Shown: piece by piece, positions 1 to 64,000 of the stretch
Layout of the letters: each line of letters opens with the position of its first letter
Position numbering within the stretch: the stretch's first letter is position 1
Origin: Candidatus Avelusimicrobium pullarium
GTDB lineage: Bacteria; Elusimicrobiota; Elusimicrobia; Elusimicrobiales; Elusimicrobiaceae
Direction: 5' to 3'
DNA: 64,000 nt
NCBI GenBank assembly: GCA_944323745.1
Contig: CALUTQ010000002.1
Location: 124,001-188,000 of the forward strand
The notes under the pieces: generated by a model
What the model saw: only the letters and a program-made list of their open reading frames with translations
Database searches by the model: none
Told to the model about the DNA's origin: nothing
Made by a program: the position numbers and the translations under genes

Positions 1-163
1 CGGCCGGTTTGGCGGCGGCCTGCTGCATAGAAACCACCTTGCCGCTGCCGATAAAGTCAATGGTATAGGTAGCTTTGGCGTCGTCGGACGGGCTTACCAG
101 CGCGACAATAAACAAAGCTAGCAGCAAATGCAACAGGCAGGATAAAGCAAAATAGCGGTTCAT
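1..163 (-). CDS. TonB/TolA-like energy transducer, N-terminal part only
   Basis: The gene starts at 163 and runs off the left edge of the window. The visible 54 codons give a short cytoplasmic start (MNRYFALS), one hydrophobic segment (residues about 7-25), then a periplasmic stretch with YTIDFIGSGK and an Ala-rich linker. Its ATG overlaps the exbD stop codon (TAATG), so it is translationally coupled to exbD. A single N-terminal membrane anchor directly after ExbB and ExbD is the arrangement of TonB or TolA, which carry proton-motive force to the outer membrane. The C-terminal domain that would separate TonB from TolA is not in the window. Confidence 0.6.
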   Translation of the reverse strand, partial: MNRYFALSCLLHLLLALFIVALVSPSDDAKATYTIDFIGSGKVVSMQQAAAKPA

Positions 164-564
164 TAGTTTTTAGAGAGCACTCCTATGCCCAGTTTGGCCG
201 CGCCCAGTTTTTTGGCCACGTCAAACACGTCCACCACCGTTTGGATAGGCACGTTTTTGTCGGCCTCTACCAAGATGGTTTTTTTATTGGCTTTGCCCAT
301 ACGCAGCACCAGTTCGCGCTCTAAATTGGCAAGCGTATAGGTGCGGTTTTCTATGCGGATAGCGCCGTTTTTTTGCACTTCAATGCGAATGACGTCATCT
401 TCCGCCGTGGTGTTTATGGCGTTAGATTTGGGCAAATCCACATTCATTTGCATTTGCACCAGCATAGGGCTCATTACCATAAAAATAATCAGCAAAATCA
501 AAGTGATGTCTATAAAAGGCACCATATTGATTTCCGCCATAACGGTTCTTTTTTTATGAGACAT
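163..564 (-). CDS. exbD: ExbD/TolR biopolymer transport protein
   Basis: 133 residues, the normal size for the family. The single membrane helix begins with INMVPFIDITLILLIIFMV; Asp19 sits where the proton-carrying aspartate of ExbD/TolR lies (family knowledge). The remainder is a small periplasmic domain ending KLGAAKLGIGVLSKN. It follows exbB by three bases and overlaps the start of the TonB-like gene by one base, so the three form one transcription unit. ExbD with ExbB forms the inner-membrane motor that energises TonB- or Tol-dependent processes. ExbD and TolR cannot be told apart from this alone. Confidence 0.88.
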   Translation of the reverse strand: MSHKKRTVMAEINMVPFIDITLILLIIFMVMSPMLVQMQMNVDLPKSNAINTTAEDDVIRIEVQKNGAIRIENRTYTLANLERELVLRMGKANKKTILVEADKNVPIQTVVDVFDVAKKLGAAKLGIGVLSKN

Positions 565-567
565 AAA

Positions 568-1209
568 TTACCCGCGGTTTTGCTGAAAGATGATTTCGTC
601 GGCAATATTTTCCAACTCTTTGCCAAAATAGTTGGTTTTGGAGAGGAAATAGTTATACGCTATAACTGCCGGAATAGCCACAAACAGCCCCGCGGCCGTG
701 TTGACCAAGGCTTCGGCAATACCGGCCGCCACGACGGATGCCCCGCCTGCGGTGGCTGCCGCGCCGGCCAAATCTTTAAACGCGTGCATCACCCCGATTA
801 CCGTGCCGAACAGCCCGATAAACGGCGTAATGCTGCCCAACGTGCCCAAAATGGTCAGCTTGCGCTGCAGCTTGGTCACTTCCCAGTCAATGGTGGAGTT
901 GGCAATTTCTTTCAGTTCTGCTTTAGAGCGGTCCCGTTTTTCCACCAGTGTCATAATCACGTGCGAAGCCGGGGTGTCTTTGGTCATTTCGCGGGTGCAG
1001 GCGTCGGTTACTTTTTCATAATTGTCGGAGCGAATGGGATGGCGGCAATAGGCCATCAGTTTGCGCGACATACCGATACTGCGTTTAAAGCGGAAGAAAC
1101 GTTCCAAAATAACGGACAGGGAATAGACGGACAGCAAAATAAGCAATATCAATACCGGTCCGCCGGCGCTAAGCAATTCGCGCAAGTTGGTCATATTGGA
1201 AAAATCCAT
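568..1209 (-). CDS. exbB: ExbB/TolQ/MotA-family proton channel
   Basis: 213 residues with three predicted membrane spans: about 15-37, then a pair around 135-160 and 170-195. The conserved stretch before and in the second helix, TLGSITPFIGLFGTVIGVM, is the family signature (GTxxGM/F-type helix packing). A good ribosome site (AAAGGAG) lies 11 bases before the ATG, and an AT-rich stretch further upstream (about 1230-1255) could be the promoter. It is the first gene of exbB-exbD-tonB. TolQ remains possible, but the missing tolB/pal context in the visible part gives no help. Confidence 0.88.
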   Translation of the reverse strand: MDFSNMTNLRELLSAGGPVLILLILLSVYSLSVILERFFRFKRSIGMSRKLMAYCRHPIRSDNYEKVTDACTREMTKDTPASHVIMTLVEKRDRSKAELKEIANSTIDWEVTKLQRKLTILGTLGSITPFIGLFGTVIGVMHAFKDLAGAAATAGGASVVAAGIAEALVNTAAGLFVAIPAVIAYNYFLSKTNYFGKELENIADEIIFQQNRG

Positions 1210-1287
1210 AATTCTTATCTTCTCCTTTTATACGGCTTTATATAATTTATATCAAATCTGTAAGACGGACGCTTGTGCGTTTTAGGG

Positions 1288-1779
1288 CTAAAAGCCCCCC
1301 GCCCGGGCGCAGATGATAAAAAGCTGCACCAAAATATTGGCCAAAAGTCCGGCGGCTACATCGTCAAACACGACGCCAAAGGCGTTTTCCATCCGGTCAA
1401 AGTTTTTTACCGGCCAGGGTTTTAACGTGTCAAAGGTGCGAAAAAGCACAAAAGCCGCCAGCAAATAAGGCCACGTGCGCGGCAGGAACAGCACCGCCGT
1501 AAAATAGCCGGCTATTTCGTCTATGACGATGCGCGGATTGTCGTGCCCTTGGTACGTGCCACCCAAACGGGCTTTTTTGCACACCCATACGGCAAACACC
1601 CAAAAAGCCAGCAGAAACACCATATACAAAATAAAATCTTGCGGCAAAACAAACACAAAAGGCACCGCCAACAGCGTGCCCAAAAAACCGGCGCCCGTAT
1701 TTTTTTTAAAGTGAATAATTTTAGCAGGCAGATAACTGATATAAAAACCCGTGGCCAACGCGTTTATTACTTTTTGCAT
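1288..1779 (-). CDS. pgpA: phosphatidylglycerophosphatase A
   Basis: I place the start at 1779 (MQKVINALATGFYISYLP), giving 163 residues, the usual PgpA length; a longer reading from 1917 would add 46 residues that only mirror the end of pgsA. Family features are present: TGAGFLGTLLAVP near residue 27 and the acidic DNPRIVIDEIAGY motif in the middle, thought to bind the metal, with four membrane segments. PgpA removes the phosphate from phosphatidylglycerophosphate, the step directly after PgsA. Its start overlaps the pgsA 3-prime end by 13 bases, so the two pathway steps are coupled. A weak hairpin follows the stop. Confidence 0.85.
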   Translation of the reverse strand: MQKVINALATGFYISYLPAKIIHFKKNTGAGFLGTLLAVPFVFVLPQDFILYMVFLLAFWVFAVWVCKKARLGGTYQGHDNPRIVIDEIAGYFTAVLFLPRTWPYLLAAFVLFRTFDTLKPWPVKNFDRMENAFGVVFDDVAAGLLANILVQLFIICARAGGF

Positions 1780-2390
1780 ACGGGCAAACTCCACGATTTT
1801 TGCAGTAATTCCCAGTTGTTTTTCAGGTAAGAAATAGCGCTGATCCACGTGATAACCGCGGCAATGGCCGTAATGGCGTAGGGAATTTGGTGCAAGGTCC
1901 AAAACATTACCATACATACGGTTTTGGCTTGTCCGGTTAAGATATGGGAAAGGTGGTAAATGTCCAGCACAAAGAAAATAGTGCCCACGGCCACCATTTG
2001 AATGACCGTTTTAAATTTGCCCCAGCGTTCGGCCGCCATTACTTTGCCTTCCAAAGCGGCGATGACGCGCAGGGTGGAAATCATCAGCTCGCGCAACAGA
2101 ATGAAAAATACGGCCCAAATGGGCACGTCCAGCTCCCGTATGCCCACAAAGGCAAATAAAGCGGCGCAGACCAAAATCTTGTCTACAAACGGGTCCACTA
2201 TGGCACCGAACGGCGTAATGGTGTTTGTTTCGCGCGCGATTTTGCCGTCCACCCAGTCGGTACTGGCGGCCACAATAAAAATAACGGTGGCCAAAATACG
2301 GGCCCAGCCGTACGGCATTAAAATAAACAAAAACATTACGATGGACATCGCAGCGCGCGTAAGCGTGATTTTATTGGCTAGCGTCATCAT
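1767..2390 (-). CDS. pgsA: CDP-diacylglycerol-glycerol-3-phosphate 3-phosphatidyltransferase
   Basis: 207 residues, a polytopic membrane enzyme. The CDP-alcohol phosphotransferase signature DG-x2-AR-x8-G-x3-D-x3-D is complete: DWVDGKIARETN followed by FGAIVDPFVDK. This enzyme makes phosphatidylglycerophosphate from CDP-diacylglycerol and glycerol-3-phosphate. Its start overlaps the end of lolA by four bases (ATGA type), and its end overlaps pgpA. It sits in the ftsK-lolA-pgsA-pgpA run, so it is probably transcribed from the ftsK promoter. PgsA is favoured over cardiolipin or phosphatidylserine synthases by length and by the pgpA neighbour. Confidence 0.87.
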   Translation of the reverse strand: MMTLANKITLTRAAMSIVMFLFILMPYGWARILATVIFIVAASTDWVDGKIARETNTITPFGAIVDPFVDKILVCAALFAFVGIRELDVPIWAVFFILLRELMISTLRVIAALEGKVMAAERWGKFKTVIQMVAVGTIFFVLDIYHLSHILTGQAKTVCMVMFWTLHQIPYAITAIAAVITWISAISYLKNNWELLQKSWSLPVCKK

Positions 2391-3079
2391 TTTTTCATCC
2401 CCTTAAATACGGTTTTTTTCAGTTCGGCGTTAAGCCGTTTGTCCGTCAGTTCGGCGGTTGTTTGCATCAAATCGGACTTTATGGTTATGTAAGCGGGAAA
2501 GCAGTCCTTCTCGTTTACGGCCACATACAGCGTATAGTTTTGGCTTTTGTCTTTGGGTTGCAAAAGCAAAATGACCAGCCCGTCTTTATGTTCCTGCACC
2601 GAGACGTTATGGCGGGCGATTAAAGCGGTATAATTGCCAAAATCAAACAAGGCCTGATTGGGCTGTCCGGCCAGCCATTCCTGCCAGCCTACGCGGGTAA
2701 CTTCCTGTCCTTTTTCGTCCAGCACCCAAATGTCTTTTTTATCCGTCAGCGCCGTCTGTGTTACCTTGCCCTGTTCCACATTGTCCAGCCGCAGCAGCCG
2801 GCCCTGCTGGCTGTAATAAATACGCCCTTGCGAACGGCTGATTAAAATGCCGTCATACTCGGTAGTTTGCACAAAATCGGTCTGCAGGGTTTGCATTTTA
2901 GCATCCCAAGCACTAAAACACGCCACATAGTCTTTTTCTTGCACGGAAGGCGCCTTAGTAGCCGCCGTTTGGGCACTTTTGGCAGCCGCCGGGGCAGTTT
3001 GCGTCTTGCCGGCGTATCCTGCGCCGGCCAGCGTTAACACCAAAGCGGCGCACACACAATTATTTATAAACCGTTTCAT
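2387..3079 (-). CDS. lolA: outer-membrane lipoprotein carrier protein LolA
   Basis: 230 residues from the start at 3079 (MKRFINNCVCAALVL), which gives a clean signal peptide ending near GAGYA; a start 20 codons upstream would bury it and lies inside ftsK. The mature part has the LolA pattern: a predicted beta-rich fold with FVQTTEYDG...SQGRIYYSQQGRLLRLD, and later LQPKDKSQNYTLYVAVNEKD. LolA ferries lipoproteins through the periplasm from LolCDE to the outer membrane, so the cell has a double membrane. The start overlaps the ftsK 3-prime end by 20 bases. Confidence 0.8.
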   Translation of the reverse strand: MKRFINNCVCAALVLTLAGAGYAGKTQTAPAAAKSAQTAATKAPSVQEKDYVACFSAWDAKMQTLQTDFVQTTEYDGILISRSQGRIYYSQQGRLLRLDNVEQGKVTQTALTDKKDIWVLDEKGQEVTRVGWQEWLAGQPNQALFDFGNYTALIARHNVSVQEHKDGLVILLLQPKDKSQNYTLYVAVNEKDCFPAYITIKSDLMQTTAELTDKRLNAELKKTVFKGMKK

Positions 3080-5369
3080 ATTCGGGTTCCTGATATTTGT
3101 CGGTATCTCTGTTTTCCAACGCGCGAATTTGTTCTTCAATCAGCTCATAATGAATTTCCCAGCGGTTGGAGCCTTCGGGCTTGGAAATAAAGCCCTTCAT
3201 TTCAAGCACGCTTAAAATATTGGTGGCCCGCGCCGAGGAGCCGAAATGCGCTTTCAGCAAATCTTGCGATACGCGGCGGCGTTCCGTCACCAGCCGCAAA
3301 GCCTGCAGCAGTTCTTCCGGCGACGTGCCCAGCCCGTCCTGCGGGCGCTGCATACTGTGGTCGGCCAATATTTGCACCGGATAGTCGGGCGCGCCTTGGC
3401 TGCGCAAAAAGTCGGCCACGGCGGTAATTTCCGTCTCGCTGACGTAAGCGCCTTGTATGCGGTGGGGTTTTTGGTCGGACGTACCCTGATAAAGCATATC
3501 CCCGCGGCCCAGCAGCAGTTCCGCACCGGCACCGTCCAAAATAACGCGCGAGTCCGTTTTGCTGGCCACCTGCAAAGCAATGCGGGAAGGCAGGTTTGCC
3601 TTAATTACGCCCGTAATGACGTTAACGGACGGCCGCTGCGTGCACAAAATTAAGTGTATGCCCACGGCGCGGGCCATTTGGGCCAGACGTTGGATAGAGT
3701 CTTCAATCGCGGCGCGGGTTTGCAGCATAAGGTCGGCCATTTCATCAATAACGACCACGATATAAAACATTTTTTCTTCGCCTTTTTTCTCGGCCCAGGC
3801 ATTGTAGCCTTCAATGTTTTTTACCTTGGCCAGTTCCATAATTTTAAGGCGTTTTTCCATTACTTTTACCAGCATCTGCAGCGATTTGACCGCCCCTTGC
3901 GCATCGGTTACCACATTTACGTCATCGCAGGAAGTTTTGGGGTCGTAGAGGTGCGGGATGCCTTCATAAAGCGTCAGTTCCAAGCGTTTGGGGTCTATCA
4001 TCAAAAACTTAACCTCATTGGGCTTGGCGTGGAACAAAACCGACATAATGATGGTATGCAAACAAATAGATTTACCGCTGTTGGTGGCGCCGGCAATCAG
4101 AATATGGGGCCATTTTTCCAAGGTGGCGCCGGCGGGCCGACCGTCGGCATAGCGGCCCAAAGCCACGGGAATGCGCGCCTTGGACTGGGTATAGACGGGG
4201 TCCTGCAAAATTTCCTTCATCGTTACCATCAGCGGGCGGTCGTTGGGAATTTCAAAGCCGATAGCGTCCTTGCCCGGGATAGGCGCTTCCACGCGGATAG
4301 ACTTGGCCTTCATCGCCAACGCAATATCATTGGAAATGGAAACAATAGACGCAATTTTTACCCCCGGATCAGGCTTAATTTCATAGCGGGTGACCACCGG
4401 CCCGGGCGAAACGCCCGTCACGTGTGCGCCGATTTCAAAATTCTTTAAGGTTTCTTCCAGCCGTTTGGTGGCTTCGGCAATTTCGTCATCCGTGGGGCCG
4501 ACGACACCATTGTTGACCGGATCGTTTAATAAATCTAAAGAAGGCAGCTTAAAGGTGGCCGGATCAAAGGGTTTTGTTTGAGCGGTTTGTTCTTCTTCTC
4601 CTTCCGGTTTATCGTCGGCAGGAACGGCTGCAGAAGAACGCGGCAGCTCTTTGACCATTTCGGCCACGGGGGCTTTAATTTCGGTATGCGGGCGGTAAAT
4701 TTTGGGTTTGGCAGGGCGGGAGGGTTCTTCTTCACTCTGGGCCGCCGGCAGCGGATGAGAAGCGGCTTCTTTAATGCTTTCTTTGCCTTCTTTTACTTTT
4801 TCTTTCAGTTCGGCGCGGGCTTCCATCCACCCTTGAAAATCATTACGCAGAAACTCGGCCGATTTTTCCACCACCACCCGCCACGGAATGGCAAATAAAA
4901 TATGCAGCCCCACCAACAAAAACGCCAAGGAAAACAGCGAGGCACCCACCGGCCCGACAATGCCTTCAAACCAATAAAAAACCGTCTGGCCCGCCAAGCC
5001 GCCGGTAATTTGCGAACCGGTAAAAATCAGCTTAAACATCGTCAATACGGAAGAAAACGCCGTCAGCGTAAACAAAGAGCCGAACAGAAAAAAGACAAAG
5101 GCCGTGCTTTTTTTAATCAAACTGCGCACCAGCCAATACGTAAGCAGCAACGGAATGAGCGGCGCACTTTGCCCGAAAAATTGATTGAGCACACGGGCGG
5201 AAGCCTCGCTCACCGTGCCTTTGGAAAGCCCAAACCACAGTATGGCAAACAACCAAGCCGTAACGGCAAAACCCAAAATATACAGGGCAGAGGCCAGCCA
5301 GCGCACCGAAGATTGCTTGGGTTGTTTCTTTTTGCTTTTTTTACGCGCGTAATAATAATTTCTCTCCAT
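3060..5369 (-). CDS. ftsK: DNA translocase FtsK/SpoIIIE
   Basis: 769 residues. The N-terminus has about four membrane helices, then a Pro/Glu/Lys linker (about 190-290), an alpha-beta motor with Walker A GATNSGKS and a Walker B-type VVVIDEMADLM, and a C-terminal winged-helix gamma domain (VTERRRVSQDLLKAHFGSS). It pumps DNA at the septum during chromosome segregation. The start at 5369 (MERNYYYARKK) is chosen because an extended -10 (TGCTAAAAT on the minus strand, 5378-5386) lies 8 bases upstream; a possible ATG at 5387 would lie upstream of that promoter. First gene of ftsK-lolA-pgsA-pgpA. Confidence 0.92.
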   Translation of the reverse strand: MERNYYYARKKSKKKQPKQSSVRWLASALYILGFAVTAWLFAILWFGLSKGTVSEASARVLNQFFGQSAPLIPLLLTYWLVRSLIKKSTAFVFFLFGSLFTLTAFSSVLTMFKLIFTGSQITGGLAGQTVFYWFEGIVGPVGASLFSLAFLLVGLHILFAIPWRVVVEKSAEFLRNDFQGWMEARAELKEKVKEGKESIKEAASHPLPAAQSEEEPSRPAKPKIYRPHTEIKAPVAEMVKELPRSSAAVPADDKPEGEEEQTAQTKPFDPATFKLPSLDLLNDPVNNGVVGPTDDEIAEATKRLEETLKNFEIGAHVTGVSPGPVVTRYEIKPDPGVKIASIVSISNDIALAMKAKSIRVEAPIPGKDAIGFEIPNDRPLMVTMKEILQDPVYTQSKARIPVALGRYADGRPAGATLEKWPHILIAGATNSGKSICLHTIIMSVLFHAKPNEVKFLMIDPKRLELTLYEGIPHLYDPKTSCDDVNVVTDAQGAVKSLQMLVKVMEKRLKIMELAKVKNIEGYNAWAEKKGEEKMFYIVVVIDEMADLMLQTRAAIEDSIQRLAQMARAVGIHLILCTQRPSVNVITGVIKANLPSRIALQVASKTDSRVILDGAGAELLLGRGDMLYQGTSDQKPHRIQGAYVSETEITAVADFLRSQGAPDYPVQILADHSMQRPQDGLGTSPEELLQALRLVTERRRVSQDLLKAHFGSSARATNILSVLEMKGFISKPEGSNRWEIHYELIEEQIRALENRDTDKYQEPEYETVYK

Positions 5370-5377
5370 ACAGGTAT

Positions 5378-5386
5378 ATTTTAGCA
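5378..5386 (-). promoter_or_regulatory. extended -10 promoter of ftsK, leaderless spacing
   Basis: Minus-strand TGCTAAAAT ends 8 bases before the ftsK ATG at 5369. With transcription starting about 7 bases after the -10, the mRNA would begin at or next to the start codon. The same arrangement recurs at other genes in the window. Confidence 0.5.
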
Positions 5387-5522
5387 ATTTTACGGGCTAA
5401 AATATAGCAGGCAAACTGCAAGCGCAAAGGGCGCTTTTCCGCAAAAGAGGCGCAAGCAAAAGTTCCGCAGGACACACACAAAAGACAGGCACCGCCAGCA
5501 GGCTTAAACAGACGGCCGGTTT
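5387..5522. other. short intergenic region, no gene seen
   Basis: Between the ftsK promoter and the end of the first caspase-like gene. It holds a weak inverted repeat around 5420-5441 (AGCGC/GCGCT) and no open frame that looks coding. Confidence 0.4.
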
Positions 5523-7976
5523 TTAAAAAGGCAGACCGTCCAAAACGGTGCCGACCTGATAGACTAAATAGTCGGGCAGGGTAATTTGATAAGCCCCTTT
5601 ATGTTCAATAATCATATTGGGTTTGGGCAAAAACATATAAACGGCTTTTTCCGTTCCTTTCTGAAAAACGGGAAGGCCCAGATCTTTCAAACCGTCCATT
5701 ATCTCAAAAAAACGTTCGTTGGAGGATGCTTCCGACAAGGCCAGCAGGCCCTGCAATTGGCCGGCATACAGTGTGCGGCCTTCGCTTCGGGCCAGTTTGG
5801 CGGCACTTGCCAGCGGGGAGTAAATTTTGCCGTTTACATAGGCTTTGCCGGCCAAACTGTTTACAGACAGCGTTTGTTTCCAAATTTGTTTGGCATAAGC
5901 CAGCGGCGTTTGACCTTGCAAAAGGGAGCCGGAAGGCAAGTTGTAGCGCAATTCCCGCCAGCCGCCGGGGGCAAAGAGGTTGATATTATGTTTTAATGAG
6001 GCGGGCAGTTTTAAAAATTCGTTAAAAGCCGCCCCCGGGAAACAGCTGTCTAAATACAACGTGACCGTTTTGGCGGAGCCGCTTTGAATGACTTGCTGAA
6101 AAAGGGAGGCAATTTCTTCCATATTCATAAACGAATCTTTTTTTAAATACGAACGCCATATTTCGTTTTGCAAATTGCCGTGCATATTCCAGCGCACAAA
6201 AATATCGTCGCTCAGTTTGCCGTACTGCAAAAGCTCGTCCTGCAGGGTTTTGGGTGTTATTTTTGCAAGCGGGGCAGAGCCGTCCATCGGGAAACCGATA
6301 TCTCTGACCATAAAATTGCGGCGCATTTCGTCTGTTAAATAAGCATAGCTGTCCATCTCGTCGCCAAAGACGGTAAAGGCATTGTATTTTTGAGAGGAAA
6401 GAGCGGAAAAATCTTTTTTGATTTCATTAAGACTGTATGTGGTAACCGGCTGATTGGTCAATTTGCCCTGCAGGTATTTCAGATGGTTTTGCTGCCCGCT
6501 GGACAAAGACGCCGTATGACTTAAATCTTGCATACTGTTAAGCAAAACCGTTTTGTCCTGCTCCAAATAACCGGCAGCAGCGCGGACAGTTTGCCCCGTG
6601 CGGGCGGTATGGGCGGTCGGTTCGCCGGCGGCTGCCAAAGCGGCAGGACGTTTGAAGGAAAGCGGTTTGGGGGCGTTTTTTGTGCTGTGGACCGAAATGC
6701 CGGCTATCTGGCGGCCCCATTTGCTTTTCAGCGCCTGCAATGCCAGACGCACCCGTTTGGCCTGCAGCAGTATATTTAAAAATTCCCCGCCGCCGATAAA
6801 TAAAATTTCCCCCATTAAACGCTGGGTCAGTTCGGCATTTTTTAAACGCGGGTCGGGCTGGCTGGGGACAATGACCCGACAGGTTTTTGCATCCGCCGCG
6901 GCATACACATAAGCGGGCTTGCGTCCTTGCCCGTAGGCATAGCCCAGTTGTTTTTTAAGCTCAAAATCGGCATCCGCCTTTAAATTCCAAACCTGATTGC
7001 AATACAAATTTTGCAGGTTTTCCTGCACCGCTACGCTGCTGCTGCCCAAATAGGCCAGCTCTATATTGGCGTGCGTATAGGCGGCTAAACCGCGGTTCTG
7101 GGCGGCATAATATTCCAGCACCTTTTTTCCGTCCGGCCCCAAACCGGCCAGCACTTGCATAGCAGCCTTTTGCGCCGGCAAATTGCCCACGTTATAGCGG
7201 TTTAAATGCCAACGGGGGCCCGATATGCCGGCCGCCCCCCACAACAGACGTATCCGTTTGCTTTGCTCAATTAAAAAATCTTCCGCCCGTTTTACGGCAC
7301 CGGCGCCGCCGGCATAGCCCAAGGCACGCAGCAAATACGGCGCTAAGGCATTATTGGCTTGGACGGAGCCGTAATCGTTTTGCAGTAAAGAAAAATACAA
7401 ATCGGTTAAATGACGGCGCAGGTTTGCGTCGGCGCGCACGGGTTCGTCCTGCGGCAGCACCAGAGGGCGCTGCGTAAACAAACCGGCCGAAAGCAACAGG
7501 GCCGAAAGCCCCAGCGCCTCACATTCTTTGCCCTGACATTTTTTTTGGGTTTGCAGCTGTTCTTCTAAAATTAAAAAGGCTCTGGCAGCGTCCTGCCGTA
7601 AAATCAGCCCTTCCTGCATATGAGCCAGCAACATTTCCAACGCAAACAGACGGGTTTCAACCAGCGGGGCTTTTAATTGGCTAACCAGCAAATCGTTAAG
7701 TTGTTTTTCCTGCTCTAAAAAGGCGGGCAAATTTTCCTGACGTAAAGAAAGGCGCGCCTGCCGGTCTAAGCGGCGGGCCTGCCAAACGGCATCGGAGGCC
7801 AGCGCTATTTGGCGTTTGGCTTCTTTTTCTATGGCTAAAGCGGTATGGTCGGCCGGGGTTTGCAGGGTATAAACGGGAAGTTTTTTTTCGTACGGGCGGT
7901 AGGTTTGGGCAAACAAAGTTGTTTGCTCAAAGAGCATACACACAGCCAGCAATAGAGGAAGAAAACGCACTTTCAT
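5523..7976 (-). CDS. secreted caspase-like (clan CD) putative cysteine peptidase, paralogue A
   Basis: 817 residues. Not a family I recognise by name. A signal peptide (MKVRFLPLLLAVCMLFEQ) is followed by about 400 residues of predicted helices with HEAT-like spacing and a conserved cysteine pair (KKCQGKECEAL), then a YAYGQGRKPA segment and a variable linker. The C-terminal part matches the caspase-type order: a beta strand (YNAFTVFG), a strand ending in RWNMHG with His599, then VTLYLDSCFPGAAF with Cys645. A His-Gly and an Asp-x-Cys about 46 residues apart after hydrophobic strands define clan CD dyads (family knowledge). The start at 7976, six codons inside the longest frame, aligns with the start of paralogue B. 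No membrane anchor is visible, so it is probably periplasmic or exported. Confidence 0.7.
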   Translation of the reverse strand: MKVRFLPLLLAVCMLFEQTTLFAQTYRPYEKKLPVYTLQTPADHTALAIEKEAKRQIALASDAVWQARRLDRQARLSLRQENLPAFLEQEKQLNDLLVSQLKAPLVETRLFALEMLLAHMQEGLILRQDAARAFLILEEQLQTQKKCQGKECEALGLSALLLSAGLFTQRPLVLPQDEPVRADANLRRHLTDLYFSLLQNDYGSVQANNALAPYLLRALGYAGGAGAVKRAEDFLIEQSKRIRLLWGAAGISGPRWHLNRYNVGNLPAQKAAMQVLAGLGPDGKKVLEYYAAQNRGLAAYTHANIELAYLGSSSVAVQENLQNLYCNQVWNLKADADFELKKQLGYAYGQGRKPAYVYAAADAKTCRVIVPSQPDPRLKNAELTQRLMGEILFIGGGEFLNILLQAKRVRLALQALKSKWGRQIAGISVHSTKNAPKPLSFKRPAALAAAGEPTAHTARTGQTVRAAAGYLEQDKTVLLNSMQDLSHTASLSSGQQNHLKYLQGKLTNQPVTTYSLNEIKKDFSALSSQKYNAFTVFGDEMDSYAYLTDEMRRNFMVRDIGFPMDGSAPLAKITPKTLQDELLQYGKLSDDIFVRWNMHGNLQNEIWRSYLKKDSFMNMEEIASLFQQVIQSGSAKTVTLYLDSCFPGAAFNEFLKLPASLKHNINLFAPGGWRELRYNLPSGSLLQGQTPLAYAKQIWKQTLSVNSLAGKAYVNGKIYSPLASAAKLARSEGRTLYAGQLQGLLALSEASSNERFFEIMDGLKDLGLPVFQKGTEKAVYMFLPKPNMIIEHKGAYQITLPDYLVYQVGTVLDGLPF

Positions 7977-8013
7977 ATACTGATATTTTTTCATTTCAAA
8001 GCATAAAAAAACA

Positions 8014-8050
8014 GGGCCTTTAGACCTATGAAATATCGGTATAAAGACCC
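8014..8050 (-). promoter_or_regulatory. hairpin between the two caspase-like genes
   Basis: On the minus strand GGGTCTTTATACC, an 11-base loop, GGTCTAAAGGCCC, then TGTTTTTTTA. It lies 14 bases after the stop of paralogue B and about 38 bases before the start of paralogue A. It can be read as a terminator for B or as the leader of A. A near copy sits before paralogue B (10567-10603), which favours a leader or operator role. Confidence 0.5.
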
Positions 8051-8064
8051 AGTTTTAAAGCGTT

Positions 8065-10530
8065 TTAAAAATCTATTTTGGAAAGGCTTTCCTTTATTTC
8101 GTCAACCAAGCGGACCGGAACGTGAATTTGATTGGGGTTTTTCAACACCACTCTTTCATTGTAGGGAATAATGTAATAGGACATCGGCCATTCCAAATTT
8201 TTGGTGGCGGCCCCCGGTACTTTTTGCGCAAATTCTTTTACGGCCATATACAAAGAATAAGGCTCGTCGGCATCGGCAACCCGCTGCAAAAGCTCCAATT
8301 CTCTGGCTGCCGTCGGGCGGATGTAGCGCGTGCGGGCAATGGCCTGGGCCAAGGGGTCAATCACCTTTCCCCCCACAAAGGCTTTGCCCGTAATGGTATG
8401 GGCGCTGTTTTCGCCGGCTTTCCACAGCCAGCCGGCATATTGCAGCGGCGTGTGCGGATAGGTTTGCATCCAGTTGGGCATACGGGTAAGAAAATTGAGC
8501 TGCATATGGCCGCCTAAGGCAAAGAGATTGAAATTTTCAATCATTTCCGCCGGTAAGGACAGAAAATCTTTAAAAGCCGCCCCGGGGTAGCAGCTGTCCA
8601 AAAACAGGGTAATGGATTTTTGGCGTGCCCCGTGCAGATTTTCGGTAATCGTTTTTAAGATTTCCGGCATCGTAATTTCGCTGACGGAGTTCAACTCTCC
8701 CATCCAATGCGAGGCCACATTGATTCCGCCGTGCGTATCCCAGCGGAAAAAGAGCTGGTCGCTGGTGGGGCCGTATTTGGCCAATTCATAGCGCAAATGC
8801 GGTTTGGTAATGCCGTAAACGTCTTTGCCGTGGTCCAGCCGATAGCCGAACCCGTCGGCCATAAACGTGCGGTTTAACTGGGGAACCACTTCCGAATCTT
8901 TTGTCATCCGGCTGCCAAACACAACCAACGCGTTGTTTCTGTGCTGCGGCAAGGTTTTAAGGCTGCGGCTTACCTCCCCCAGCAAACGCGAGGAAGTCGG
9001 ATTTTCCTGCACCCGCTGTGCCAAACGTTCCACGTGGGCCCGCTGGGCGGCCGTTAAATCTGTACGGGCACGGGCGGAAGCCAGCAAATCCTGCGTTTGC
9101 CTCAAAAAGCTGTTGCGCAGGTTAAGCACTTCGGCATCGGCCGCGTCCTCTGCCAATACGGTAATAACCGGTTTGGGCTGCAACGTAGCCGCCGACACTT
9201 TGCTCGTCTTGGCGGCCGTTTGAATGGCTGCCGTCAGTTCTTTTTTTGCTCCCATCAACGGCAGGTGGCGGCCCGAATCGTAAAATTGGCGCAGGCTCAT
9301 TCCGTGACGGGTGTTTACGTATAAGCGCAGGGTTTTTAAATGGCGCAAAATCTTCCAGCCGGACTGAACCGCCCGCAACGCACCGACAGGAGCAAACCAC
9401 AAAACGGCTTCTTTGCCGGCTTTCAAAACCCATTCATCCAAAATCAAATGCGGGTTAGGCCCGTCGGGCACCACCACCAGACAGCGGGGCTGCCCGTCGG
9501 TAATAAAAGCGGGTTTTTGGCCTTGGCCGTAGGCATAGCCTATTTGCTGGCGCAGTTCAAAATCTAACTGGGCAGGCAGGCGCAGTTTAATATCGCAATA
9601 AATATATTCCAACTGGCTGCGCACCAGCTGCATTTCCTGCGTGCTGAGGTGTTTATAAGCCAGTTCTATAGCCGCGTGGGTGCGCACCGTAAGGCTTTGG
9701 CTTTGGCGGGCCAAGGCTTGCAATACCGGAACGGACGGGGCGCCAAAGGCGGAAATTAATTCTACGGCAAAGCGCTGCAGTTTGTAGTTTTTGGCGTCAT
9801 AAGTATAGCCGCCGGCCCCGCTTTGACGCACCAGCTGATCCAGCTGTTTTTGGGCAGTCTGCAAACCGCCCAGCCAGGCCGAAGCACGCAAGATATGTTC
9901 CCCCATTTCTTGATTGGCTTCTTCAGAACCGTAATCACGCGCCAATAATTGATCGTACAGTGCCAGGACACGCTGCCGGTTGGACAGCCCAGGCAATTCC
10001 GCCGCCAAGGCAATGCCCTGCACATCGGGCGTTTGGGCGCATAAGGCCAGCGTAAGGGTAGCCAAGGCCAAAAAGCGGCATTGATTGCCCTGGCATTTGG
10101 AGGTATTCTGCAGCACTCTTTCCAACTGCAAGGCAATTTGTTTTTGTTCCTGCGCTGTAATAAAGCCTTCTTTAATATGCCCCGCCAACAAATGCAGCGC
10201 ATTTAAACGCGTAGGCAAAAAAGGCTCTTTGAGTTGTTTTAAAAGCAGGTCATTTAACTGATTGATTAAAACGTAAAACTCGGCCGATTTTCCTTCTTTA
10301 AGCGCTTTTTCGGCACGGGCTTGCAGCTGCGAGGCTTCCAGCGCGGGCAAAGCGCTTTGGGCCAGCTGCCGTTTAAACGCGTTTTGGCGGCCAAGATAAT
10401 CGCTTTTAGCCGGCACGTCCACCGCCGGCACGGGACGACGGGCGGAAGGGGCTTTGGGGGCGGCAGCAAGCGGAAGCTGCCCACATAATAAACTGACGAT
10501 TAAAAACAGAGAAAAAATTTGGTTTTTCAT
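8065..10530 (-). CDS. secreted caspase-like (clan CD) putative cysteine peptidase, paralogue B
   Basis: 821 residues with the same plan as its downstream neighbour: signal peptide (MKNQIFSLFLIVSLLCGQL), helical repeat-like region with a matching cysteine pair (SKCQGNQCRFL), the shared YAYGQGQKPAF element, then a caspase-type C-terminal half. Catalytic candidates are His600 in FFRWDTHGG and Cys647 in ITLFLDSCYPGAAF, 47 residues apart. After the Cys both paralogues keep an ALGGH/APGGW strand and a later GKAFVGGKVIDPLA-type element. The two genes arose by tandem duplication but have diverged well beyond recent copying. The substrate is unknown. The mention of peptidase is inference from the dyad; loss of activity in either copy cannot be excluded. 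Confidence 0.7.
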   Translation of the reverse strand: MKNQIFSLFLIVSLLCGQLPLAAAPKAPSARRPVPAVDVPAKSDYLGRQNAFKRQLAQSALPALEASQLQARAEKALKEGKSAEFYVLINQLNDLLLKQLKEPFLPTRLNALHLLAGHIKEGFITAQEQKQIALQLERVLQNTSKCQGNQCRFLALATLTLALCAQTPDVQGIALAAELPGLSNRQRVLALYDQLLARDYGSEEANQEMGEHILRASAWLGGLQTAQKQLDQLVRQSGAGGYTYDAKNYKLQRFAVELISAFGAPSVPVLQALARQSQSLTVRTHAAIELAYKHLSTQEMQLVRSQLEYIYCDIKLRLPAQLDFELRQQIGYAYGQGQKPAFITDGQPRCLVVVPDGPNPHLILDEWVLKAGKEAVLWFAPVGALRAVQSGWKILRHLKTLRLYVNTRHGMSLRQFYDSGRHLPLMGAKKELTAAIQTAAKTSKVSAATLQPKPVITVLAEDAADAEVLNLRNSFLRQTQDLLASARARTDLTAAQRAHVERLAQRVQENPTSSRLLGEVSRSLKTLPQHRNNALVVFGSRMTKDSEVVPQLNRTFMADGFGYRLDHGKDVYGITKPHLRYELAKYGPTSDQLFFRWDTHGGINVASHWMGELNSVSEITMPEILKTITENLHGARQKSITLFLDSCYPGAAFKDFLSLPAEMIENFNLFALGGHMQLNFLTRMPNWMQTYPHTPLQYAGWLWKAGENSAHTITGKAFVGGKVIDPLAQAIARTRYIRPTAARELELLQRVADADEPYSLYMAVKEFAQKVPGAATKNLEWPMSYYIIPYNERVVLKNPNQIHVPVRLVDEIKESLSKIDF

Positions 10531-10566
10531 ATATTATATTTTCTCATTTTTACCGTTATAAAAACA

Positions 10567-10603
10567 GGGTCTTTGGACCTATTCTTTTAAGTCCATAAGA
10601 CCC
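10567..10603 (-). promoter_or_regulatory. hairpin leader or operator before caspase-like paralogue B
   Basis: On the minus strand GGGTCTTATGGAC, loop, GGTCCAAAGACCC, then TGTTTTTAT, 37 bases before the start codon. It is separate from the terminator of the upstream accB unit. It is homologous in both sequence and spacing to the element at 8014-8050, including the TGTTTTT tail. Confidence 0.5.
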
Positions 10604-10615
10604 ATAAAAAAAGCG

Positions 10616-10640
10616 TAAAAAAAGCCCCCTTGCGGGGGCG
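10616..10640 (-). terminator. intrinsic terminator of the accB-wHTH unit
   Basis: Minus strand GCCCCCGCAAGGGGGC followed by seven T, five bases after the stop of the winged-helix gene. Confidence 0.8.
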
Positions 10641-10644
10641 TTGA

Positions 10645-10881
10645 TTAAAACGGCTGCTGCGGCGTAATATCCGGCTGGGGCAAAGACACTTTATAGTTAA
10701 TGTCGTCTGCTTCCAGACGAATTTTGCCTTGTTCAAGCAATACGCCCAACGCCAAATACAGCACCGAGCTGGATAAATGCAAAGCCAGCTTTAACTGCCA
10801 AGAGGTGGCTTCTTTTTTATCCTGCAAATATTCCAGCATACGGCTGCCGGCGGCCTGAATAGTTTCCTGAAGCGGCGTCAT
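10645..10881 (-). CDS. small winged-helix protein (DUF2582 type)
   Basis: 78 residues forming almost only a winged-helix domain: GSRMLEYLQDKKEATSWQLK, then LALHLSSSVLYLALGVLLEQ (recognition helix region) and GKIRLEADDINYKVSL (wing). This matches the pattern of the small winged-helix proteins of the DUF2582 family, whose role is unclear. It starts two bases after the accB stop and is co-transcribed with it, so a link to fatty-acid synthesis or its control is possible but not shown. The Gln/Pro tail (PDITPQQPF) is not part of the fold. Confidence 0.65.
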   Translation of the reverse strand: MTPLQETIQAAGSRMLEYLQDKKEATSWQLKLALHLSSSVLYLALGVLLEQGKIRLEADDINYKVSLPQPDITPQQPF

Positions 10882-10883
10882 AA

Positions 10884-11384
10884 TTACACCCGTTCAATGG
10901 CAAAAAGCGCATCGCCCTGTTTAATGGGTTTGCCGTTTTCCACCAGCACTTTTTTGACAACGCAGTTAAAATCGGCGCGCACTTCGTTAAACACTTTCAT
11001 TGCTTCAATCAGGCAGATGACATCGCCTTTTTTGACGGGAGCGCCTTCTTTTACAAACGGAGGAGCAGACGGCGTGGAACCGCGGAAGAAAATGCCCATA
11101 AGCGGCGACTTAATGACTTCTTTATATTGTTCCTGCACAGGCACCGGTGCACCGGCATTGCCGGAAACGGCCGCCGTGCCCACATTGACCGGCACAGGCA
11201 CCATAGCGGGTTTGGCCTTTACCAAACGCAAATACAGACCGTTTTGGTCATATTCAATGGTGTCAATGGAATTGTCCTGCATGAAAGAATAAAGCTGTTT
11301 TACTTCTTTCAAAATCGGGGATTCTTTCACAGCCGTTTTGGCAGCGGCTTTTTTGGTTGCGGCTTTTTTGACAGTTTTTTTCAT
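10884..11384 (-). CDS. accB: biotin carboxyl carrier protein of acetyl-CoA carboxylase
   Basis: 166 residues. The C-terminal biotinyl domain carries the lysine that takes biotin in IEAMKVFNEV (Lys130), with the preceding KEGAPVKKGDVICL hairpin. The middle is the usual Pro/Val/Ala linker. The N-terminus is odd: the first 20 residues are nearly all Lys, Ala and Thr (MKKTVKKAATKKAAAKTAVK), like the tail found on ppdK in this window. BCCP carries carboxybiotin between AccC and the carboxyltransferase in the first step of fatty-acid synthesis. accC is not adjacent, which is less common. GAGGG before the ATG is the ribosome site. Confidence 0.9.
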   Translation of the reverse strand: MKKTVKKAATKKAAAKTAVKESPILKEVKQLYSFMQDNSIDTIEYDQNGLYLRLVKAKPAMVPVPVNVGTAAVSGNAGAPVPVQEQYKEVIKSPLMGIFFRGSTPSAPPFVKEGAPVKKGDVICLIEAMKVFNEVRADFNCVVKKVLVENGKPIKQGDALFAIERV

Positions 11385-11490
11385 AAAGAATATTGCCCTC
11401 TTATGAATATTTCGGGCCGTAAGGCCCGCACAATCTTTTTAATATTTTACATAATTTTGCGCCGTTTGGTACGCCGACACAAAAAAGTAC

Positions 11491-11519
11491 TTGCTTTTTA
11501 ACAATAAATTAAATATATT
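11491..11519 (+). promoter_or_regulatory. plus-strand sigma-70-type promoter before a candidate RNA gene
   Basis: TTGCTT (11491-11496), a 17-base spacer, then TATATT (11514-11519). It points into the gene-free stretch 11526-11797, away from accB. Confidence 0.45.
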
Positions 11520-11525
11520 GCACGG

Positions 11526-11797
11526 CATTTAGCTTGTGCCTTAAACAAAAAACGGCTTAATAAACCGCTGGCGGCGGCCGGCACAACGCAAGCGGAAAAG
11601 CCTTTGCGTCCTGTAACTAAAACCAAAGGAGGCTTACACCTCCTGCCGTTTTTAGAACAGGCTCTCAGCTGCCTTTGGCCGTTTTGCAGGCCGTTTCGGC
11701 CCGATATTACGGCCACTGCCAGAGGGCACGAATGATGGCGTTGCAGCAAAAAACACGCGCGCTAATATAAAAAAACCCCGGGTTGCCCCGGGGTTTT
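11526..11797 (+). ncRNA. candidate structured non-coding RNA, unknown family
   Basis: About 270 bases with no convincing reading frame on either strand, bounded by a promoter at 11491-11519 and an intrinsic terminator at 11772-11797. Several helices are visible: TTGTGCC (11533) with GGCACAA (11579), ACGCAA with TTGCGT (about 11586-11608), a long nested hairpin CCTGT...ACAGG enclosing CTAAAA/TTTTAG and GGAGG/CCTCC (11610-11661), and GGCCGTTTCGGCC (about 11689-11701). I cannot match it to RNase P RNA, tmRNA, SRP RNA or 6S by their conserved motifs. The opposite strand cannot be ruled out, because the hairpins and the terminator are nearly symmetrical. Confidence 0.45.
11772..11797 (-). terminator. 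bidirectional terminator after pnp
   Basis: AAAACCCCGGG, 4-base loop, CCCGGGGTTTT. On the minus strand it ends the rpsO-pnp unit, followed by T-rich sequence; on the plus strand it could end the candidate RNA at 11526. Confidence 0.85.
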
Positions 11798-11811
11798 AAG
11801 GCGTTGAAAAA

Positions 11812-13923
11812 CTATTTCAACAAAACCTTTCTGGACAGGCGGACTTTGCCGTTGGTGTCAATTTCCACACATTTTACTTCCACCGTGTCGCCCAAGTGCA
11901 AAACGTCTTCCACTTTGTTGATGCGGTGTTTTTCAATTTCGGAAATGTGCAGCAAGCCGTCTTTTCCGGGCAAGATTTCCACAAACGCGCCAAAGGGCTG
12001 AATGGACACGACTTTACCTTTGTAAATCTTGCCCACTTCGGCTTCAGCCGTCATCATTTCAATTTCGGCTTTGGCAGCATCCAGTTTGTCGCCATTGGCA
12101 GCGGCGATGGTCACCGTACCGTTTTCTTCAATGTCAATCTTGGTATCGGTAGATTCGGTGATGCGTTTGATATTCTTGCCGCCGGGGCCGATCAAAGCGC
12201 CAATTTTGTCCACGGGTATTTTCATTTTGAAAATGACCGGGGCAAAGCGGGACACATTCTTTTTCGGTTCGGCAATGGTTTTTTCCATATGGTCCATAAT
12301 GAACATACGGCCGCGGGTCGCTTGTGCGATGGCCTGACGCAAAATGTCCAAAGGAATACCGGTTTTAAGTTTTACGTCCATTTGGAAGGCCGTAATACCT
12401 TTGCGGGAACCGGTCAGTTTAAAGTCCATATCGCCCAAGTGGTCTTCCAGGCCCATAATATCGGACAAGACGACAAATTTGCCGTCGCCGGAAATGGCAC
12501 CCATAGCAATGCCGGAGCAGGCCGCTTTCATCGGCACGCCCGCGTCAAAGAGCGACAAGCTGCCGCCGCAGACGCTGGCCATAGAGGAAGAACCGTTTGA
12601 TTCCATAATATCGGACACCACGCGAATGGTGTAGGGGAATTCTTCTTCGCTGGGCAAGAGGGGCATCAAAGCGCGGCGCGCCAGTTCCCCGTGGCCGATT
12701 TCGCGGCGGCCGGGGCTGCGGTCCGGTTTGCATTCGCCCGTGGCAAAACCCGGGAAGTTATAATGCAGCATAAAGCGTTCATAGGTGGTTTCGTCCAAGC
12801 CTTCCACCATCTGCTGGTCGTCGGGCGTGCCCAACGTGCAGACCGCCAAAGACTGCGTCTGACCGCGTGTAAACAAGGCAGAGCCGTGCGCGCGTGGCAA
12901 GAGGCCGACCATAGAGCTCAGCGGGCGGATTTCTTCGGGTTTGCGGCCGTCCACACGCACGCCTTCACGCAGCACCATATTGCGCGATTCTTCATACATA
13001 ATGTTTTCCAGCGCAACGGCGGCATACGTGGCGGCATTGTCGCCATACGTCGGGGTCAGTTCTTCGGTAAAAGAGGCTTTTAACTGGGCAACCTGCGTAT
13101 CGCGGGTTTGCTTGTCGGAAAAAGCGTGCAAAATTTTGCGGGCGTCTTCGCGGAATTTGCCGTTGGCCAAATCGGCCACTTCCTGCGGCAGTTTTTCCAC
13201 GACGTACGGGAATTTGGGTTTGCCGCAAAGTTCGCGCAGTTTCAGCTGCACGGCGCACATTTTGTCAATTTCCGGCTTGGCCACTTCCATCGCTTTAATG
13301 ATAGCTTCTTCTTCTACTTCTTTGGCGCCGCCTTCCACCATCAAGAGGCCTTGGGCAGACCCGGCAATGACCAGGTCCATATCGCACTGCGCTTCCTGCG
13401 GTTTGGTGGGGTTGACAATGTACTGGCCGTTAATGCGTCCAATGCGCACGGCTGCGACAGGTTCGTTAAACGGAATGGAAGAAATCACCAATGCGGCCGA
13501 AGAAGCCAACACGCTGATTACGTCCGAACCGTGCAAATCGTCGGAAGAAAGCACCATCGCCGTTACGTTGGTTTCGCAGGCAAAACCTTCGGGGAAGATC
13601 GGGCGCAGCGTGCGATCAATAATGCGGGAAGAAAGGGTTTCTTTCTTGCTGGCACGGCCTTCACGTTTAAAAAAGCCGCCCGGGATTTTGCCGGCGGCAT
13701 AGGTGCGTTCTTTATAGTTGACGGTCAAGGGCATAAAATCGGAAATGCCCGGTTTTTGTTCTTTGGTGCACACGGCGGTAGCCAATACTTTGGTTTCCCC
13801 CCACGTCACCATCACGGCGCCGTCTGCCTGACGGGCAATAAGCCCCGTCTGCAGGTTCAGCGTCTGACCGCCCACTTCCACGTCTAGAGAGTGGATGTCA
13901 AACTTATGATTGAAATTTTCCAT
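11812..13923 (-). CDS. pnp: polyribonucleotide nucleotidyltransferase (PNPase)
   Basis: 703 residues, full length. Two RNase PH-like halves flank a helical linker, then a KH domain (PVDKIGALIGPGGKNIKRI) and a C-terminal S1 domain (GKIYKGKVVSIQPFGAFVEIL). Catalytic-core landmarks include FFKREGRASKKE in the first half and LFTRGQTQSLAVCTLG in the second. PNPase degrades RNA from the 3-prime end using phosphate and belongs to the degradosome. It follows rpsO by five bases, the classic rpsO-pnp pair, with AAGGAAA as ribosome site. Confidence 0.97.
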   Translation of the reverse strand: MENFNHKFDIHSLDVEVGGQTLNLQTGLIARQADGAVMVTWGETKVLATAVCTKEQKPGISDFMPLTVNYKERTYAAGKIPGGFFKREGRASKKETLSSRIIDRTLRPIFPEGFACETNVTAMVLSSDDLHGSDVISVLASSAALVISSIPFNEPVAAVRIGRINGQYIVNPTKPQEAQCDMDLVIAGSAQGLLMVEGGAKEVEEEAIIKAMEVAKPEIDKMCAVQLKLRELCGKPKFPYVVEKLPQEVADLANGKFREDARKILHAFSDKQTRDTQVAQLKASFTEELTPTYGDNAATYAAVALENIMYEESRNMVLREGVRVDGRKPEEIRPLSSMVGLLPRAHGSALFTRGQTQSLAVCTLGTPDDQQMVEGLDETTYERFMLHYNFPGFATGECKPDRSPGRREIGHGELARRALMPLLPSEEEFPYTIRVVSDIMESNGSSSMASVCGGSLSLFDAGVPMKAACSGIAMGAISGDGKFVVLSDIMGLEDHLGDMDFKLTGSRKGITAFQMDVKLKTGIPLDILRQAIAQATRGRMFIMDHMEKTIAEPKKNVSRFAPVIFKMKIPVDKIGALIGPGGKNIKRITESTDTKIDIEENGTVTIAAANGDKLDAAKAEIEMMTAEAEVGKIYKGKVVSIQPFGAFVEILPGKDGLLHISEIEKHRINKVEDVLHLGDTVEVKCVEIDTNGKVRLSRKVLLK

Positions 13924-13928
13924 GAAAC

Positions 13929-14198
13929 TTATTTCCTTAATTTGAGTTCTTTGGTCACTTGCTGGTATTTGGCAAAATCAGATTTTTTCAAATACGCGAG
14001 CAAGCGTTTGCGCTGGCCGACCAGTTTGTTCAGGCCGCGTTCGCCGGCAAAGTCTTTCGGGTTGGCTTTGAGGTGATTGGAAATATAGCTGATGCGTTCG
14101 GTAATCAAAGCAATTTGCACGGCAGCAGAGCCGGTATCGTTGGGGCTGCTCTGAAATTTACCGATGATGTCTTTTCTGTCTTGTACGGAAAGTACCAT
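13929..14198 (-). CDS. rpsO: 30S ribosomal protein S15
   Basis: 89 residues, the standard S15 length. The signature of helices 2-3 is present (GSAAVQIALITERISYISNHL, then KDFAGERGLNKLVGQRKRLLAYL). S15 binds 16S rRNA at the three-way junction h20-h21-h22 early in 30S assembly. The gene has its own extended -10 promoter and a structured leader, and continues into pnp. Confidence 0.97.
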   Translation of the reverse strand: MVLSVQDRKDIIGKFQSSPNDTGSAAVQIALITERISYISNHLKANPKDFAGERGLNKLVGQRKRLLAYLKKSDFAKYQQVTKELKLRK

Positions 14199-14306
14199 TT
14201 TATTTTACACTTAGGTTGAAAACTGTTACGACCAAGCGTCCCATCTCCTTAGGAAACACCGAGCCGGAGTCCAACCTTCTCCTTTTTAGTTTTTTGTACC
14301 AGAGTA
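14199..14306 (-). promoter_or_regulatory. structured 5-prime leader of rpsO, possible S15 autoregulation site
   Basis: Between the promoter and the rpsO ATG the minus strand folds readily: TGTAC-TCTG-GTACA near the 5-prime end, then AGGTTG...CAACCT enclosing a GC-rich multi-helix region with TCCTAAGGA. S15 represses its own translation through leader RNA in several phyla (established), with unrelated structures; that this leader does so is inference. Confidence 0.35.
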
Positions 14307-14312
14307 CAGTTT

Positions 14313-14321
14313 ATTATACCA
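14313..14321 (-). promoter_or_regulatory. extended -10 promoter of rpsO-pnp
   Basis: Minus strand TGGTATAAT, a perfect -10 hexamer with the TGn extension. The region where a -35 would fall overlaps the terminator of the upstream DUF805 gene. Confidence 0.65.
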
Positions 14322-14329
14322 AAAAAAAG

Positions 14330-14357
14330 GCCAAAGAGCATATCTCTGCCCTTTGGC
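14330..14357 (-). terminator. terminator of the DUF805 gene
   Basis: Minus strand GCCAAAG, loop, CTTTGGC followed directly by CTTTTTTTT. It adjoins the rpsO promoter. Confidence 0.75.
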
Positions 14358-14394
14358 TTTTAAACAGTATAGCAAATCCGGCGCCTAACATAAA

Positions 14395-14772
14395 CTACTC
14401 TTTGGGGGCAGGGCCGTATTTATTGGGGCGCCAATCCCCCTCCTCCATTAGTAAAACGCGGCAGGGATACTGGGCAAAACGCCAAAAATGAAACAGCGTG
14501 TACCAGCCGCTATAGCCCACATCGTGTCCGCGGCGCACCGCCGCCATAAACCCGGCCAAAACCAGCCACCCTAACATAATGCCAGCGAATGGTTTTAAGT
14601 GAGGATGAGTGCTATAGGCATAGTTATTAAGGATGCCCCAGCCGATTGCGGTAAAAAAGAAAAAGAAAACAAAGTTGGCGTATCTTACGCGGCTGTCGCG
14701 CCCCCACGGGCACCAAAACAGCAACAAACCTCTAATACCGCTTGTAACAAGGTAAATCAATTTTTCTAACAT
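14395..14772 (-). CDS. DUF805 family inner-membrane protein
   Basis: 125 residues with three to four hydrophobic segments and the family landmark RRGHDVGYSGWYTLFHF (the RRxHDxGxSGW pattern of DUF805). The function of the family is not known. The C-terminal LMEEGDWRPNKYGPAP is the expected cytoplasmic tail with NxYGP. It is monocistronic: its own extended -10 lies six bases before the ATG and a terminator follows. Confidence 0.8.
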   Translation of the reverse strand: MLEKLIYLVTSGIRGLLLFWCPWGRDSRVRYANFVFFFFFTAIGWGILNNYAYSTHPHLKPFAGIMLGWLVLAGFMAAVRRGHDVGYSGWYTLFHFWRFAQYPCRVLLMEEGDWRPNKYGPAPKE

Positions 14773-14778
14773 AATGAC

Positions 14779-14787
14779 ATTTTAGCA
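14779..14787 (-). promoter_or_regulatory. extended -10 promoter, leaderless spacing, DUF805 gene
   Basis: Minus strand TGCTAAAAT ends six bases before the ATG at 14772, so the transcript should start at or within a base or two of the start codon. Confidence 0.5.
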
Positions 14788-14795
14788 CAAAGGAA

Positions 14796-14827
14796 CGCCC
14801 GCCAAGAGGGTTTGGGCTTGGCGGGCG
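14796..14827 (-). terminator. strong hairpin after the small basic gene
   Basis: Perfect 11-bp arms CGCCCGCCAAG / CTTGGCGGGCG with a 10-base loop. The T-run after it is weak on either strand (TTCCTTTG on minus, AGGGGTTTTG on plus), so termination is probable rather than certain. Confidence 0.5.
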
Positions 14828-14859
14828 AGGGGTTTTGTAGGAGGAGGTATGAATAAAAA

Positions 14860-15036
14860 TTAGATAAAGCTTACGCCTAAATGCAGGCTGGCATAGCGTT
14901 CGGTATTGTAAATTTCCACATCGCTTAAAGTTTTAAAATCTTTAAATTCATTCTTCACCCAGGAGATTTCTCTCTCCAGGCGGCGTTTTTTCATTACTTG
15001 CACTTTTCTGGTCAATACCATATTATTGCGTTTCAT
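14860..15036 (-). CDS. small basic protein, unknown
   Basis: 58 residues, rich in Lys and Arg in the first half (MKRNNMVLTRKVQVMKKRR) and ending YASLHLGVSFI. I do not recognise it. The start at 15036 is chosen because GGGAG lies seven bases upstream; the frame stays open to 15165, but that part runs across GC-rich hairpins and reads as low-complexity, so I leave it out. It is flanked by hairpin-rich DNA on both sides. It could be a spurious frame. Confidence 0.35.
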   Translation of the reverse strand: MKRNNMVLTRKVQVMKKRRLEREISWVKNEFKDFKTLSDVEIYNTERYASLHLGVSFI

Positions 15037-15377
15037 AACGGCTCCCATACAGCTTTGGGTTTTGTTTGCTTCCTTATTAACAGAATAACTTTTACGAAGA
15101 AAAACAGCCAGGGTCATTGGACCCAAAACCCCGCTTTTTTTGGGCCCAGTCTTTTGCTTGGGCAAAGGCCCAAAAAAGCAAGGTCCACGGGGCCCGTTTT
15201 TGTGGAATGCGGGCCTATATCAAAATAGGTCCTTTAGCCTATTTTGTGTATCCTCGGGTAATAAAAAAAATCTTTTCTTTAAATAGGAAATATAATACAA
15301 TATGAAAGTGCAAAACCTGTTTTACGGGGTGCTTCGTCGTGCCCCGCACGCTATTCCTTACGGAGAATGAATAAACA
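15037..15377. other. hairpin-rich intergenic region with ppdK promoter
   Basis: No convincing gene. It holds GGGTC-N4-GACCC (15111-15124), a large inverted repeat with arms GCTTTTTTTGGGCC and GGCCCAAAAAAGC (15133-15146 and 15167-15179), and a perfect 9-bp palindromic pair CAAAATAGG/CCTATTTTG (about 15221-15246). TATAAT for ppdK is at 15291-15296, followed by an 80-base leader with a GGGGTGC...GCCCCGC hairpin and GGAG before the ppdK start. Confidence 0.5.
15291..15296 (+). promoter_or_regulatory. -10 element of ppdK
   Basis: A consensus TATAAT 82 bases before the ppdK start. No clear -35 match is seen at the right distance. The leader that follows contains an inverted repeat around 15328-15348. 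Confidence 0.45.
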
Positions 15378-18173
15378 ATGGTAAAGAAAACTGTAAAAAA
15401 GACCGCCAAAAAAGCAGCAAAACCGGCGGCAAAGAAATCCGTTAAAATGGTATATGCTTTCGGCGGCGGCAAAGCCGACGGAAACGGTAAGATGAAAGAA
15501 CTGCTGGGCGGCAAAGGCGCCAACCTGGCCGAAATGGCAGGACAGCTTAAACTGCCCGTCCCCCCTGGTTTTACGATTACCACCGAAGTATGCACCTACT
15601 ACTGGAACAATAAAAAAACCTATCCTAAAACCTTAAAAGCCGATGTAGAAGCCAACCTCAAAAAAGTTGAAAAACTCACCAAAAAACAATTCGGTTCCGA
15701 CAAAAACCCGCTTTTGGTGTCCGTACGCTCCGGCGCGCGCGCCTCTATGCCGGGTATGATGGAAACCATTTTGAACATCGGTTTGACCGAAAAGACCATC
15801 CCGGGTATGATTGCCAAAACCGGCGACGAACGCTTTGTGTATGACGCTTACCGCCGCCTGATTATGATGTACTCCGACGTGGTGATGGAAAAAGCCGCCG
15901 GCATTGAACCCAAAGACGGCGAAGGCATCCGCAAAATTTTGGACGGTATGATGGGCGACGTAAAAGCCCGCCTGGGCGTTAAAGACGACACCGGCATTCC
16001 GGCCGAAGAACTTAAAAAACTGTGTGTAGAATTTAAGAAAACGGTCAAAAAAGTCTTGGGCAAAGATTTCCCTGACGACCCGACCGAACAGCTTTGGGGC
16101 GCCATCGGCGCGGTGTTTGCCTCCTGGAACGGCAAACGCGCCATTGCCTACCGCAATATTGAAAACATTCCGCACGACTGGGGCACAGCCGTCAACGTGC
16201 AAACAATGGTGTTTGGCAATATGGGCGACACTTCCGCCACCGGCGTGGCCTTTACCCGCAACCCGGGCAACGGCGACAGCCATTTTTACGGCGAATATTT
16301 AATCAATGCCCAGGGCGAAGACGTGGTGGCTGGTATCCGCACCCCCTCCCCGATGAACAAATGGTCTGCCAATGCGCACTCTGCTCACTTGCCCACGCTG
16401 GAAAAAGTGATGCCCAAAGTGTATAAGGAATTGGACAATATTCAAAAACGGCTGGAAAAACATTTCCACGATATGCTGGATATTGAGTTTACCATTGAAC
16501 ACGGCACCCTGTGGATGCTGCAGTGCCGCGTAGGCAAACGCAACGGCACCGCTGCCGTGCAAATGGCGCTGGATATGCTTAAAGAACGCCTGATTAACAA
16601 AGAAACGGCTGTTCTGCGCGTAACCCCGCATCAGCTGGGGGAACTGCTCCTGCCCGCCATTGACCCCAAGGCCGAAGCGCAAGCCAAACCCATTGCGCAG
16701 GGTCTGCCTGCCGGCCCCGGCGGCGCCAGCGGCAAAATTGTGTTTAACTCCGAAGACGCCATCAAATTGCAAGCCAAAGGCGAAAACGCCATTTTAATCC
16801 GCGAAGAAACCAACCCCGAAGACATTGAAGGTATGCGTGCCGCAGCCGGTATTTTGACGCAGCGCGGCGGTATGACCTCCCACGCGGCTTTGGTGGCCCG
16901 CGGCTGGGGCAAATGCTGCATCGTAGGCTGCAGTGAACTGGAATTGGACAGTGCCAAAAAGACCGTCAAAATGGGCGGCAAAACCTTTAAAGAAGGCGAC
17001 CACCTCACCCTTAACGGCACCAAAGGCTGGGTGTATGAAGGCGCCCTGAAAATGTTGGAAGCCGGCGAAGGCAACAAAAACTTGGCCGCTTTCCTGAAAT
17101 TGGCCGACTCTATCCGCACGATGAAGGTGCGCGCCAATGCCGACACGCCCGAAGACGCCGTCAATGCGCGCAAATTCGGGGCAGAAGGCATCGGCCTGTT
17201 CCGCATTGAACATATGTTCTACGGCAAAAATTCCGATGAACCGTTGTTCATTCTGCGCAAGATGATTTTAGCCGGCAACGAAATTGAACGCAAGGCCGCG
17301 GTGGAAGAACTCTTCCCGTATATGAAGAAGAATATCAAGGAAACCATCAAGGCTATGGCGCCCTACAGCGTTACGATCCGCCTGATGGACCCCCCCTTGC
17401 ACGAATTTGTTCCCACCCTGCTGGCTAAACAGCACGAATTGGCTCAGGCGCTGGATATTGATATGAAGACCTTCCAGGAACGCGCCGCCGGCCTGCACGA
17501 AGTAAACCCGATGATGGGCCACCGCGGTATCCGCTTGGGGGTGACCTATCCGGAAATTACGCAAATGCAGTCCCGCGCTATTTTTGAAGCGGCCGCCGAA
17601 CTGATTAAAGAAGGCGTCAAAGCCGTGCCCGAAGTGATGATTCCGCTGACCTGCGACGTGAACGAAATCATCAAACAGAAAGAAATTATCCGCAAAGTCT
17701 ACGACGAAGTGGTAGCCAAAACGAAAGTGAAAAAGCTCAACTTCTCCGTCGGTACGATGATTGAAATTCCGCGCGCGGCCGTGTTGGCTTACGAAGTGGC
17801 GCAGGAAGCGGACTTCTTCTCTTTCGGCACCAACGACCTGACGCAGATGACGTTTGGCTTCTCCCGCGACGACATCGGGGCTTTCCTGCCCGAATACCTC
17901 AAACAGGGTATTTTGGACGCCGACCCGTTCCAAACCTTGGACCAGCGCGGCGTAGGGATGCTGATTGAACACGCCGTGGCCGAAGGACGCGACGCCAAAC
18001 CGAACCTGAAAATCGGTATCTGCGGCGAACACGGCGGCGACCCCGAAAGTGTGGAATTCTGCCACCGCGAAGGGTTCAACTACGTCTCCTGCTCGCCGTT
18101 CCGCGTGCCCATAGCCCGCTTGGCTGCCGCTCAGGCTGCCGCCAAAGAGGCCTTGGCCAAGAAACGCAAATAA
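15378..18173 (+). CDS. ppdK: pyruvate, phosphate dikinase
   Basis: 931 residues, complete. N-terminal nucleotide-grasp domain with GGKGANLAEMAGQLKLPVPP, central phosphohistidine domain with the catalytic histidine in GGMTSHAALVARGWG, and C-terminal PEP/pyruvate barrel ending CGEHGGDPESVEFCHREG. It interconverts pyruvate + ATP + Pi and PEP + AMP + PPi; in fermenters it often runs in glycolysis to save energy. Unusual: the first 24 residues are a Lys/Ala/Thr tail (MVKKTVKKTAKKAAKPAAKK) before the usual start of the fold, echoing the tail of AccB. Highest expression is suggested by codon regularity (inference). Own promoter and terminator. Confidence 0.96.
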   Translation: MVKKTVKKTAKKAAKPAAKKSVKMVYAFGGGKADGNGKMKELLGGKGANLAEMAGQLKLPVPPGFTITTEVCTYYWNNKKTYPKTLKADVEANLKKVEKLTKKQFGSDKNPLLVSVRSGARASMPGMMETILNIGLTEKTIPGMIAKTGDERFVYDAYRRLIMMYSDVVMEKAAGIEPKDGEGIRKILDGMMGDVKARLGVKDDTGIPAEELKKLCVEFKKTVKKVLGKDFPDDPTEQLWGAIGAVFASWNGKRAIAYRNIENIPHDWGTAVNVQTMVFGNMGDTSATGVAFTRNPGNGDSHFYGEYLINAQGEDVVAGIRTPSPMNKWSANAHSAHLPTLEKVMPKVYKELDNIQKRLEKHFHDMLDIEFTIEHGTLWMLQCRVGKRNGTAAVQMALDMLKERLINKETAVLRVTPHQLGELLLPAIDPKAEAQAKPIAQGLPAGPGGASGKIVFNSEDAIKLQAKGENAILIREETNPEDIEGMRAAAGILTQRGGMTSHAALVARGWGKCCIVGCSELELDSAKKTVKMGGKTFKEGDHLTLNGTKGWVYEGALKMLEAGEGNKNLAAFLKLADSIRTMKVRANADTPEDAVNARKFGAEGIGLFRIEHMFYGKNSDEPLFILRKMILAGNEIERKAAVEELFPYMKKNIKETIKAMAPYSVTIRLMDPPLHEFVPTLLAKQHELAQALDIDMKTFQERAAGLHEVNPMMGHRGIRLGVTYPEITQMQSRAIFEAAAELIKEGVKAVPEVMIPLTCDVNEIIKQKEIIRKVYDEVVAKTKVKKLNFSVGTMIEIPRAAVLAYEVAQEADFFSFGTNDLTQMTFGFSRDDIGAFLPEYLKQGILDADPFQTLDQRGVGMLIEHAVAEGRDAKPNLKIGICGEHGGDPESVEFCHREGFNYVSCSPFRVPIARLAAAQAAAKEALAKKRK

Positions 18174-18188
18174 AAAATATGGCAACTG

Positions 18189-18221
18189 TCCCGCCTTGTG
18201 CGAAACAAGGCGGGATTTTTT
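18189..18221 (+). terminator. terminator of ppdK
   Basis: TCCCGCCTTG, loop, CAAGGCGGGA followed by TTTTTT. Confidence 0.9.
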
Positions 18222-18230
18222 GGACTTTAT

Positions 18231-18737
18231 ATGCCTAATTCCTCCGACATCATTATCAAACCCTATCCTTTCAATAAAATATTGATTTTATTGTTCGGGC
18301 TTTTTTGTTTATGGTTTGCTTTTGCAACAGATTTTCTCCCGCAGATTGCACAGGACCAAAGCCAAAGCCTCGGGCTCTTTTCTATAGGGAGCAGCCTCTT
18401 TTTGCTCAAGCTGCTCTTTGGCGGAATGGGCGTGGTGGCCTTACTTGTTTTTTTGGCGCCTTATAAAGTTAAAATGACGCCTTCGGGCATTCAGGGCCCC
18501 ATCTGCCTTGCTCCCGTGCCTTGGCACGAAATCAGACGCGTAGAATACCATAAAATACGCCACACACAGATTTTGGTTTTTCATATGAAAGAGGGGTGCT
18601 TGGCGCGCGTACGTATATGCTATCTGTTCCCCGCCAACCAAAAGTCCTTTGCCATTGTTCTTAGCCAGTATAATGCCGACAATCAGCAGAAAATTTTGGA
18701 CGCAGTAAAACAACATTGCATCTTGGAGAAAAAATAA
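18231..18737 (+). CDS. two-helix membrane protein with C-terminal PH-like domain (copy 1)
   Basis: 168 residues from 18231 (MPNSSDIIIKPYPF); an ATG 11 codons earlier lies inside the ppdK terminator. Two hydrophobic segments (about 15-36 and 55-80) precede a soluble part starting YKVKMTPSGIQG...PVPWHEIRRVEYHKI. The pattern SGI..., then P-x-x-W-x-x-I, after two helices resembles bacterial PH-like membrane proteins of the STM3941 type (tentative). The gene at 19402 has the same plan. The next gene starts on its stop codon (TAATG), so it is coupled to an ankyrin protein. Confidence 0.55.
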   Translation: MPNSSDIIIKPYPFNKILILLFGLFCLWFAFATDFLPQIAQDQSQSLGLFSIGSSLFLLKLLFGGMGVVALLVFLAPYKVKMTPSGIQGPICLAPVPWHEIRRVEYHKIRHTQILVFHMKEGCLARVRICYLFPANQKSFAIVLSQYNADNQQKILDAVKQHCILEKK

Positions 18738-19324
18738 TGCACAAAATAAAAGACCGTTTGTGGCTGTTGTTTTGGGGCATTCTTGCCGGTGCTGTTTTTG
18801 TGGGTTGTATTTTGGGTTTTGGCAGTTTGGTAAACAAGATAAACGCACAGGGATCTGCAGGCATTTCTTTAACAGATTTTAAAATAGGTCTGTTTGCGGT
18901 TATTTGCGTGGTTTTATGGGTGCTTTTTAAAATAGCGCTTGTGTTTAACAATAAAATCACACATAAACAAGCGGCTAAAGTGTTCTCGCCGGAATTGCTG
19001 AGCTTTATTTACAAAGCTCCATTGGCCAAAGCTGTGGTGGAACAAAGAGAAGACAAAATGGCCAACCTGCGCTTTTTGCCGGAAGATACCCGTATTCAAG
19101 CCATTAACGCCCCCATACATAACGGCATTACCCCCCTGCACATAGCCGCCGCACTGGGGCGCACAAAATTTTGTGCCAAACTGCTTGCACTGGGGGCCGA
19201 TTTACAAACGCAGGACGCTGGCGGAAAAACCCCTGCAGACTATGCCGCGCTCTTTAACCGCCAGGAAACCTTTCAGTTTTTACAGTCGTACTATAACAAA
19301 AACCAAAACACGGCACATATGTAG
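18737..19324 (+). CDS. membrane-anchored ankyrin-repeat protein (copy 1)
   Basis: 195 residues. Two N-terminal membrane segments (about 9-30 and 47-70) are followed by a soluble part with a clear ankyrin consensus, NGITPLHIAAALGRTKFCAKLLALGADLQTQDAGGKTPADYA split over about two repeats. The start is the ATG overlapping the stop of the previous gene. Ankyrin repeats bind partner proteins; a partner encoded next door is plausible since the same gene pair occurs twice here. No enzymatic domain is seen. Confidence 0.7.
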   Translation: MHKIKDRLWLLFWGILAGAVFVGCILGFGSLVNKINAQGSAGISLTDFKIGLFAVICVVLWVLFKIALVFNNKITHKQAAKVFSPELLSFIYKAPLAKAVVEQREDKMANLRFLPEDTRIQAINAPIHNGITPLHIAAALGRTKFCAKLLALGADLQTQDAGGKTPADYAALFNRQETFQFLQSYYNKNQNTAHM

Positions 19325-19401
19325 TAAAATAACAAAAACCGCTTTTTGGCAGTTCGCGGCCATTAATTCGGCCGAGCAAACTTTTGACAGAGGTTCATTA
19401 A
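19325..19401 (+). promoter_or_regulatory. possible promoter and leader of the second membrane pair
   Basis: GTAGTAAAAT overlaps the stop of the ankyrin gene and resembles the extended -10 elements seen elsewhere; a GCGGCC...GGCCGA hairpin follows before the next ATG. Confidence 0.3.
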
Positions 19402-19929
19402 ATGAATAAAAAAGTAAACCGGCAAATCGTTTTTAGTTCTTCTTTTTTATCCAAACTTCTTTTTTTGACATTGGGTCTGGGCTGTTTTGGCCTGCTGGCT
19501 TCAGGAGGGCTGCTTGACGCTGTAACAAACGGCGTACAGGCAGAATTTTATATTCCCCCCTTCCTTTTCAAACTGCTTTTATTTGTGTGCGGCATTACTT
19601 TTTTGCTGCTGATTTTTTCGTCTATTAAAATAAGCGCAAGCGGCATCGGCACCTCTTTTTTATTGGCTTTTATAGAACCGATCGGCTGGGAAAAAATAGC
19701 CAAAATAAACATAGAACAGGTGCAGATAAAAAGGCAGTCCTTTTTTCAAATACATTTATTTTTGAAAAAAGGCTCCTATGCCTACAGACGGCTCTTGTGG
19801 TTCTTCCGCCAACCGATTACGGAATGGGTTTTTAACTGGCCGCTTGCCCTCAAAAGCCAAAAGATGACCTTTGCCCAAGCCCTTGAAACACACGCACGGG
19901 CCAACGGCGTAGAGGTTAACATCAAATAG
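19402..19929 (+). CDS. two-helix membrane protein with C-terminal PH-like domain (copy 2)
   Basis: 175 residues. Two membrane segments (about 15-38 and 52-74), then IKISASGIGTSFLLAF and PIGWEKIAKINIEQVQI, which line up with the SGI and PVPW-HEI elements of the gene at 18231. I therefore read the two as diverged paralogues. The function is unknown. Like copy 1 it is followed by an ankyrin membrane protein, but here about 200 bases away with a terminator and a promoter between them. Confidence 0.5.
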   Translation: MNKKVNRQIVFSSSFLSKLLFLTLGLGCFGLLASGGLLDAVTNGVQAEFYIPPFLFKLLLFVCGITFLLLIFSSIKISASGIGTSFLLAFIEPIGWEKIAKINIEQVQIKRQSFFQIHLFLKKGSYAYRRLLWFFRQPITEWVFNWPLALKSQKMTFAQALETHARANGVEVNIK

Positions 19930-20037
19930 CCAAAACCGCCGTGTGCGTCCGCCGCGCAGGCAGGCTTCTTTGTGCGGGCAACTGGCACAAAAAATGCCGG
20001 ATGAACGCCAGCCCGATAATTTTAACCCCGTTTGCAA

Positions 20038-20062
20038 ACCTCGCTTTTACAGGCGGGGTTTT
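20038..20062 (+). terminator. terminator between copy-2 PH-like and ankyrin genes
   Basis: CCTCGC, 7-base loop, GCGGGG (one G-T pair) followed by TTTT; an alternative larger stem uses AACCCCG/CGGGGTT. Confidence 0.6.
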
Positions 20063-20073
20063 GCCTTAAAATA

Positions 20074-20102
20074 TTGACACTTTTCCGTCAAAGCATTAAA
20101 CT
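20074..20102 (+). promoter_or_regulatory. promoter of the second ankyrin gene
   Basis: TTGACA, 17-base spacer, TAAACT, with the start codon 26 bases after the -10. The same hexamer pair and spacing occur before the ChaN-like gene at 43184. Confidence 0.65.
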
Positions 20103-20128
20103 TATAAATAAAAACGGCAAGAGGGCCT

Positions 20129-20719
20129 ATGACGTGGCTTTTATTCTTTATTTTTTTGTTTTGCTTTTTTTGGCTCAACCCCACTTGGGGCGGGCTCTTG
20201 CTGTGTATGGCTTTGGCGGTAGTGTTTTATTTTACCCGCCCGATACTGATGCGTATGCTGTGGCGTGTGGGCCTGCACCGCGGGGTCAATGCGGAAATTA
20301 TTGAATTTTTGACGAAAGAATTGCAGCGCTTTCCGCTGCATCAGGCCGTTTTCTGGAACGATTTTTATACCGCCGACAAACTGTTGGACCAAGACTATAC
20401 CGTAGCCCACGAAACAGACGACGGCCAAACGCCCCTGCATATTGCGGCCGAATGCAATCAGCCGGCAATGTGTTTATTTCTGCTGCGGAACGGGGCCGAA
20501 ATAGACGCGCTGGACAATTTTGGCGGCTCGCCCTTGCACGCCGCGGCCGCCTGTCAAAGCAAAACAAGGGTCATCCGTCTTTTGCTGCGCCACGGGGCCA
20601 ACCCCCATTTGCGCGATTCGGCCGGCCTGACCCCTTTAGACGTAGCCAAAAAATACCAACATAAAGAAATAGAAAACTTTCTTGCCGCGGCGGCCAACTC
20701 CGGCTTTAAACAAGTGTAG
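20129..20719 (+). CDS. membrane-anchored ankyrin-repeat protein (copy 2)
   Basis: 196 residues. Two N-terminal membrane helices (MTWLLFFIFLFCFFWL... and WGGLLLCMALAVVFYF), then a soluble part with three ankyrin repeats: DDGQTPLHIAAECNQPAM, FGGSPLHAAAACQSKTRV and SAGLTPLDVAKKYQHKEI. GAGGG precedes the start. It has the same architecture as the ankyrin protein at 18737, with more complete repeats. The role is unknown; the fold implies protein binding on the cytoplasmic side of the membrane. Confidence 0.75.
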   Translation: MTWLLFFIFLFCFFWLNPTWGGLLLCMALAVVFYFTRPILMRMLWRVGLHRGVNAEIIEFLTKELQRFPLHQAVFWNDFYTADKLLDQDYTVAHETDDGQTPLHIAAECNQPAMCLFLLRNGAEIDALDNFGGSPLHAAAACQSKTRVIRLLLRHGANPHLRDSAGLTPLDVAKKYQHKEIENFLAAAANSGFKQV

Positions 20720-20761
20720 TAAAATTACGCCGCCGCTCTTTACCGGACGGTTCAGATTTAC

Positions 20762-20767
20762 TAAAAT
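20762..20767 (+). promoter_or_regulatory. -10 element of gmk, leaderless spacing
   Basis: TAAAAT seven bases before the gmk ATG at 20775. Another TAAAAT (20720-20725, in GTAGTAAAAT) lies 50 bases upstream and would give a normal leader instead. Confidence 0.4.
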
Positions 20768-20774
20768 AAAGAAA

Positions 20775-21374
20775 ATGAAACCTTTTTCCATTATTATTTC
20801 TTCCCCTTCCGGCGGCGGCAAAACCACCGTGGTGCAGCATTTGCTTAAAAAAGACAAAACGCTCCGCCGCGTGGTTACGGCCACCACACGCGCCCCGCGC
20901 ACCGGCGAAAAAGACGGCAGGGACTACCATTTTTGGACGGAAAAACAATTCTTAACCGCCATTGAAAAGGGCCATATGCTGGAATGGGCTAAAGTGCACG
21001 CGCACTATTACGGCATTCCTAAAAAATCGGTGGACGGCGTAATCAAGCAAGGCCTTTGCCCCGTGCTGGTAATAGACGTGCAAGGGGCCCGCACGGTATC
21101 GGGCAAGTATCCGCAGGCGGTCAAAATTTTTATTGTTCCGCCCAGCCTGCAAGTGCTCAAAGAACGTATTGCCGCCCGCAAAGACCATACGCAGGACGTG
21201 GCCCTGCGCTTAAAAACGGCCAAAAAAGAATTAAAAGAAATTAAGAATTACCATTATGTGGTGCTTAACGACGATTTGAAAAAAGCCGTATCCGACACGG
21301 CAGCCGTCATCCGCGCCGAAAAACTCAAAACGCAGCGCAACTTGAAAGATTTAAAAGTATCCAAAGTCATTTAG
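20775..21374 (+). CDS. gmk: guanylate kinase
   Basis: 199 residues from 20775 (MKPFSIIISSPSGGGKTT). P-loop SSPSGGGKTTVV at residue 8, then the GMP-binding stretch VTATTRAPRTGEKDGRDYHFW. It phosphorylates GMP to GDP. A start 31 codons upstream would overlap the ankyrin gene and give a non-family extension. It begins the gmk-rpoZ-udg-priA run, an order common in bacteria. Confidence 0.95.
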   Translation: MKPFSIIISSPSGGGKTTVVQHLLKKDKTLRRVVTATTRAPRTGEKDGRDYHFWTEKQFLTAIEKGHMLEWAKVHAHYYGIPKKSVDGVIKQGLCPVLVIDVQGARTVSGKYPQAVKIFIVPPSLQVLKERIAARKDHTQDVALRLKTAKKELKEIKNYHYVVLNDDLKKAVSDTAAVIRAEKLKTQRNLKDLKVSKVI

Positions 21375-21383
21375 GAGAAAGAA

Positions 21384-21683
21384 ATGTCCAACACCAAAAC
21401 CGATAAAAACTTTGAGTCCGAACTGATGAACTTTGACGGAGACCGCTACGACGTAGTGGTGCTTGCGTCCATCTGGGCCAAAGAGCTTAAAAAGAAAAGC
21501 GAATACAAAAACCAGCCTACCGCTGTGGTCATCAAAGTGGCCTTGGACGACATTCTTTCGGGCCGTATGAGCAAAGACGCCGTGCTGGAAATCAGCCGCC
21601 AGAACTTGGAAGCTGAATTAAAAGCGCAGGAAGAAGCCCGCAAAGAAGCCGAACGCAAAGCCAAAGAACCGATGAAACTGTAG
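21384..21683 (+). CDS. rpoZ: RNA polymerase omega subunit
   Basis: 99 residues. DGDRYDVVVLASIWAKELKK then AVVIKVALDDILSGRMS fits the omega pattern (R-[YF]-x-L-V...A..RA..L...P..IAL.EI..G.i). The C-terminal helix is a charged repeat of Glu, Ala and Lys. Omega helps assembly of beta-prime into RNA polymerase. AGGAG is seven bases upstream. The position right after gmk supports the call. Confidence 0.8.
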   Translation: MSNTKTDKNFESELMNFDGDRYDVVVLASIWAKELKKKSEYKNQPTAVVIKVALDDILSGRMSKDAVLEISRQNLEAELKAQEEARKEAERKAKEPMKL

Positions 21684-21684
21684 T

Positions 21685-22674
21685 ATGAAAGACAGCGTGC
21701 GCGCGCTGGCGGCCGATTTTAAAGCCTTTTTAGCCAGTCGGGAAGAAGACGATTTGACGCCGGCGGCCTGTCCTCAGGCCGCCGCGCCTGCCGTTGCCGC
21801 GGGCCAAACAGCGTCTGTTTCCCCTGCGCCGCAGCCGACGCCTTCTGCTGCTAAAGCGCCTGAACCGCATCCGCTGTCTTCCGCCGCACACGACGCACCC
21901 GCGCAGGATCATTTAACCATCAGCTTCCTGCGCCAGGACAAACAAACCGCCCAAAACAACGCCACAACGCAGCCGCAAACGGACACACAAAGCCCGTCTG
22001 CGCCGTTGTCTGAGCAACCTTCCCCGCAGGAGGCCCCCGTGACCCCGCAGGAAAAACAAGCCCTTTTAGACCAAATCGCCCAGGAAATTAATGCCTGCCG
22101 CCGCTGCCCGCTGGGCCAAACGCGCCTTCACGCCGTACCCGGCGAAGGCAACCCCGCGGCCGAACTGATGTTCATCGGTGAGGGCCCCGGCTTTGACGAA
22201 GACCACCAGGGCCGCCCGTTTATCGGCCGTGCCGGCCAGCTTTTGGACAAGATGATTGCCGCTATGGGTTTAAAACGCGAACAAGTGTTTATCGCCAATA
22301 TCGCCAAATGCCACCCGATGGTCAACCCCGAAAACCCCGAAGCCCGCGGCAATGACCGCGCCCCCAACGCAGGCGAAATTGCCGTCTGCCGCAAATACAT
22401 AGAGCGACAAATTGCGGCCATTTCCCCCAAGTATGTAGTGGCTTTGGGCGGCGTGGCGGCCAAAGCGCTGATTAGCGATACCAAATCGCTGGGGGCTTTG
22501 CGCGGCAAATTTCACCTTTTGCATTTGGATACGGTGGAGCTTAAAACACCCGTTAAAATTTTGGCCACCTATCACCCGGCCGCGCTGCTGCGCAACCCCG
22601 CCTGGAAAAAGGATGCTTGGGCCGACCTGCAAATGGTAATGGCGGAAATGGGCCTCAAACGCCCGCAGGCTTAA
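21685..22674 (+). CDS. uracil-DNA glycosylase, family 4 (iron-sulfur)
   Basis: 329 residues. The catalytic part occupies about 125-329: CRRCPLG, then FIGEGPGFDEDHQGRPFIGRAG, KCHP, VCRKYIE and the HPAALLRNP loop. The four cysteines are those that hold a 4Fe-4S cluster in family 4 enzymes. It removes uracil from DNA. The first 120 residues are an unusual Ala/Pro/Gln-rich spacer of unknown role, absent from most relatives; a similar N-terminal extension exists in some bacterial homologues of the DNA polymerase-related type. It starts one base after rpoZ and is followed by priA with one base between. Confidence 0.88.
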   Translation: MKDSVRALAADFKAFLASREEDDLTPAACPQAAAPAVAAGQTASVSPAPQPTPSAAKAPEPHPLSSAAHDAPAQDHLTISFLRQDKQTAQNNATTQPQTDTQSPSAPLSEQPSPQEAPVTPQEKQALLDQIAQEINACRRCPLGQTRLHAVPGEGNPAAELMFIGEGPGFDEDHQGRPFIGRAGQLLDKMIAAMGLKREQVFIANIAKCHPMVNPENPEARGNDRAPNAGEIAVCRKYIERQIAAISPKYVVALGGVAAKALISDTKSLGALRGKFHLLHLDTVELKTPVKILATYHPAALLRNPAWKKDAWADLQMVMAEMGLKRPQA

Positions 22675-22675
22675 T

Positions 22676-24637
22676 ATGTTTTGCTCCGTTGTTTTTGACG
22701 TTCCGTTGGACAGAGACTTTGACTACGCCATCCCCTCCGATTTACTGGGCAAAGTAAAACCCGGCGTGCGCGTTACGGCACCTTTCGGGCGTATGCTGAC
22801 GACGGGGCTGGTCGTTAAGGTTTCCCCCACTACTTCCTTTGCCAATTTGAATCAACTCAAAGAAATTGCCTGCGTTTTGGACGAGCGCCCTGTTTTCGGC
22901 TCGGATCTGTTCTTTTTGGCCGATTTTATGAAAAAAAACTGGGGCGGCCCGATTGGACAAATTTTATTTGCGCTGGTTCCCCCGCAGGCCTATTTCAAAC
23001 TGGGGCAAGCGGCCCCGCTGCCTTCGTTACAGCTGCCTTCTGTTGCTGCCTTGAAAGACGAACAGCAAGCCGTGTTTGCTGATTTAAACGCCTGTTTAAA
23101 CAACGGGTTTCACCACATACTGCTAAGCGGCAACGACAGCCGGGGCAAAACGGATATTGTGCTGCGTTTAGCCCGCCAAACATTGGCCGGCTACGGCCAG
23201 GCGCTGCTTACGTTGCCCGATGTGCTGGCAGCCCAAAATTTTGCTAAATCAATTACGTCGCTTTTCCCGCCGGATACGGTTTTTTGCTGGCACAGCCGTA
23301 TGCTTTTAAGCCAAAAGAAAAAAATTTTCTCCCGCGTGTGCCACGGCCTGCCGTGCGTTATTGTGTCGGCGCGTTCGGGCGGGCTGCTGCCGTTTAAAAA
23401 CTTGCGGCTGGCCGCTATGCTGGAAGAAGAAAACGACAATTATAAGCAGGAAGAAAACAAACCTTATTTTCACTTGCGCGACGTTTTGCTTTGCCGCACC
23501 CAACAGCACGAGGCGCTTTTTGTGTCCGTTTCGGATACGCCTTCGCTGGAAACGCTGTTTGCCGTCAAACAGGGTTCCTGCCGGCAATATCGGTTGTCTT
23601 TGCCCAAGGACGGCCGTTTTGCCCTGCAGTACAAAGTAACCGGCAAAAAAGGCGAACACTCGGCCTTATTTTCCGATTTTCTGCTGGACCAGTTAAAAGA
23701 CAATTTGCAAAATAAACAGGCCTCTTTGATTATTTTAAACCGCCGCGGCTACGCCAACGCTTATTACTGTTTAAACTGTGGGGCCTACGCCAAATGCAAA
23801 AAATGCGGCGCTATTTTGGCGCGGGAAAAGACCAAAGACGGGGAAGATATTTTAGTTTGCAAAAAATGCGGCCATAAAGAAAGTCTGCAGCAAACCTGCC
23901 CGCAGTGCCAAAACAAAATTTTTAAGTCCCGCGGCGGCGGAACGCAAAAAATCGTCTCGGAAATAAATAAACTTTTCCCGCAGGCGCGCGTACTGCGCTT
24001 GGACGGAGACACGCTTAAAAATAAAGACGGCCAAGGCCATCTGGTGCGTTTGGCGTTGGACAGAAAAGAGGCGGACGTCGTCGTAGGCACCCGCCAAGCG
24101 TTGGAAGCGGCCCTTTCGCCGCAGGTTACGCTGTGTGCGGTGGCCGATGCCGATTTGGAATTGGACAGCCCCGATTTCCGCGCGTCCGAAAAATTCGGCC
24201 AATTGCTTTTTAAACTCAAAAACCGTCTTTGCACCCGCCCCGGCGGAAGGCTGATTATTCAAACGTCTTCGGCCGATATATATCCGTTTGAAGCGCTGGC
24301 ATCAGATTACATTTCCTGCGCGCGCGAAGAAATGCTCTCGCGGGAAGGATTTGCCTATCCGCCTTTTGTGCAAATGGTCAAATTGCTCATCAAAAGCAAG
24401 GACGGCACCCTGCTCAACGCCGAAACCGCCCGCGTGATGAGCGCCGCCGCCCCCTTTTGCACCGAAGCGCTCGGCCCCGTTAAAACCGGCAAAAAGACCG
24501 ATACGTTAAAAAAGCAATATCTGCTTTTCAAAACCACGCCCGAAAAATACGCCGCTTTGGTGCACGCGCTGGACAGACTTGTTCCTTCTAAAAAAACCGA
24601 GTTTAAACTGACGGCCGACCCGTACGATTTTTATTAA
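22676..24637 (+). CDS. priA: primosomal protein PriA, helicase motifs partly lost
   Basis: 653 residues. The N-terminal 3-prime-binding domain (FDVPLDRDFDYAIP) and the eight zinc-binding cysteines (365-411, four CxxC pairs) are intact, as is a Walker A (GNDSRGKT, 152-159). Other helicase motifs are changed: the DEEH box reads EEEN (250-253), the SATPSLES motif reads SDTPSLET, and no QVAGRAGR motif is seen where LLFKLKNRLCTRPGGR stands. PriA reloads the replisome at stalled forks; helicase-dead PriA that still does so is known from Actinobacteria. I infer the same here. No frameshift is apparent. Confidence 0.87.
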   Translation: MFCSVVFDVPLDRDFDYAIPSDLLGKVKPGVRVTAPFGRMLTTGLVVKVSPTTSFANLNQLKEIACVLDERPVFGSDLFFLADFMKKNWGGPIGQILFALVPPQAYFKLGQAAPLPSLQLPSVAALKDEQQAVFADLNACLNNGFHHILLSGNDSRGKTDIVLRLARQTLAGYGQALLTLPDVLAAQNFAKSITSLFPPDTVFCWHSRMLLSQKKKIFSRVCHGLPCVIVSARSGGLLPFKNLRLAAMLEEENDNYKQEENKPYFHLRDVLLCRTQQHEALFVSVSDTPSLETLFAVKQGSCRQYRLSLPKDGRFALQYKVTGKKGEHSALFSDFLLDQLKDNLQNKQASLIILNRRGYANAYYCLNCGAYAKCKKCGAILAREKTKDGEDILVCKKCGHKESLQQTCPQCQNKIFKSRGGGTQKIVSEINKLFPQARVLRLDGDTLKNKDGQGHLVRLALDRKEADVVVGTRQALEAALSPQVTLCAVADADLELDSPDFRASEKFGQLLFKLKNRLCTRPGGRLIIQTSSADIYPFEALASDYISCAREEMLSREGFAYPPFVQMVKLLIKSKDGTLLNAETARVMSAAAPFCTEALGPVKTGKKTDTLKKQYLLFKTTPEKYAALVHALDRLVPSKKTEFKLTADPYDFY

Positions 24638-24663
24638 TTTTCCCTGCGGCGCTTTTGCTTTTT

Positions 24664-24679
24664 CTTACGCGCGCGTAAG
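24664..24679. repeat. perfect 16-bp palindrome before the tyrS promoter
   Basis: CTTACGCGCGCGTAAG, with no spacer, lying 8 bases upstream of the TGC of the extended -10, where a -35 would be. It could be an operator or part of the priA terminator. Confidence 0.5.
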
Positions 24680-24687
24680 GGTGTATA

Positions 24688-24696
24688 TGCTAAAAT
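24688..24696 (+). promoter_or_regulatory. extended -10 promoter of tyrS
   Basis: TGCTAAAAT, identical to the elements before ftsK and the DUF805 gene, but here 76 bases from the start codon, leaving a real leader. Confidence 0.55.
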
Positions 24697-24707
24697 ATAA
24701 AAAAGCA

Positions 24708-24749
24708 CTTTCCTCCGCCGGCTTTATATGCTGCCCGCCGGACGGAAAG
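24708..24749 (+). promoter_or_regulatory. hairpin in the tyrS leader
   Basis: CTTTCCTCCGCCGGC and GCCGGACGGAAAG pair with small bulges around a 9-14 base loop. No T-box motif or T-run is seen, so it is a leader structure of unknown purpose. Confidence 0.45.
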
Positions 24750-24772
24750 GTATATGTTTTATGTGAGGGCGT

Positions 24773-25933
24773 ATGAATATTCAGGAACAAATTGCCTTTT
24801 TAACCCGCGGCTGCGTGGACGTAGTCAACACCGAAGGCCTGCAAAAAAAATTGGAAAGCGGTAAAAAATTAATCGTTAAATTGGGCTGCGACCCCACCAG
24901 TGCAGACCTGCACCTGGGGCACAGCGTGGTGCTTTCCCTGTTGCGCCGCTTTCAAGACTTGGGGCACACCGCCGTGCTGGTCATCGGCGATTTTACCGCC
25001 GCCATCGGCGACCCCTCCGGCCGCGACTCCACCCGTCCCGTCCTTCCGCGCGAAAAAATACTGGACAATGCCAAAACCTACACCGAGCAGGCTTTTAAAG
25101 TTTTAAAGCCCGAACAAACCCAAATTCGCTTTAACAGCGAGTGGCTGGACCCTTTTGTCAGCGGCAAAGACCTGCTGCAAACCCTTTCCAAGGTTACCGT
25201 TTCGCAAGTGTTGGAACGCGAAGATTTCAAAAAAAGAATGAAAGAAGGCAACCCGATCAGTATGCTGGAAATTTTGTACAGCCTCTTTCAGGGGCAGGAC
25301 TCCGTTGCCCTTAAAGCCGATGTGGAGCTGGGCGGCACGGATCAGATTTTTAACCTGCTGGTGGGCCGCCAGCTGCAAAAACAGAACGGCATTGAACCGC
25401 AAATTGCCATCACCGTGCCTTTGCTGGTGGGCATTGACGGCGTGAAAAAGATGTCCAAATCTTACGGCAACTATGTGGGCCTTAACGACGCCCCCAACGA
25501 TATGTTCGGCAAGCTGATGTCTATTTCCGACGAAATGATGCTCAACTACTACGAGCTGTTAACGTCGGAAAACTTAGCCGAGGTAAAAGCAATGCACCCG
25601 ATGGAGGCCAAAAAACGTTTGGCCGGCCTGCTGACGGAACGCTTTCACGGCAAAGAAGCGGCTTTGGCAGCGCGCGAAAATTTTGAAAAAGTCTTTTCCA
25701 AAAAAGAAAATCCGGACGAAATGCCCGTGTTTAAACCCGCCGAAGGCGCTATGCTCTCGGCCGTGCTGTTTGAAGCCGGCGCCGCCCAAAGCAAAAACAA
25801 AGCCCGCGCTTTGATAGAGCAGGGAGCGGTGCGCTTAAACGGCAAAAAAATCACGCAGGACGGCCCGCTGTCTTTTAAATACGGCGACGTATTGCAGGCC
25901 GGCAAACGCGCGTTTTTTAAACTGAGCCATTAA
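24773..25933 (+). CDS. tyrS: tyrosyl-tRNA synthetase
   Basis: 386 residues. Class I signatures HLGH in CDPTSADLHLGHSVVL and KMSKS in VKKMSKSYGNYVG are intact. The C-terminal S4-like RNA-binding domain is present (SKNKARALIEQGAVRLNGKK). It charges tRNA-Tyr. GAGG lies seven bases before the ATG. The long leader has a hairpin but no evident T-box. Confidence 0.95.
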   Translation: MNIQEQIAFLTRGCVDVVNTEGLQKKLESGKKLIVKLGCDPTSADLHLGHSVVLSLLRRFQDLGHTAVLVIGDFTAAIGDPSGRDSTRPVLPREKILDNAKTYTEQAFKVLKPEQTQIRFNSEWLDPFVSGKDLLQTLSKVTVSQVLEREDFKKRMKEGNPISMLEILYSLFQGQDSVALKADVELGGTDQIFNLLVGRQLQKQNGIEPQIAITVPLLVGIDGVKKMSKSYGNYVGLNDAPNDMFGKLMSISDEMMLNYYELLTSENLAEVKAMHPMEAKKRLAGLLTERFHGKEAALAARENFEKVFSKKENPDEMPVFKPAEGAMLSAVLFEAGAAQSKNKARALIEQGAVRLNGKKITQDGPLSFKYGDVLQAGKRAFFKLSH

Positions 25934-25941
25934 TTAAGCCA

Positions 25942-26913
25942 ATGAAAAAAAGACTGTTTATTCCCCTCGGCATTTTCCTGCTGCTTTTGGCAGGGTTTGT
26001 GCTGTTTATAAAACTGCATTATTTCAGCACCGGCGAAGAATTGGTGTTTGAAATCAAACCCGGTCAGACCGCCGGCGAAGTGGCCCAAAACCTTAAAGAC
26101 GAAGGCGTCATTAAAAGCCGTACGTGGTTTAAACTCATCTTAAAGCTTTCTTCTTCCGCCAAGGACTTAAAAGCCGGCAAATACGACTTGCGCAAAAATA
26201 TGCCCTCAGAGTCGGTGCTTAACTGCATTAAAAGCGGCAAATGCCTGCACCTGACCAAATTGACCATTCCCGAAGGGTGGCGCAGCGAAGAAATTGCCGA
26301 AGCGTTGGCCACCAACAACATTACCGATGCGCGGGCCTTTTTGGACATTGTACGCAAACGGGACTTGGAAGGGCAGCTTTTCCCCTCCACCTATCATTTT
26401 TCCGAAAATACCCCCGCCTGGGCCGTGGTGGACGCAATGCTGGCCCAATACAACAAAACCATTAAGCCGCTTTTCAGCCAGTATAAAACCGATTTGAGCG
26501 AAAAAGAAGTGCTTACGGTGGCTTCTATCGTGGAAAGAGAGGCTATCTTTCACGATGAACGGCCCAAAATTGCCGCAGTGTATTTGAACCGTCTTAAAAT
26601 CGGCAAACGTTTGGAAGCCGACCCCACCGTGCAATACGCGTTGGGCTTTAACTTCCGCGAAAACCGCTACTGGAAAAAGGGCCTGACCTATAAAGACCTG
26701 CGCAACCCTTCCCCCTACAACACCTATCGCTATAACGGGCTGCCGCCGGGGCCCATTGCCAACCCCAGTTACGAGTCCGTCAAAGCCGTTTTAAACCCCC
26801 AGCCGGACTTTGACGCACTTTATTTTGTGGCGGACAATACCGGTCGGCACGATTTCAGCCGCACGTATAACGAACATTTGATTAAGAAAAACAAATACCG
26901 CCGCAAAAACTGA
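25942..26913 (+). CDS. mltG: endolytic murein transglycosylase
   Basis: 323 residues. One N-terminal membrane helix (about 4-24), a LysM-like segment (FEIKPGQTAGEVAQNLKD), then the YceG domain with the conserved LTVASIVEREA, whose first glutamate is the catalytic candidate by family knowledge, and the closing NGLPPGPIANPSYESVKAVL. It cuts growing glycan strands in the periplasm and sets their length. It follows tyrS by eight bases with no good ribosome site, so coupling is likely. Confidence 0.93.
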   Translation: MKKRLFIPLGIFLLLLAGFVLFIKLHYFSTGEELVFEIKPGQTAGEVAQNLKDEGVIKSRTWFKLILKLSSSAKDLKAGKYDLRKNMPSESVLNCIKSGKCLHLTKLTIPEGWRSEEIAEALATNNITDARAFLDIVRKRDLEGQLFPSTYHFSENTPAWAVVDAMLAQYNKTIKPLFSQYKTDLSEKEVLTVASIVEREAIFHDERPKIAAVYLNRLKIGKRLEADPTVQYALGFNFRENRYWKKGLTYKDLRNPSPYNTYRYNGLPPGPIANPSYESVKAVLNPQPDFDALYFVADNTGRHDFSRTYNEHLIKKNKYRRKN

Positions 26914-26914
26914 T

Positions 26915-26944
26915 AAAAAACCCCGCGTATGAGCGGGGTTTTTT
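26915..26944 (+). terminator. terminator of tyrS-mltG
   Basis: AAAAACCCCGC, 6-base loop, GCGGGGTTTTTT, immediately after the mltG stop. Confidence 0.9.
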
Positions 26945-26978
26945 ATGAAAAAAAGAAGCCGGTTTCGGCAAAATTTTC

Positions 26979-27013
26979 TAAAAAAAGCTTCTCGTTCTTT
27001 GCAAAAGAAGCTT
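26979..27013 (-). terminator. terminator of the HAD gene
   Basis: Minus strand AAGCTTCT, loop, AGAAGCTT running into TTTTT, six bases after the HAD stop. Confidence 0.65.
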
Positions 27014-27018
27014 ATCCG

Positions 27019-27819
27019 TCAGGCAAATAATTCCTGCAGGGTTTGTTTTACGCCTTCCTGCTCGTTAGACGGACAAATGCGTTTAGCCGCGGCTTTGGCC
27101 TGCGGGGAGGCATTTTCCACCGCTACGCCCAAGCCGGCCGCGCGCAGCATATCGGCATCGTTTAGGCTGTCGCCAAACGCTATGGCGGAGGATACGTCTA
27201 TTCCCAAGGTTTGACACAAACTTTGCATTGCCAGGGCTTTGACGGCATTGGCTGCGGTTACTTCAATATGTCCAAAACCGGAATGCGAAACAGCCAAAGC
27301 GGGAAATTGTTGCTCAAGCGCCTGCAGCATTTGTTCGCAGGTGTCGCCGTCCGGCGTAATAAAAAACACTTTATGGGGATAAATGTTTTTATTGTACAAC
27401 GGCGGCACAGGCTGTACGGGCACGCCGGTTATTTGGCTTTCCAGTTTAATTTCGGGTGCCTGCGGGTTAAAGGCATACCAGTCGTTTCCGGCATACAGGC
27501 TGGTCTGTACCTGCGGGAAATGTGCCTTTGCAAAAGCCACCACCGCCGCGCTTTGCTGCGGGGTCAAACAAAGGCTGCGCAAAGGGTTTAAATCTTTATC
27601 CAGCGTCAGCGCACCGCCATAGCAAATCATCGGGGAAGAAATGCCTATTTCCCGTTGCAAAGGCAAAGCCGCCGCCGGCATACGGGCCGTTACAATGACA
27701 AAAGGCACTCCGCGTGCCACCAGCGCGCGCAAATAAAGCGCGGTGGCGGCAGGGACACGGTGGGCATTGTTTAAAAGGGTGCCGTCCAAATCGGAAAACA
27801 CAATTTTATATTCCTGCAT
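27019..27819 (-). CDS. HAD-family phosphatase, Cof type
   Basis: 266 residues from 27819 (MQEYKIVFSDLDGTLL). Motif I DLDGTLL, motif II VTARM, and motif IV GDSLNDADMLRAAG are present; a cap of about 100 residues between motifs II and III marks the type IIB (Cof) group. Such enzymes hydrolyse sugar phosphates or cofactors; the substrate cannot be read. The start is supported by a consensus TATAAT (27826-27831) six bases upstream, another leaderless arrangement. Confidence 0.88.
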   Translation of the reverse strand: MQEYKIVFSDLDGTLLNNAHRVPAATALYLRALVARGVPFVIVTARMPAAALPLQREIGISSPMICYGGALTLDKDLNPLRSLCLTPQQSAAVVAFAKAHFPQVQTSLYAGNDWYAFNPQAPEIKLESQITGVPVQPVPPLYNKNIYPHKVFFITPDGDTCEQMLQALEQQFPALAVSHSGFGHIEVTAANAVKALAMQSLCQTLGIDVSSAIAFGDSLNDADMLRAAGLGVAVENASPQAKAAAKRICPSNEQEGVKQTLQELFA

Positions 27820-27825
27820 AGTTAC

Positions 27826-27831
27826 ATTATA
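27826..27831 (-). promoter_or_regulatory. -10 element of the HAD gene, leaderless spacing
   Basis: Minus strand TATAAT, six bases before the ATG at 27819. Continuing to 27876 is the terminator of the upstream ATPase. Confidence 0.5.
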
Positions 27832-27849
27832 CAAAGCCTTCCAAGGCAC

Positions 27850-27876
27850 AAAAAAGGCCGCCCCGAAAGGCGGCCT
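27850..27876 (-). terminator. terminator of the metal-ATPase operon
   Basis: Minus strand AGGCCGCC, loop, GGCGGCCT followed by TTTTT. Confidence 0.88.
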
Positions 27877-27881
27877 GGCAT

Positions 27882-29717
27882 TTATTTTTTAAAGGCCAAG
27901 GGGCGTAAAGAGTTTAACACCGCCAGCACCGATACCCCCACATCGGCAAATACGGCTTCCCACAACGTGGCCACTCCTAACACCCCAAGCAATAACACGG
28001 CCGCTTTGACCAACAGCGAAAACCAAATGTTCTGCTTGACGATTTTGACCGTAAAGCGGCTTAAGGCCACCGCCTGCGGAATTTTGGACGGCTTATCGTC
28101 GGTCAGCACCACGTCGGCCGCTTCTATGGCGGCGTCGGAGCCTAAAGCCCCCATTGCAATACCTACGTCGGCGCGGGCCAACACGGGGGCGTCGTTAATG
28201 CCGTCGCCAGCAAACAAGAGCGTGGTGCCCAGAGCTTTTTCTTTCATTAAGTCTTCCACCAGACGCACTTTGTCTGCCGGCAGCAAAGAGGCGTACATTT
28301 TGTCCACGCCCGCCTGCTTGGCCACAGGCTCGGCCGCTTGGGTGCTGTCTCCCGTGAGCATAACCGTCTGTGTAAAACCCAGACGTTTCAAATCGGCCAC
28401 GGCTTGGGCAGAATCTTCTTTCAAGCCGTCGGCAAACGTCAAACAGCCGGCATATTGGCCGTTGCGGCTGACAAATACCGCCGTGCCGGCGGGCACGTCA
28501 ACAGGGCGCTTAAAGTCCGGCGCGATGCCGTTTTCTTTACCGGCAAACATTTCTGCTCCGTCCAAGCGGGCAAACACGCCAAGGCCGGCTTTTTCGCGCA
28601 CATTCTGCAGGCGGCTTTTATCTATATTTTTGCCATAGGCTTTTGTTACCGCCAAGGCCAGCGGATGGCGGGAGCCGCTTTCGGCATAGGCGGCCCAGCA
28701 AAGCAAATCTTCCGCCGTTACGCCCGCGGCCGGATAAATGCCGCTTACTTCAAAGGCGCCGCGGGTAAGCGTACCTGTTTTATCAAACACCATAACGGAA
28801 CCTTTAGCCAGCCCTTCCAAACTGCCGCTGCCTTTAATCAGCACACCGCGCCGCGCCGCCGCCCCGATACCGCCAAAAAACCCCAGCGGCACGGACAGCA
28901 CCAACGCACACGGGCAGGAAATCACCAAAAAGATAAGCGCGCGGTACACCCAGTCTTTCAGTTGGGCGTCTGCAAACAGCAAAGGCGGCACAAAAGCCGT
29001 CAATACGGCAGCCGCCACCACGGCCGGCGTGTACCAACGGGCAAAGCGCGTAATAAAGCGTTCCGTAGGCGTTTTTTTGGCGGAAGCATTTTCCACCAGT
29101 TCCAATATTTTGGCTACGGCTGAGGAGGCATAAGGACGCAGAGCTTTTATTTCCAGCTCGCCGTCCAGCGCAATTACCCCGCTAAGCAGCTCTTTGCCTT
29201 CCTGCGCGCTTACCGGCATAGATTCCCCCGTCAGGGCGGAAGCGTCTATCATACTGCTGCCTTTTACCACGACCCCGTCCAAGGCCACGCGCTGGCCCGG
29301 TTTAACCAAAAAGATCTCGCCCGTTTTTACATCTTCCGGTTTTACGTCCGTCCAGCCCGTTTCCCGTTTGACCTGCACGCTAAGCGGCGTCAGCTCCATT
29401 AAAGAACGCACGCTTCGGCGGGAGCGGTGCACGGCCCAGTCCAAAAAGAACTCTCCGATTTGGTAAAAAAGCATAACCGCTACCGCTTCAGGATATTCCC
29501 CCACGATAAACGCGCCCACGGTGGCCAGCGCCATCAGGAAGTTTTCGTCCAGCCATTCGCCTTTCAGCACATTGCGCACGGCGCGGTATACCACGTCCCC
29601 GCCGCAAATAACATAGGCCGCCACAAACAGCGCCACCTTCCACATTGGGGACGACACCCACACCGCCGCCCCAAGGCCCAACCCCCCGAATAAAATTTGT
29701 ATCAGTTGTCTTTTCAT
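27882..29717 (-). CDS. P1B-type heavy-metal ATPase, zinc/cadmium type
   Basis: 611 residues. TGES (163-166), the CPC metal motif in the membrane (SCPCALVLSVPLG, 268-270), phosphorylated Asp312 in DKTGTLT, the SRHPLA motif of P1B pumps (His351-Pro352) and GDGINDAP are all present. The last helix carries FADVGVSVLAVLNSLR with the aspartate typical of ZntA/CadA zinc-cadmium pumps. It lacks the N-terminal heavy-metal-binding domain of many relatives. It exports metal using ATP. AGGAG precedes the start; the SmtB-like gene lies eight bases upstream in the same operon. Confidence 0.92.
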   Translation of the reverse strand: MKRQLIQILFGGLGLGAAVWVSSPMWKVALFVAAYVICGGDVVYRAVRNVLKGEWLDENFLMALATVGAFIVGEYPEAVAVMLFYQIGEFFLDWAVHRSRRSVRSLMELTPLSVQVKRETGWTDVKPEDVKTGEIFLVKPGQRVALDGVVVKGSSMIDASALTGESMPVSAQEGKELLSGVIALDGELEIKALRPYASSAVAKILELVENASAKKTPTERFITRFARWYTPAVVAAAVLTAFVPPLLFADAQLKDWVYRALIFLVISCPCALVLSVPLGFFGGIGAAARRGVLIKGSGSLEGLAKGSVMVFDKTGTLTRGAFEVSGIYPAAGVTAEDLLCWAAYAESGSRHPLALAVTKAYGKNIDKSRLQNVREKAGLGVFARLDGAEMFAGKENGIAPDFKRPVDVPAGTAVFVSRNGQYAGCLTFADGLKEDSAQAVADLKRLGFTQTVMLTGDSTQAAEPVAKQAGVDKMYASLLPADKVRLVEDLMKEKALGTTLLFAGDGINDAPVLARADVGIAMGALGSDAAIEAADVVLTDDKPSKIPQAVALSRFTVKIVKQNIWFSLLVKAAVLLLGVLGVATLWEAVFADVGVSVLAVLNSLRPLAFKK

Positions 29718-29725
29718 ATTTTCTC

Positions 29726-30079
29726 CTACTCCCGTACGTGCTCTAAACCTTGTTTAAAAATAGATTCCACGTGTTTGTCTGCCAAAGAATAAATAATTAC
29801 TTTTCCTTCCCGCCGGCTTTTGACCAGTTTGGCCTGCTTTAATATGCGCAGCTGGTGCGACAGGGCAGACTGCGTGATGCCCAACAGAGCCGCCAAGTCC
29901 AGCACGCACAATTCCTGCGTTTGCAACGCCGACAAAATGCGTACCCGCGTAGAATCGGCAAACATTTTATACAGATCTGCCAATTCGTACAATGTTTCTT
30001 CCGGCGGCATACGTTTGGCCAGCGCACGGGCTTGCGCCGGGCTCAGGTGCAAAAAAGAAGGTATATTTTCTTTGGTCAT
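29726..30079 (-). CDS. ArsR/SmtB-family metal-sensing repressor
   Basis: 117 residues from 30079 (MTKENIPSFLHLSP), which has GAGG seven bases upstream; the longer frame adds 11 residues across the leader. Winged helix with recognition helix QSALSHQLRILKQAKLV. The alpha-5 zinc site is complete and spaced as in SmtB: Asp101, His103, His114, Glu117. The alpha-3 region reads ELCVLDLA, with one of the two CadC-type cysteines (Cys58) and Leu at the other. This suggests zinc sensing more than cadmium or lead. It should repress its own operon through the palindrome at 30111-30130. Confidence 0.92.
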   Translation of the reverse strand: MTKENIPSFLHLSPAQARALAKRMPPEETLYELADLYKMFADSTRVRILSALQTQELCVLDLAALLGITQSALSHQLRILKQAKLVKSRREGKVIIYSLADKHVESIFKQGLEHVRE

Positions 30080-30110
30080 ACATCCTCGCAAAGCATTATT
30101 TAAAATAAAC

Positions 30111-30161
30111 ATATGAACAAGTGTTCATATATAGTATACATCCTTCCGCATTGTTTGTCAA
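30111..30161 (-). promoter_or_regulatory. promoter and SmtB/ArsR-type operator of the metal-ATPase operon
   Basis: Minus strand TTGACA (30156-30161), 17-base spacer, TATACT (30133-30138). Just downstream is ATATGAACA-AG-TGTTCATAT (30111-30130), a perfect 9-2-9 palindrome of the ArsR/SmtB operator type, covering the expected transcription start. Confidence 0.85.
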
Positions 30162-30330
30162 GATTGGTACATTTTGTGTTTCACCAATCATACAAACAGC
30201 AAAGCAAAAACAGCCGTCAAGCAAAAAACGGGTAAACAATAGACGGCAACAGTGCACGGGAAAAACGCCCCCCCGAAAGATCGTTTTCACGCAAACGTTG
30301 TATACGTTTTACCGGCAGGAAGAAGACGAA
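30162..30330. other. intergenic region, no gene seen
   Basis: Between the metal operon promoter and the murG terminator. A GATTGGT/ACCAATC inverted repeat (about 30162-30189) is the only structure noticed. Confidence 0.4.
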
Positions 30331-30357
30331 AAAAGCCCCGTTTCAGACGAGGCTTTT
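30331..30357 (-). terminator. terminator of the mnmE-murG operon
   Basis: Minus strand AAAAGCCTCG, loop, CGGGGCTTTT followed by T; one G-T pair. Confidence 0.8.
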
Positions 30358-30367
30358 GAAAGAAGAA

Positions 30368-31462
30368 TTACAGTTTTTTAAGCAAATGCGCCACCTGTTC
30401 CGTGGCGGTCATCGGGTCGGGCAGGCCCAGTTTGGCGTAATTTTCCTGCATTGTTTGCAGAATAGAATTATTGGCCGCGTTTAAGATGCGGTCCATCAGT
30501 GTGTAAAGCTCGGCCTGCAGCTGCGGGCCCTGTTCCACCAAAGCGGCACAGCCCACGCTTTGCAGCACTTTTGCGTTATAGTACTGATGATTGGCCGCCG
30601 CCGTAGGAAGCGGCACCAGAAGAGCCGGTTTTTTGCAATAAATCAGCTCGGCCAACGTGCCTGCACCGCTGCGGCACACGGCAAGATCGCAGGCGTGCAT
30701 CAGGTCATAAATTTCGTTGGAATAAGGCAGCACTTTGACGCGGCTTGTTTTACCGTAATGATTGCAAATACTTTGGTACCAGCGCTCGCCGCTGATGTGG
30801 ATAAACTGCACGTCGTCATTTTCGGCCACCAGCCGTTTGACGGCCTCAATAAGCGCTTGATTCAAACCTTTGGCGCCTTGGCTGCCGCCAAACAAAAGCA
30901 CGGTTTTGTAATCGGGGTTTAAGCCCAGATTGGAAAGGGTGGTCTTTCTGTCCACCGGTTCGGCAAATTCCTTGCGGATCGGGGTGCCGACCAGCACGGC
31001 GCGGGGAAGCTTTTCGTTGACGGGCAGCCCCAGCAGAAACAAATCCGTCCAGCGGGAACAGATTTTATTGGACAGCCCAATTTTGGTGTTGGAATCGTGC
31101 ACGGCGGTTTTAATGCCTTTAAAGTGGGCAACAAAAATAAGCGGAAAGGAAATATATCCCCCCGTTCCCAGCGCCACGTCGGGTTTAAACTGCTGCACAA
31201 TATGACGTGTTTGAGAAAGCGCTTTGACAAACTTGCAAAAAAACGAAATGTAACGCAGCGGATTTAAAGAACGCGGGAAAGAGCAAAAATCTATTTCCTG
31301 ATACTTTAGTTTATTGTCTTCCAACACCTGACGGGAAGGGTCCCCCCTGCGCACGATAAACAGCACGCTGCAGCCTTGCTTGTTAAGCAGGCGCCCCAAG
31401 GAAAACCCGGGGTAGAAATGTCCGCCGGTGCCGCCGGCCGCAATAAGGAAACGTTTGTTCAT
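30368..31462 (-). CDS. murG: UDP-GlcNAc transferase MurG (lipid II synthesis)
   Basis: 364 residues. The glycine-rich AAGGTGGHFYPG at the N-terminus and the UDP-GlcNAc-binding GAGTLAELIYCKKPALLVPLP region are present, with GGSQGAKGLN at the start of the second Rossmann domain. It adds GlcNAc to lipid I on the inner face of the membrane. Last gene of the 11-gene operon, two bases after ftsW. Confidence 0.94.
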   Translation of the reverse strand: MNKRFLIAAGGTGGHFYPGFSLGRLLNKQGCSVLFIVRRGDPSRQVLEDNKLKYQEIDFCSFPRSLNPLRYISFFCKFVKALSQTRHIVQQFKPDVALGTGGYISFPLIFVAHFKGIKTAVHDSNTKIGLSNKICSRWTDLFLLGLPVNEKLPRAVLVGTPIRKEFAEPVDRKTTLSNLGLNPDYKTVLLFGGSQGAKGLNQALIEAVKRLVAENDDVQFIHISGERWYQSICNHYGKTSRVKVLPYSNEIYDLMHACDLAVCRSGAGTLAELIYCKKPALLVPLPTAAANHQYYNAKVLQSVGCAALVEQGPQLQAELYTLMDRILNAANNSILQTMQENYAKLGLPDPMTATEQVAHLLKKL

Positions 31463-31464
31463 AA

Positions 31465-32703
31465 TTATCTGTTCCTGTTTTTATAGTCGGTAAAATCGTC
31501 CTGACGGCGGGTTTTGGGGGCGGCCTCGGTAGCGGCCAAATTTAAAATAATGCCCACCATCACCAGCGTCATAATGACCGAAGATCCGCCGTACGAAAAG
31601 AACGGCAAAGGGATGCCTTTTGTCGGTATCAGGCCGATAGCCATAGACATATTAAAAAAAGTTTGAATGGCAATGGTCATCGTCAGCCCGAAGATGACCA
31701 AACTGTTAAAACCGTTTTTGGCTATGCGTGCCAAACTGACGCCGCGCACCAAAAGCCAGCAGAAAAAAGCAATAATCACCAGCACCCCGACAAGACCGAT
31801 TTCTTCACACATAATAGAAAAAATAAAGTCGGTGTGCGCGGCGGGCAAATATTCCAGTTTTAAGTCGCTGTTGCCAAGGCCTTTGCCAAACCAGCCGCCC
31901 GAGCCCACCGCCAGACGCGAAAGCGTCAGCTGGTAACCTGCACCGCCGGCTTGCGCTTCCGGATTTAAAAAAGACAATAAACGCTCCAAACGGTACGAAT
32001 AAAAAATTAACTGGTACAGCAGCACCGGCACCGCCAGCAAAAACAACACGCCCAAATGTTTTAAACTGGCCCCAGCCGCAAACAACATCAGCACCACTAC
32101 CGCGCCCATCAGCATCGGGGTGCCCAAATCGGGCGCTTTCATCATCAGGGCAAAGGTAATGCCGCTTACCACAAGAGGCTTAATCAAAAGCCGCCAGTTC
32201 TTGGCCAATTTGCCCTGCACATTGCTTAAATAGTCGGCCACATAAATCACCAGCGTTACTTTGGCCACTTCGGAAGGCTGCAGGTTAAACACGCCCAAAT
32301 CTATCCAGCGGTGCACATTGGCAATAGGTTTGGTAAACAGCACAATCAGCAGCAAAGCCCACGTGCCGTACATCAGCCAAATGGGCTTAAATATTTTCTG
32401 CAGGGACAGATACGTTTGCGACAAAAAAAGCGCCGCCGCAATACCCAACGCGTCAAACAAAACCTGCCGTTTAAAATAGGCCGTGGAGTCAAAAGCCGAA
32501 GAAGAATAGGTAAAAATCAGCCCAAAACAAATAAAAGCAAACACGATAAAAGCCAGCCGTTTGTCTATTTTCAACAGCTGCCAGCCTTCGTCGCCGCGGC
32601 TTCTGCGCAAGGAAGCCGTGTCTTTAAACAGCACCGGCTTGCGGGCGGCGAAGGTGTTTCTTTTTTTGGTTTTGGAAAAAAGCTTTACCATATGCTGCGC
32701 CAC
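31465..32703 (-). CDS. ftsW: lipid II glycan polymerase FtsW (SEDS family)
   Basis: 412 residues from the GTG at 32703, or 408 from the ATG at 32691, which has AAAGGAAG upstream and may be the true start. About ten membrane helices; SEDS landmarks include PDLGTPMLMGAVVV, a region around LPAAHTDFIFSIMCEEIGL and the closing LPFFSYGGSSVIM. FtsW polymerises glycan at the septum together with FtsI. The cytoplasmic N-terminus is long and basic. It stands between mraY and murG, where murD would normally precede it. Confidence 0.93.
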   Translation of the reverse strand: MAQHMVKLFSKTKKRNTFAARKPVLFKDTASLRRSRGDEGWQLLKIDKRLAFIVFAFICFGLIFTYSSSAFDSTAYFKRQVLFDALGIAAALFLSQTYLSLQKIFKPIWLMYGTWALLLIVLFTKPIANVHRWIDLGVFNLQPSEVAKVTLVIYVADYLSNVQGKLAKNWRLLIKPLVVSGITFALMMKAPDLGTPMLMGAVVVLMLFAAGASLKHLGVLFLLAVPVLLYQLIFYSYRLERLLSFLNPEAQAGGAGYQLTLSRLAVGSGGWFGKGLGNSDLKLEYLPAAHTDFIFSIMCEEIGLVGVLVIIAFFCWLLVRGVSLARIAKNGFNSLVIFGLTMTIAIQTFFNMSMAIGLIPTKGIPLPFFSYGGSSVIMTLVMVGIILNLAATEAAPKTRRQDDFTDYKNRNR

Positions 32704-32708
32704 TTCCT

Positions 32709-33794
32709 TTATCGTATTTTAAGCGACGCCAAAGCCAACAGCATCAGCATAGCGCCCATAATCCAAAAGCGGACAATAACTTTGGACTCCGGCACGCCGC
32801 ACAGCTCAAAATGGTGATGAATAGGCGCCATTTTAAACAGGCGTTTGCCGTGCGTGAGTTTAAAGTATCCCATTTGCAAAATGACAGACAGCGTTTCTAT
32901 CACAAAGATACCGCCGGCGATAGGCAGCAGCAGCTCCTGTTTTACAATAAGCGCCGCCGTACCCAGCACGCCGCCTAAAAACAGCGAGCTGGTGTCGCCC
33001 ATAAACACGCTGGCCGGATAGGCGTTAAACCACAAAAAGCCCAGGCACGCCCCGATAAGCGCACCCATAAAGACGGTAATTTCCCCCGCGCCGGGGACGT
33101 AGATAATTTTTAAATAATCGGCAAAGTTGACGTTGCCCGCCAGATAAGCAAGCACCGCATACGTTACCGCGGCAAACACCATACAGCCGCTGGCCAGTCC
33201 GTCCAAGCCGTCGGTCAAATTGGTGGCGTTGGAGGAACCGACAATGACCAACATAGAAAAGGCAAAATAGAACACGGATAAATCTACAAACGTTTTGCTG
33301 ACGTAAGGAATAATCAGCGACGTGGCATATTGTCCGTTGGGCGGGTTAAGCGCCAAATAACCCACCACCACAACCGCCGTAAAAAGCTGTATGGCCAATT
33401 TAACCGACGAGGACATTCCCTCCGGATTATGTTTAATCAGCTTAGTGTAATCGTCCAAAATGCCGGCAAAAGCCAAACACACGGTGGTAAAAAGCATCAG
33501 GCCGATATACGCGCTGTCCAGCCGGGCCCACAAAAGCACGCTGGCTAAAAGCGTAAGCAAAATAAGCAGGCCCCCCATCGTAGGCGTACCGTTTTTGGCC
33601 AGATGGGATGCCGGGCCGTATTCGCGCTCTATTTGCTGTATTTTAAAAGAACGCAGCTTTGCCACCAAAGAAGGCCCCAACAACAAAGAAAGCAAAAATG
33701 CCGTTACGATGGCGCCGCCGGTGCGAAAGGTAATGTAGTTGAAAATATTCAAAAAGCTTAGATCATCTTTAAATAAAGAAAGATAATACAGCAT
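32709..33794 (-). CDS. mraY: phospho-N-acetylmuramoyl-pentapeptide transferase MraY
   Basis: 361 residues, ten membrane helices. Signature sequences are present: KNGTPTMGGLLIL, LDDYTKLIKHNPEG, NLTDGLDGLASG and the PIHHHFELCG segment near the C-terminus. It joins UDP-MurNAc-pentapeptide to undecaprenyl phosphate to make lipid I. AAAGGAG lies 9 bases before the ATG and the murF stop is three bases upstream. Confidence 0.96.
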   Translation of the reverse strand: MLYYLSLFKDDLSFLNIFNYITFRTGGAIVTAFLLSLLLGPSLVAKLRSFKIQQIEREYGPASHLAKNGTPTMGGLLILLTLLASVLLWARLDSAYIGLMLFTTVCLAFAGILDDYTKLIKHNPEGMSSSVKLAIQLFTAVVVVGYLALNPPNGQYATSLIIPYVSKTFVDLSVFYFAFSMLVIVGSSNATNLTDGLDGLASGCMVFAAVTYAVLAYLAGNVNFADYLKIIYVPGAGEITVFMGALIGACLGFLWFNAYPASVFMGDTSSLFLGGVLGTAALIVKQELLLPIAGGIFVIETLSVILQMGYFKLTHGKRLFKMAPIHHHFELCGVPESKVIVRFWIMGAMLMLLALASLKIR

Positions 33795-33797
33795 AGA

Positions 33798-35147
33798 TTA
33801 AATCTCCTTTAGCAGGTTTTCAAACTGCATACCGCGCGAGGCTTTCAGCAGGCAGGTTCCCCCGCTTTTTTTAGCCAGCAGTTCTTTGAGTTCTTTGACC
33901 CAAGCTTGCGGCGTTACGCCATAAGCTACGGTGACGGACGTATCGTCCTTCAGCGCATCGGCGGCGTATTTCATTTCCGGGCCGGCCAAAAAGGCATAGT
34001 CCACTTTATTGTCCAGCAGCCAGCGGGCCACCAGTCGGTGATAATTCTTGGACGTTTCGCCCAATTCCTTCATATCCCCCAGCACGGCAATGCGCGGGGA
34101 ACCGGCTTCTTTGCCCAAAATTTCAAGCGCAGTTTGCATACTGGCAGGGTTGGCGTTATAGCAGTCCAAAATAAAATCGGTATCGCCTCTTTTAACGTGT
34201 TCCATACGCATAGGCATAGGAGTATAGGCCAAAAGACCTTTTTTAATTTCGTCCATAAAAAGCCCCAAAGCTATGGCGGCGGCACAAGCGGCGGCGGCGT
34301 TCAGTTTATCGTGGCGAAGCAGACGAACGTCAATGACATAAGCTTCGTTTTTATACGTAAACGAAAAATTGTCCGTATCCAAAATGCGCAAGTCCGCATT
34401 GGGCGAAAAACCGAAACTGATGCTTTTGCCTTTGTAGGCTTCCAGACGGCACAGGCGCTCATCGTCCACGTTATACACCAGCGTGCCGCCGGGCGCTATG
34501 CAGGAGACGATTTCCGTCTTGGTTTTATAGACGGTTTCCAAATCTTTAAAATATTCCAAATGCGCGGCCGACACATTGGTCAGCACCGCTACGTCCGGCA
34601 CGGCCAGGCTGGCAGTTTCGGCAATATCGCCGGGGTGGGATGCGCCCAGCTCAAAAACGCCGAATTGATGTTTGGGCTGAATTTCCAACAAAGAAAACGG
34701 CACCCCGAACTGATTATTAAAATTGCCCATATTGGCCACCGTTTCCCCCGCCTGCTGGCAGATGGATTTAAGCATCTGTTTGGTGGTGCTTTTGCCGTTG
34801 GAACCGGTAATGGCGGCCACCTTTAAGGTGCTGTTTAAACGGTGATATTTGGCCAAGGCTTGAAGGGCTTTTAAGGAGTCTTCCACTTCCAATACGTCTG
34901 TTTTGCCTATGATATCTGCCGGAATGCGGCCCTTTTCGCCCACAATAACGCTGGCGCCTTTTTTTACCACATCCGCTATGTAATTGTGCGCATCGTGATT
35001 GCGCCCTTTTAACGCCCAAAAAACATCGCCTTTAGCCAGCACGCGGCTGTCGGTTACAAAAGACTGAATTTTGCTCTGCGGGTCCCGGGCGTGCAGTGCA
35101 CCTCCGGTAATGGAAGCAAGTTTAGACAAAGTCAGATTTAATTTCAT
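33798..35147 (-). CDS. murF: UDP-MurNAc-tripeptide:D-Ala-D-Ala ligase MurF
   Basis: 449 residues. Mur ligase domains in order: N-terminal UDP-binding (VTDSRVLAKGDVFWAL), central ATP-binding with P-loop AITGSNGKSTTKQM and the NNQFGVPFSLLE element typical of MurF, and C-terminal domain with DCYNANPASMQTALE. It completes the pentapeptide precursor. A strong AAGGAG is seven bases before the ATG. murE, its usual upstream neighbour, is absent. Confidence 0.94.
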   Translation of the reverse strand: MKLNLTLSKLASITGGALHARDPQSKIQSFVTDSRVLAKGDVFWALKGRNHDAHNYIADVVKKGASVIVGEKGRIPADIIGKTDVLEVEDSLKALQALAKYHRLNSTLKVAAITGSNGKSTTKQMLKSICQQAGETVANMGNFNNQFGVPFSLLEIQPKHQFGVFELGASHPGDIAETASLAVPDVAVLTNVSAAHLEYFKDLETVYKTKTEIVSCIAPGGTLVYNVDDERLCRLEAYKGKSISFGFSPNADLRILDTDNFSFTYKNEAYVIDVRLLRHDKLNAAAACAAAIALGLFMDEIKKGLLAYTPMPMRMEHVKRGDTDFILDCYNANPASMQTALEILGKEAGSPRIAVLGDMKELGETSKNYHRLVARWLLDNKVDYAFLAGPEMKYAADALKDDTSVTVAYGVTPQAWVKELKELLAKKSGGTCLLKASRGMQFENLLKEI

Positions 35148-35180
35148 ACGTTCTCCTTGGCATAACTACAAAATCTTCGG

Positions 35181-36890
35181 CTATTTTTGCACGGGCTGCA
35201 ATTCTTCCGGCCGGTCGGGCGCCACCCCGTCCATCGCCAGCAGCCCTTCGGCCACTTCTTTAAACACCGGTGCGGCCGCCGTGCCGCCAAAGGTGTATTT
35301 GGCCGGGTTGTCCAGTACAACTAAAATGGTAAAACGCGGGTCTTCCACCGGCGTAAACCCGCAAAAAGACACCACGTGGTGGCGCTTGGCGTAACCGCCT
35401 TCTTTGCTCAATTTTTCGGCGGTGCCCGTTTTGCCGGCTACGCTGTAGCCTTTTATTTGCGCTTTTTTGCCAGAGCCCTCTTTAACCACGTGTTCCAGCA
35501 CTTTTTTCATCGTTTCCACGGTTTCGGGCTTAAGCACACGGCGTATGCGCTGCACCTCGGCTTTATGGTCCACTCTTCCGTCGGCATATTCAATACGGTC
35601 CACCAAATGCGGCTGCATCAGCCAGCCGCCGTTAGCGATGGCGGAATAGGCCCCGATCAACTGCACCGGCGTGAGCGAAATGCCATAGCCGTACCCCTTG
35701 GTGGCCGTATCCACCACCGTCCATTTGTTATAAGGCGGCACATAGCCCTTGGACTCGCCGTTAAAATTAATGTCGGTCTTCGTGCCGAAGCCAAACGCTT
35801 TAATATAGTAAAAAAGATTTTTTGCCCCCAACTCAAGCGCTATTTTCCCCGCGCCGATGTTGGAAGAAACGGCCATAATTTCCGGAATGGTCAGTTCTTC
35901 TTTATCGTGCTGATTGTCCCGCACGACGACCCCGCGGGCAATTTCCCACTTGCGCCCGCTCATATCAATCGGGTCGTTGATGGATACGGCCCCCGCGTCC
36001 AATGCCGAAGAAATGGCAATGGTTTTAAACGTGGAGCCGGGCTCGTAGGTAAACTGAAACGGCAGCGACTGCCCGTCCTTGCGCGGATATGAAGCCGCCG
36101 CCAACAGTCTTCCCGTTTTAGGCTCCTGCACGACAATAAGGCCGTGTTCCGGTTCATAATCTTTGACGGCTTTTTCAAGGGCTTTTTCGGCATAGTACTG
36201 GGCCAAAATGTCAATGGTCAAATAGACGTTGCCCACGGAACGTTCTTCTTTCAAACTGCGGTCATAAATCAGTTCCCCGCGGCGGGCGCGTTTGGCGCGG
36301 CGTTTGCTGATTTCTTGGCTCAGCTCGCTGTTAAACATTTGCTCTATGCCCGAAAGACCCAAATTTTTAGAGTTCGCCGCCCCCAATATGTCTATGGCGC
36401 TGCTGCCATAGGGGTGCACGCGTTCATATTCCGGCGTTAAGTCCAGCCCTTGGCCGACGGAAGTTTTCATCGCGGGCAGCAAGTCCATATACGTATCCGG
36501 CTTTATTTTTTTGGCCACAAAGAAAAAATTTTTATTCCTTTGCCATTTGCGTTCTATGTCTTTTTTGGAAATATGCAAGACTTTGGCCAAAAAGGAAATC
36601 GTTTCATTTTTATTTTTCACATACCGTTTGCTGATACCGCAGGAATGGGTGCGCACCGATTCGGCCAAAAAGCGCCCCTTTACGTCGTAAATTTTGCCGC
36701 GCAGGCGGTCTTCGTCCAAATAATTGTAAATGGCCCGTTCGGCCTTGCTGGTAAATTCGTCGTGCTGGAAGGTTTGCATATAAAATAATTTCCCCGCGAT
36801 GCACAAAGGCGCCAACAGACAAAGCAGTCCGCACAGTTTCATACGGGCTTTGGTGTTGTAAATAAACGGGTTGTTTTTTTGTTTCAACAT
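35181..36890 (-). CDS. ftsI: penicillin-binding protein FtsI (class B transpeptidase)
   Basis: 569 residues. One N-terminal membrane helix (about 17-38), a pedestal domain, then the transpeptidase domain with SxxK in EPGSTFKTIA, SxN in AVSSNIGAGKIAL and KTG in SVAGKTGTAEKL. It cross-links septal peptidoglycan as the partner of FtsW. It starts directly after the ftsL stop codon. A Pro/Gln tail closes the protein; no PASTA domain is seen. Confidence 0.93.
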   Translation of the reverse strand: MLKQKNNPFIYNTKARMKLCGLLCLLAPLCIAGKLFYMQTFQHDEFTSKAERAIYNYLDEDRLRGKIYDVKGRFLAESVRTHSCGISKRYVKNKNETISFLAKVLHISKKDIERKWQRNKNFFFVAKKIKPDTYMDLLPAMKTSVGQGLDLTPEYERVHPYGSSAIDILGAANSKNLGLSGIEQMFNSELSQEISKRRAKRARRGELIYDRSLKEERSVGNVYLTIDILAQYYAEKALEKAVKDYEPEHGLIVVQEPKTGRLLAAASYPRKDGQSLPFQFTYEPGSTFKTIAISSALDAGAVSINDPIDMSGRKWEIARGVVVRDNQHDKEELTIPEIMAVSSNIGAGKIALELGAKNLFYYIKAFGFGTKTDINFNGESKGYVPPYNKWTVVDTATKGYGYGISLTPVQLIGAYSAIANGGWLMQPHLVDRIEYADGRVDHKAEVQRIRRVLKPETVETMKKVLEHVVKEGSGKKAQIKGYSVAGKTGTAEKLSKEGGYAKRHHVVSFCGFTPVEDPRFTILVVLDNPAKYTFGGTAAAPVFKEVAEGLLAMDGVAPDRPEELQPVQK

Positions 36891-37145
36891 TTAATCTTCC
36901 AGTATAATCACTTGCTGCGGCTGCGTGCGGCGCAAGTGCAGTTTTTCCTGCGCCAGCTGCTCAATGGTTTGCGGGCTTTCCAAACGGATAGCTTCCAGCT
37001 CTAAATATTGATTGCGCGCACGTTTTATTTCCACTTCGTTTTGCAGGCGGCCTATTTCGCGGCCGGAGCGATTGATTTCTATGTGCATCATCGCCACGCC
37101 AAAAGCAAACACGCTCAATGCAAAAACTAAACCGAATAATTTCAT
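36891..37145 (-). CDS. ftsL: FtsL-like cell division protein
   Basis: 84 residues from 37145 (MKLFGLVFALSVFAFGVAMM), whose ATG overlaps the rsmH stop (ATGA); the frame stays open 17 codons further but inside rsmH. One membrane helix, then a coiled coil (EIGRLQNEVEIKRARNQYLELEAIRLESP) and EQLAQEKLHLRR, the usual FtsL/FtsB layout. FtsL sequences are poorly conserved; the call rests on size, topology and place between rsmH and ftsI. It would link FtsQ and FtsB to FtsWI. Confidence 0.8.
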   Translation of the reverse strand: MKLFGLVFALSVFAFGVAMMHIEINRSGREIGRLQNEVEIKRARNQYLELEAIRLESPQTIEQLAQEKLHLRRTQPQQVIILED

Positions 37146-38020
37146 ATTCTTTCTATCACTCTTAATTTTGCGCTGCGGCTGCGCGGGTTTTGGCACACTT
37201 CCTGATAAGAAGGCGCCACCACGTGTTTATTGACCAAACGCCACTCGCCGCCGGCCGCCAATGCTTTAAAGCGGGTTTTGACCATTCGGTCTTCCAGCGA
37301 GTGGAAGGTAATGATCCCCGCCCTGCCGCCTGGCTTAACAATATGCTGCAGCACATCAAGCACGGTGCGCACACAGCCCAGTTCATCGTTTACCGCAATG
37401 CGCAACGCCTGAAAAGTTTGCGTAGCCGGATGAATTTTTCCGCGTCCTTTAACTACGCCTTCCACAATCTTTTTAAGCTGAAAGGTCGTTTCAATTTTAC
37501 CTTGCCGGCGTGCGGCCATAATGGCCATTGCGATGGCGTGGGCGTTTTTTTCTTCACCGAAATCCGTTAAAATACGCTCCAATTCCGCCAGCCCCCATTC
37601 GTTGACAATGGTGCAGGCGGTAAGCGGGGCCGCCAAATCAAAACGCATATCCAGCGGGCCGTCGCGCAGCAGGCTAAAGCCGCGGCGGGGGTTGTCCAGC
37701 TGATACGAGCTGAGCCCCAAGTCAAACAAAGCGCCGTCGGCACCGTCTATGCCGGCTTCTTTTAGCACCTGCGGGGCCTGCGTATAAGAGGCATACACCG
37801 CCGTTAAACGCGGGTCCTGCACATTTTGGCGGGCCATAGCCAAGGCTTCTTCGTCTTTATCAAACCCAAATAAGCGCGCAGAAGGCCCCAAACGGGCCAA
37901 AAAATAGCCGGCGTGGCCGCCAAGCCCCAGCGTGCCGTCCACATACACGCCGTTTAAATTGGTTAAAAGCAAGTCCGCCGCCTGTGCGGCCAAGACGGGG
38001 ATATGGGTCCACTGCGCCAT
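37142..38020 (-). CDS. rsmH: 16S rRNA (cytosine-1402-N4)-methyltransferase RsmH
   Basis: 292 residues. SAM site DGTLGLGGHAGYFLARLG, then FDKDEEALAMARQN, and the family motif ALFDLGLSSYQLDNPRRGFS; the C-terminal FHSLEDRMVKTRFK is diagnostic of RsmH/MraW. It methylates 16S rRNA in the decoding centre. In most bacteria it heads the division cluster after mraZ; no mraZ is present here. Its start overlaps the stop of the metallopeptidase gene (TAATG). Confidence 0.96.
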   Translation of the reverse strand: MAQWTHIPVLAAQAADLLLTNLNGVYVDGTLGLGGHAGYFLARLGPSARLFGFDKDEEALAMARQNVQDPRLTAVYASYTQAPQVLKEAGIDGADGALFDLGLSSYQLDNPRRGFSLLRDGPLDMRFDLAAPLTACTIVNEWGLAELERILTDFGEEKNAHAIAMAIMAARRQGKIETTFQLKKIVEGVVKGRGKIHPATQTFQALRIAVNDELGCVRTVLDVLQHIVKPGGRAGIITFHSLEDRMVKTRFKALAAGGEWRLVNKHVVAPSYQEVCQNPRSRSAKLRVIERI

Positions 38021-39330
38021 TAGAACCCCCCTCGGTAACTGTTGGTTTCCACCATTTGCAGCTTGGGAATGACCGTTTTTTGCGGGCCCTGCGGCTGACG
38101 CGCCGCTTGCCTGTTTTGGCTGCGCTGCGGCTGAGCCTGCGGCTTGCCCGTAGGCACGGCTATCGTCTGGGTAGAAGAAAGCACCGTGGCCGGAAGGTTC
38201 TTTTGATTTTGGAACAGATGTCCCTCAGAATGTTTGGCCAAATCGTGCAGCCACACATTTTGCAGTACAGATACTTTGGTAAACGGCATTCCGTAAGCGC
38301 GGTAAAGCGCCTGGTGGACGGGCGAGCCGGCTTTCAGTTCATTGCAAAAGCGGTAAAATTCGTCGCGGGTGCGTTCATTAAGCAAATAGTCCACCAAACT
38401 GTAGGCCTGCGTGTACCAAATTTCCGCCTGGGCGGAAGTTAAGGCGGACAAATCTTCCGTCTGCATCATATTTTCCAGCTCTATATACCGGCCCGACAAA
38501 ATGCTGCGCAGGCTGTTGTCTATCCAGCTGGGTTTTTGTTTGGTAGCGTGTATTTGCATATACACCGCCATCCCTTCCGAAAGCCACAGCGGCGAAATGG
38601 AAGGCAAAAAGTAGCCGTCAAAATACAAATGCGTCAATTCGTGCACGGAAAGCGGATAAAAATTGCGCCCTTCCAGCACATACATCGTGTCTGCCTTTAA
38701 GTCCGACGCGGCACCGGACCAAGGCGGACGCTTAGTAAAACCCATATAACTTTCTTTATCTTTAAAAAGCATTACCAAAATTTTGTTCGGTTTAGCCACC
38801 AGCGTAAAGGGCGTTAAGTCCAGCATCAAGTTGCCGTGTATAGTGTCCAGCACGGTTTTTAATTCTTCCCCTACGGGGTGGCTTTCGCGGTAAATTAAAT
38901 AGTTAAACGTTTCCGCCGTCAAAAAGCCCGGCGGGGGCGGCATCCAGCGCACTTTTTGCTGCGGGTTAGGCGCCGGACGAACCTGTGCCGGCACCCCTTG
39001 CACGGGGGCTTCTTTAGGCGGCACGGCCGCACCTACGCGCTCCAAACCGGCAATAAGCTCTTTAAACTCTTTTTCGGCCTCGGCACGCTGGGCTGGGGTT
39101 TCGGGTTGCTGTTCCTGAAAGAGTTCTTCAAAAATATGCGGGTCTATGGCTTCTTTTTTCAGGACATCGTCCGATTTGGCATCCCGCGTTTGCGACTCTT
39201 TTTTATCCACCATCAGCACTTTGCTGTAAACGGTTTTAACGTCAATGTCAAAATAACGCAGCACGGGCGGGGCTATCAAAATGACGCCCAATACCCACAA
39301 AAGATAGGTTATTTGTTTGACGATGTCCAT
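38020..39330 (-). CDS. membrane-anchored gluzincin-type metallopeptidase (peptidase MA-like)
   Basis: 436 residues. One N-terminal membrane helix (about 7-25), a Glu/Pro-rich linker, then a domain with zinc motif HELTH (230-234) and a downstream glutamate in WLSEGMAVYMQ (Glu252), the HExxH...E arrangement of gluzincins; the surrounding pattern resembles the MA-type/DUF1570 peptidases. The C-terminus is a Gln/Pro-rich basic tail. It should act on the outer face of the inner membrane. Substrate unknown. Its placement inside the division operon, coupled to rsmH, hints at a role in cell-envelope growth or division. Confidence 0.75.
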   Translation of the reverse strand: MDIVKQITYLLWVLGVILIAPPVLRYFDIDVKTVYSKVLMVDKKESQTRDAKSDDVLKKEAIDPHIFEELFQEQQPETPAQRAEAEKEFKELIAGLERVGAAVPPKEAPVQGVPAQVRPAPNPQQKVRWMPPPPGFLTAETFNYLIYRESHPVGEELKTVLDTIHGNLMLDLTPFTLVAKPNKILVMLFKDKESYMGFTKRPPWSGAASDLKADTMYVLEGRNFYPLSVHELTHLYFDGYFLPSISPLWLSEGMAVYMQIHATKQKPSWIDNSLRSILSGRYIELENMMQTEDLSALTSAQAEIWYTQAYSLVDYLLNERTRDEFYRFCNELKAGSPVHQALYRAYGMPFTKVSVLQNVWLHDLAKHSEGHLFQNQKNLPATVLSSTQTIAVPTGKPQAQPQRSQNRQAARQPQGPQKTVIPKLQMVETNSYRGGF

Positions 39331-39350
39331 AATTTTGCCGCGCGTTGCGT

Positions 39351-39986
39351 TTATTTTTTAAACACAGCCAAGAAGCGGTCTTTGTTTTCCTGCGGCAGGC
39401 GATAGCTTTCAAACGACAAAGCCGTTAGCCCCAGCCGGTGCAGCAGCGCCGCTTCCGTTTGCGTTTGTGCGCTTTGATACGCGGCAAAAATTCCCCCCGC
39501 TTTCAGCGCAGGCGCCACCAGGGGCAATATATCGCTCAGTTGCCCCATAGCGCGCTCGGTTACAAAGTCAAAAGTCCCTGGGGACTTTTGACCCAAACGC
39601 ATACATATTACAGTAACATTTTTTAAGCTTAATTTTAATACCACCCAATTTAAAAAAGCACATCTTTTTTCTAAGCTTTCCACCAAACTCACTTTTGCCT
39701 GCGGCAACGCTATCGCCGCGGCAAGGCCGATGTATCCCGCTCCGCTGCCCATATCGGCAACGGTAAAAACGTCCTTATTTTCCGCACTGCGCTTAAAAAA
39801 GGCCGCACCGGCAAGGCCGTCGCAAATATGACGGGTAAAAATTTCCTCTTTATCGGCCACGCTGGTAAGATTTAAAAAATCTTTTTTCTGCCACACCAAG
39901 CCGGCATATTGCTCCAGCTGTTCCAATTGCGGCTGTGTTAGCGTCAAGCCCAAAGAAGCGGCAAACTCAGCCGTTTTGCTGTGCAT
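39351..39986 (-). CDS. rsmG: 16S rRNA (guanine-527-N7)-methyltransferase RsmG
   Basis: 211 residues. KDFLNLTSVADKEEIFTRHICDG and VADMGSGAGYIGLAAAIALP (SAM site) are the GidB pattern; VTERAMGQLSDIL also fits. It methylates G527 of 16S rRNA. Its start overlaps the end of mnmG by 20 bases. Confidence 0.92.
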   Translation of the reverse strand: MHSKTAEFAASLGLTLTQPQLEQLEQYAGLVWQKKDFLNLTSVADKEEIFTRHICDGLAGAAFFKRSAENKDVFTVADMGSGAGYIGLAAAIALPQAKVSLVESLEKRCAFLNWVVLKLSLKNVTVICMRLGQKSPGTFDFVTERAMGQLSDILPLVAPALKAGGIFAAYQSAQTQTEAALLHRLGLTALSFESYRLPQENKDRFLAVFKK

Positions 39987-41751
39987 TTTTCAGCCTCCGG
40001 TAGCGTTCTATGTGAATAGCCAGCAGCTGGATATCCGCCGGTGTTACGCCCGGTATGCGCGCGGCCTGCCCCAGCGTGCGGGGGCGGACGGTTTTAAGCT
40101 TTTGGCTGCTTTCTATTAAAATGCCTTTTACGGCAGAAGGGTCAAACCCTTCAGGGATGACGATATTTTCGGCCAGGGCCAGTTTTTCGGCGTCTTTTTT
40201 GTTGCGCTCATAATAACCGGCATACTTGTGGTACACCTCTACGTGAAAGCGCACCTTTTCGGCCGTCCACGGATACAGCTCCGTTTCGTCTATTACGTGC
40301 GTGGGGTCTGCTTTAAGCAGCTCCACCTGTTTTTGATAATTTTCAAACGCTTTTTTATATTTGGCGTCCAGCGTGCCCAAAGCAAAACCGTACGGGCACA
40401 GGCGCAGGTCTGCATTATCGTTACGCAACAAAATGCGGTATTCGGCGCGGGAGGTGAACATACGGTAAGGTTCGTTGACGCCTTTGGTAACCAAGTCGTC
40501 TATCAACACGCCGATATAGGCCTCGTCGCGGCGCAGGATAAACGGCTCCTGCCCGCGGGTTTTGCGCGCGGCATTGATGCCGGCCATAAAACCTTGTCCG
40601 CCGGCTTCTTCATAGCCGGTGGTACCGTTGATTTGCCCCGCGCAAAAAAGCCCCGGCACTATTTTGCTTTCCAGAGAGGCAAACAAGTCCATCGGGTCGG
40701 AAAAGTCATATTCAATGGCATAACCCGGGCGCGTGATGGAAGCATTTTCCAGCCCAGGGACGGACTTGAGCAAGGCCCGCTGTACGTCTTCGGGCATACT
40801 GGTAGAAAACCCCTGAATATAAAATTCCTCGGTATTCGTGCCTTCCGGCTCCAAAAAAAGCGGGTGACTTTTTACGTCCGGAAATTTTTTTGTTTTATCT
40901 TCCACCGACGGGCAGTACCGCGGCCCCAGGGCGTGTATTTTGCCGCTGTACATAGCGGAGCGGTTTAAATTTTCGCGCAGAATTTTGTCAGTCGCCTCGG
41001 TGGTGTGGGTAATATAGCAGCAAAGAAAATGACGTTTGGCCTGTTCTTTGGCGTCTGTAAAATGGGATATAGGCTGCAGGGGATCGTCGGAAGGCTGCAG
41101 GCGGAATTTGGAAAAATCAATTCCGCGCGCGTTGACGCGCATCGGCGTGCCCGTTTTAAAGCGGATAATATGCAGACCCAAAGCCTTTAACGATTTGGAC
41201 AGCTCATTGCTGGGCATATCGTTATAGCGCCCGCCGGGGAATACTTCTTCGCCGATGTGTATGGTTCCCCCCAAGAACGTGCCCGTAGTCAGCACTACGG
41301 TTTTGGCGCGGTAAAAGGTGTGGCGCAGGGTAATTACGCCGCTGACGGCGCCGTCGGCGGTGGTAATTTGCGCCGCCTCGTCCTGCATAATGTCCAAATT
41401 GTCCTGCCGCTCCAAGGTGTGTTTAAAATTGAACTGATAGGCTTTTTTGTCGCACTGCACGCGCGGGGAATGCACGGCGGGGCCTTTGCCGGTGTTGAGC
41501 ATATGGTAATGCACGGCGGCACTGTCGGTTACCAGCCCCATTGCGCCGCCCAACGCGTCAATTTCCCGCACGATTTGCCCTTTGGCAATACCGCCGATAG
41601 AAGGGTTGCACGACATTTGGGCAATCGTGTCCAAACTTTGGCTTAAAAGCAGGGTTTTGGCCCCTGTTTTGGCAGCAGCCAGTGCGGCTTCGCAGCCGGC
41701 GTGTCCGCCGCCGATAACGATTACGTCATATTCATTCGGATACTGATACAT
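39967..41751 (-). CDS. mnmG: tRNA uridine 5-carboxymethylaminomethyl modification enzyme MnmG
   Basis: 594 residues. FAD-binding VIVIGGGHAGCEAALAAAKTG at the N-terminus, then SCNPSIGGIAKGQIVREIDALGG and GTNTEEFYIQGFSTSMP, all classic GidA signatures. With MnmE it modifies the wobble uridine of several tRNAs. Follows mnmE by six bases. Confidence 0.97.
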   Translation of the reverse strand: MYQYPNEYDVIVIGGGHAGCEAALAAAKTGAKTLLLSQSLDTIAQMSCNPSIGGIAKGQIVREIDALGGAMGLVTDSAAVHYHMLNTGKGPAVHSPRVQCDKKAYQFNFKHTLERQDNLDIMQDEAAQITTADGAVSGVITLRHTFYRAKTVVLTTGTFLGGTIHIGEEVFPGGRYNDMPSNELSKSLKALGLHIIRFKTGTPMRVNARGIDFSKFRLQPSDDPLQPISHFTDAKEQAKRHFLCCYITHTTEATDKILRENLNRSAMYSGKIHALGPRYCPSVEDKTKKFPDVKSHPLFLEPEGTNTEEFYIQGFSTSMPEDVQRALLKSVPGLENASITRPGYAIEYDFSDPMDLFASLESKIVPGLFCAGQINGTTGYEEAGGQGFMAGINAARKTRGQEPFILRRDEAYIGVLIDDLVTKGVNEPYRMFTSRAEYRILLRNDNADLRLCPYGFALGTLDAKYKKAFENYQKQVELLKADPTHVIDETELYPWTAEKVRFHVEVYHKYAGYYERNKKDAEKLALAENIVIPEGFDPSAVKGILIESSQKLKTVRPRTLGQAARIPGVTPADIQLLAIHIERYRRLKNAQQNG

Positions 41752-41757
41752 TTACGT

Positions 41758-43116
41758 CTACTTCCCCATACAAAACTTGGAGAATATAATTCCCAGCACG
41801 TCATCGGGGGTTACTTCTCCGGCTAAATCTTTCAGCGCGTTCAGCGCGCCGCGTATGTGTTCGGCACACAGTTCCAAACCGGCCCCGTGTTCCAAACGTA
41901 CACAGGCGGACTCCACCTCCGTCTGTGCATTAAGCACCGCCTGATATTGCCGCAGGTTGGAAATCATTACGCCGTCTTCCCCCTGCGCCTGCGGTGCGGA
42001 AACAAAAGCTAAAATTTGTTTTTTTAAGTCGTCTAACCCTTCGCCTTTTTTGCACGAAACATACACCGTGTATTGCGCCTTGCCTTCCAGCGGGCAGCGG
42101 CCCTGCACGGCACAGTCGGTTTTGTTAAGCACCAGCACCACGGGCTTATTTGCTTTTTGTACGTCGTCCCACAAGGCTTCTTCCTGCGGGGTAAGCTCGC
42201 GCGAGAGATCTGCCACAAAAAGCACCACGTCGGCTTTTTCTATGGCGCGCAGGCTGCGCTTCATTCCTTCCTGTTCGGCAGGGTCCAGCGCGTGTTCGCG
42301 TATGCCGGCGGTATCGGTTAAAATAATTTTTTGTCCGTCCAAGTCCAGGCTTTCTTCCACCGTGTCGCGCGTGGTGCCGCTTTGGTCGGATACAATGGCC
42401 CGGTCAAACCCCACCAAAGCGTTAAGCAGGCTTGATTTGCCGCAGTTGGGTGCGCCCACAATGGCGGCTTTTAAGCCTTCTTTAATCAAACGCCCGACGG
42501 AAAACGTATCGGCCAGTTTGGCCAACACACCGGCTTGGGCCAACAAATCGTTTACGGTTTTTTGGATGTCCAGCGGGGGCATTTCTTCGTCCACGTCGTC
42601 CAGACGCACTTCCAGCTGGGCCAGCGTTTCGGCCAAGGCGGTTTTAACGCCGTTTAACTTGTGGCTTAAACGCCCGTCCAAAGAAGAAAGCGCCAAATCG
42701 TGCGCGGCTTTATTGCCCGAAGATATCAAATCGCACAGGCCTTGTGCTTCCAGCAAGTCCATTTTTCCGTTTAAAAAAGCCCGATAGGAAAATTCCCCCC
42801 TTTTGGCAGGCTCTGCACCGGCGGCACAAAGCACCTCCAGCAGGCGCCCGCGGATATAGGGAGAGCCGTGAATGGCAAATTCCACAATGTCTTCGCCCGT
42901 ATAGCTGTGCGGCGCGGGGAAGTAGGTTACCAAAGCTTCATCTAACACCGTTCCCCCGTCCATCAGACGGCAAAACACCTGCGTGCGCGGCGGAAATGTT
43001 TTGCCCGCAGCAGTGATTTTTTGCAATATGGGCAGGCTTTCGGGCCCGCTTAAACGAATAAGCGCAATAGCGCTTTGCCCCTGCGCGGTGGCCGGGGCGC
43101 AAATGGTGCTGGACAT
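41758..43116 (-). CDS. mnmE: tRNA modification GTPase MnmE
   Basis: 452 residues. N-terminal folate-binding domain, helical domain, inserted G domain with GAPNCGKSSLLNAL, DTAGIRE and NKTD, and the C-terminal FSKFCMGK carrying the catalytic cysteine region (usually FC[IV]GK). Partner of MnmG in wobble-uridine modification. It heads the 11-gene operon, with TAAAAT six bases before its ATG. Confidence 0.97.
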   Translation of the reverse strand: MSSTICAPATAQGQSAIALIRLSGPESLPILQKITAAGKTFPPRTQVFCRLMDGGTVLDEALVTYFPAPHSYTGEDIVEFAIHGSPYIRGRLLEVLCAAGAEPAKRGEFSYRAFLNGKMDLLEAQGLCDLISSGNKAAHDLALSSLDGRLSHKLNGVKTALAETLAQLEVRLDDVDEEMPPLDIQKTVNDLLAQAGVLAKLADTFSVGRLIKEGLKAAIVGAPNCGKSSLLNALVGFDRAIVSDQSGTTRDTVEESLDLDGQKIILTDTAGIREHALDPAEQEGMKRSLRAIEKADVVLFVADLSRELTPQEEALWDDVQKANKPVVLVLNKTDCAVQGRCPLEGKAQYTVYVSCKKGEGLDDLKKQILAFVSAPQAQGEDGVMISNLRQYQAVLNAQTEVESACVRLEHGAGLELCAEHIRGALNALKDLAGEVTPDDVLGIIFSKFCMGK

Positions 43117-43122
43117 AGTTAC

Positions 43123-43128
43123 ATTTTA
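43123..43128 (-). promoter_or_regulatory. -10 element of the mnmE-murG operon, leaderless spacing
   Basis: Minus strand TAAAAT then GTAACT and the ATG. The same GTAACT-ATG junction follows the -10 of the HAD gene at 27819. Confidence 0.45.
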
Positions 43129-43183
43129 TAATTTTTAGGCCGTTTTTTGGGACACTCTTTTCGTACGCGCGCGAAAAATGTCA

Positions 43184-43217
43184 TTGACAGCCCCCTTTTC
43201 TTCATTTAAACTATAAT
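43184..43217 (+). promoter_or_regulatory. promoter of the ChaN-like gene
   Basis: TTGACA (43184-43189), 17-base spacer, TAAACT (43207-43212) overlapping a TATAAT (43212-43217). Start codon at 43231. Confidence 0.65.
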
Positions 43218-43230
43218 GACGGGGTGTATT

Positions 43231-44280
43231 ATGAAAAAATGTTTTTTAACCCTTTTTCTGCTGCTTTGTGCCCTATGTCAGGCCGCCGCGGCAACGGCCG
43301 CGGAAGAAAGCGCGGAATATAAATATTTCTTTTTCCCGCTGGCGCATTTATGGGAGCAGGACCCGCAAATGCAACCGCTGCTGCTGGAGGGCACCCGCCC
43401 TTTGACGGAAAATTTTGATTATACCGCCCTGTTTGGCGACGCGCAGGTAATACTGCTGGGCGAAATTCACGATAAAGACGTAATCAGCCGGGAAATTAAC
43501 GTTATTTTAAAACAGGCCGCGGGCAAGCCTTCGCTGGGGTTTACCCATCTGGCGACGGAGTTTTTGCTGCAGTCGGCCCAGCCGAATTTTGAAAAAGTCA
43601 AAAATAAAAATATCCATTTAGACAAGCTCAGCCAGGCCATAGATTCCCGTGTTATTTCCTACGATAACGCACTGCTGACAATGAAAATGGCCGAAGATTT
43701 GGGTCTGCAAGTGGTAGGGCTGGACATAGACCGCATTTTAACCCCCGGCGGTACCGCTTGGGCTTTGAGCGAGGAAGGCTTAAAAACCCGCAATCAGGCC
43801 TGGCTAAAAAAAATAACGGATGTGCTCCGCCAAAACCCCCGTGCACGCCTGCTGGTGCATTGCGGGGCGTTGCACAGCCAGTATGTGGCTGATTCGTTAA
43901 GCACCTTGCTTAAACGCAAAGGCATAAAGACGTATGTGATGCTGTTTGAAATCGGCCCCGACCCGAAAGCCGACAAGCATATGACCTGCGAATTTTTCCG
44001 CAGTCTTAATACGCCGCCCGTCTATGTTTGGTACCGTTTTTTCTGCCAGTTTGGCAAAGAAAGAGACAATTTGATTATTCGGGTGCCGCCCCGTTACGTT
44101 AACGTATTGGGGGCAGACAGCATCGTCTACTTTGGCAACCCCAACCCGATGAGCAAAATGAACCCGCAAGCCAAGGACGACTTGTTTAACGATATGCGCT
44201 ATTTTCCGCAGACGGCCTGCCACTTGCATCCGGACTCGGCAGCCTGCCAAAAGCTGCGGCATTGGTCTTTTGTAAAATAA
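43231..44280 (+). CDS. secreted ChaN/Tiki-superfamily protein
   Basis: 349 residues from 43231 (MKKCFLTLFLLLCALCQAAAA), giving a signal peptide; an ATG five codons upstream overlaps the promoter. The first core motif VILLGEIHDKDVISREIN matches the LGExHD element of the ChaN/TraB/Tiki fold, with LATEFLLQ and a later LLVHCGALHSQYVADSLSTLL (the second His region). ChaN-like proteins bind haem, while other Tiki members are proteases; which applies here cannot be read. No lipobox is evident. Monocistronic with its own promoter and terminator. Confidence 0.65.
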   Translation: MKKCFLTLFLLLCALCQAAAATAAEESAEYKYFFFPLAHLWEQDPQMQPLLLEGTRPLTENFDYTALFGDAQVILLGEIHDKDVISREINVILKQAAGKPSLGFTHLATEFLLQSAQPNFEKVKNKNIHLDKLSQAIDSRVISYDNALLTMKMAEDLGLQVVGLDIDRILTPGGTAWALSEEGLKTRNQAWLKKITDVLRQNPRARLLVHCGALHSQYVADSLSTLLKRKGIKTYVMLFEIGPDPKADKHMTCEFFRSLNTPPVYVWYRFFCQFGKERDNLIIRVPPRYVNVLGADSIVYFGNPNPMSKMNPQAKDDLFNDMRYFPQTACHLHPDSAACQKLRHWSFVK

Positions 44281-44286
44281 CCGCCC

Positions 44287-44316
44287 AAGCGCCCGCACAA
44301 ACGGGCGCTTTTTTGT
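44287..44316 (+). terminator. terminator of the ChaN-like gene
   Basis: AAGCGCCCG, loop, CGGGCGCTT then TTTT. Confidence 0.9.
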
Positions 44317-44400
44317 GGCTTGCCGGCTTTAAAACACGGGCTTTGCCTTGTGGCACACGCCAAGGTCTGCCTTGCCGCCCGTTCTATCCGCCGTACATTA

Positions 44401-44428
44401 AAAACCCCCTGTCCAAACAGGGGGTTTT
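44401..44428 (-). terminator. terminator of the alpha/beta hydrolase gene
   Basis: Perfect AAAACCCCCTGT / ACAGGGGGTTTT with a 4-base loop; works on either strand and lies 13 bases after the stop of the minus gene. Confidence 0.88.
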
Positions 44429-44441
44429 CTTTCAGGCTAAA

Positions 44442-45428
44442 TCAATGTTCTTTGGGCAGGGTGGGCACAAAACGCTTGCCGCTGTTTGCCTTAAAAAAGG
44501 CGGCTGCGTCTGCCCAGGCCGGCTCGTAGCTTTTGCCGTAGTACCATTGGGTTTGTATCAATGCGCCGCTTTGGCGGAGTGAATTGATGACATTGGTCCA
44601 GCGTTCGTTGAGGCCAAGGCCAAAGAGTTCCAACGCTTCCTGCGCGTCCTGCTTGCCCAAATAAGCGTCGGTAGCCAAGGCAAAACTTTGGTCCTTGGCG
44701 CCCACATAATAAAACTGCGGCACGCGCTTCCAATTTTTTAAATCAAACTTTTTACCGCTCCATTCTTTCAGCTTTGCCGTCCCCAGCGGATAGGCCAGTG
44801 CACGGCCGTTCCAACTATCCTGCGGCAAAGGGGCCAACGCGTCCGTGCCGCCGCATACCGCGGCCTGCACGGTTTTGGGATGCAGAAACGTAAAGCGCAT
44901 ACAAAAATCGCCCGACGGGCCAAACCCGTTCAACCAAATTTTTTTGTTGGTTTTTATTCCCTCTTTTTTAAGGCGCTTGCGTGCATCCTTCAGCATAGCC
45001 AGAAATTGCAAATCGGGGCGTTTTAAAGAGCCTTCCCGCACTTGCATCACTTCCCGATTCAAAGAACCGGGCCGCAAACCCGGGGCCGAAGCGACGTGGG
45101 CAAAAACGGGCATCATAACCGGTGTTTGCAGTTTTTCCAGCAAAGGATACGCCTGTAAAAACCCCAGCGCACCGGCCGTTTGGTCCGCCCGCCCGCCGGT
45201 AATTTTAAAAAGAGCGGGGTCTGTTTCGGCCAAAATAAAATATTTTTTATCCCGTTCCAAACCGCGCGGCACGGCTAAAAAATAGCCGTTTGAAAACCCT
45301 TCCTGCGGGTTGGGGCCGACGTATTGTATCCACAATTTATCGGTGTAAATTTCCCCCGTGCGGCTTTGGGCAGGCAACGCCGCGGGCAAACATAAAAAAG
45401 CCAGCAGTAAAAAGAAAAGTTTTTTCAT
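44442..45428 (-). CDS. secreted alpha/beta-hydrolase
   Basis: 328 residues from 45428 (MKKLFFLLLAFLCLPAALPAQ), a clear signal peptide; AAGGGGG lies upstream. The nucleophile elbow is KIWLNGFGPSGDFCMRFTFLHP, with Ser in GPSGD, the pattern of PHB-depolymerase-like and related esterases that continue with RFTxLHP. A likely acid/His part follows (FYYVGAKDQSFA, with the aspartate). Substrate unknown. The -10 TACAAT within TGCTACAAT lies about 30 bases upstream of the start. Confidence 0.65.
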   Translation of the reverse strand: MKKLFFLLLAFLCLPAALPAQSRTGEIYTDKLWIQYVGPNPQEGFSNGYFLAVPRGLERDKKYFILAETDPALFKITGGRADQTAGALGFLQAYPLLEKLQTPVMMPVFAHVASAPGLRPGSLNREVMQVREGSLKRPDLQFLAMLKDARKRLKKEGIKTNKKIWLNGFGPSGDFCMRFTFLHPKTVQAAVCGGTDALAPLPQDSWNGRALAYPLGTAKLKEWSGKKFDLKNWKRVPQFYYVGAKDQSFALATDAYLGKQDAQEALELFGLGLNERWTNVINSLRQSGALIQTQWYYGKSYEPAWADAAAFFKANSGKRFVPTLPKEH

Positions 45429-45530
45429 ATTTTCCCCCTTCTCAAGCATTGTAGCATATAACGGACGCTTTCTCCGCCCGCCGGCACAGGGCACCCAAAC
45501 GCTTGCGGACGGCGGAAACAAAAACGACAG

Positions 45531-45559
45531 AAAAAACCCCGCCGTTAAGCGGGGTTTTT
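45531..45559 (-). terminator. terminator of the rpmH-jag operon
   Basis: AAAACCCCGC / GCGGGGTTTT with a 5-6 base loop, 11 bases after the jag stop. Confidence 0.88.
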
Positions 45560-45569
45560 AATGCACAGA

Positions 45570-47054
45570 TTATTTTTGTTCTTCGTGCTGCGGCGTATCA
45601 AACAGCGGGCCGCACGTATTAGGCTGCGGTTGCACAGGCTGGGCAGCAGGTTCGGCAGCCGGAGCTTGCGCCGTTACCGCTTCGGGCGCGGCCGTTGTTA
45701 CGGCAGGAGCCGCTGGCTGGTTTTCCGCTGCGGGAGCCGTCTGGCAAGCGCACGGGGCACTTTGGCTGCAAGAACAGTTGTCCTGCGCCGTTTGCTCGGC
45801 TTGGGCGGTTTGCCCACAGGTGCAAGCAGCTTGCGCAGGGGTCTGGTCTTCGGCCGCTTGGCACGCACAGGCGGGCTGAGCCGGAGCCGGTTCCGTCACG
45901 CTTTGGCAAGCGCAGGCGGGCTGGGCTTGTTCTTGCGTGTTGACCGTTTCGGCAGACGGGGTTTGCACATTGGCGGCAGGGGCCGTCTGCGGCTGATTTT
46001 CCGCCGCGGGAGCCGTCTGACAAACGCACGGGGCGGCTTGTTCGCAAGCGCAGCCGGGCTGAGCCGTTTGGTCGGCCTGGGCGGCAGAGGCCGCTTCGGA
46101 GGCTACGGCTGCATTTGCGGCAGCGGGCTGTACGGCGGCAGGCTCCGCCTTTTGAACGGGCTGGTCGGCCGGGCGGGGACGCAAAGTTACTTTGCGCCAC
46201 TGGCCTTCCCCTTCGGAAACGGTGATGACAAATTCGTTGTTTTCCGCGGCGCGGTGGATATAGCGGCGCAGTTGCGCGCTCATCGGGCGGAAGCGGTAGA
46301 CGCTGTAGCCGTTTTTGATTTGATTAATGCCATATTCCAAGTCGGCATTAATTTTATCCTCGGCTTTGCGCCAATAGTTTTGCGTATCGGCAATGACGGA
46401 AATGGGTTTGTCAAAATGGCGGCTGATGCTAAGCGTGGCCAAATATTGCAAAGATTCCAGCGTTTTGCCTTCTTTGCCGATGACGATGGCCGGATGGTCG
46501 CAGTCAAAGGTAAGCAAAATGCGGTGTTGTTTTTCGTCCCACCAGGCGTTCAGGTTTTCCACCTTAACACCCATATGTTCCAGCACGTTGGCCAAATAGG
46601 TTTTGGCTTCCTGCAGCGGGGCTTTTAAATAGTCGGGGATAACCGCGTTTTGAATTTCGGGGCTGGGCAGCAATTGCGCTTCGTTGGCTTTGGGGGCTTT
46701 GTCGGCGCCGCTGTGGCGGGCCCCGTAGGCACGGCGGCCGCCGCGCTTAATTTCGCGCACGCCGAAATCGTCGTTTTTGCGGGAGCGGGAAGAAGAACGC
46801 CCGCCGCGGCCGCGGCTATTGGAGCGTTTCTTTTTAGGCACGTCCATATAAATTTGTGCGTCCAAATTGTCAGACACCCAGCGTTTTTGCCGCAATTCCA
46901 CCACGGCGTTGCGGGCACCGATGCCCAAAAAACCTTTGCGCGGGTTTTCCAGAATTTTTACTTCTACCTGGTCACGGCGCAAACCCATTTTTTTCAGCCC
47001 TTTTTCAATGGCTTGGGCTACTTCTTTTGCTTCTACGGTTACTTTATGAGGCAT
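45570..47054 (-). CDS. jag: Jag/SpoIIIJ-associated RNA-binding protein with Cys-x-Cys-rich tail
   Basis: 494 residues, about twice the usual length. Jag_N domain (1-56, ENPRKGFLGIGARNA), basic Arg/Ser linker (75-115), KH domain (about 155-225, AIVIGKEGKTLESLQYL) and R3H domain (235-292, RRYIHRAAENNEFVITVSEGEG). From about residue 295 the protein is Ala/Gln/Pro-rich with seven Cys-x-Cys pairs (335, 343, 381, 396, 411, 427, 435, first Cys of each) and a last Cys481. Two 15-20 residue blocks (CQTAPAAENQP) are repeated. The tail has no family precedent I know and looks able to bind metal (inference). Follows yidC, its normal partner. Confidence 0.9.
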   Translation of the reverse strand: MPHKVTVEAKEVAQAIEKGLKKMGLRRDQVEVKILENPRKGFLGIGARNAVVELRQKRWVSDNLDAQIYMDVPKKKRSNSRGRGGRSSSRSRKNDDFGVREIKRGGRRAYGARHSGADKAPKANEAQLLPSPEIQNAVIPDYLKAPLQEAKTYLANVLEHMGVKVENLNAWWDEKQHRILLTFDCDHPAIVIGKEGKTLESLQYLATLSISRHFDKPISVIADTQNYWRKAEDKINADLEYGINQIKNGYSVYRFRPMSAQLRRYIHRAAENNEFVITVSEGEGQWRKVTLRPRPADQPVQKAEPAAVQPAAANAAVASEAASAAQADQTAQPGCACEQAAPCVCQTAPAAENQPQTAPAANVQTPSAETVNTQEQAQPACACQSVTEPAPAQPACACQAAEDQTPAQAACTCGQTAQAEQTAQDNCSCSQSAPCACQTAPAAENQPAAPAVTTAAPEAVTAQAPAAEPAAQPVQPQPNTCGPLFDTPQHEEQK

Positions 47055-47071
47055 AAAATAAACTCCTTAAA

Positions 47072-48655
47072 CTATTTCGCATTTGCGATTTTTTTATTTG
47101 CCAAGGTCTGAATGCCGAACGTAATCAGACTGTTGGTCAACCAATACAGCACCAGGCCGGACGGAAAGTTCATAAACAGCAGCGTAAAAATAAGCGGCAT
47201 ATATTTAAACATTGCGGCCTGGGCGGGGTCCATTCCGGCGGGCATAGTGGCCCGCTGTTGGAAAAACATCACGGCGCCCATTAAAATAGGCAGAATGTAG
47301 TACGGGTCTTTGGAAGACAGATCCGTAATCCACAGCACAAACCCGGCCCCGTGCAAGGACCAAGACGTGCGCAAGGCATTAAACAGCGCCAAGAAAATAG
47401 GCAGCTGTATTAAAAGCGGCAAACAGCCCGAAAGCGGATTGATTTTATGCTTTTGGTATAAAGCCAGCATTTCGCGGTTAAGCGCTTCGGGGTTGCCTTT
47501 ATATTTTTCCTGCAGGCGTTTCATTTCCGGCTGCACCTTTTTCATCTGCGCGCCGGACTTGAGCGACATCAGCGTAAACTTAAACAAAATAAGCTGCAAC
47601 AGCACCGTCAGCATAATAATAGCCACGCCGTAGTTGCCCGTCCAACTGTAAAACAGCTCCAGCACGTTGCGGGCCAAACGCCCCAGCGCGCCGAAGAAAC
47701 CAAATTCAATACTGCGGCTCAAGTGATAAGGCAGTTTTTCAAAGGCCTGATAATCTTTGGGGCCGAAGTAAAAATCGGAATTTAACGTAAGCGAGGCTTT
47801 GGCCGCCAATTCCTGCGCGGGCACGTTAATTAACAGCTGGGGGCCTTTTACGTCCCCTTCGCCAAACAAGCCCCACATCCGTTTTTGTTTGCCGATAATC
47901 TGTTTGTCGGTTTTTAAGGTGCCGGCCGTCCAATTCTGCGGAATTAAAACGCTTAAGAAATAGCGGTTTTGCACGCCGGCCCACAGCCAGTCTTTGCCGG
48001 AAGCCGGGGACTCGTCGTCCGAGGCAAACTTAACCAGCGTCGGGTTTTTCTTGCCCTGTTCCTGAATCAGATAGACGGCTTTGCTTTCGCGTTCGTTGTC
48101 TTTCAGTTCGCTTTTGGTGGTGGACAAACCGGGCCCGAAGTTAAAGGCAAAAGCGGGCAGCTGCACCTCGTGCCCGTTTTTGTTGTTAAACGTCAGGCTG
48201 AGGTGATTGATGCCGTTTTCGTTAAAGCGGTAAGTTTTGATTACGTCCACGCCGGGCAGCAAAGAGGCCGTAAACGAAATGGAATCTTTGGTGCGGGCAG
48301 ACTCGGCAAAGTCCAGCTGGGGCAGGGTGGCAAAGTAGCCTTCGCCGGTATAGGGGGTTAAATCCAAATCGCCCAATGCGTCGCGGAACAAAAAGGTTTT
48401 TATACCGGCGCCTTTGGAAGAGAAAGTAATGTTTGCCGTGGGAGCGTCAAACGTGATGAGTTCTTCGGGCAAAGAGGAAGGCTGTGTTTTGGAAACGGCG
48501 GCAAAGTCCGCCTGGGTCAGTTCTTGTTTGGCCTGGGCCAATTCTTGCTCGGCAGCTTGTTTTTGTTTTTGCATACGGGGAATGGTTACAAACTGATTGT
48601 AACCCGTCACCAGCAGCAAAAAGAACAACGCTGCGAGTAAAAAGTTTCTGTTCAT
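47072..48655 (-). CDS. yidC: membrane protein insertase YidC
   Basis: 527 residues. N-terminal signal-anchor (MNRNFLLAALFFLLLVTGYN), large periplasmic beta domain (about 60-330) as in other double-membrane bacteria, then five helices with the 60KD_IMP core: GNYGVAIIMLTVLLQLILFKF, PLSGCLPLLIQLPIFLALFN and SGLVLYWLTNSLITFGIQT. It inserts proteins into the inner membrane, alone or with SecYEG. Order rpmH-rnpA-yidD-yidC-jag is the conserved one. Confidence 0.96.
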   Translation of the reverse strand: MNRNFLLAALFFLLLVTGYNQFVTIPRMQKQKQAAEQELAQAKQELTQADFAAVSKTQPSSLPEELITFDAPTANITFSSKGAGIKTFLFRDALGDLDLTPYTGEGYFATLPQLDFAESARTKDSISFTASLLPGVDVIKTYRFNENGINHLSLTFNNKNGHEVQLPAFAFNFGPGLSTTKSELKDNERESKAVYLIQEQGKKNPTLVKFASDDESPASGKDWLWAGVQNRYFLSVLIPQNWTAGTLKTDKQIIGKQKRMWGLFGEGDVKGPQLLINVPAQELAAKASLTLNSDFYFGPKDYQAFEKLPYHLSRSIEFGFFGALGRLARNVLELFYSWTGNYGVAIIMLTVLLQLILFKFTLMSLKSGAQMKKVQPEMKRLQEKYKGNPEALNREMLALYQKHKINPLSGCLPLLIQLPIFLALFNALRTSWSLHGAGFVLWITDLSSKDPYYILPILMGAVMFFQQRATMPAGMDPAQAAMFKYMPLIFTLLFMNFPSGLVLYWLTNSLITFGIQTLANKKIANAK

Positions 48656-48730
48656 AAAAATCCTCTGAAATAGGCCGCTTGCGCGGCGGACTTCTTTTCA
48701 GCGGACTTTCAGCCCGTGGGAAAGCAGGCC

Positions 48731-48967
48731 TTAAGGCACCGGATCGTAACCGCCCCGGTGAAAAGGATGGCACTTGCTCAAACGGCACACGGCAAGCCAT
48801 CCCCCCTTAAAAACCCCGTATTTGGTTATTGCCTCTTTGGCATATTGGCTGCAGGTGGGCGTAAAACGACACACCCCGCGCGGCCCCAGCAAGGGCCGCA
48901 CCGTCACCATAAAAACGTTTAGCAAAAAAAGCAGAACCTTTCTGCTTGCGCGCGAAATTTTATTCAT
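48731..48967 (-). CDS. yidD: membrane protein insertion efficiency factor YidD
   Basis: 78 residues. The family core [23 protein letters not shown] followed by [22 protein letters not shown] is complete, with its conserved cysteines. An amphipathic N-terminal helix precedes it. Its start overlaps rnpA by eight bases. Confidence 0.95.
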
Positions 48968-49358
48968 TTGTTTGCGCGGACCTTACGTCCGCCGCGGTCA
49001 AAGACGGCACCAAGCCGGCTTTGCGGCACAGGCTCAATACGGCGTCTTCCGCCATATCGGCCGTGGCCAAACTTTCGCTGGAGCGGGGGCTGAAAACATA
49101 GTCCACCCCGCTTTGTAATCTTTCCCGGTTTAGTCTGAAAGCTTCGCGAAGAAGCCTCTTAACGCGGTTGCGCACAACCGCACTTCCAAGTTTTTTGGAT
49201 ACGACAAGCCCCATTCTTCTGTCTTCTTTTCCCAGGGGGGCAGGCTTCCACCACAGCACAAGGCCATAGCCCTGTATTTTGTGTCCGCCTTGGATAATAT
49301 TCTTAAAATCGTTTTTAAGATGCAGGCGGCGGCTTTGGGGGAAGCCCTGGGAAGTCAT
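48960..49358 (-). CDS. rnpA: ribonuclease P protein component
   Basis: 132 residues. The RNR motif is present as [14 protein letters not shown], after [11 protein letters not shown]. It binds RNase P RNA and helps mature tRNA 5-prime ends. The RNA subunit gene is not recognisable in this window. It starts one base after the rpmH stop. Confidence 0.94.
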
Positions 49359-49359
49359 A

Positions 49360-49497
49360 TTAGGCCCGAATTAATTCGTGGCGGCCTTTGGCTCTTCTGG
49401 CGCTGAGGACTTTGCGGCCGCCGGCGGTGGCCATACGGGCGCGGAATCCAATGTGTTTAGCTCTTTTGGCTTTATTCGGTCTGTATGTAGGCAACAT
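49360..49497 (-). CDS. rpmH: 50S ribosomal protein L34
   Basis: 45 residues, too short for most ORF lists: [20 protein letters not shown], then [19 protein letters not shown] and HELIRA. It matches L34 (TYQPSxRKRxRxHGFRxRMxTxxGRxVLxRRRxKGRxxL) closely. The family usually starts MKRTYQPS; here MLPTYRPN. It heads rpmH-rnpA-yidD-yidC-jag. dnaA, often the divergent neighbour, is not here; recO is. Confidence 0.96.
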
Positions 49498-49509
49498 TTT
49501 TCTAATTTA

Positions 49510-49545
49510 TACGGACGGAGGCCACTTCTTTGCCTCAGGTCCGTA
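49510..49545 (-). promoter_or_regulatory. nested hairpin in the rpmH leader
   Basis: TACGGAC/GTCCGTA enclosing GAGGC/GCCTC with a 9-base loop, about 13 bases before the L34 start. It could restrain L34 translation or protect the mRNA end. Confidence 0.45.
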
Positions 49546-49609
49546 CACTCCTGTTTATTAAGTTAAATTCTCCTTGCGGCGCAAAGCGTTTGCGCAAAAG
49601 GACATATAT

Positions 49610-49639
49610 ATTATAACTTATCGCGGGGCTGCTGTCCAA
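49610..49639 (-). promoter_or_regulatory. promoter of rpmH operon
   Basis: Minus strand TTGGAC (49634-49639), 18-base spacer, TATAAT (49610-49615). It gives a leader of about 105 bases. Confidence 0.65.
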
Positions 49640-49709
49640 CGGGTTTTGCACAAAAACCCGCTGCCGCATACGTCAAGCGGCGCAACTAAAAATTTGCTAC
49701 ATTTATTAT

Positions 49710-50420
49710 ATGATATTTACAGACTCGGGCATTGTGCTTTTCCGCCAGGACTTCCGCGAAGCAGACCGCATTATCTGCCTTTACACCCGTTTGCACGGGC
49801 GTATTAATTTGCGCCTGCCCGGGGTCAACCGCGCCAAAGGCAAACTCAAAGCCCTGAGCGAACCCTTTACCTGCGCCGACTACCGCATTTACGCGCGCAG
49901 CGCCCGCGTGCTGGGCACGGTAACGGGCGGAAAAATAAGCCGTGTTTTCCCCGCCATTCGCCGCGATTTAAAGCGCCAAACGCTGGCCCTGCATTTTTGC
50001 GAACTGATGATGCGCCTGACCCCGCTGCATCAGCCCAGCGAACAAAAATACCGCTTGCTTTTGCAAGTTTTGACCGAGCTGGAATACGGCCAGCCCAACC
50101 CGGCATTTGTGCCGGCTTTTACGCTGCGCCTGATGGCGGCGGCCGGCTTTGGGCTCGATCACCCTGTTTTAAAGATTACCCCCCAATTTTGGAAGCGGAT
50201 GCACGAAGACGAGTTTTCTTCGCTGGACTTTACGGAAGCGGAAGATTTGCTTTCGCTGGCCAAATGCAACGAAGTGTGCCGGCGCTTTTTAAACCAATAT
50301 CTGACCTATCCGCTGCAGACGGTCAAACCCTTTGAACTGCCTGCCGAAGACGTACAGGAATTGACACATCCGCCCGTCCCGTTGCCTGCCGGCAAACTTA
50401 CCCCGGCGCCAACACATTAA
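49710..50420 (+). CDS. recO: DNA repair protein RecO
   Basis: 236 residues. N-terminal OB fold (TDSGIVLFRQDFREADRIICLY, then GRINLRLPGVNRAKGKLKALSEPF) and helical C-terminal part. The zinc-finger cysteines of many RecO proteins are not seen. RecO loads RecA on SSB-covered DNA with RecR. TGCTACATT lies six bases before the start, so the transcript is probably leaderless. Confidence 0.88.
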   Translation: MIFTDSGIVLFRQDFREADRIICLYTRLHGRINLRLPGVNRAKGKLKALSEPFTCADYRIYARSARVLGTVTGGKISRVFPAIRRDLKRQTLALHFCELMMRLTPLHQPSEQKYRLLLQVLTELEYGQPNPAFVPAFTLRLMAAAGFGLDHPVLKITPQFWKRMHEDEFSSLDFTEAEDLLSLAKCNEVCRRFLNQYLTYPLQTVKPFELPAEDVQELTHPPVPLPAGKLTPAPTH

Positions 50421-50431
50421 TTTGCAGCATC

Positions 50432-50461
50432 AAAAACCCCGGCCTTTGGTCGGGGTGTTTT
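50432..50461 (+). terminator. terminator of recO
   Basis: ACCCCG, 9-base loop, CGGGGT then GTTTT. It abuts the stop of the minus-strand prepilin and may serve both. Confidence 0.7.
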
Positions 50462-50462
50462 A

Positions 50463-50972
50463 TTAATTAAAACTGCTTTCTATTACTTTACACAACTTTC
50501 GGCCTCGCGCCGAACTGCCGCTGCAATAAATCTTTCCTGGTGTGCCTTCATTTCCTTGATACTGGTCATAATATATACCCAACGAGGCCACGTGATTATT
50601 GTAGCAAGTTAAATAAGACTCACTCTGCGCCAAACCGGGGCAATACACCACGCGCACGGCCCCCACAGGCTCGTCATAGGCGCCGATATTGTCCAATATC
50701 CAATCGTCCCCGCAGAAAAGCATATTGGAATAGTTGCGTTTTTGACACTTGCCGGAAACTTCTACGTCCAGATTATCCACATCCAATGAATATTGTTCAT
50801 TGGCCATATAATATCGTTCCTGTGCGTCTTTAAGGGAACGGAGCATAGGCAAAAAACTCATAAAACGCGATTTATCCACCGCCGCTTCATATTGCGGGAA
50901 AGCAATTGCCGACAATATGCCGATAATCAGCACCACGACCAGCAACTCAATTAGCGTAAAGCCTTTCTTCAT
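50463..50972 (-). CDS. type IV prepilin-like protein 1
   Basis: 169 residues. Short leader MKKG then FTLIELLVVVLIIGILSAIA, with Glu5 of the mature protein, the class III prepilin signal cut by PilD. PQYEAAVDKSR ends the helix; the globular part has eight cysteines (for example CQKRNYSNMLFCGDDW and VYCPGLAQSESYLTCY), enough for disulfide pairing. GAGG is seven bases upstream of the ATG. Such stand-alone pilins scattered through the genome are typical of Elusimicrobiota (general knowledge). Whether it builds a pilus, a secretion pseudopilus or another fibre is not clear. Confidence 0.85.
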   Translation of the reverse strand: MKKGFTLIELLVVVLIIGILSAIAFPQYEAAVDKSRFMSFLPMLRSLKDAQERYYMANEQYSLDVDNLDVEVSGKCQKRNYSNMLFCGDDWILDNIGAYDEPVGAVRVVYCPGLAQSESYLTCYNNHVASLGIYYDQYQGNEGTPGKIYCSGSSARGRKLCKVIESSFN

Positions 50973-51141
50973 TGCATCCTCATTTCAATATAATGTTTTA
51001 TCTATAAGTACAAAATATCACAGAATACAGCCTAAGGTAAACGGCCCGTTTACAAGGCGGCCCACCTTTAGGCCCTCTGGCACAAGGACATAAAAAAGGC
51101 AGGGCTTGCCTGCCTTATACGATGCCTAATAAACAAACTGG
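50973..51141. other. intergenic region with nested inverted repeats
   Basis: CCTAAGGT/ACCTTTAGG encloses GTAAACGG-C-CCGTTTAC (about 51031-51072). On the minus strand part reads GGGCCTAAAGGTGGGCC, loosely like the GGGTC palindrome seen before other envelope genes. The HAD terminator is at 51092-51116. No gene seen. Confidence 0.4.
51092..51116 (-). terminator. terminator of the HAD gene
   Basis: Minus strand AAGGCAGG, 5-base loop, CCTGCCTT followed by TTTTA. Confidence 0.85.
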
Positions 51142-51798
51142 TTACCCCAGCAGTTCATCCATATCCGGATAAATATCACATAAAGACTTGTACACGCCAA
51201 AGGCGTGCGAGCGGACAAACGAGGTGGGTTGTTTTAAATCTGGCACGACTACCGTGCGCATACCGGCCGTTATGGCCGCGGTCGCACCGGCAACGGAATC
51301 TTCAAAAGCCAGACATTGGCGCACATCGGCACCCAAATTTCGGGCGCTGCGCAGGTACACTTCCGGATCCGGCTTGGGGTTATCTACGTGGTCTGAAGTA
51401 ACAACGGAAGAAAAATAGTGCTTTATTTTGCCTTTTTCAAGCAGTTTTTCCACCCAACTGCTGATGTTGGAAGTAGCCACCCCCATTTTAAGCCCCCGCT
51501 TGCGGAAAAATTCCAGCGTTTCTCTGGCGCAGGGCTTCATAGGGATATCGTGCGTTTGCATATATTTTTCAAAATTAAGCCCGCACTGTTCATACAAATA
51601 GGCCACGTTTACGTCGCGCCCGAAATAATTTTTGACCAGTTTAGAAGAATCTTCCACACTCATACCTATGCAGCTTTCAAACAGTTCAAAGGTAAATTTA
51701 AGGCCCATCGGCTCGGCCGCTTGCTGGTAACATTTAAAATAAATGGGCTCCGTACTGAAAAGGGTGCCGTCCATATCAAAAATCACGCTGGTAATCAT
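51142..51798 (-). CDS. HAD-family phosphatase/phosphomutase (beta-phosphoglucomutase-like)
   Basis: 218 residues. DMDGTLFST (motif I), GVATSN (motif II), KPDPEVYLRSARNLG (motif III) and AFEDSVAGATAAITAGM (motif IV). A helical cap after motif I makes it subtype IA, as in beta-phosphoglucomutase and phosphoglycolate phosphatase; the substrate is open. It follows the HEIYGH protein gene by three bases and is probably co-transcribed with it. Confidence 0.87.
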   Translation of the reverse strand: MITSVIFDMDGTLFSTEPIYFKCYQQAAEPMGLKFTFELFESCIGMSVEDSSKLVKNYFGRDVNVAYLYEQCGLNFEKYMQTHDIPMKPCARETLEFFRKRGLKMGVATSNISSWVEKLLEKGKIKHYFSSVVTSDHVDNPKPDPEVYLRSARNLGADVRQCLAFEDSVAGATAAITAGMRTVVVPDLKQPTSFVRSHAFGVYKSLCDIYPDMDELLG

Positions 51799-51801
51799 AA
51801 G

Positions 51802-52536
51802 TCAGTTCTTTTTTTGCCCCCATACAAAATGACGGTAGTTTTCTTCTTCTTGTGCGTCCTGCAAGGCCTGCACCAAGCCGGGCACGGCGCGCACCTGCGG
51901 ATGGGCCGCCACGCGGGCCAAAAATTCGGCGCTTTGCTTATAGGCATACAGTTCCTGCTCGCGGCGCGGAATATTTTGCCGCGTATCGTAAATGCTCATA
52001 TAGGCGTGGCCGTATATTTCGTGGGCCATTATAGCGGCCAGTTTGGCCACAAACTCATACTGTTTGGCCTGGCTCATAGGGAATGCGATTTTTTCTTTTC
52101 CCAACACCAAATCGGACGCAATAAAAATCAGCAGATTTTTGTGCCCCGTTTTTCTGTCCACCGCCACCAAGGTTACGCCGTTGCTGCCCGAAGGCAAAAC
52201 GCTTTGCGGGTCTTTGCCGGCGGCACGGAGCTGGGCACACAGTTTGGCATAAGGGGCGGTATAAACCACAATATCGGTGTTAGGCACATCGGTGTGTGTT
52301 AAATTAAAAACAGACTTGCGGCCGGCCGGAGCAAAAGCATCCAAAAAATTGAACACTTGATGATAAAGCAATTTTTCCGTATCGTTTTGATAACCGTCGT
52401 TATAAAACACGGCCGCCGGAGCGGAAGCTTGCTGCAAGGCCTGCTGCAGGGCTGCGCTGCGGGCCGCTTCGGCCGGGGAAGCCCAGCCTTGCGAAAACGC
52501 CATAAAGGGCAATAAAAGCAAAAGAAGTAATTTCAT
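51802..52536 (-). CDS. secreted HEIYGH-motif protein, possible metallopeptidase
   Basis: 244 residues. Signal peptide MKLLLLLLLPFMAFSQGWA, then a soluble domain. The notable stretch is LAAIMAHEIYGHAYMSIYD (His172, Glu173, His177) followed by RREQELYAYKQSAEFL with Glu193 or Glu195. The His-Glu-...-His spacing is one residue longer than HExxH, so zinc binding is possible but not of the standard zincin geometry. I do not recognise the family. TAAAAT lies six bases before the ATG. It may form a unit with the HAD gene. Confidence 0.5.
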   Translation of the reverse strand: MKLLLLLLLPFMAFSQGWASPAEAARSAALQQALQQASAPAAVFYNDGYQNDTEKLLYHQVFNFLDAFAPAGRKSVFNLTHTDVPNTDIVVYTAPYAKLCAQLRAAGKDPQSVLPSGSNGVTLVAVDRKTGHKNLLIFIASDLVLGKEKIAFPMSQAKQYEFVAKLAAIMAHEIYGHAYMSIYDTRQNIPRREQELYAYKQSAEFLARVAAHPQVRAVPGLVQALQDAQEEENYRHFVWGQKKN

Positions 52537-52542
52537 AGTATT

Positions 52543-52548
52543 ATTTTA
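52543..52548 (-). promoter_or_regulatory. -10 element of the HEIYGH gene, leaderless spacing
   Basis: Minus strand TAAAAT with six bases to the ATG at 52536. Confidence 0.4.
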
Positions 52549-52672
52549 CTTTGAACCCGCAAACATACGCAAGGGTCAAAGGGCCTGTTTGGCTGTGGGC
52601 CCTTCGGCACACAAAAAGCAGGCCCCTTTCTTTTTAAGCCCTTCGGGCCGCGCCCGAGCCTTCCTTGTTTTG

Positions 52673-52678
52673 TATAAT
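52673..52678 (+). promoter_or_regulatory. -10 element of glyQS, leaderless spacing
   Basis: Consensus TATAAT seven bases before the glyQ ATG at 52686. A GGGCCTGTTTGGCTGTGGGCCC hairpin lies about 70 bases upstream (52583-52604). Confidence 0.5.
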
Positions 52679-52685
52679 TATATAT

Positions 52686-53573
52686 ATGAAATACGGAAAA
52701 AATTTTCAGGATATCATTTCTTCCCTAAACGAATATTGGAAGAAACAAGGCTGCATCCTCGTGCAGCCCTATGACATGGAAAAAGGCGCGGGCACCTTTA
52801 ACCCCGCCACCGTGTTAGGCGCTTTAACCAAAACGCCCGTCAACCGCGCTTACGTGGAACCGTGCCGCCGCCCTGCCGACGGCCGCTACGGCGAAAACCC
52901 CAACAGACTGGGCAAATATTACCAATATCAGGTAATTATGAAGCCGGCCCCTGCCAATATTCAGGAAATTTATTTAAATTCCTTAAAAGCCATCGGCTTA
53001 GACCCCAAAGAACACGATGTGCGCTTTATTGAAGACGACTGGCAGTCCCCCACGCTGGGCGCTTCGGGCGTCGGCTGGGAAATTTGGCTGGACGGAATGG
53101 AAATTACGCAGTTTACGTATTTCCAAAATATGGCAGGTTATACGTTAAACCCCATCACGGTGGAAATTACCTACGGGTTGGAACGTATTGCGATGTACTG
53201 CCAAAAAGTGGACAATGTGTTTGACATCCGCTGGAACGACACCGTCACCTACCGCGACGTACATCAGGAAGGCGAACGGCAGTTTTCCCACTATTATTTT
53301 GAAGAATCTAATGTGGACCGTCTGCGCCGCGATATTGAAGAAAACGAAGCCGAATGCCACGCCCTGTGCAAAAAAGGCCTCTATCTGCCGGCATACGAAT
53401 GCGCGATGCGTGTTTCCCACTATTTTAATATGCTGGAAGCGCGCGGAGCCATTTCCGTTTCCGACCGTACCAATATTATCACCAAAATTCGCAACTTGGC
53501 CAAAGCCTGTGCCAAAGTGTATGTGGAAAGCGTAGAGCCCAAAGAAGACAAGAAAGAGGAGGCCGCCAAATGA
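52686..53573 (+). CDS. glyQ: glycyl-tRNA synthetase alpha subunit
   Basis: 295 residues from 52686 ([20 protein letters not shown]). Class II core of the bacterial alpha2-beta2 enzyme: [33 protein letters not shown] (motif 2 region) and [14 protein letters not shown] (motif 3). The start is fixed by the -10 element seven bases upstream. glyS overlaps its end by four bases. Confidence 0.96.
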
Positions 53574-55648
53574 ACGCATTTTTGGAAATCGGCTGCGAAC
53601 ACCTGCCGTCGCGCTTTGTAAAACCCGCTTTAAGCCAAATGGAAAGTTTGGCCAAGCAATTTTTGGACGAACACCGTATTTCATATGACAAGGTGGAATC
53701 TTTCGGCACCTATCGCCGTCTGTGCCTGATTATTGACAATATTGCCGAAAAATCGGCCGACGTGCAAAAAGAAGTCAAAGGCCCCCCGGCCAAATTGCTT
53801 AAAGACGCCCAAGGCAACTTTACCCCCCAAAGCGCCGGCTTTGCCCAGAAAAACGGCATCAAACCCGAAAAACTGGTGGTAAAAGACACCGAAAAAGGCC
53901 CCTTTATTTTTGCCGAGTTAAATATTAAAGGCGAAAAGACCATAAAGCTTCTGCCGGAAATTTTCCTCAAAATCATCACCGGCATTGAATTTGCCAAAAA
54001 TATGGTTTGGGAAGAAAGCGGCCTTAAATGGGGCCGCCCCATACGCAGCTTAATCGGCCTGTGCGGCAATAAAATCGTGCCTTTTGAAATTGCGGGCGTA
54101 AAGTCCAACCGCTTTACCTATCCGATTACGTCCTTCGGGCGCAAACCCATCCGCGTGGAAAAAGCCGACAAAGACTATTATGTGGAGCTTTTAAAATCTC
54201 AGCCGCAGCCCATTTTGGTGCTGCCGCAGGAACGGCGCGAAGCCTTGATCCGCGGCGTAATGAACGAAGCCAAAGCACGCGGCTATTATGCCGATTTGGA
54301 CCAAAATCTGGTGGAAGAAACCGTCTATTTTACCGAACATCCGGTGGCCGTAGGGGGCGACTTTGACTTAAAGTTCTTAACCCTGCCCAAAGAACTGATT
54401 ACCACCGTGTTTAAAACACAGCTTAAAATGTTCCCCGTGGTGGACGGAAGAAACGACATTCAGCCCTATTTTATCGCCGTGCGCGACGGCGTTTCGGCCA
54501 ACCAAAACGAAGTGCGCGAAGGCTTTAAAAAAGTAATGTCTGCACGCTTGTCCGACGCAGTCTTCTTCTATGAAAACGACAAAAAAGAAGGCTTGGACCA
54601 TTTTAAAAACAAGCTGGCCGAACGCACTTTTGTGGAAGGACTGGGCAATATGCTGCAAAAGTCCGACCGCACGCGCGAGCTGGCTATGTGGCTGTGCGAC
54701 CGTCTGAATGAAACTGCCGTTAAAGACAGCGTTACCTATGCCGCCGGTTATGCCTACGCCGATTTGGCCAGCTCGGTGGTTTACGAATTTCCGGAACTGC
54801 AAGGCTATATGGGCGGCAAATATGCCGAACTGGAAGGCCACCCGCAGGAAGGAGAAGCTATGGCCCAGTTCTACTGGCCGCTTTCTTCCAACTCCGAACT
54901 GCCGGGCACGCTGGTGGGCGCCATTGTTTCGCTGGCGGGCAAAATGGATACGCTGGCGGGTAACTTTCTGATCGGGCAAATTCCTACCGGAAGCGAAGAC
55001 CCCTTCGCCTTGCGCCGCCAGGCCTTTGGCGCGGTGCGCATTCTGCTGGAAAAGGACCTGCAGGTTTCGTTGAAAGAACTCACGGAAAGAGCCTTGGCCC
55101 TTTACGAAGGCAAAGACAGCCAAAAAGCCGAAGAAGAACTTAAAAAATTCCTCTTTCAGCGCCTCTCTTTAATTATGCAGCAGCGCGGGCATCAGCCTTC
55201 CGCCGTGGAAGCGGTAAACCAATGGTACGAAATGCCGCTTTCCAATGTGGAAAGACTCATCAAAGTCTTGGAGCAGGAACGCAACAGCGAAGCGTTTAAA
55301 TCGGCCGCCGAAGCCGCCAAACGCGTGTGCAATATCCTAAAAAAGGCACCGGTTTCCGACGGTAACGTAAACAAATCCCTGCTGCAGCTGCCGGCGGAAA
55401 AAGAGCTTTTTGCCGTCGTTCTGCTGGCGGAAAATACGGTGGCTAACCTCTCGGCGGGCTGCCAAAGTGAAGAAGAATGCAAAAGTGTGCTAAATGTATG
55501 CGGCAATTTTGCCGCGCCACTGGCAGACTTTTTTACCGACGTGATGGTAAACGTGGATGACCCCGCCGTGCGCAATAACCGTCTGGCCTTGCTCACGCGT
55601 GTACAAACACTGCTTACCCAAGGCTTGGCCGACATTACCAAGCTGTAA
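53570..55648 (+). CDS. glyS: glycyl-tRNA synthetase beta subunit
   Basis: 692 residues. [21 protein letters not shown] at the start, [20 protein letters not shown] and the [20 protein letters not shown] motif are typical of GlyS; the C-terminal helical DALR-type region binds the anticodon. The ATG overlaps the glyQ stop (ATGA), ensuring equal synthesis of both subunits. Confidence 0.96.
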
Positions 55649-55660
55649 GCTTTCTTTAGC

Positions 55661-55692
55661 AAAAAGCCCCCGCGTTGACGGGGGCTTTTTTT
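55661..55692 (+). terminator. terminator of glyQS
   Basis: AAAAAGCCCCCG, 6-base loop, CGGGGGCTTTTTTT. Confidence 0.92.
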
Positions 55693-55704
55693 GTGCTTAA
55701 AGCA

Positions 55705-56256
55705 TTAACGTTTAAATAAAATATACCTGTTTACATTGCTTCCGCTGCTGCTGGGGCTTTCTTGTCCGGTCAGGCTTTTGCAGACTCTGTTGGCTAATTC
55801 TTCGTTGCTGGAATCAGCATAACACATAGCAGAAGAAGTGGAAGCCGAATAAAAAAAGAGCAACATGACCCCTGGAACGCGGCTATCATACCCCACCGCG
55901 TAACGCCCTTCATCCAAATGTACAATGGCCCTGCCTTGTTTATCCAAATAACACCAGTTTTCGTGGGGGCCCGTACCATAAGAAGCACAAGAAATGTCCA
56001 GCTCTTTTATATTTTTGGCAAAGGAACCGTTGGCCAAATAATACACCTGCTGCGCCCGCTGAATGCTTCTCATCAAAGGGATCAACGCGCTTATGCGGCT
56101 TTTGGCTACCGCCACATTATATTGGGGCAAGGCGATGGCCGCCAATATGCCTATAATCAGCACCACTACCAACAGTTCTATAAGCGTAAAACCGCCAAAA
56201 TGGCGTTTGACGGGGTTTTTCCCGTCGGGAATAGTTTTTTGATAAATTTTGTTCAT
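55705..56256 (-). CDS. type IV prepilin-like protein 2
   Basis: 183 residues from 56256 (MNKIYQKTIPDGKNPVKRHF). The leader is unusually long for a class III prepilin, about 22 residues before FTLIELLVVVLIIGILAAIA; PQYNVAVAKSRIS ends the helix. Four to five cysteines follow in the globular part (SCASYG...NWCYLD, SAMCYAD, RVCKSL). It is a paralogue of the prepilin at 50463. The start codon lies in the loop of a perfect 17-bp inverted repeat (56235-56276), which could hide it from the ribosome. Confidence 0.83.
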   Translation of the reverse strand: MNKIYQKTIPDGKNPVKRHFGGFTLIELLVVVLIIGILAAIALPQYNVAVAKSRISALIPLMRSIQRAQQVYYLANGSFAKNIKELDISCASYGTGPHENWCYLDKQGRAIVHLDEGRYAVGYDSRVPGVMLLFFYSASTSSAMCYADSSNEELANRVCKSLTGQESPSSSGSNVNRYILFKR

Positions 56257-56276
56257 AAGCAAAATTTATCAAAAAA
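56235..56276 (-). promoter_or_regulatory. perfect 17-bp inverted repeat around the prepilin 2 start codon
   Basis: Arms 56235-56251 and 56260-56276 are exact complements (TTTTTTGATAAATTTTG on the plus strand) with an 8-base loop that on the minus strand reads CTTATGAA and contains the ATG. The arms are A/T-rich. A hairpin in the mRNA would span the ribosome site. Confidence 0.75.
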
Positions 56277-56427
56277 AAAAAATGAGTCAATACGTTTAAA
56301 TCAAATGGTCAATAAGCCATTAAAAATAAAACCAATCAATGTATTAAAATGCCGCAGTCCCCATAATGCCAATCTGTTTTATTTTACGACGACAAATTTC
56401 CGCAGCAAATAAATAAAAAATTAGCCC

Positions 56428-56455
56428 TTGACAATTTGCCAAACCCGCTTATACT
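56428..56455 (+). promoter_or_regulatory. strong sigma-70-type promoter before a candidate long RNA
   Basis: Perfect TTGACA (56428-56433), 16-base spacer, TATACT (56450-56455). Transcription would start near 56462. Confidence 0.75.
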
Positions 56456-56461
56456 AGTACT

Positions 56462-56835
56462 AAGACAGTCCCAGGTTGGGTGCGTTGGGGCGTTGGTAAC
56501 TGCAAAGGAAGGAAAGCGGGTTGTAAAGCGGACTGACCGGATGCAGGGCTGTGGCAACGAGCGGATGTGAGAGCCGCTGCTGCAGAGCGTGTGAACATAC
56601 GTTGTCGGTGGCGGTTGCGGTGCGGTGTATACTGTTTCGCGGCGGTTGGCGGCAGGCGGTGTTAAGACGCAGGCGTTTCGCGGAGGTTGATGTAATTGGT
56701 TCGGCCTGGTGCGGGACGTGCAGTTACTTGGACGGTGCTCCGTATGCGGTAAGTCGCCCGGCCTGACTTAAAAAGGAAGCGTGAATGAAAGAGTCGACGT
56801 GAACCCCCCGATGGAATATCGGGGGGTTCCCTTTT
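56462..56835 (+). ncRNA. candidate 374-nt structured non-coding RNA, unknown family
   Basis: A G- and T-rich stretch with no credible protein frame, framed by a strong promoter and a strong intrinsic terminator (AACCCCCCGAT/ATCGGGGGGTT, 56802-56828, then CCCTTTT). Visible helices include a long-range perfect 9-bp pair GTAACTGCA (56496-56504) with TGCAGTTAC (56719-56727), GCGG...CCGC around 56561-56577 and CGTGT-GAAC-ATACG around 56588-56601. I looked for conserved blocks of RNase P RNA (GAGGAAAGTCC, ACAGAA), tmRNA (tRNA-like ends), SRP RNA (GGAAGGAAGCAGCC) and 6S and found none intact. High expression is likely from the promoter quality. Confidence 0.6.
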
Positions 56836-56859
56836 ATGGTGCGCCAAATACGAAGGAGA

Positions 56860-57007
56860 GTAAACTTTTTACAGGCCTTATTCCCGTTTTGTGCATACCT
56901 GTCACTTCCCGCTTTCTTTGCTCTCTTGTGCACAGCGGAACATCTTTCCTTTCTTTGCCCTCTTGCGCACACCGCCAAGCCTTTGCTCTCTTTGGTGTTT
57001 TGTGCGC
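56860..57007 (-). repeat. four degenerate 37-bp tandem units
   Basis: On the minus strand units start at 57007, 56970, 56933 and 56896, each exactly 37 bases. Each begins [GA][CT]GC[AG]CAA[AG]A; the middle two continue as GAGGGCAAAGAAAG and GAGAGCAAAGAAAG. The 37-base period is not a multiple of three, which argues against a coding repeat. Confidence 0.5.
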
Positions 57008-57107
57008 CTAGCGGCACCTTTTCGTTTGCTTTTCGGCTTGGCACAGCGTGCACGCTAAGCGGTGCTTCCCGCCGTTTTCAACGTCGTGTCGGGCGGTTTG
57101 CCATAAA

Positions 57108-57130
57108 AAACCCCGCTTAATGCGGGGTTT
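57108..57130 (-). terminator. terminator of the acidic lipoprotein gene
   Basis: AAACCCCGC, 5-base loop, GCGGGGTTT, five bases after the stop; A/T tails on both sides. Confidence 0.8.
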
Positions 57131-57134
57131 AAAT

Positions 57135-57581
57135 TTATTGCAATACACTCGGCGGCGGCAAGGACCCGTCTGCCGGCAGATTTTCAGGCTCGGGCGGATA
57201 GGCCTCCTCTGCGGCCTCTTGCATCGGCTCCGCCTCATACGCGGGGGCGGACTCAGGTGCAGGCTCCGTCTGCGGGGCTGCTGCGGCAGAAGAACTTTCC
57301 GTCTGCGGCGCAAAATCGGCCGCGTCCACAGCCGGTGCCAGCGGGGAAAGACTCAATTCTTCATAGCTTTCCATTACCGGCTCTATGCTCTGCTCCATAG
57401 GGTAAGGTTCCTCTTCTTCCTGCGTGGTCTGCACCGAAAGCGAAGGTTTTGCCGTGTCCGTATGAGAAGAAGCCGCAGGGCTTTGCCCCCCATACGTTCC
57501 GGACGGATTCCACCACTGGGGCGGGTTGCCGGCACAGGCACACAACAAAGACAGAGAAAACACAAAACATAATTTTTTCAT
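57135..57581 (-). CDS. small acidic low-complexity lipoprotein
   Basis: 148 residues. Signal MKKLCFVFSLSLLCAC with a probable lipobox LCAC (Cys16), then AGNPPQWWNPSGTYGG and a long Ser/Ala/Pro/Glu-rich tail with many acidic residues and no fold I recognise. It is probably a surface or periplasmic spacer-like protein. TATAAT lies eight bases before the ATG, so it is another near-leaderless gene. Confidence 0.55.
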   Translation of the reverse strand: MKKLCFVFSLSLLCACAGNPPQWWNPSGTYGGQSPAASSHTDTAKPSLSVQTTQEEEEPYPMEQSIEPVMESYEELSLSPLAPAVDAADFAPQTESSSAAAAPQTEPAPESAPAYEAEPMQEAAEEAYPPEPENLPADGSLPPPSVLQ

Positions 57582-57589
57582 ATTAAATT

Positions 57590-57595
57590 ATTATA
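57590..57595 (-). promoter_or_regulatory. -10 element of the acidic lipoprotein gene
   Basis: Minus strand TATAAT with eight bases to the start codon. Confidence 0.45.
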
Positions 57596-57626
57596 CCTGT
57601 TTTGCAGAAAAAACGACATTTTCTTT

Positions 57627-58535
57627 TTATTTTTTCACTGTTTTACTTAACTGCTGGCGAAGCAGTGCCTCTTTATACAAAGCCCCCGCGCGGTAACTGC
57701 TGCGCACCAAAGGCCCGCACGCCGCGCCCAAAAAGCCCAGCTCGTAGGCGTAGTTTTTCCAGTCTTCATACTCGGCCGGTTCGGCATAGCGCAACACCTC
57801 GTGGTGGTGCTTGGAAGGCGCCAAATACTGCCCGATGGTAATCAAGTCCACCCCGACGGAGCGCAAATCTTTTAAGGTTTGTTTTACCTGCGCTTTGGTT
57901 TCCCCCAGCCCCAGCATTAAGCCCGATTTGGTAAAAATGTGCGGGGCTGTTTTTTTGCTGTGTTCCAGCAAATTTAACGAACGGCGGTAATCGGCCCCCA
58001 CGCGCACCCCGCTGTAAAGCTCCGGCACGGTTTCTATATTATGTGCCAGCACGGCAGGTGCGGCGGCAAGCACCGTTTGTAAATCTTGCATATGGCCGCG
58101 GAAATCGGGCACCAGCGGCTCTGTCTTAACCGACGGGTTAAGGCGGGCAATGGCCTGCATAACGCGGGCAAAATGGCCGGCGCCGCCGTCGGGCAAATCG
58201 TCGCGCGTGGGCGAAGTGAGCACCGCATAGCGTATATGCCACTCCTTTACCGTTTGGGCAATTTTTTCTGGTTCTTGTTCATCGGGCGGAAGGGGTTTTT
58301 GCTTGGTCACGGCGCAAAACTTGCAGCCGCGCGTGCAAATGCCGCCCAAAATCATAAAGGTTGCGTCGCCGCAGTTTAAACATTCGCCGCGGTTGGGGCA
58401 TTTGGCCTCCACACACACTGTGTGCAGGGCGGAGCGGTCCAGCCCGTCTTGTGCCGTAAGCGCCGTTTGGGTGCGCAGGGCCGCCTTGTTGCGGCCGACC
58501 ATTTCTTTAAGCCAAACAGGTATTTGTGCCGTCAT
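57627..58535 (-). CDS. lipA: lipoyl synthase
   Basis: 302 residues. Both iron-sulfur sites are present: the auxiliary cluster CVEAKCPNRGEC and the radical-SAM CTRGCKFC. It inserts two sulfurs into the octanoyl chain on lipoyl domains of pyruvate dehydrogenase-type complexes or GcvH. Neither lipB nor any lipoyl-dependent enzyme is in the window. It is divergent from the SpoIID gene with overlapping -10 elements. Confidence 0.95.
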   Translation of the reverse strand: MTAQIPVWLKEMVGRNKAALRTQTALTAQDGLDRSALHTVCVEAKCPNRGECLNCGDATFMILGGICTRGCKFCAVTKQKPLPPDEQEPEKIAQTVKEWHIRYAVLTSPTRDDLPDGGAGHFARVMQAIARLNPSVKTEPLVPDFRGHMQDLQTVLAAAPAVLAHNIETVPELYSGVRVGADYRRSLNLLEHSKKTAPHIFTKSGLMLGLGETKAQVKQTLKDLRSVGVDLITIGQYLAPSKHHHEVLRYAEPAEYEDWKNYAYELGFLGAACGPLVRSSYRAGALYKEALLRQQLSKTVKK

Positions 58536-58540
58536 ATTGA

Positions 58541-58550
58541 TATAATTATA
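58541..58550. promoter_or_regulatory. shared palindromic -10 for divergent lipA and SpoIID genes
   Basis: TATAATTATA contains TATAAT on both strands: plus at 58541-58546 (10 bases before the ATG at 58557), minus at 58545-58550 (9 bases before the lipA ATG at 58535). The two start codons are only 21 bases apart. Confidence 0.55.
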
Positions 58551-58556
58551 TTAAAT

Positions 58557-60644
58557 ATGAAGAAATTTCTTTTTATATCTTTTCTTTTCCTCTGCGCCTT
58601 TGTGCCTGCTTTGGCACAAACCGCCGCCGCAGACGCTTTGCCCGACACCCAAGAACGCCTGAACGAGGCTGCCGAAACCTATTTTGAGGGCCGCCCCGAA
58701 CAAGCGTTGGAAAAATATATAGAAATTTCCAAAGACGCGCAAGACAAAGATGCATTTTTAAATGCGGCATTTATCGCTATGGAACAAGGCAGCCCCAAGC
58801 AGGCGGTGGACATTATGGGCTCTGCCTATGTGCTTTACCCGCAGGATAAAGACGTGGCCGAATTTTTGGCCGAAGCTTATTTGGCAGACGGCCAGTACGA
58901 AAATGCGGAAAAGTTTTTTTCTCTCTTGGAAGGCGGCGGGGAACGCTCCGAATTTATCTTAATTAATTTGGCCCGCGCCCAAATGGGAATGGGTGAAAAG
59001 AAGCTGGCGCGGCGCAACCTGCAGGCCGCCGCAAAAGGGACGTATCACACGTCGCTTTCCAACTATCTGCTGGGGCAAATTTACGAGCAGGACAAAAACT
59101 GGAAAAAGGCCGCCGAAGCCTTTAACAAAGCTATCGCCTACGATCACCAATTTACCGAAGCGCGCCGTCATTACGCCCGCGCACTGGAAAAGGACAAACA
59201 ATATAATGACGCGTACCGCCAGTACCGCATTTTGCGCTCGGCCAGCCCGCGCGACCCCGAAGCCAACGCCGCCGTGGCCCGTCTGCGCCCCAAACTGACC
59301 AAGAGTGAAAAAGAACTGACCAAAGGCAAAGAGAGAACGATACACACCTTTGTAAAGCCCGTTGTTTCGTTGGAAGGCAAGTTAAAAGAGGTACGCGTCG
59401 CCTTGGGCACCACCGCAGGGGGACGCCCTTCCAGCCGCAGCAGCCTGATTTTTACCCCCTCCCACCCTTTCCGCATCATTGTCAAAAGTACCGGCAAAAC
59501 CCTGGTAATGGGCAAAGCCAAAGAAACGTGGCGCGCCGAACTGAAAAAGGGCAAAGCCTCTTTGGTTTCTCCCACCGGTAAAAGATATGTTTTTTCCGGC
59601 GCGGTGTTGATTGAGCCTAAATCGGCCGATGCATTGGTAGGCGCCACCGTACTCATAGAAAAAGTGATGAGCGGCGCCGGTATGACTTGGGCCAGTGTGG
59701 ACGACAAAGAATATCGCGGCAAGCTGGAAATCGTGCACGACAAAAAACGCAACACCCTGCTGCCCATAAACATCGTTAATATAGAAGAATATCTAATGGG
59801 GGTTATGTCGTCGGAAATGCCGTCGGCTTTCCCGATGAATGCTTTACGCGCACAGGCGGTGCTGGCGCGCACCTATGCACTCAAGCACTTGGGCAAACAC
59901 AAAGCCTACGGCTATGATTTGTGCGACACACAAAACTGTCAGGTGTACGGCGGCGTCAGTGCCGAAAGCGAAGCCGGCAATGCGGCCGTGGAATCTACGA
60001 TGGGGCAAGTATTGCTCTATAACAAAAAACCCATTGAAGGAGTGTTTTCGGCCAATGCAGGCGGCATTACGCAAAGCGCCAAAGAGGCAGGCTGGTATCA
60101 AACCCCTTACTTAATACCGACGTCCGACTATAAAGATTTTGATTTTACTAAACTGCAGCCCTATCAGTTCAAAAGCCTGCTGCAGCACCCGCACGACGCC
60201 TACAGCCGCTACGACAAAAACGTCAGCCGTGCCGCTTACCGCTGGGCGCGCGTGATTGAAGAAGAAGATTTGCGCCAAATCATCAAACGCCAGAAAAAAG
60301 ACATCGGCGCCATTACCGCCATCATTCCGCAAAAGCGCGGGCGCTCCGGCTACGTCAGCCGCGTGCTGGTTAAAGGCACCAAAGGCAGTGTTTCCCTTTC
60401 CAAAGAAAACGTCATACGCAACAATCTGGCGCCGGGGATGCTAAGAAGCAGCTATTTTATCGTCGTGCCCAATTATGAAGACCGCAAACTGAAAAACTTT
60501 GTTTTTTACGGCGGCGGCTGGGGCCACGGCGTAGGCTTTTGCCAAACGGGCGCGGCGGGACGGGCCGAAGACGGCCAGGAATATCCCGAAATTCTGATGC
60601 ACTATTTCCCGGGTACTGCTTTGACGGATACCAGAGAAAAATAA
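58557..60644 (+). CDS. secreted TPR-SpoIID/LytB domain protein
   Basis: 695 residues from 58557 (MKKFLFISFLFLCAFVPALAQ), a clear signal peptide. Residues about 30-270 are TPR repeats (for example LGQIYEQDKNWKKAAEAFNKA), then a linker and a SpoIID domain (about 410-690) with NIVNIEEYLMGVMSSEMP, ALRAQAVLARTYAL, FSANAGGITQSAKEAG and the closing GWGHGVGFCQTGAAG. SpoIID-type proteins are lytic transglycosylases or amidase enhancers acting on denuded glycan at division or sporulation; in a non-sporulating double-membrane cell a role in wall remodelling is likely. Confidence 0.88.
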   Translation: MKKFLFISFLFLCAFVPALAQTAAADALPDTQERLNEAAETYFEGRPEQALEKYIEISKDAQDKDAFLNAAFIAMEQGSPKQAVDIMGSAYVLYPQDKDVAEFLAEAYLADGQYENAEKFFSLLEGGGERSEFILINLARAQMGMGEKKLARRNLQAAAKGTYHTSLSNYLLGQIYEQDKNWKKAAEAFNKAIAYDHQFTEARRHYARALEKDKQYNDAYRQYRILRSASPRDPEANAAVARLRPKLTKSEKELTKGKERTIHTFVKPVVSLEGKLKEVRVALGTTAGGRPSSRSSLIFTPSHPFRIIVKSTGKTLVMGKAKETWRAELKKGKASLVSPTGKRYVFSGAVLIEPKSADALVGATVLIEKVMSGAGMTWASVDDKEYRGKLEIVHDKKRNTLLPINIVNIEEYLMGVMSSEMPSAFPMNALRAQAVLARTYALKHLGKHKAYGYDLCDTQNCQVYGGVSAESEAGNAAVESTMGQVLLYNKKPIEGVFSANAGGITQSAKEAGWYQTPYLIPTSDYKDFDFTKLQPYQFKSLLQHPHDAYSRYDKNVSRAAYRWARVIEEEDLRQIIKRQKKDIGAITAIIPQKRGRSGYVSRVLVKGTKGSVSLSKENVIRNNLAPGMLRSSYFIVVPNYEDRKLKNFVFYGGGWGHGVGFCQTGAAGRAEDGQEYPEILMHYFPGTALTDTREK

Positions 60645-60718
60645 AACAATGCACTGTTTGGCAGCGTAACTATTTTTACGGGCCGGCAACTGAAGGACAA
60701 AATAGCTTGTTTAAGTGC

Positions 60719-60783
60719 TAAAATATAAACGGCCTTTGCGTTTCCGGGTTTGTGTCTCGGGGTGAATGCAAAGGCCCTTTTTT
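60719..60783 (+). ncRNA. candidate minimal small RNA (promoter plus terminator hairpin)
   Basis: An extended -10 TGCTAAAAT (TAAAAT at 60719-60724) is followed, seven bases later, by GGCCTTTGC (60731-60739), a 28-base loop, GCAAAGGCC (60768-60776) and CTTTTTT. The transcript would be a hairpin of about 53 nt beginning at the first G. It may merely be the terminator of the SpoIID gene, but the promoter between stop codon and hairpin argues for an independent RNA. Confidence 0.45.
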
Positions 60784-60802
60784 GGGTTATATTAAACGAA
60801 TA

Positions 60803-60829
60803 AAAACCCCGCCTTTAAGACGGGGTTTT
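60803..60829 (-). terminator. terminator of the envelope protein pair
   Basis: AAAACCCCG, loop, CGGGGTTTT; eight bases after the stop of the minus gene. Confidence 0.85.
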
Positions 60830-60837
60830 AAAATTAT

Positions 60838-62715
60838 TTAGGGTTGCGCTTGCCGGGGCATTTTAACCTGAATATTTTGCAGTTCTTTCATTTCCTGCTC
60901 GTCCAACTGTTTTAAGCCCTGCTCCAATTCCTGCTGGTTTTTTACGTTGGAAGCCAACTCCGCCCGCTGCTGATTGTATTTTTCCATCACGGGACGGGCT
61001 TTATTGGCCCATTCTTGTTTTGCTTCTTCGGGCACGCCCTGTATGTTTTGCGTTACGTTCTGCAGACGCTGTTCATTTTGTTTGTTAAACATATCCGTCA
61101 GCGCGCGGGATTTTAACTCCTGCAGTTTTTTGTTGGTTTCTTCGGTTTTGTCCATATCGTTCTTTGTTACTTCACTTTCATCCGTGCCGTTTTTCAACGC
61201 TTCCTGCCGCAGATCGGCCCGATACGCATTTAAATCATTGACCAGGCTTTGCGCTTCGGCGGCGTATTGATCCCCGAATTGCCCGAAGCCTTTTACAATT
61301 TCGTCGCCTTCTTTGCGCCAGGCCTCTTTACGCTGTTGCAAGCTTTCCTGCGTTTCCCAATAAACCCGCGCCGCTTTTTTGCCTTCCTGTACGTCTTTGG
61401 CATCTTGCAAAATTTGCTCTTTGGCCAGTTCGTTTTGTATTTGGGTTAAATTGCTCATAGCGCCCGGTTTGGCCGTAGTGCGCACCACTTCTTCCAAATC
61501 TTTCTGGCGTTGTTCTTCCAAAGCCAGCAGCTGGCGGGTGTAATCGGCCTCGCTTTGATACTGGGAATAGACTTCCATTTTTTTGGCGCGGTTGGCGTCC
61601 AGTTTAGCCCGCGCGGCGGCTTCCGTCTCCGGCCCGTACGCCTGTGCCAGTTTTTGCAGATATTTTTCGTCTTCCTGCTGCAATTGCTCAGCCAGCTTGG
61701 CCAGCCCCTGTTGCCGGTTATACTGTTGCAGCTTTTCGTTATATTTGTTATTTACGGCGTGGGCGCGAATTTGTTTTTCCTGCGGGTCGCCGGGGGCGTT
61801 TAACGTATCGGCCATTTCTTTTTGAAAGTCATTCATAATGCTTTGCGCGCCTTCGGCCGCTTTATCGCCATATGAACTGCGCATATCGTTCACAATATTT
61901 TGCGACTGCGCCGCCAACTGGCGCAGTACCTGTTCCGCCGCACCGCCGGCCTGTTTGGTTTCGGCCCCATATACCTGGTTGTCCATTTGGGCGGCTTGAC
62001 CGCGGGAGCGGTTTAAGTATTTTTCTATATTCTGCTGGCGTTTGCTTTTGGGCAGCATCGCTTGGGCAATAGCCCGTTCTATGCCGGCGGAAAAACCTTT
62101 CAGCTGGGAATTCATTTTCTGTTGTTGCTGCCAAGTTTGCTGCGGGGTGTAAGAAGAAAGTATATTTTGGCGCGTTTCGTTGTCTTGCCGGTAATCGTCT
62201 GCAGCGGCGGTCGTCCCTGTCAAAGCAGGGCCTGCAGGCGTATAGCCGCCCTTGCCGCCAAAAGAAGAAGAAACCGGCGCGCTGTAACGGGCCGAAGTGC
62301 GCCCGCCAGCCGAAGGCGCCGTATTACGCGCGGGCGCTGTGTATCTGGCAGCCGGAAAAACGGTAGCCGGCCGGCGGCTTTGATAAGCCACAGCCGCCGC
62401 CTGCGGGGCTCCCGCCGCGGCCGAAACGGGCGGAACAGCACGCGGCACGGACAACGGGGCCGCATTTGGCGCTTGCGGACGGTTTAAAATATCCGCTGCC
62501 GAAGGCAAACCGGCCGCCTGCGGATGTTCCAGCATCATCATAAAGTCATCGGTAGTAACGGCCGGTTCCGTTGGCGCGGCAGAGGCAGCAGACGGTGCGG
62601 CATAAGAAGCGGCCGGCGCGGCGTTTTTCCCGCGCATATTACGCAGTAAAAACGCGGCAGCCAGCAGCAACAAGATAACAATAAAGAGGAAGAAATAAAA
62701 GATTTTTTTATTCAT
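60838..62715 (-). CDS. membrane-anchored Gln/Ala-rich coiled-coil protein with YG-AA repeats
   Basis: 625 residues. One N-terminal membrane helix (5-25), an Ala/Pro/Ser-rich spacer to about 195, then a long Gln/Glu/Lys/Ala helical region. A motif of an aromatic residue, Gly, two or three residues and an Ala-rich helix recurs at 249 (YGAETKQAGGAAEQVL), 282 (YGDKAAEGAQSIMNDF), 360 (YGPETEAAARAKLDA) and 480 (FGDQYAAEAQSLVNDL), and more weakly near 560. The adjacent upstream lipoprotein has the same motif. No enzyme signature. Probably a periplasm-spanning structural protein (inference). TACAAT lies 10 bases before the ATG. Confidence 0.6.
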   Translation of the reverse strand: MNKKIFYFFLFIVILLLLAAAFLLRNMRGKNAAPAASYAAPSAASAAPTEPAVTTDDFMMMLEHPQAAGLPSAADILNRPQAPNAAPLSVPRAVPPVSAAAGAPQAAAVAYQSRRPATVFPAARYTAPARNTAPSAGGRTSARYSAPVSSSFGGKGGYTPAGPALTGTTAAADDYRQDNETRQNILSSYTPQQTWQQQQKMNSQLKGFSAGIERAIAQAMLPKSKRQQNIEKYLNRSRGQAAQMDNQVYGAETKQAGGAAEQVLRQLAAQSQNIVNDMRSSYGDKAAEGAQSIMNDFQKEMADTLNAPGDPQEKQIRAHAVNNKYNEKLQQYNRQQGLAKLAEQLQQEDEKYLQKLAQAYGPETEAAARAKLDANRAKKMEVYSQYQSEADYTRQLLALEEQRQKDLEEVVRTTAKPGAMSNLTQIQNELAKEQILQDAKDVQEGKKAARVYWETQESLQQRKEAWRKEGDEIVKGFGQFGDQYAAEAQSLVNDLNAYRADLRQEALKNGTDESEVTKNDMDKTEETNKKLQELKSRALTDMFNKQNEQRLQNVTQNIQGVPEEAKQEWANKARPVMEKYNQQRAELASNVKNQQELEQGLKQLDEQEMKELQNIQVKMPRQAQP

Positions 62716-62784
62716 ACGTATTTATATTGTAGCAAAAGCGCACCGCGTTCCCAACCCTACACAAAAGGCTGCCAAAGAGGTTTT

Positions 62785-63831
62785 TTACAGATGAGCCGAT
62801 GACAAATAGTCTAAACGGTCTGCTTGGCGCTTCACCTTTTCGTTCCAGCGTTTTTGAGAAGTTAAAATCTCCTGCCGGTAAAACCCGTTTAAACGCTCCA
62901 GTTCCGCTTTTTTGCGGCTGAGGCGGTTGTTTTCCCGCAGGGCAGTTTCCATTTCGTCTAAAGTGCGGTTAAAGGCCTTTCTGGCTTGCAAGACGGCGTC
63001 TTTGCCGTAAAGAAATTCTATGCGGGCCTCCAGCTGCTGCTGGGCCAAAATACTGCCGGAACGAATTTGGGCGATAGCGTCTTCCGGCGTAATGCCGAGC
63101 GGGTCGCTGTCTTTAGCCAAAACGGCGTTGATTTGCTGTGCCGTCTGCTGCCGAATTTGCTGCAAACGCGCCGAGAGATCCTGCTCGGTCTGGGCTTGCT
63201 TCATAGCCTGCTCAAAATCCTTAAGCGCTTTGGTTAAAACAGGGCGGCTTTGTTCGGCGGCTTTGGGGCCGTAATAAAAAGCCAAACGGTCCAAAAATTC
63301 CTGATTTCTTTTTTCTATACGCCGGCGGGAATCGTCCAGCAATGTTTGCCCCGGTTTTAAGCGCGTTTGCCCGTTTTGGGCGGAAATAAATTTTTCCCAC
63401 GCTTCATTTTGCTCCTGCTGAATGCGGCGCAAACTGTCTGCCAATGCGGCAGGAGAAGACGCCTGATGCGCCGCATCTACGGCCAAAGAAAGATAATGTT
63501 TACCCAAAGAAGAAAGCTTTGCCGCGCTGTCCTGCGCGTAGGTTTGCTGCAGGCGGCGGGCTATAATTTGCCGGTTTCGCTCCAGCAGGCGGGTTAAAAA
63601 ATCAAAATCGGGCGGCACGGGCGTATTGCGCACCAGCGCCACATCCGCCAATGCCGGCACAAAAAGCGGTTTTTGCCGTTGCCGGCCCACATTACGCCAC
63701 TCTTTGGCTTTTTGAAGGTATTTTTTGATATTGGCCTGCCGCTGGAATTTGGAAGGGGTGTTATCCTGCGGGCGGACGCAGCCGGCCGCCAGCAAGGCAC
63801 AGCAAAGCAACAATAAAGCAGATTTCTTCAT
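62785..63831 (-). CDS. helical lipoprotein with YG-AA repeats
   Basis: 348 residues. Lipobox LAAGC with Cys18 after MKKSALLLLCCAL. The mature part is almost wholly predicted helix, rich in Gln, Arg and Leu. FYYGPKAAEQSRPVLTKAL (187) and FLYGKDAVLQARKAFNRTL (275) match the repeat in the downstream membrane protein, suggesting common ancestry. It may be an envelope partner of that protein. GGGAG precedes the start by seven bases. Function unknown. Confidence 0.6.
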   Translation of the reverse strand: MKKSALLLLCCALLAAGCVRPQDNTPSKFQRQANIKKYLQKAKEWRNVGRQRQKPLFVPALADVALVRNTPVPPDFDFLTRLLERNRQIIARRLQQTYAQDSAAKLSSLGKHYLSLAVDAAHQASSPAALADSLRRIQQEQNEAWEKFISAQNGQTRLKPGQTLLDDSRRRIEKRNQEFLDRLAFYYGPKAAEQSRPVLTKALKDFEQAMKQAQTEQDLSARLQQIRQQTAQQINAVLAKDSDPLGITPEDAIAQIRSGSILAQQQLEARIEFLYGKDAVLQARKAFNRTLDEMETALRENNRLSRKKAELERLNGFYRQEILTSQKRWNEKVKRQADRLDYLSSAHL

Positions 63832-64000
63832 ATATGTCTCCCGGGGTTTTTTATATTATGGCTAATACGCCCCGGTTGAGCAAGGGTATTTGGACCCGTA
63901 GCCCCGCTGCAAAAAGGCCCACGCCCCAGTAGGCCTTGCGTCCTATACGCTTTTAAACGGCTTTATGAGCAAGCGGCGTCCGGGCAAAGGGCGCGTTTAA
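63832..64000. other. leader and right edge of the window
   Basis: Upstream of the lipoprotein gene. ATAATATAA (about 63852-63860) could hold the -10. GGGT-N6-ACCC lies at 63884-63897, related to the GGGTC palindromes elsewhere. GGCCCACGCCCCAGTAGGCC and other GC-rich repeats follow. No gene seen before the edge. Confidence 0.35.

What the first reader, a model, noticed from the sequence alone, without database searches (positions are those of the whole stretch)
38020..39330. Membrane-bound HExxH metallopeptidase embedded in the division operon
Its stop overlaps the rsmH start and it lies between rsmG and rsmH, so its level is tied to division genes. It has an intact HELTH...E zinc site and a single membrane anchor facing the periplasm. 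No dcw cluster I know has a peptidase here.
Basis: partly seen in the sequence, partly recalled or inferred. Interest (0 to 1): 0.5.

Follow-up and report, generated by a model that had tools for sequence, protein, structure and literature searches.

The report
Membrane-anchored metallopeptidase gene beside division operon
A predicted membrane-anchored zinc peptidase gene sits beside the cell-division genes in a large group of Elusimicrobia, and in a mostly gut-dwelling branch it became physically joined to them where the usual first gene of that operon, mraZ, is missing.

Summary
Window 38020-39330(-) encodes 436 aa: one N-terminal helix, a low-confidence linker, an intact gluzincin domain (HELTH...E) and a low-confidence tail. 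Its stop shares one base with the rsmH ATG, and its last codons contain the rsmH Shine-Dalgarno-like stretch.
It is not a chance insertion: 85 of 86 genomes of four families of its class have an ortholog. Of 80 loci chosen by protein similarity, 72 have rsmG upstream and rsmH downstream; the other 8 show one side and end at a contig edge.
"Embedded in the division operon" looks like a derived state. In mraZ-bearing relatives a promoter-like site precedes mraZ, downstream of the peptidase (25 of 26 loci), so the gene lies just outside the dcw unit. A branch without detectable MraZ (0 of 16 genomes) has the peptidase directly against rsmH.
Nearest solved folds are M9 collagenase peptidase domains (Z 16.9); it matches Pfam Peptidase_MA_2.
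Best reading: a periplasm-facing, membrane-anchored metallo-endopeptidase acting on envelope proteins. Orientation, activity and substrate are inferred; a division role is plausible but unproven.

The parts
38020..39330 (-). membrane-anchored gluzincin metallopeptidase gene (436 aa)
   Evidence: PF13485 35.1 bits, cut-off 32.4
39253..39324 (-). N-terminal helix taken as membrane anchor, residues 3-26
   Evidence: AlphaFold2 helix 3-26, first three ten-residue blocks at pLDDT 89, 93, 83; dN 0.07-0.28 in residues 1-30
38947..39240 (-). fast-evolving, low-confidence linker, residues 31-128
   Evidence: ten-residue blocks at pLDDT 34-71 (helices 31-38, 64-70, 79-101 are modelled there); dN 0.28-0.65
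38215..38946 (-). gluzincin peptidase domain, about residues 129-372
   Evidence: blocks from residue 131 at pLDDT 76-95; M9 collagenase peptidase domains Z 14.1-16.9
38575..38643 (-). zinc site, residues 230-252 (HELTH, 17 residues, E)
   Evidence: H230, E231, H234, E252 invariant in 26 of 26 and 38 of 38 aligned sequences; motif in 77 of 78 ORFs
38020..38079 (-). C-terminal block KTVIPKLQMVETNSYRGGF and stop; the RGG codons contain GAGGGGGG, the Shine-Dalgarno-like stretch of rsmH
37142..38020 (-). rsmH, sharing one base with the peptidase stop
39351..39986 (-). rsmG, upstream neighbour
35181..37196 (-). ftsL/DivIC-like gene (36891-37196) and ftsI (35181-36890)
32709..35147 (-). murF (33798-35147) and mraY (32709-33794)
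39967..43116 (-). mnmE (41758-43116) and mnmG (39967-41751)

Best explanation
The gene encodes an inner-membrane-anchored, periplasm-facing zinc endopeptidase of the gluzincin (Peptidase_MA_2) type. A signal-anchor holds it in the membrane, a flexible linker of about 100 residues carries the catalytic domain into the periplasm, and the enzyme cuts envelope proteins. Shown by calls: family match and fold resemblance, intact zinc site, low dN in the domain, a predicted N-terminal helix, the shared position between the rsmG side and the (mraZ-)rsmH side, absence of detectable MraZ in one branch, and direct contact with rsmH there. Inferred: that mraZ was lost (parsimony, because relatives in three other families and two genera of the same family have it), membrane orientation, catalytic activity, protein rather than peptidoglycan substrates, and co-transcription and translational coupling with rsmH-ftsL-ftsI in the mraZ-less branch. 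Weakest step: that the substrate is a division or wall-synthesis protein (about 0.35).
For: PF13485 above its curated cut-off (35.1 against 32.4) and matched by 38 of 38 orthologs at E<=0.01. Fold: collagenase peptidase domains, Z 14.1-16.9 (best: rmsd 2.9 over 220 residues), lugdulysin 14.9, then TFIID and M1 rows at 12.4 and below. Zinc ligands invariant and in 77 of 78 ORFs. No G-x-M-E-N motif in 78 of 78, which argues against an M1-type aminopeptidase. Synteny 72 of 80 on both sides, 8 of 80 on one side at a contig edge; ortholog at E<=4.6e-49 in 85 of 86 genomes of families f1, f2, f7, f8. MraZ: 0 of 16 genomes of genera g1, g11, g12, g13, found in 4 of 4 of G149, G153, G025, G136. Promoter-like site before mraZ in relatives. 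No site of at least 10 of 12 from mnmE to rsmH in the window and in 8 of 12 mraZ-less loci. Overlap and embedded Shine-Dalgarno-like stretch.
Against: No substrate, expression or phenotype data. Shared fold shows no function; Foldseek's TM-score on the whole model is 0.41 at best rank and a profile search of solved-structure sequences found no significant relative. In mraZ-bearing relatives the gene appears to lie outside the dcw unit, which weakens the division link. Four of 12 mraZ-less loci (L050, L052, L053, L054) have 10-of-12 promoter-like sites inside mnmE, mnmG or rsmG, and the window has two 9-of-12 sites at the start of the peptidase gene (39329 and 39279; 7 sites found in the region, 5.0 expected by chance), so one long transcript is not certain. 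Only sigma-70-type sites were scanned. One of 41 relatives (G014, 83% complete) shows only an N-terminal fragment of the ortholog.
Confidence: 0.7

Rival explanations
1. Neighbour by inertia: a general envelope protease that belongs to the mnmE-mnmG-rsmG side and has no division role. It touches rsmH only because mraZ and its promoter were deleted during genome reduction.
For: Promoter-like site between peptidase and mraZ in relatives; in L086 the peptidase stays near rsmG and mraZ is 5.4 kb away; in 19 of 55 loci searched, all mraZ-bearing families, a 170-aa membrane protein lies between rsmG and the peptidase; genomes of the mraZ-less genera are listed at 1.1-1.8 Mb against 1.6-4.6 Mb for f2, f7 and f8.
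Against: The position is kept in all four families, reduced genomes included, and in the mraZ-less branch stop and start overlap in 51 of 65 loci where an rsmH start could be assigned (13 of 78 could not).
Confidence: 0.5
2. A division protease: it processes or turns over a periplasmic division protein (FtsI, FtsL or a regulator), timed by co-expression.
For: Overlap with rsmH and the rsmH-ftsL-ftsI order; anchor helix and long linker; C-terminal motif conserved in 43 of 78 ORFs.
Against: Outside the dcw unit in mraZ-bearing relatives; no substrate evidence; the C-terminal motif is missing from several clades.
Confidence: 0.35
3. A peptidoglycan hydrolase acting on wall cross-links.
For: Location beside wall-synthesis genes.
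Against: Gluzincin fold, closest to protein endopeptidases. Zinc peptidoglycan endopeptidases known to me belong to other folds (M23, M15, M74; recalled).
Confidence: 0.06
4. A catalytically dead pseudopeptidase kept as a scaffold.
For: None found.
Against: HE..H with the downstream glutamate is kept in 77 of 78 ORFs; the exception, L173, has an unread base in the motif.
Confidence: 0.03

Closest known systems
Pfam PF13485 Peptidase_MA_2 (gluzincin superfamily)
   Same: HExxH plus downstream glutamate; above the curated cut-off; 38 of 38 aligned orthologs match at E<=0.01
   Different: Its own conserved blocks (P-x-W-S in 78 of 78, P-x-W-x-S-E-G-x-A-x-x-x-Q in 77 of 78), an anchor helix, and a fixed position beside rsmG and (mraZ-)rsmH
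M9 bacterial collagenase peptidase domain (ColG, ColH, ColT, Vibrio and Grimontia collagenases)
   Same: Fold of the catalytic domain, Z 14.1-16.9
   Different: No Pfam M9 match for the window protein, 12-14% identity, only about 128 residues before the domain, so no room for the activator domain (recalled)
M30 lugdulysin (7bb8, 7bb9)
   Same: Catalytic fold, Z 14.9
   Different: 12% identity; sequence membership not settled
M1 aminopeptidases
   Same: Gluzincin fold, Z about 11-12; weak PF01433 match below its cut-off
   Different: No G-x-M-E-N exopeptidase motif in 78 of 78 (motif recalled)
Canonical 17-gene dcw cluster
   Same: rsmH-ftsL-ftsI-murF-mraY order
   Different: A peptidase directly precedes rsmH where mraZ is missing; PMC8871954 (passages seen) names 17 genes without a peptidase and proposes 'likely no gene gain'

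Membership tests
Peptidase_MA_2 (PF13485) | score above curated cut-off | tested here: met
   35.1 bits against 32.4
Peptidase_MA_2 (PF13485) | HExxH and downstream Glu ligand | tested here: met
   invariant in 26 of 26 and 38 of 38; 77 of 78 ORFs
M9 collagenase (PF01752) | sequence match to the family | tested here: not met
   not listed for the window protein up to E 10, where HMMER's filters drop most weak matches; 1 of 38 relatives at E 0.007
M9 collagenase | peptidase-domain fold | tested here: met
   Z 16.9, rmsd 2.9, 220 aligned; a shared fold, not function
M9 collagenase | N-terminal activator domain (recalled) | tested here: not met
   only about 128 residues precede the domain: helix 3-26 and a stretch at pLDDT 34-71 with helices 31-38, 64-70, 79-101
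M1 aminopeptidase | G-x-M-E-N motif (recalled) | tested here: not met
   absent in 78 of 78 ORFs
M1 aminopeptidase | PF01433 above cut-off | tested here: not met
   16.8 bits against 27.7
M30 (lugdulysin-like) | sequence membership | tested here: inconclusive
   fold Z 14.9; no M30 model among the few families listed for the window protein
dcw operon member | same transcription unit as rsmH-ftsL-ftsI | tested here: inconclusive
   contiguous or overlapping in the mraZ-less branch; separated by a promoter-like site in mraZ-bearing relatives; no RNA data
active zinc peptidase | hydrolysis of a protein | not testable with these tools
   needs purified protein

The most novel reading that the evidence does not exclude
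Elusimicrobia have a lineage-specific divisome-linked metalloprotease. After loss of MraZ, the usual dcw regulator, a mostly gut-dwelling branch put rsmH-ftsL-ftsI under the transcription and translation of this protease gene, so that the protease reading frame became the new leader gene of the division operon. This would be a gene gain in a cluster described as having had likely none.
Probability: 0.25. Interest if true: 0.65.

Novelty: new variant of a known kind. Interest (0 to 1): 0.42.

Why it matters
[quoted passage not shown] Here a peptidase gene that lies just outside the cluster in relatives directly precedes rsmH where mraZ and its promoter-like site are missing. That is a testable case of operon rewiring, and it points to a conserved, uncharacterised envelope protease candidate.

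Tried and rejected
Chance insertion: rejected by synteny. Chance ORF: rejected by conservation and low dN. M1-type aminopeptidase: rejected on the missing motif. Conserved C-terminal GGF as a protein signal: set aside, because those codons contain the rsmH Shine-Dalgarno-like stretch. The preceding T-x-I-x-K-L-x-x-V block looks constrained as protein, since invariant residues use several codons; its role is unknown, and a search of the own genome found only the peptidase itself (24-residue query, low sensitivity).

Outside the phylum: 80 of 185 confirmed relatives were kept by the tool. Those 80 are Elusimicrobiota by record title or, where the title says only 'uncultured bacterium', by the same neighbours; the other 105 were not shown, so occurrence elsewhere is not excluded. 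In 20 rsmH loci from genomes lacking a clear ortholog, no ORF matched the peptidase profile and no rsmG match was seen; rsmG was sought with one query at E 1e-4, so a diverged copy could be missed, and L088 is cut by its contig end. Of the 23 genomes asked for rsmH, G049 gave no match, and G055 and G188 were not fetched.

Sequence searches of solved structures gave nothing significant (best E 0.59; with the profile, best E 0.15). NCBIfam gave only a chance-level match (11.3 bits against 205). TGGG pairs that might be MraZ sites were seen in 8 of 26 testable loci; no control was run, so nothing is claimed from them. My first zinc-motif pattern was too strict (22 of 78) and was corrected (77 of 78); the W-Y pattern missed 12 of 78, while Y306 is invariant in both alignments. 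M48 peptidases are present in 6 of 6 genomes tested and a second Peptidase_MA_2-like protein lies in the own genome, so this is not the only candidate of its kind there. The loci behind the promoter and overlap counts are related species, not independent events.

Full report
What is there. The ORF at 38020-39330 on the minus strand is 436 aa with an ATG start, 20 bases after rsmG, and its TAA stop shares one base with the rsmH ATG. Neighbours by profile: mnmE, mnmG, rsmG, then rsmH, a DivIC/FtsL-like protein (23.8 bits, below its 28.9 cut-off, so named mainly by place), ftsI, murF and mraY. The protein matches PF13485 Peptidase_MA_2 above its cut-off (35.1 against 32.4 bits).

Anatomy. AlphaFold2 on a 38-sequence alignment gives helix 3-26, a low-confidence stretch to about residue 130 (pLDDT 34-71, with helices 31-38, 64-70 and 79-101), a confident domain to about 370, and a low-confidence tail. 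Re-aligned Foldseek hits place the domain closest to collagenase peptidase domains (Z 14.1-16.9; best rmsd 2.9 over 220 residues), then lugdulysin M30 (14.9), TFIID (12.4) and M1 enzymes (12.3 and below); Foldseek's own TM-score for the top hit is 0.41 over the whole model. H230, E231, H234 and E252 are invariant in 26 of 26 and 38 of 38 aligned sequences, and the motif is present in 77 of 78 ORFs; the exception has an unread base. Y306 is invariant and may be the transition-state tyrosine (inference; role recalled for gluzincins). The M1 G-x-M-E-N motif is absent in 78 of 78. Pairwise dN is 0.09-0.19 in the domain and 0.28-0.65 in the linker in 12 comparisons; dS is 0.88-1.75 or saturated in the domain.

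Orientation. Many of the 74 N-termini printed have K or R just before the helix, and a few (L141, L142, L149) look like cleavable signal peptides. I infer a periplasmic domain; no predictor was run and no count was made.

Distribution. In a search of 198 genomes of the phylum, 85 of 86 genomes of families f1, f2, f7 and f8 have a match at E 4.6e-49 or better. The exception, G153, has an rsmH contig that begins in what looks like the peptidase's Q/P-rich tail. Among 41 closer relatives, G014 shows only an N-terminal fragment. In the other class families (9 genomes) the best match is 4.3e-26, and outside the class the best listed is 1.6e-28; four such weaker matches that I scanned are themselves PF13485 proteins. 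In a second collection the tool kept 80 of 185 confirmed relatives; one is titled Candidatus Avelusimicrobium.

Synteny. Of those 80 loci, chosen by protein similarity, 72 have rsmG upstream and rsmH downstream on the same strand; the other 8 have one side and end at a contig edge. The whole-genome loci agree. In L086 the peptidase remains near rsmG and mraZ lies 5.4 kb away.

How the contact arose. mraZ lies between peptidase and rsmH in 26 loci examined from f2, f7, f8, genera g14 and g15 of f1, and named records. MraZ was found in 0 of 16 genomes of g1, g11, g12 and g13 and in 4 of 4 of G149, G153, G025 and G136. Most records of the mraZ-less branch come from animal guts by their titles, but g13 (isolate SI047_bin93, L178) may not. 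In the mraZ-bearing loci the 150 nt before mraZ hold a sigma-70-like site of at least 10 of 12 in 25 of 26 (11 of 12 in 20), against 83 and 0 of 12,612 random same-strand stretches of the same loci; the miss, L088, has its site 178 nt upstream. In L187 the peptidase ends 34 nt before mraZ, so its site reaches into the peptidase gene. So in those organisms the dcw unit appears to start after, or at the very end of, the peptidase. In the window and in 8 of 12 mraZ-less loci no 10-of-12 site was found from mnmE to rsmH; the other four have such sites inside mnmE, mnmG or rsmG, and the window has two 9-of-12 sites at the start of the peptidase gene, in a region where the total found is near chance (7 against 5.0, sd 2.1). 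In the mraZ-less branch stop and start overlap in 51 of 65 loci with an assignable rsmH start, and 63 of 65 carry a purine-rich Shine-Dalgarno-like stretch; my script took the earliest fitting start codon, so exact overlaps may be off by a few bases. In the window's genus the frequent C-terminal GGF codons contain that stretch read in frame.

The tail. Just before it, T-x-I-x-K-L-x-x-V is kept in 43 of 78 ORFs with several codons per invariant residue, so it looks constrained as protein. It is absent from other sub-clades.

Function. I commit to a periplasm-facing, membrane-anchored metallo-endopeptidase acting on envelope proteins. Whether it serves division is open: the contact with rsmH favours it; the promoter-like site in relatives and the rsmG-side affinity in L086 favour inertia. 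M48 peptidases are also present in 6 of 6 genomes tested.

Known work. PMC8871954 (passages seen) describes a 17-gene dcw cluster without a peptidase and proposes likely no gene gain. Searches on Elusimicrobia with metallopeptidase or peptidase, on dcw with metalloprotease, on Peptidase MA, on mraZ/rsmG/rsmH with peptidase, and on Elusimicrobium minutum and Avelusimicrobium showed no title or abstract start describing this gene (listings only, several of them capped).

Noticed in passing
G000 and 15 other genomes of genera g1, g11, g12, g13: MraZ, the usual dcw regulator, was not found in any of these 16 genomes but in 4 of 4 others tested.
   Followed up: yes
L062:5418-5930: A 170-aa membrane protein without a Pfam match lies between rsmG and the peptidase; similar sequences in 18 further loci of the 55 searched, none in the f1 loci among them.
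   Followed up: partly
L062:2089-2856: A 255-aa hydrophobic ORF lies between mnmE and mnmG in an f2 relative; in the window these two genes are 6 bases apart.
   Followed up: no
38050-38076: The C-terminal motif T-x-I-x-K-L-x-x-V after a Q/P-rich stretch is conserved in 43 of 78 ORFs; role unknown.
   Followed up: partly
L088:1-220: The contig of G153 begins with a Q/P-rich tail containing IPRLKNVLTFF, resembling the peptidase tail, upstream of mraZ; a catalytic part would lie beyond the contig end.
   Followed up: partly
L084:3649-5331 (G000:C2:318149 region): A second, longer protein of the own genome matches DUF2268 above its cut-off and Peptidase_MA_2 just below it as scanned.
   Followed up: partly
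37142-37196: rsmH and the ftsL-like ORF overlap by 55 bases as called from the first start codon.
   Followed up: no
L086: About 5.4 kb separate the peptidase from mraZ in this f2 genome (G029), the one split block seen.
   Followed up: partly
L173: The peptidase frame is interrupted around an unread base in the zinc motif, probably an assembly fault.
   Followed up: no
43216-44280 (+): A divergent ORF upstream of mnmE with a leader-like N-terminus and an LGEIHD motif; ChaN/TIKI-like by recall, not tested.
   Followed up: no

What the first reader, a model, noticed from the sequence alone, without database searches (positions are those of the whole stretch)
45570..46170. Jag protein with a 200-residue tail carrying seven Cys-x-Cys motifs
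Jag is normally a compact RNA-binding protein. Here about 200 Ala/Gln/Pro-rich residues follow the R3H domain and carry seven CxC pairs plus one Cys, with internal duplicated blocks. Cytoplasmic low-complexity sequence this rich in paired cysteines suggests metal binding or redox sensing attached to an RNA-binding, YidC-linked protein.
Basis: partly seen in the sequence, partly recalled or inferred. Interest (0 to 1): 0.62.

Follow-up and report, generated by a model that had tools for sequence, protein, structure and literature searches.

The report
RNA-binding Jag protein with cysteine-pair tail
A family of gut bacteria has added a floppy tail to the RNA-binding protein Jag; pairs of cysteines (Cys-x-Cys) have been gained in that tail repeatedly and resist mutation, so it is probably a functional metal-binding or thiol-sensing add-on and not random low-complexity sequence, although no function has been measured.

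Summary
The Jag/KhpB gene (45570-47054, minus strand, 494 aa, directly after yidC) has Jag_N, KH and R3H domains, then a 199-residue Ala/Gln/Pro tail with 15 Cys in seven CxC pairs plus one CGPLF. An AlphaFold2 model gives the tail no structure.

The genome is from the gut genus of Ca. Avelusimicrobium (Elusimicrobiaceae). Every complete Jag examined in this genus has a tail; Cys counts run from 0 to 15. The nearest relative has 11 Cys and 4 CxC. A sister genus has its own versions (up to 19 Cys, 8 CxC), and one genus of a neighbouring family has smaller ones. Elsewhere in the phylum, Jag usually stops just after R3H.

Three results support selection over drift. CxC pairs occur 75 times against 12.6 expected across the genus. 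Aligned tail cysteines are 87% identical against about 62% for other residues. CxC-rich tails (three or more) need at least six changes on the family tree. A C-terminal CGPLF or CxCGPLF motif is conserved across most of the genus; CxCGPLF[DE] was found only at jag.

Best reading: a disordered regulatory tail whose Cys pairs form metal-thiolate sites. Thiol-redox sensing and partner docking remain open. No function is shown.

The parts
45570..47054 (-). jag/khpB (eloR) gene, 494 aa
   Evidence: Pfam Jag_N, KH_KhpA-B, R3H; NCBIfam NF041568 Jag_EloR 144.5 bits, cut-off 145
46170..47054 (-). conserved core: Jag_N, basic Arg/Ser/Gly linker (residues 71-121, net charge +12), KH, R3H
   Evidence: AlphaFold2 pLDDT mostly 85-97 in the domains, 43-49 in most of the linker
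45573..46169 (-). C-terminal low-complexity tail, residues 296-494, net charge -17, 15 Cys, 7 CxC
   Evidence: disordered in the AlphaFold2 model (pLDDT about 40-50, no secondary structure)
46020..46052 (-). CxC-x5-CxC module 1 (CACEQAAPCVC, residues 335-345)
45861..45914 (-). CxC pairs 3 and 4 (residues 381-383 and 396-398)
45816..45824 (-). CxC pair 5 (CTC, residues 411-413, followed by G)
45744..45776 (-). CxC-x5-CxC module 2 (CSCSQSAPCAC, residues 427-437)
45600..45614 (-). CGPLF motif, residues 481-485; genus-wide C-terminal motif, often CxCGPLF[DE]
   Evidence: GPLF in 47 of 60 genus Jag rows (list); CxCGPLF[DE] pattern found in 25 of 341 phylum genomes, all of this genus, all at jag
45715..45808 (-). 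copy A of a 94-nt internal duplication
45991..46084 (-). copy B of the 94-nt internal duplication, 80% identical to copy A
45532..45559 (-). terminator-like hairpin after the jag stop codon
   Evidence: 12 pairs, then a T run
47072..48655 (-). yidC, immediately upstream of jag
   Evidence: Pfam 60KD_IMP and YidC_periplas

Best explanation
This is an ordinary Jag/KhpB RNA-binding protein carrying a disordered C-terminal regulatory tail that arose within the Elusimicrobiales. Shown: the tail is lineage-specific, under purifying selection, ends in a conserved CGPLF-type short motif in most of the genus, and has gained and duplicated Cys pairs repeatedly; aligned cysteines are seldom substituted. 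Inferred: the Cys pairs, often grouped in fours (CxC-x5-CxC here, CxC-x8-CxC in the sister genus, C-x7-C-x8-CxC in other species), act as metal-thiolate sites (Zn(II), Fe(II) or Cu(I)). Metal occupancy would fold or cross-link the tail and so change the availability or oligomeric state of Jag/KhpA, or its contact with a membrane or ribosome partner docked through the GPLF motif. The number of sites would be free to vary, as in metal sponges and metallothioneins, which fits the elastic Cys count.
For: Genus-wide CxC is 75 observed against 12.6 expected, and distance 2 is by far the favoured spacing. In ungapped tail columns of close pairs, upstream of CGPLF, Cys is identical in 81 of 93 against about 62% for the common tail residues (Fisher p about 3e-7), although Cys codons have few synonymous neighbours. 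More Cys differences are gaps (32) than substitutions (12), as expected for block gain and loss. The residue inside CxC varies widely (A, S, D, T and others) and the synonymous codons of CxCGPLF vary, so selection acts on the protein and not on a DNA repeat. Tails with at least 3 CxC appear in scattered lineages: at least 6 changes among 75 Jag proteins. Cys-rich members of the sister genus carry CxC-LTAESTS-CxC modules and Cys-poor members keep the 2-Cys core CVLTAESTNC; by DNA pattern this motif is found only in that genus, and at jag wherever jag was located. Tail dN/dS is 0.13-0.44.
Against: No metal or redox measurement exists. Seven species in one clade, and several others, have no tail Cys at all, so the Cys cannot be needed for the core Jag function. 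GPLF persists without any adjacent Cys in three species, which suggests that protein docking may be the older function. The tail matches no Pfam or PDB entry. Cys count tracks tail length (rho 0.88) and tail GC3 (rho 0.60), so part of the variation follows expansion of the low-complexity sequence.
Confidence: 0.4

Rival explanations
1. Thiol-redox sensor: in these anaerobes the CxC dithiols stay reduced; on exposure to oxygen or disulfide stress they form strained intramolecular or intermolecular disulfides that cross-link Jag and change RNA regulation.
For: CxC is a known dithiol motif (general knowledge), and many separate pairs would give graded cross-linking. The same sequence evidence as for metal binding applies.
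Against: Grouping of Cys in fours with recurring spacings is more typical of metal sites than of single redox pairs. No link to oxygen-stress genes was tested.
Confidence: 0.25
2. The tail is a docking arm: the functional elements are short linear motifs (CGPLF[DE]; ADFVPGVIGED in the second clade; CVLTAEST in the sister genus) that tether Jag to a partner such as YidC, SecA, the ribosome or cell-elongation machinery. Cys residues are part of, or accessories to, these motifs, and the extra CxC copies are by-products of linker expansion.
For: GPLF is the most conserved part of the tail (47 of 60 genus rows) and is kept in three species without adjacent Cys. AlphaFold2 confidence rises slightly there (block mean 56 against about 43). 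Motifs differ by clade.
Against: Does not explain why new pairs are CxC so often (75 against 12.6) or why Cys outside CGPLF resist substitution (81 of 93).
Confidence: 0.22
3. Drift of a low-complexity repeat: the tail grows and shrinks by replication slippage and the Cys codons are carried along with no function.
For: Cys count varies from 0 to 15 and correlates with tail length and GC3. A 94-nt duplication doubled one module here.
Against: Cys conservation exceeds that of neighbouring residues; CxC excess across the genus; parallel gains in at least two genera; tail dN/dS well below 1; no comparable low-complexity Cys-rich protein in 744 kb of the genome.
Confidence: 0.1
4. The long open reading frame on the opposite strand (45561-46628, plus strand, 355 aa) is the real gene and the Cys tail is its shadow.
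For: It is open for 355 codons.
Against: The antisense frame is broken by up to 13 stops in relatives, whereas the Jag frame stays open.
Confidence: 0.01

Closest known systems
Jag / KhpB / EloR (NCBIfam NF041568, Pfam PF14804 + PF13083 + PF01424)
   Same: Same three domains, order and yidC-jag neighbourhood; a separate KhpA partner gene is present in the genome.
   Different: Adds a tail of about 200 residues; Jag elsewhere in the phylum usually ends 4-14 residues after R3H, and in Streptococcus pneumoniae EloR the R3H domain is at the C-terminal end (PMC6403258).
PacL1 (DUF1490) of Mycobacterium tuberculosis
   Same: Low-complexity Glu/Ala region (the abstract says Gln/Ala), disordered segment and C-terminal metal-binding motif that binds Zn 1:1 (PMC9374683). 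A working analogue of a disordered arm that carries metal.
   Different: Asp/His ligands, a membrane anchor and pairing with a P-type ATPase; no homology.
SecA C-terminal SEC-C zinc motif (CxC-x8-CH; from general knowledge)
   Same: CxC-x8-C spacing on a flexible C-terminal arm of a protein-export factor; the sister genus has CxC-x8-CxC.
   Different: No SEC-C (PF02810) match in any Jag tested; the SEC-C matches in this genome are an 882-aa frame (SecA-sized) and a 140-aa frame, not Jag.
Metallothioneins and synthetic CxC chelating peptides (from general knowledge)
   Same: Multiple CxC pairs with spacers and an elastic number of sites.
   Different: Cys density is about 7.5% here, far below metallothioneins; attached to an RNA-binding protein.

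Membership tests
Jag/KhpB/EloR | Jag_N domain | tested here: met
   PF14804, 58.1 bits, cut-off 25
Jag/KhpB/EloR | type II KH domain of KhpA/KhpB | tested here: met
   PF13083, 37 bits, cut-off 32.1
Jag/KhpB/EloR | R3H domain | tested here: met
   PF01424, 42.3 bits, cut-off 26.8
Jag/KhpB/EloR | equivalog score for Jag_EloR | tested here: inconclusive
   144.5 bits against cut-off 145 for the window; tailed relatives L110 (153.7) and L148 (149.1) pass
Jag/KhpB/EloR | gene next to yidC | tested here: met
   yidC 47072-48655 directly upstream
SEC-C zinc motif proteins | match to PF02810 | tested here: not met
   no match in the tail at E 10 or in L148, L110, L162 at E 5
Metallothionein | short protein with roughly 20-30% Cys | tested here: not met
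   15 Cys in 199 residues, within a 494-aa protein
Metallothionein | binds several metal ions through thiolates | not testable with these tools
   needs protein biochemistry
PacL/DUF1490 | DUF1490 domain with P-type ATPase partner gene | tested here: not met
   Pfam finds only Jag domains; neighbours are yidC and a gene without Pfam match

The most novel reading that the evidence does not exclude
A metal- or redox-responsive RNA regulator: in Elusimicrobiaceae the KhpA/KhpB system has acquired a tunable array of thiolate sites on a disordered arm, repeatedly expanded, so that metal or redox state directly controls a post-transcriptional regulator encoded next to yidC.
Probability: 0.3. Interest if true: 0.72.

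Novelty: new variant of a known kind. Interest (0 to 1): 0.46.

Why it matters
Jag/KhpB is widespread and its input signal is poorly understood. A clade in which the protein gained a conserved docking-type motif and repeatedly gained Cys pairs offers a natural experiment on what KhpB senses or binds. It is also an example of selection on composition and motif copy number in a bacterial disordered region, measurable because 66 related genomes are held.

Tried and rejected
Tandem-repeat origin: none found by TRF. Known metal-binding domain in the tail: no Pfam, no NCBIfam beyond Jag_EloR and weak core matches, no PDB sequence match. SEC-C replacement for SecA: SEC-C is still present elsewhere in an 882-aa, SecA-sized frame. 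Cys tail on KhpA too: KhpA is 80 aa without tail or Cys. CGPLF in other proteins of this genome: six DNA matches; one is Jag, the others lie in no ORF or in short ORFs not recognisable as genes. Antisense ORF: not conserved. DNA-repeat explanation of CxC: middle residue and codons vary. A correlation of Cys-rich tails with metal or oxygen-stress genes was considered but not run, because only 6-10 changes on the tree give too little power. Literature searches found no report of Cys-rich Jag tails; subscription papers are not covered. Rieske-like and IscA-like CxCGxxF resemblances of CxCGPLF are from memory only and were not pursued as membership.

Full report
What is there. The jag gene (45570-47054, minus strand, 494 aa) follows yidC (47072-48655) and ends just before a terminator-like hairpin (45532-45559). 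Jag_N, KH and R3H are all above their Pfam cut-offs. After R3H come 199 residues that are mostly Ala, Gln, Pro, Thr and Glu, with 15 Cys: seven CxC and one CGPLF. AlphaFold2 with 62 sequences gives the domains pLDDT mostly 85-97 and the tail 40-50 with no secondary structure, rising slightly at the GPLF block. The linker between Jag_N and KH is strongly basic (net +12 in residues 71-121) while the tail is acidic (net -17).

Is it more than chance? Shuffles of this one tail give seven CxC in 2 of 100,000 trials, but a 94-nt duplication makes that figure too strong. The better test uses relatives. Across 60 distinct genus tails (8,095 residues, 255 Cys) there are 75 CxC against 12.6 expected; adjacent Cys (32) and distances 8 and 9 (27, 21) are also enriched against about 11 each. 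In close pairs, in ungapped tail columns upstream of CGPLF, Cys is kept in 81 of 93 cases, against about 62% for the common tail residues (p about 3e-7). Most other Cys differences are gaps, that is, block insertions or deletions. Tail dN/dS is 0.13-0.44 in 15 pairs, against 0.02-0.18 for the core. In 744 kb of the own genome no other ORF has as many CxC, and the two next ones have hydrophobic, signal-peptide-like N-terminal stretches.

Distribution. 63 of 66 genomes of the genus have a jag match, and every complete one examined has a tail; those tabulated are 80 to 203 residues long with 0 to 15 Cys, and one further short tail of 53 residues has none (L013). The nearest relative (89% identical) has 11 Cys and 4 CxC. 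Other Cys-rich tails (10-14 Cys) occur in separate branches of the genus. The sister genus g15 of the same family has tails with up to 19 Cys and 8 CxC, and a conserved motif of the form CDCVLTAESTSCEC that survives as CVLTAESTNC in Cys-poor members. By DNA pattern that motif is found only in g15, and at jag in every genome where jag was located (three further genomes with hits were not checked for jag). Genus g10 of the neighbouring family also has small CxC clusters (L070, L162). In 20 Jag proteins from elsewhere in the phylum, 19 have a recognisable R3H end and stop 4-14 residues after it with no Cys. Some members of the neighbouring family have Cys-free or nearly Cys-free tails. Parsimony on a core tree needs at least 6 changes for three or more CxC, 10 for any CxC and 6 for GPLF among 75 proteins. 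So the long tail is an innovation within this order, and CxC enrichment recurred.

The C-terminal motif. GPLF, mostly as CGPLF or CxCGPLF followed by D, E, Q or A, lies about 8-25 residues from the end in 47 of 60 genus rows. CxCGPLF[DE] occurs in 25 of 341 phylum genomes, all in this genus, all at jag, with varied synonymous codons. Three species keep GPLF without Cys next to it. A clade of seven species lacks both GPLF and all tail Cys, and most of its members carry a different shared C-terminal motif. The pattern is that of short linear motifs on a fast-evolving arm.

How it probably works. Jag is expected to act with KhpA, which is present (80 aa, no tail), as an RNA regulator, as described for EloR/KhpA in Streptococcus pneumoniae (PMC6403258). 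The disordered tail would be a regulatory arm: GPLF docks a partner, and the Cys pairs provide thiolate sites. I favour metal binding because the Cys tend to come in groups of four (CxC-x5-CxC twice here; CxC-x8-CxC in g15; C-x7-C-x8-CxC in several genus members) and because a variable number of sites suits a sponge or sensor. A bacterial precedent for a disordered, low-complexity arm with a terminal metal motif is PacL1 (PMC9374683). Redox sensing by CxC dithiols is the main rival, and docking with Cys as accessories is the next. Pure drift is disfavoured but not impossible. Every step from 'constrained Cys pairs' to 'metal' or 'redox' is inference.

Limits. All genomes here are assemblies, many of them from metagenomes, with one per species, so strain-level expansion and contraction could not be examined. 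Low-complexity alignments are uncertain. The Jag families of other phyla were not surveyed for similar tails. No function, metal or redox state is measured.

Noticed in passing
window 46690-46845: The Jag linker between Jag_N and KH is Arg/Ser/Gly-rich (KKKRSNSRGRGGRSSSRSRK), net +12 and predicted disordered, so a basic linker and an acidic tail flank the KH-R3H unit.
   Followed up: partly
L058, L059, L117, L118, L120, L121: A clade of the genus without tail Cys and without GPLF shares another C-terminal motif (ETPTQ...AT.T.A.TV....EH.VEEHSVVVTT).
   Followed up: partly
L014-L030 and relatives: The second major clade has ADFVPGVIGED just after R3H, and many of its members have ESCSCCSGE in the tail; both are absent from the window's clade.
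   Followed up: no
window 44442-45521 (-) and 43216-44280 (+): Two genes lie between jag and mnmE: one without any Pfam match, one with a sub-threshold ChaN-like match.
   Followed up: no
PDB 9lrg_AA / 9lri: A Jag-related protein is a chain of what looks like a large solved complex (judging by its chain name); no paper on it was found in the library.
   Followed up: partly
L085:2788-3705 (same genome): A probably secreted 306-residue ORF with 16 Cys and 4 CxC, most of them in a C-terminal Cys-rich region; tied runner-up for CxC count.
   Followed up: no
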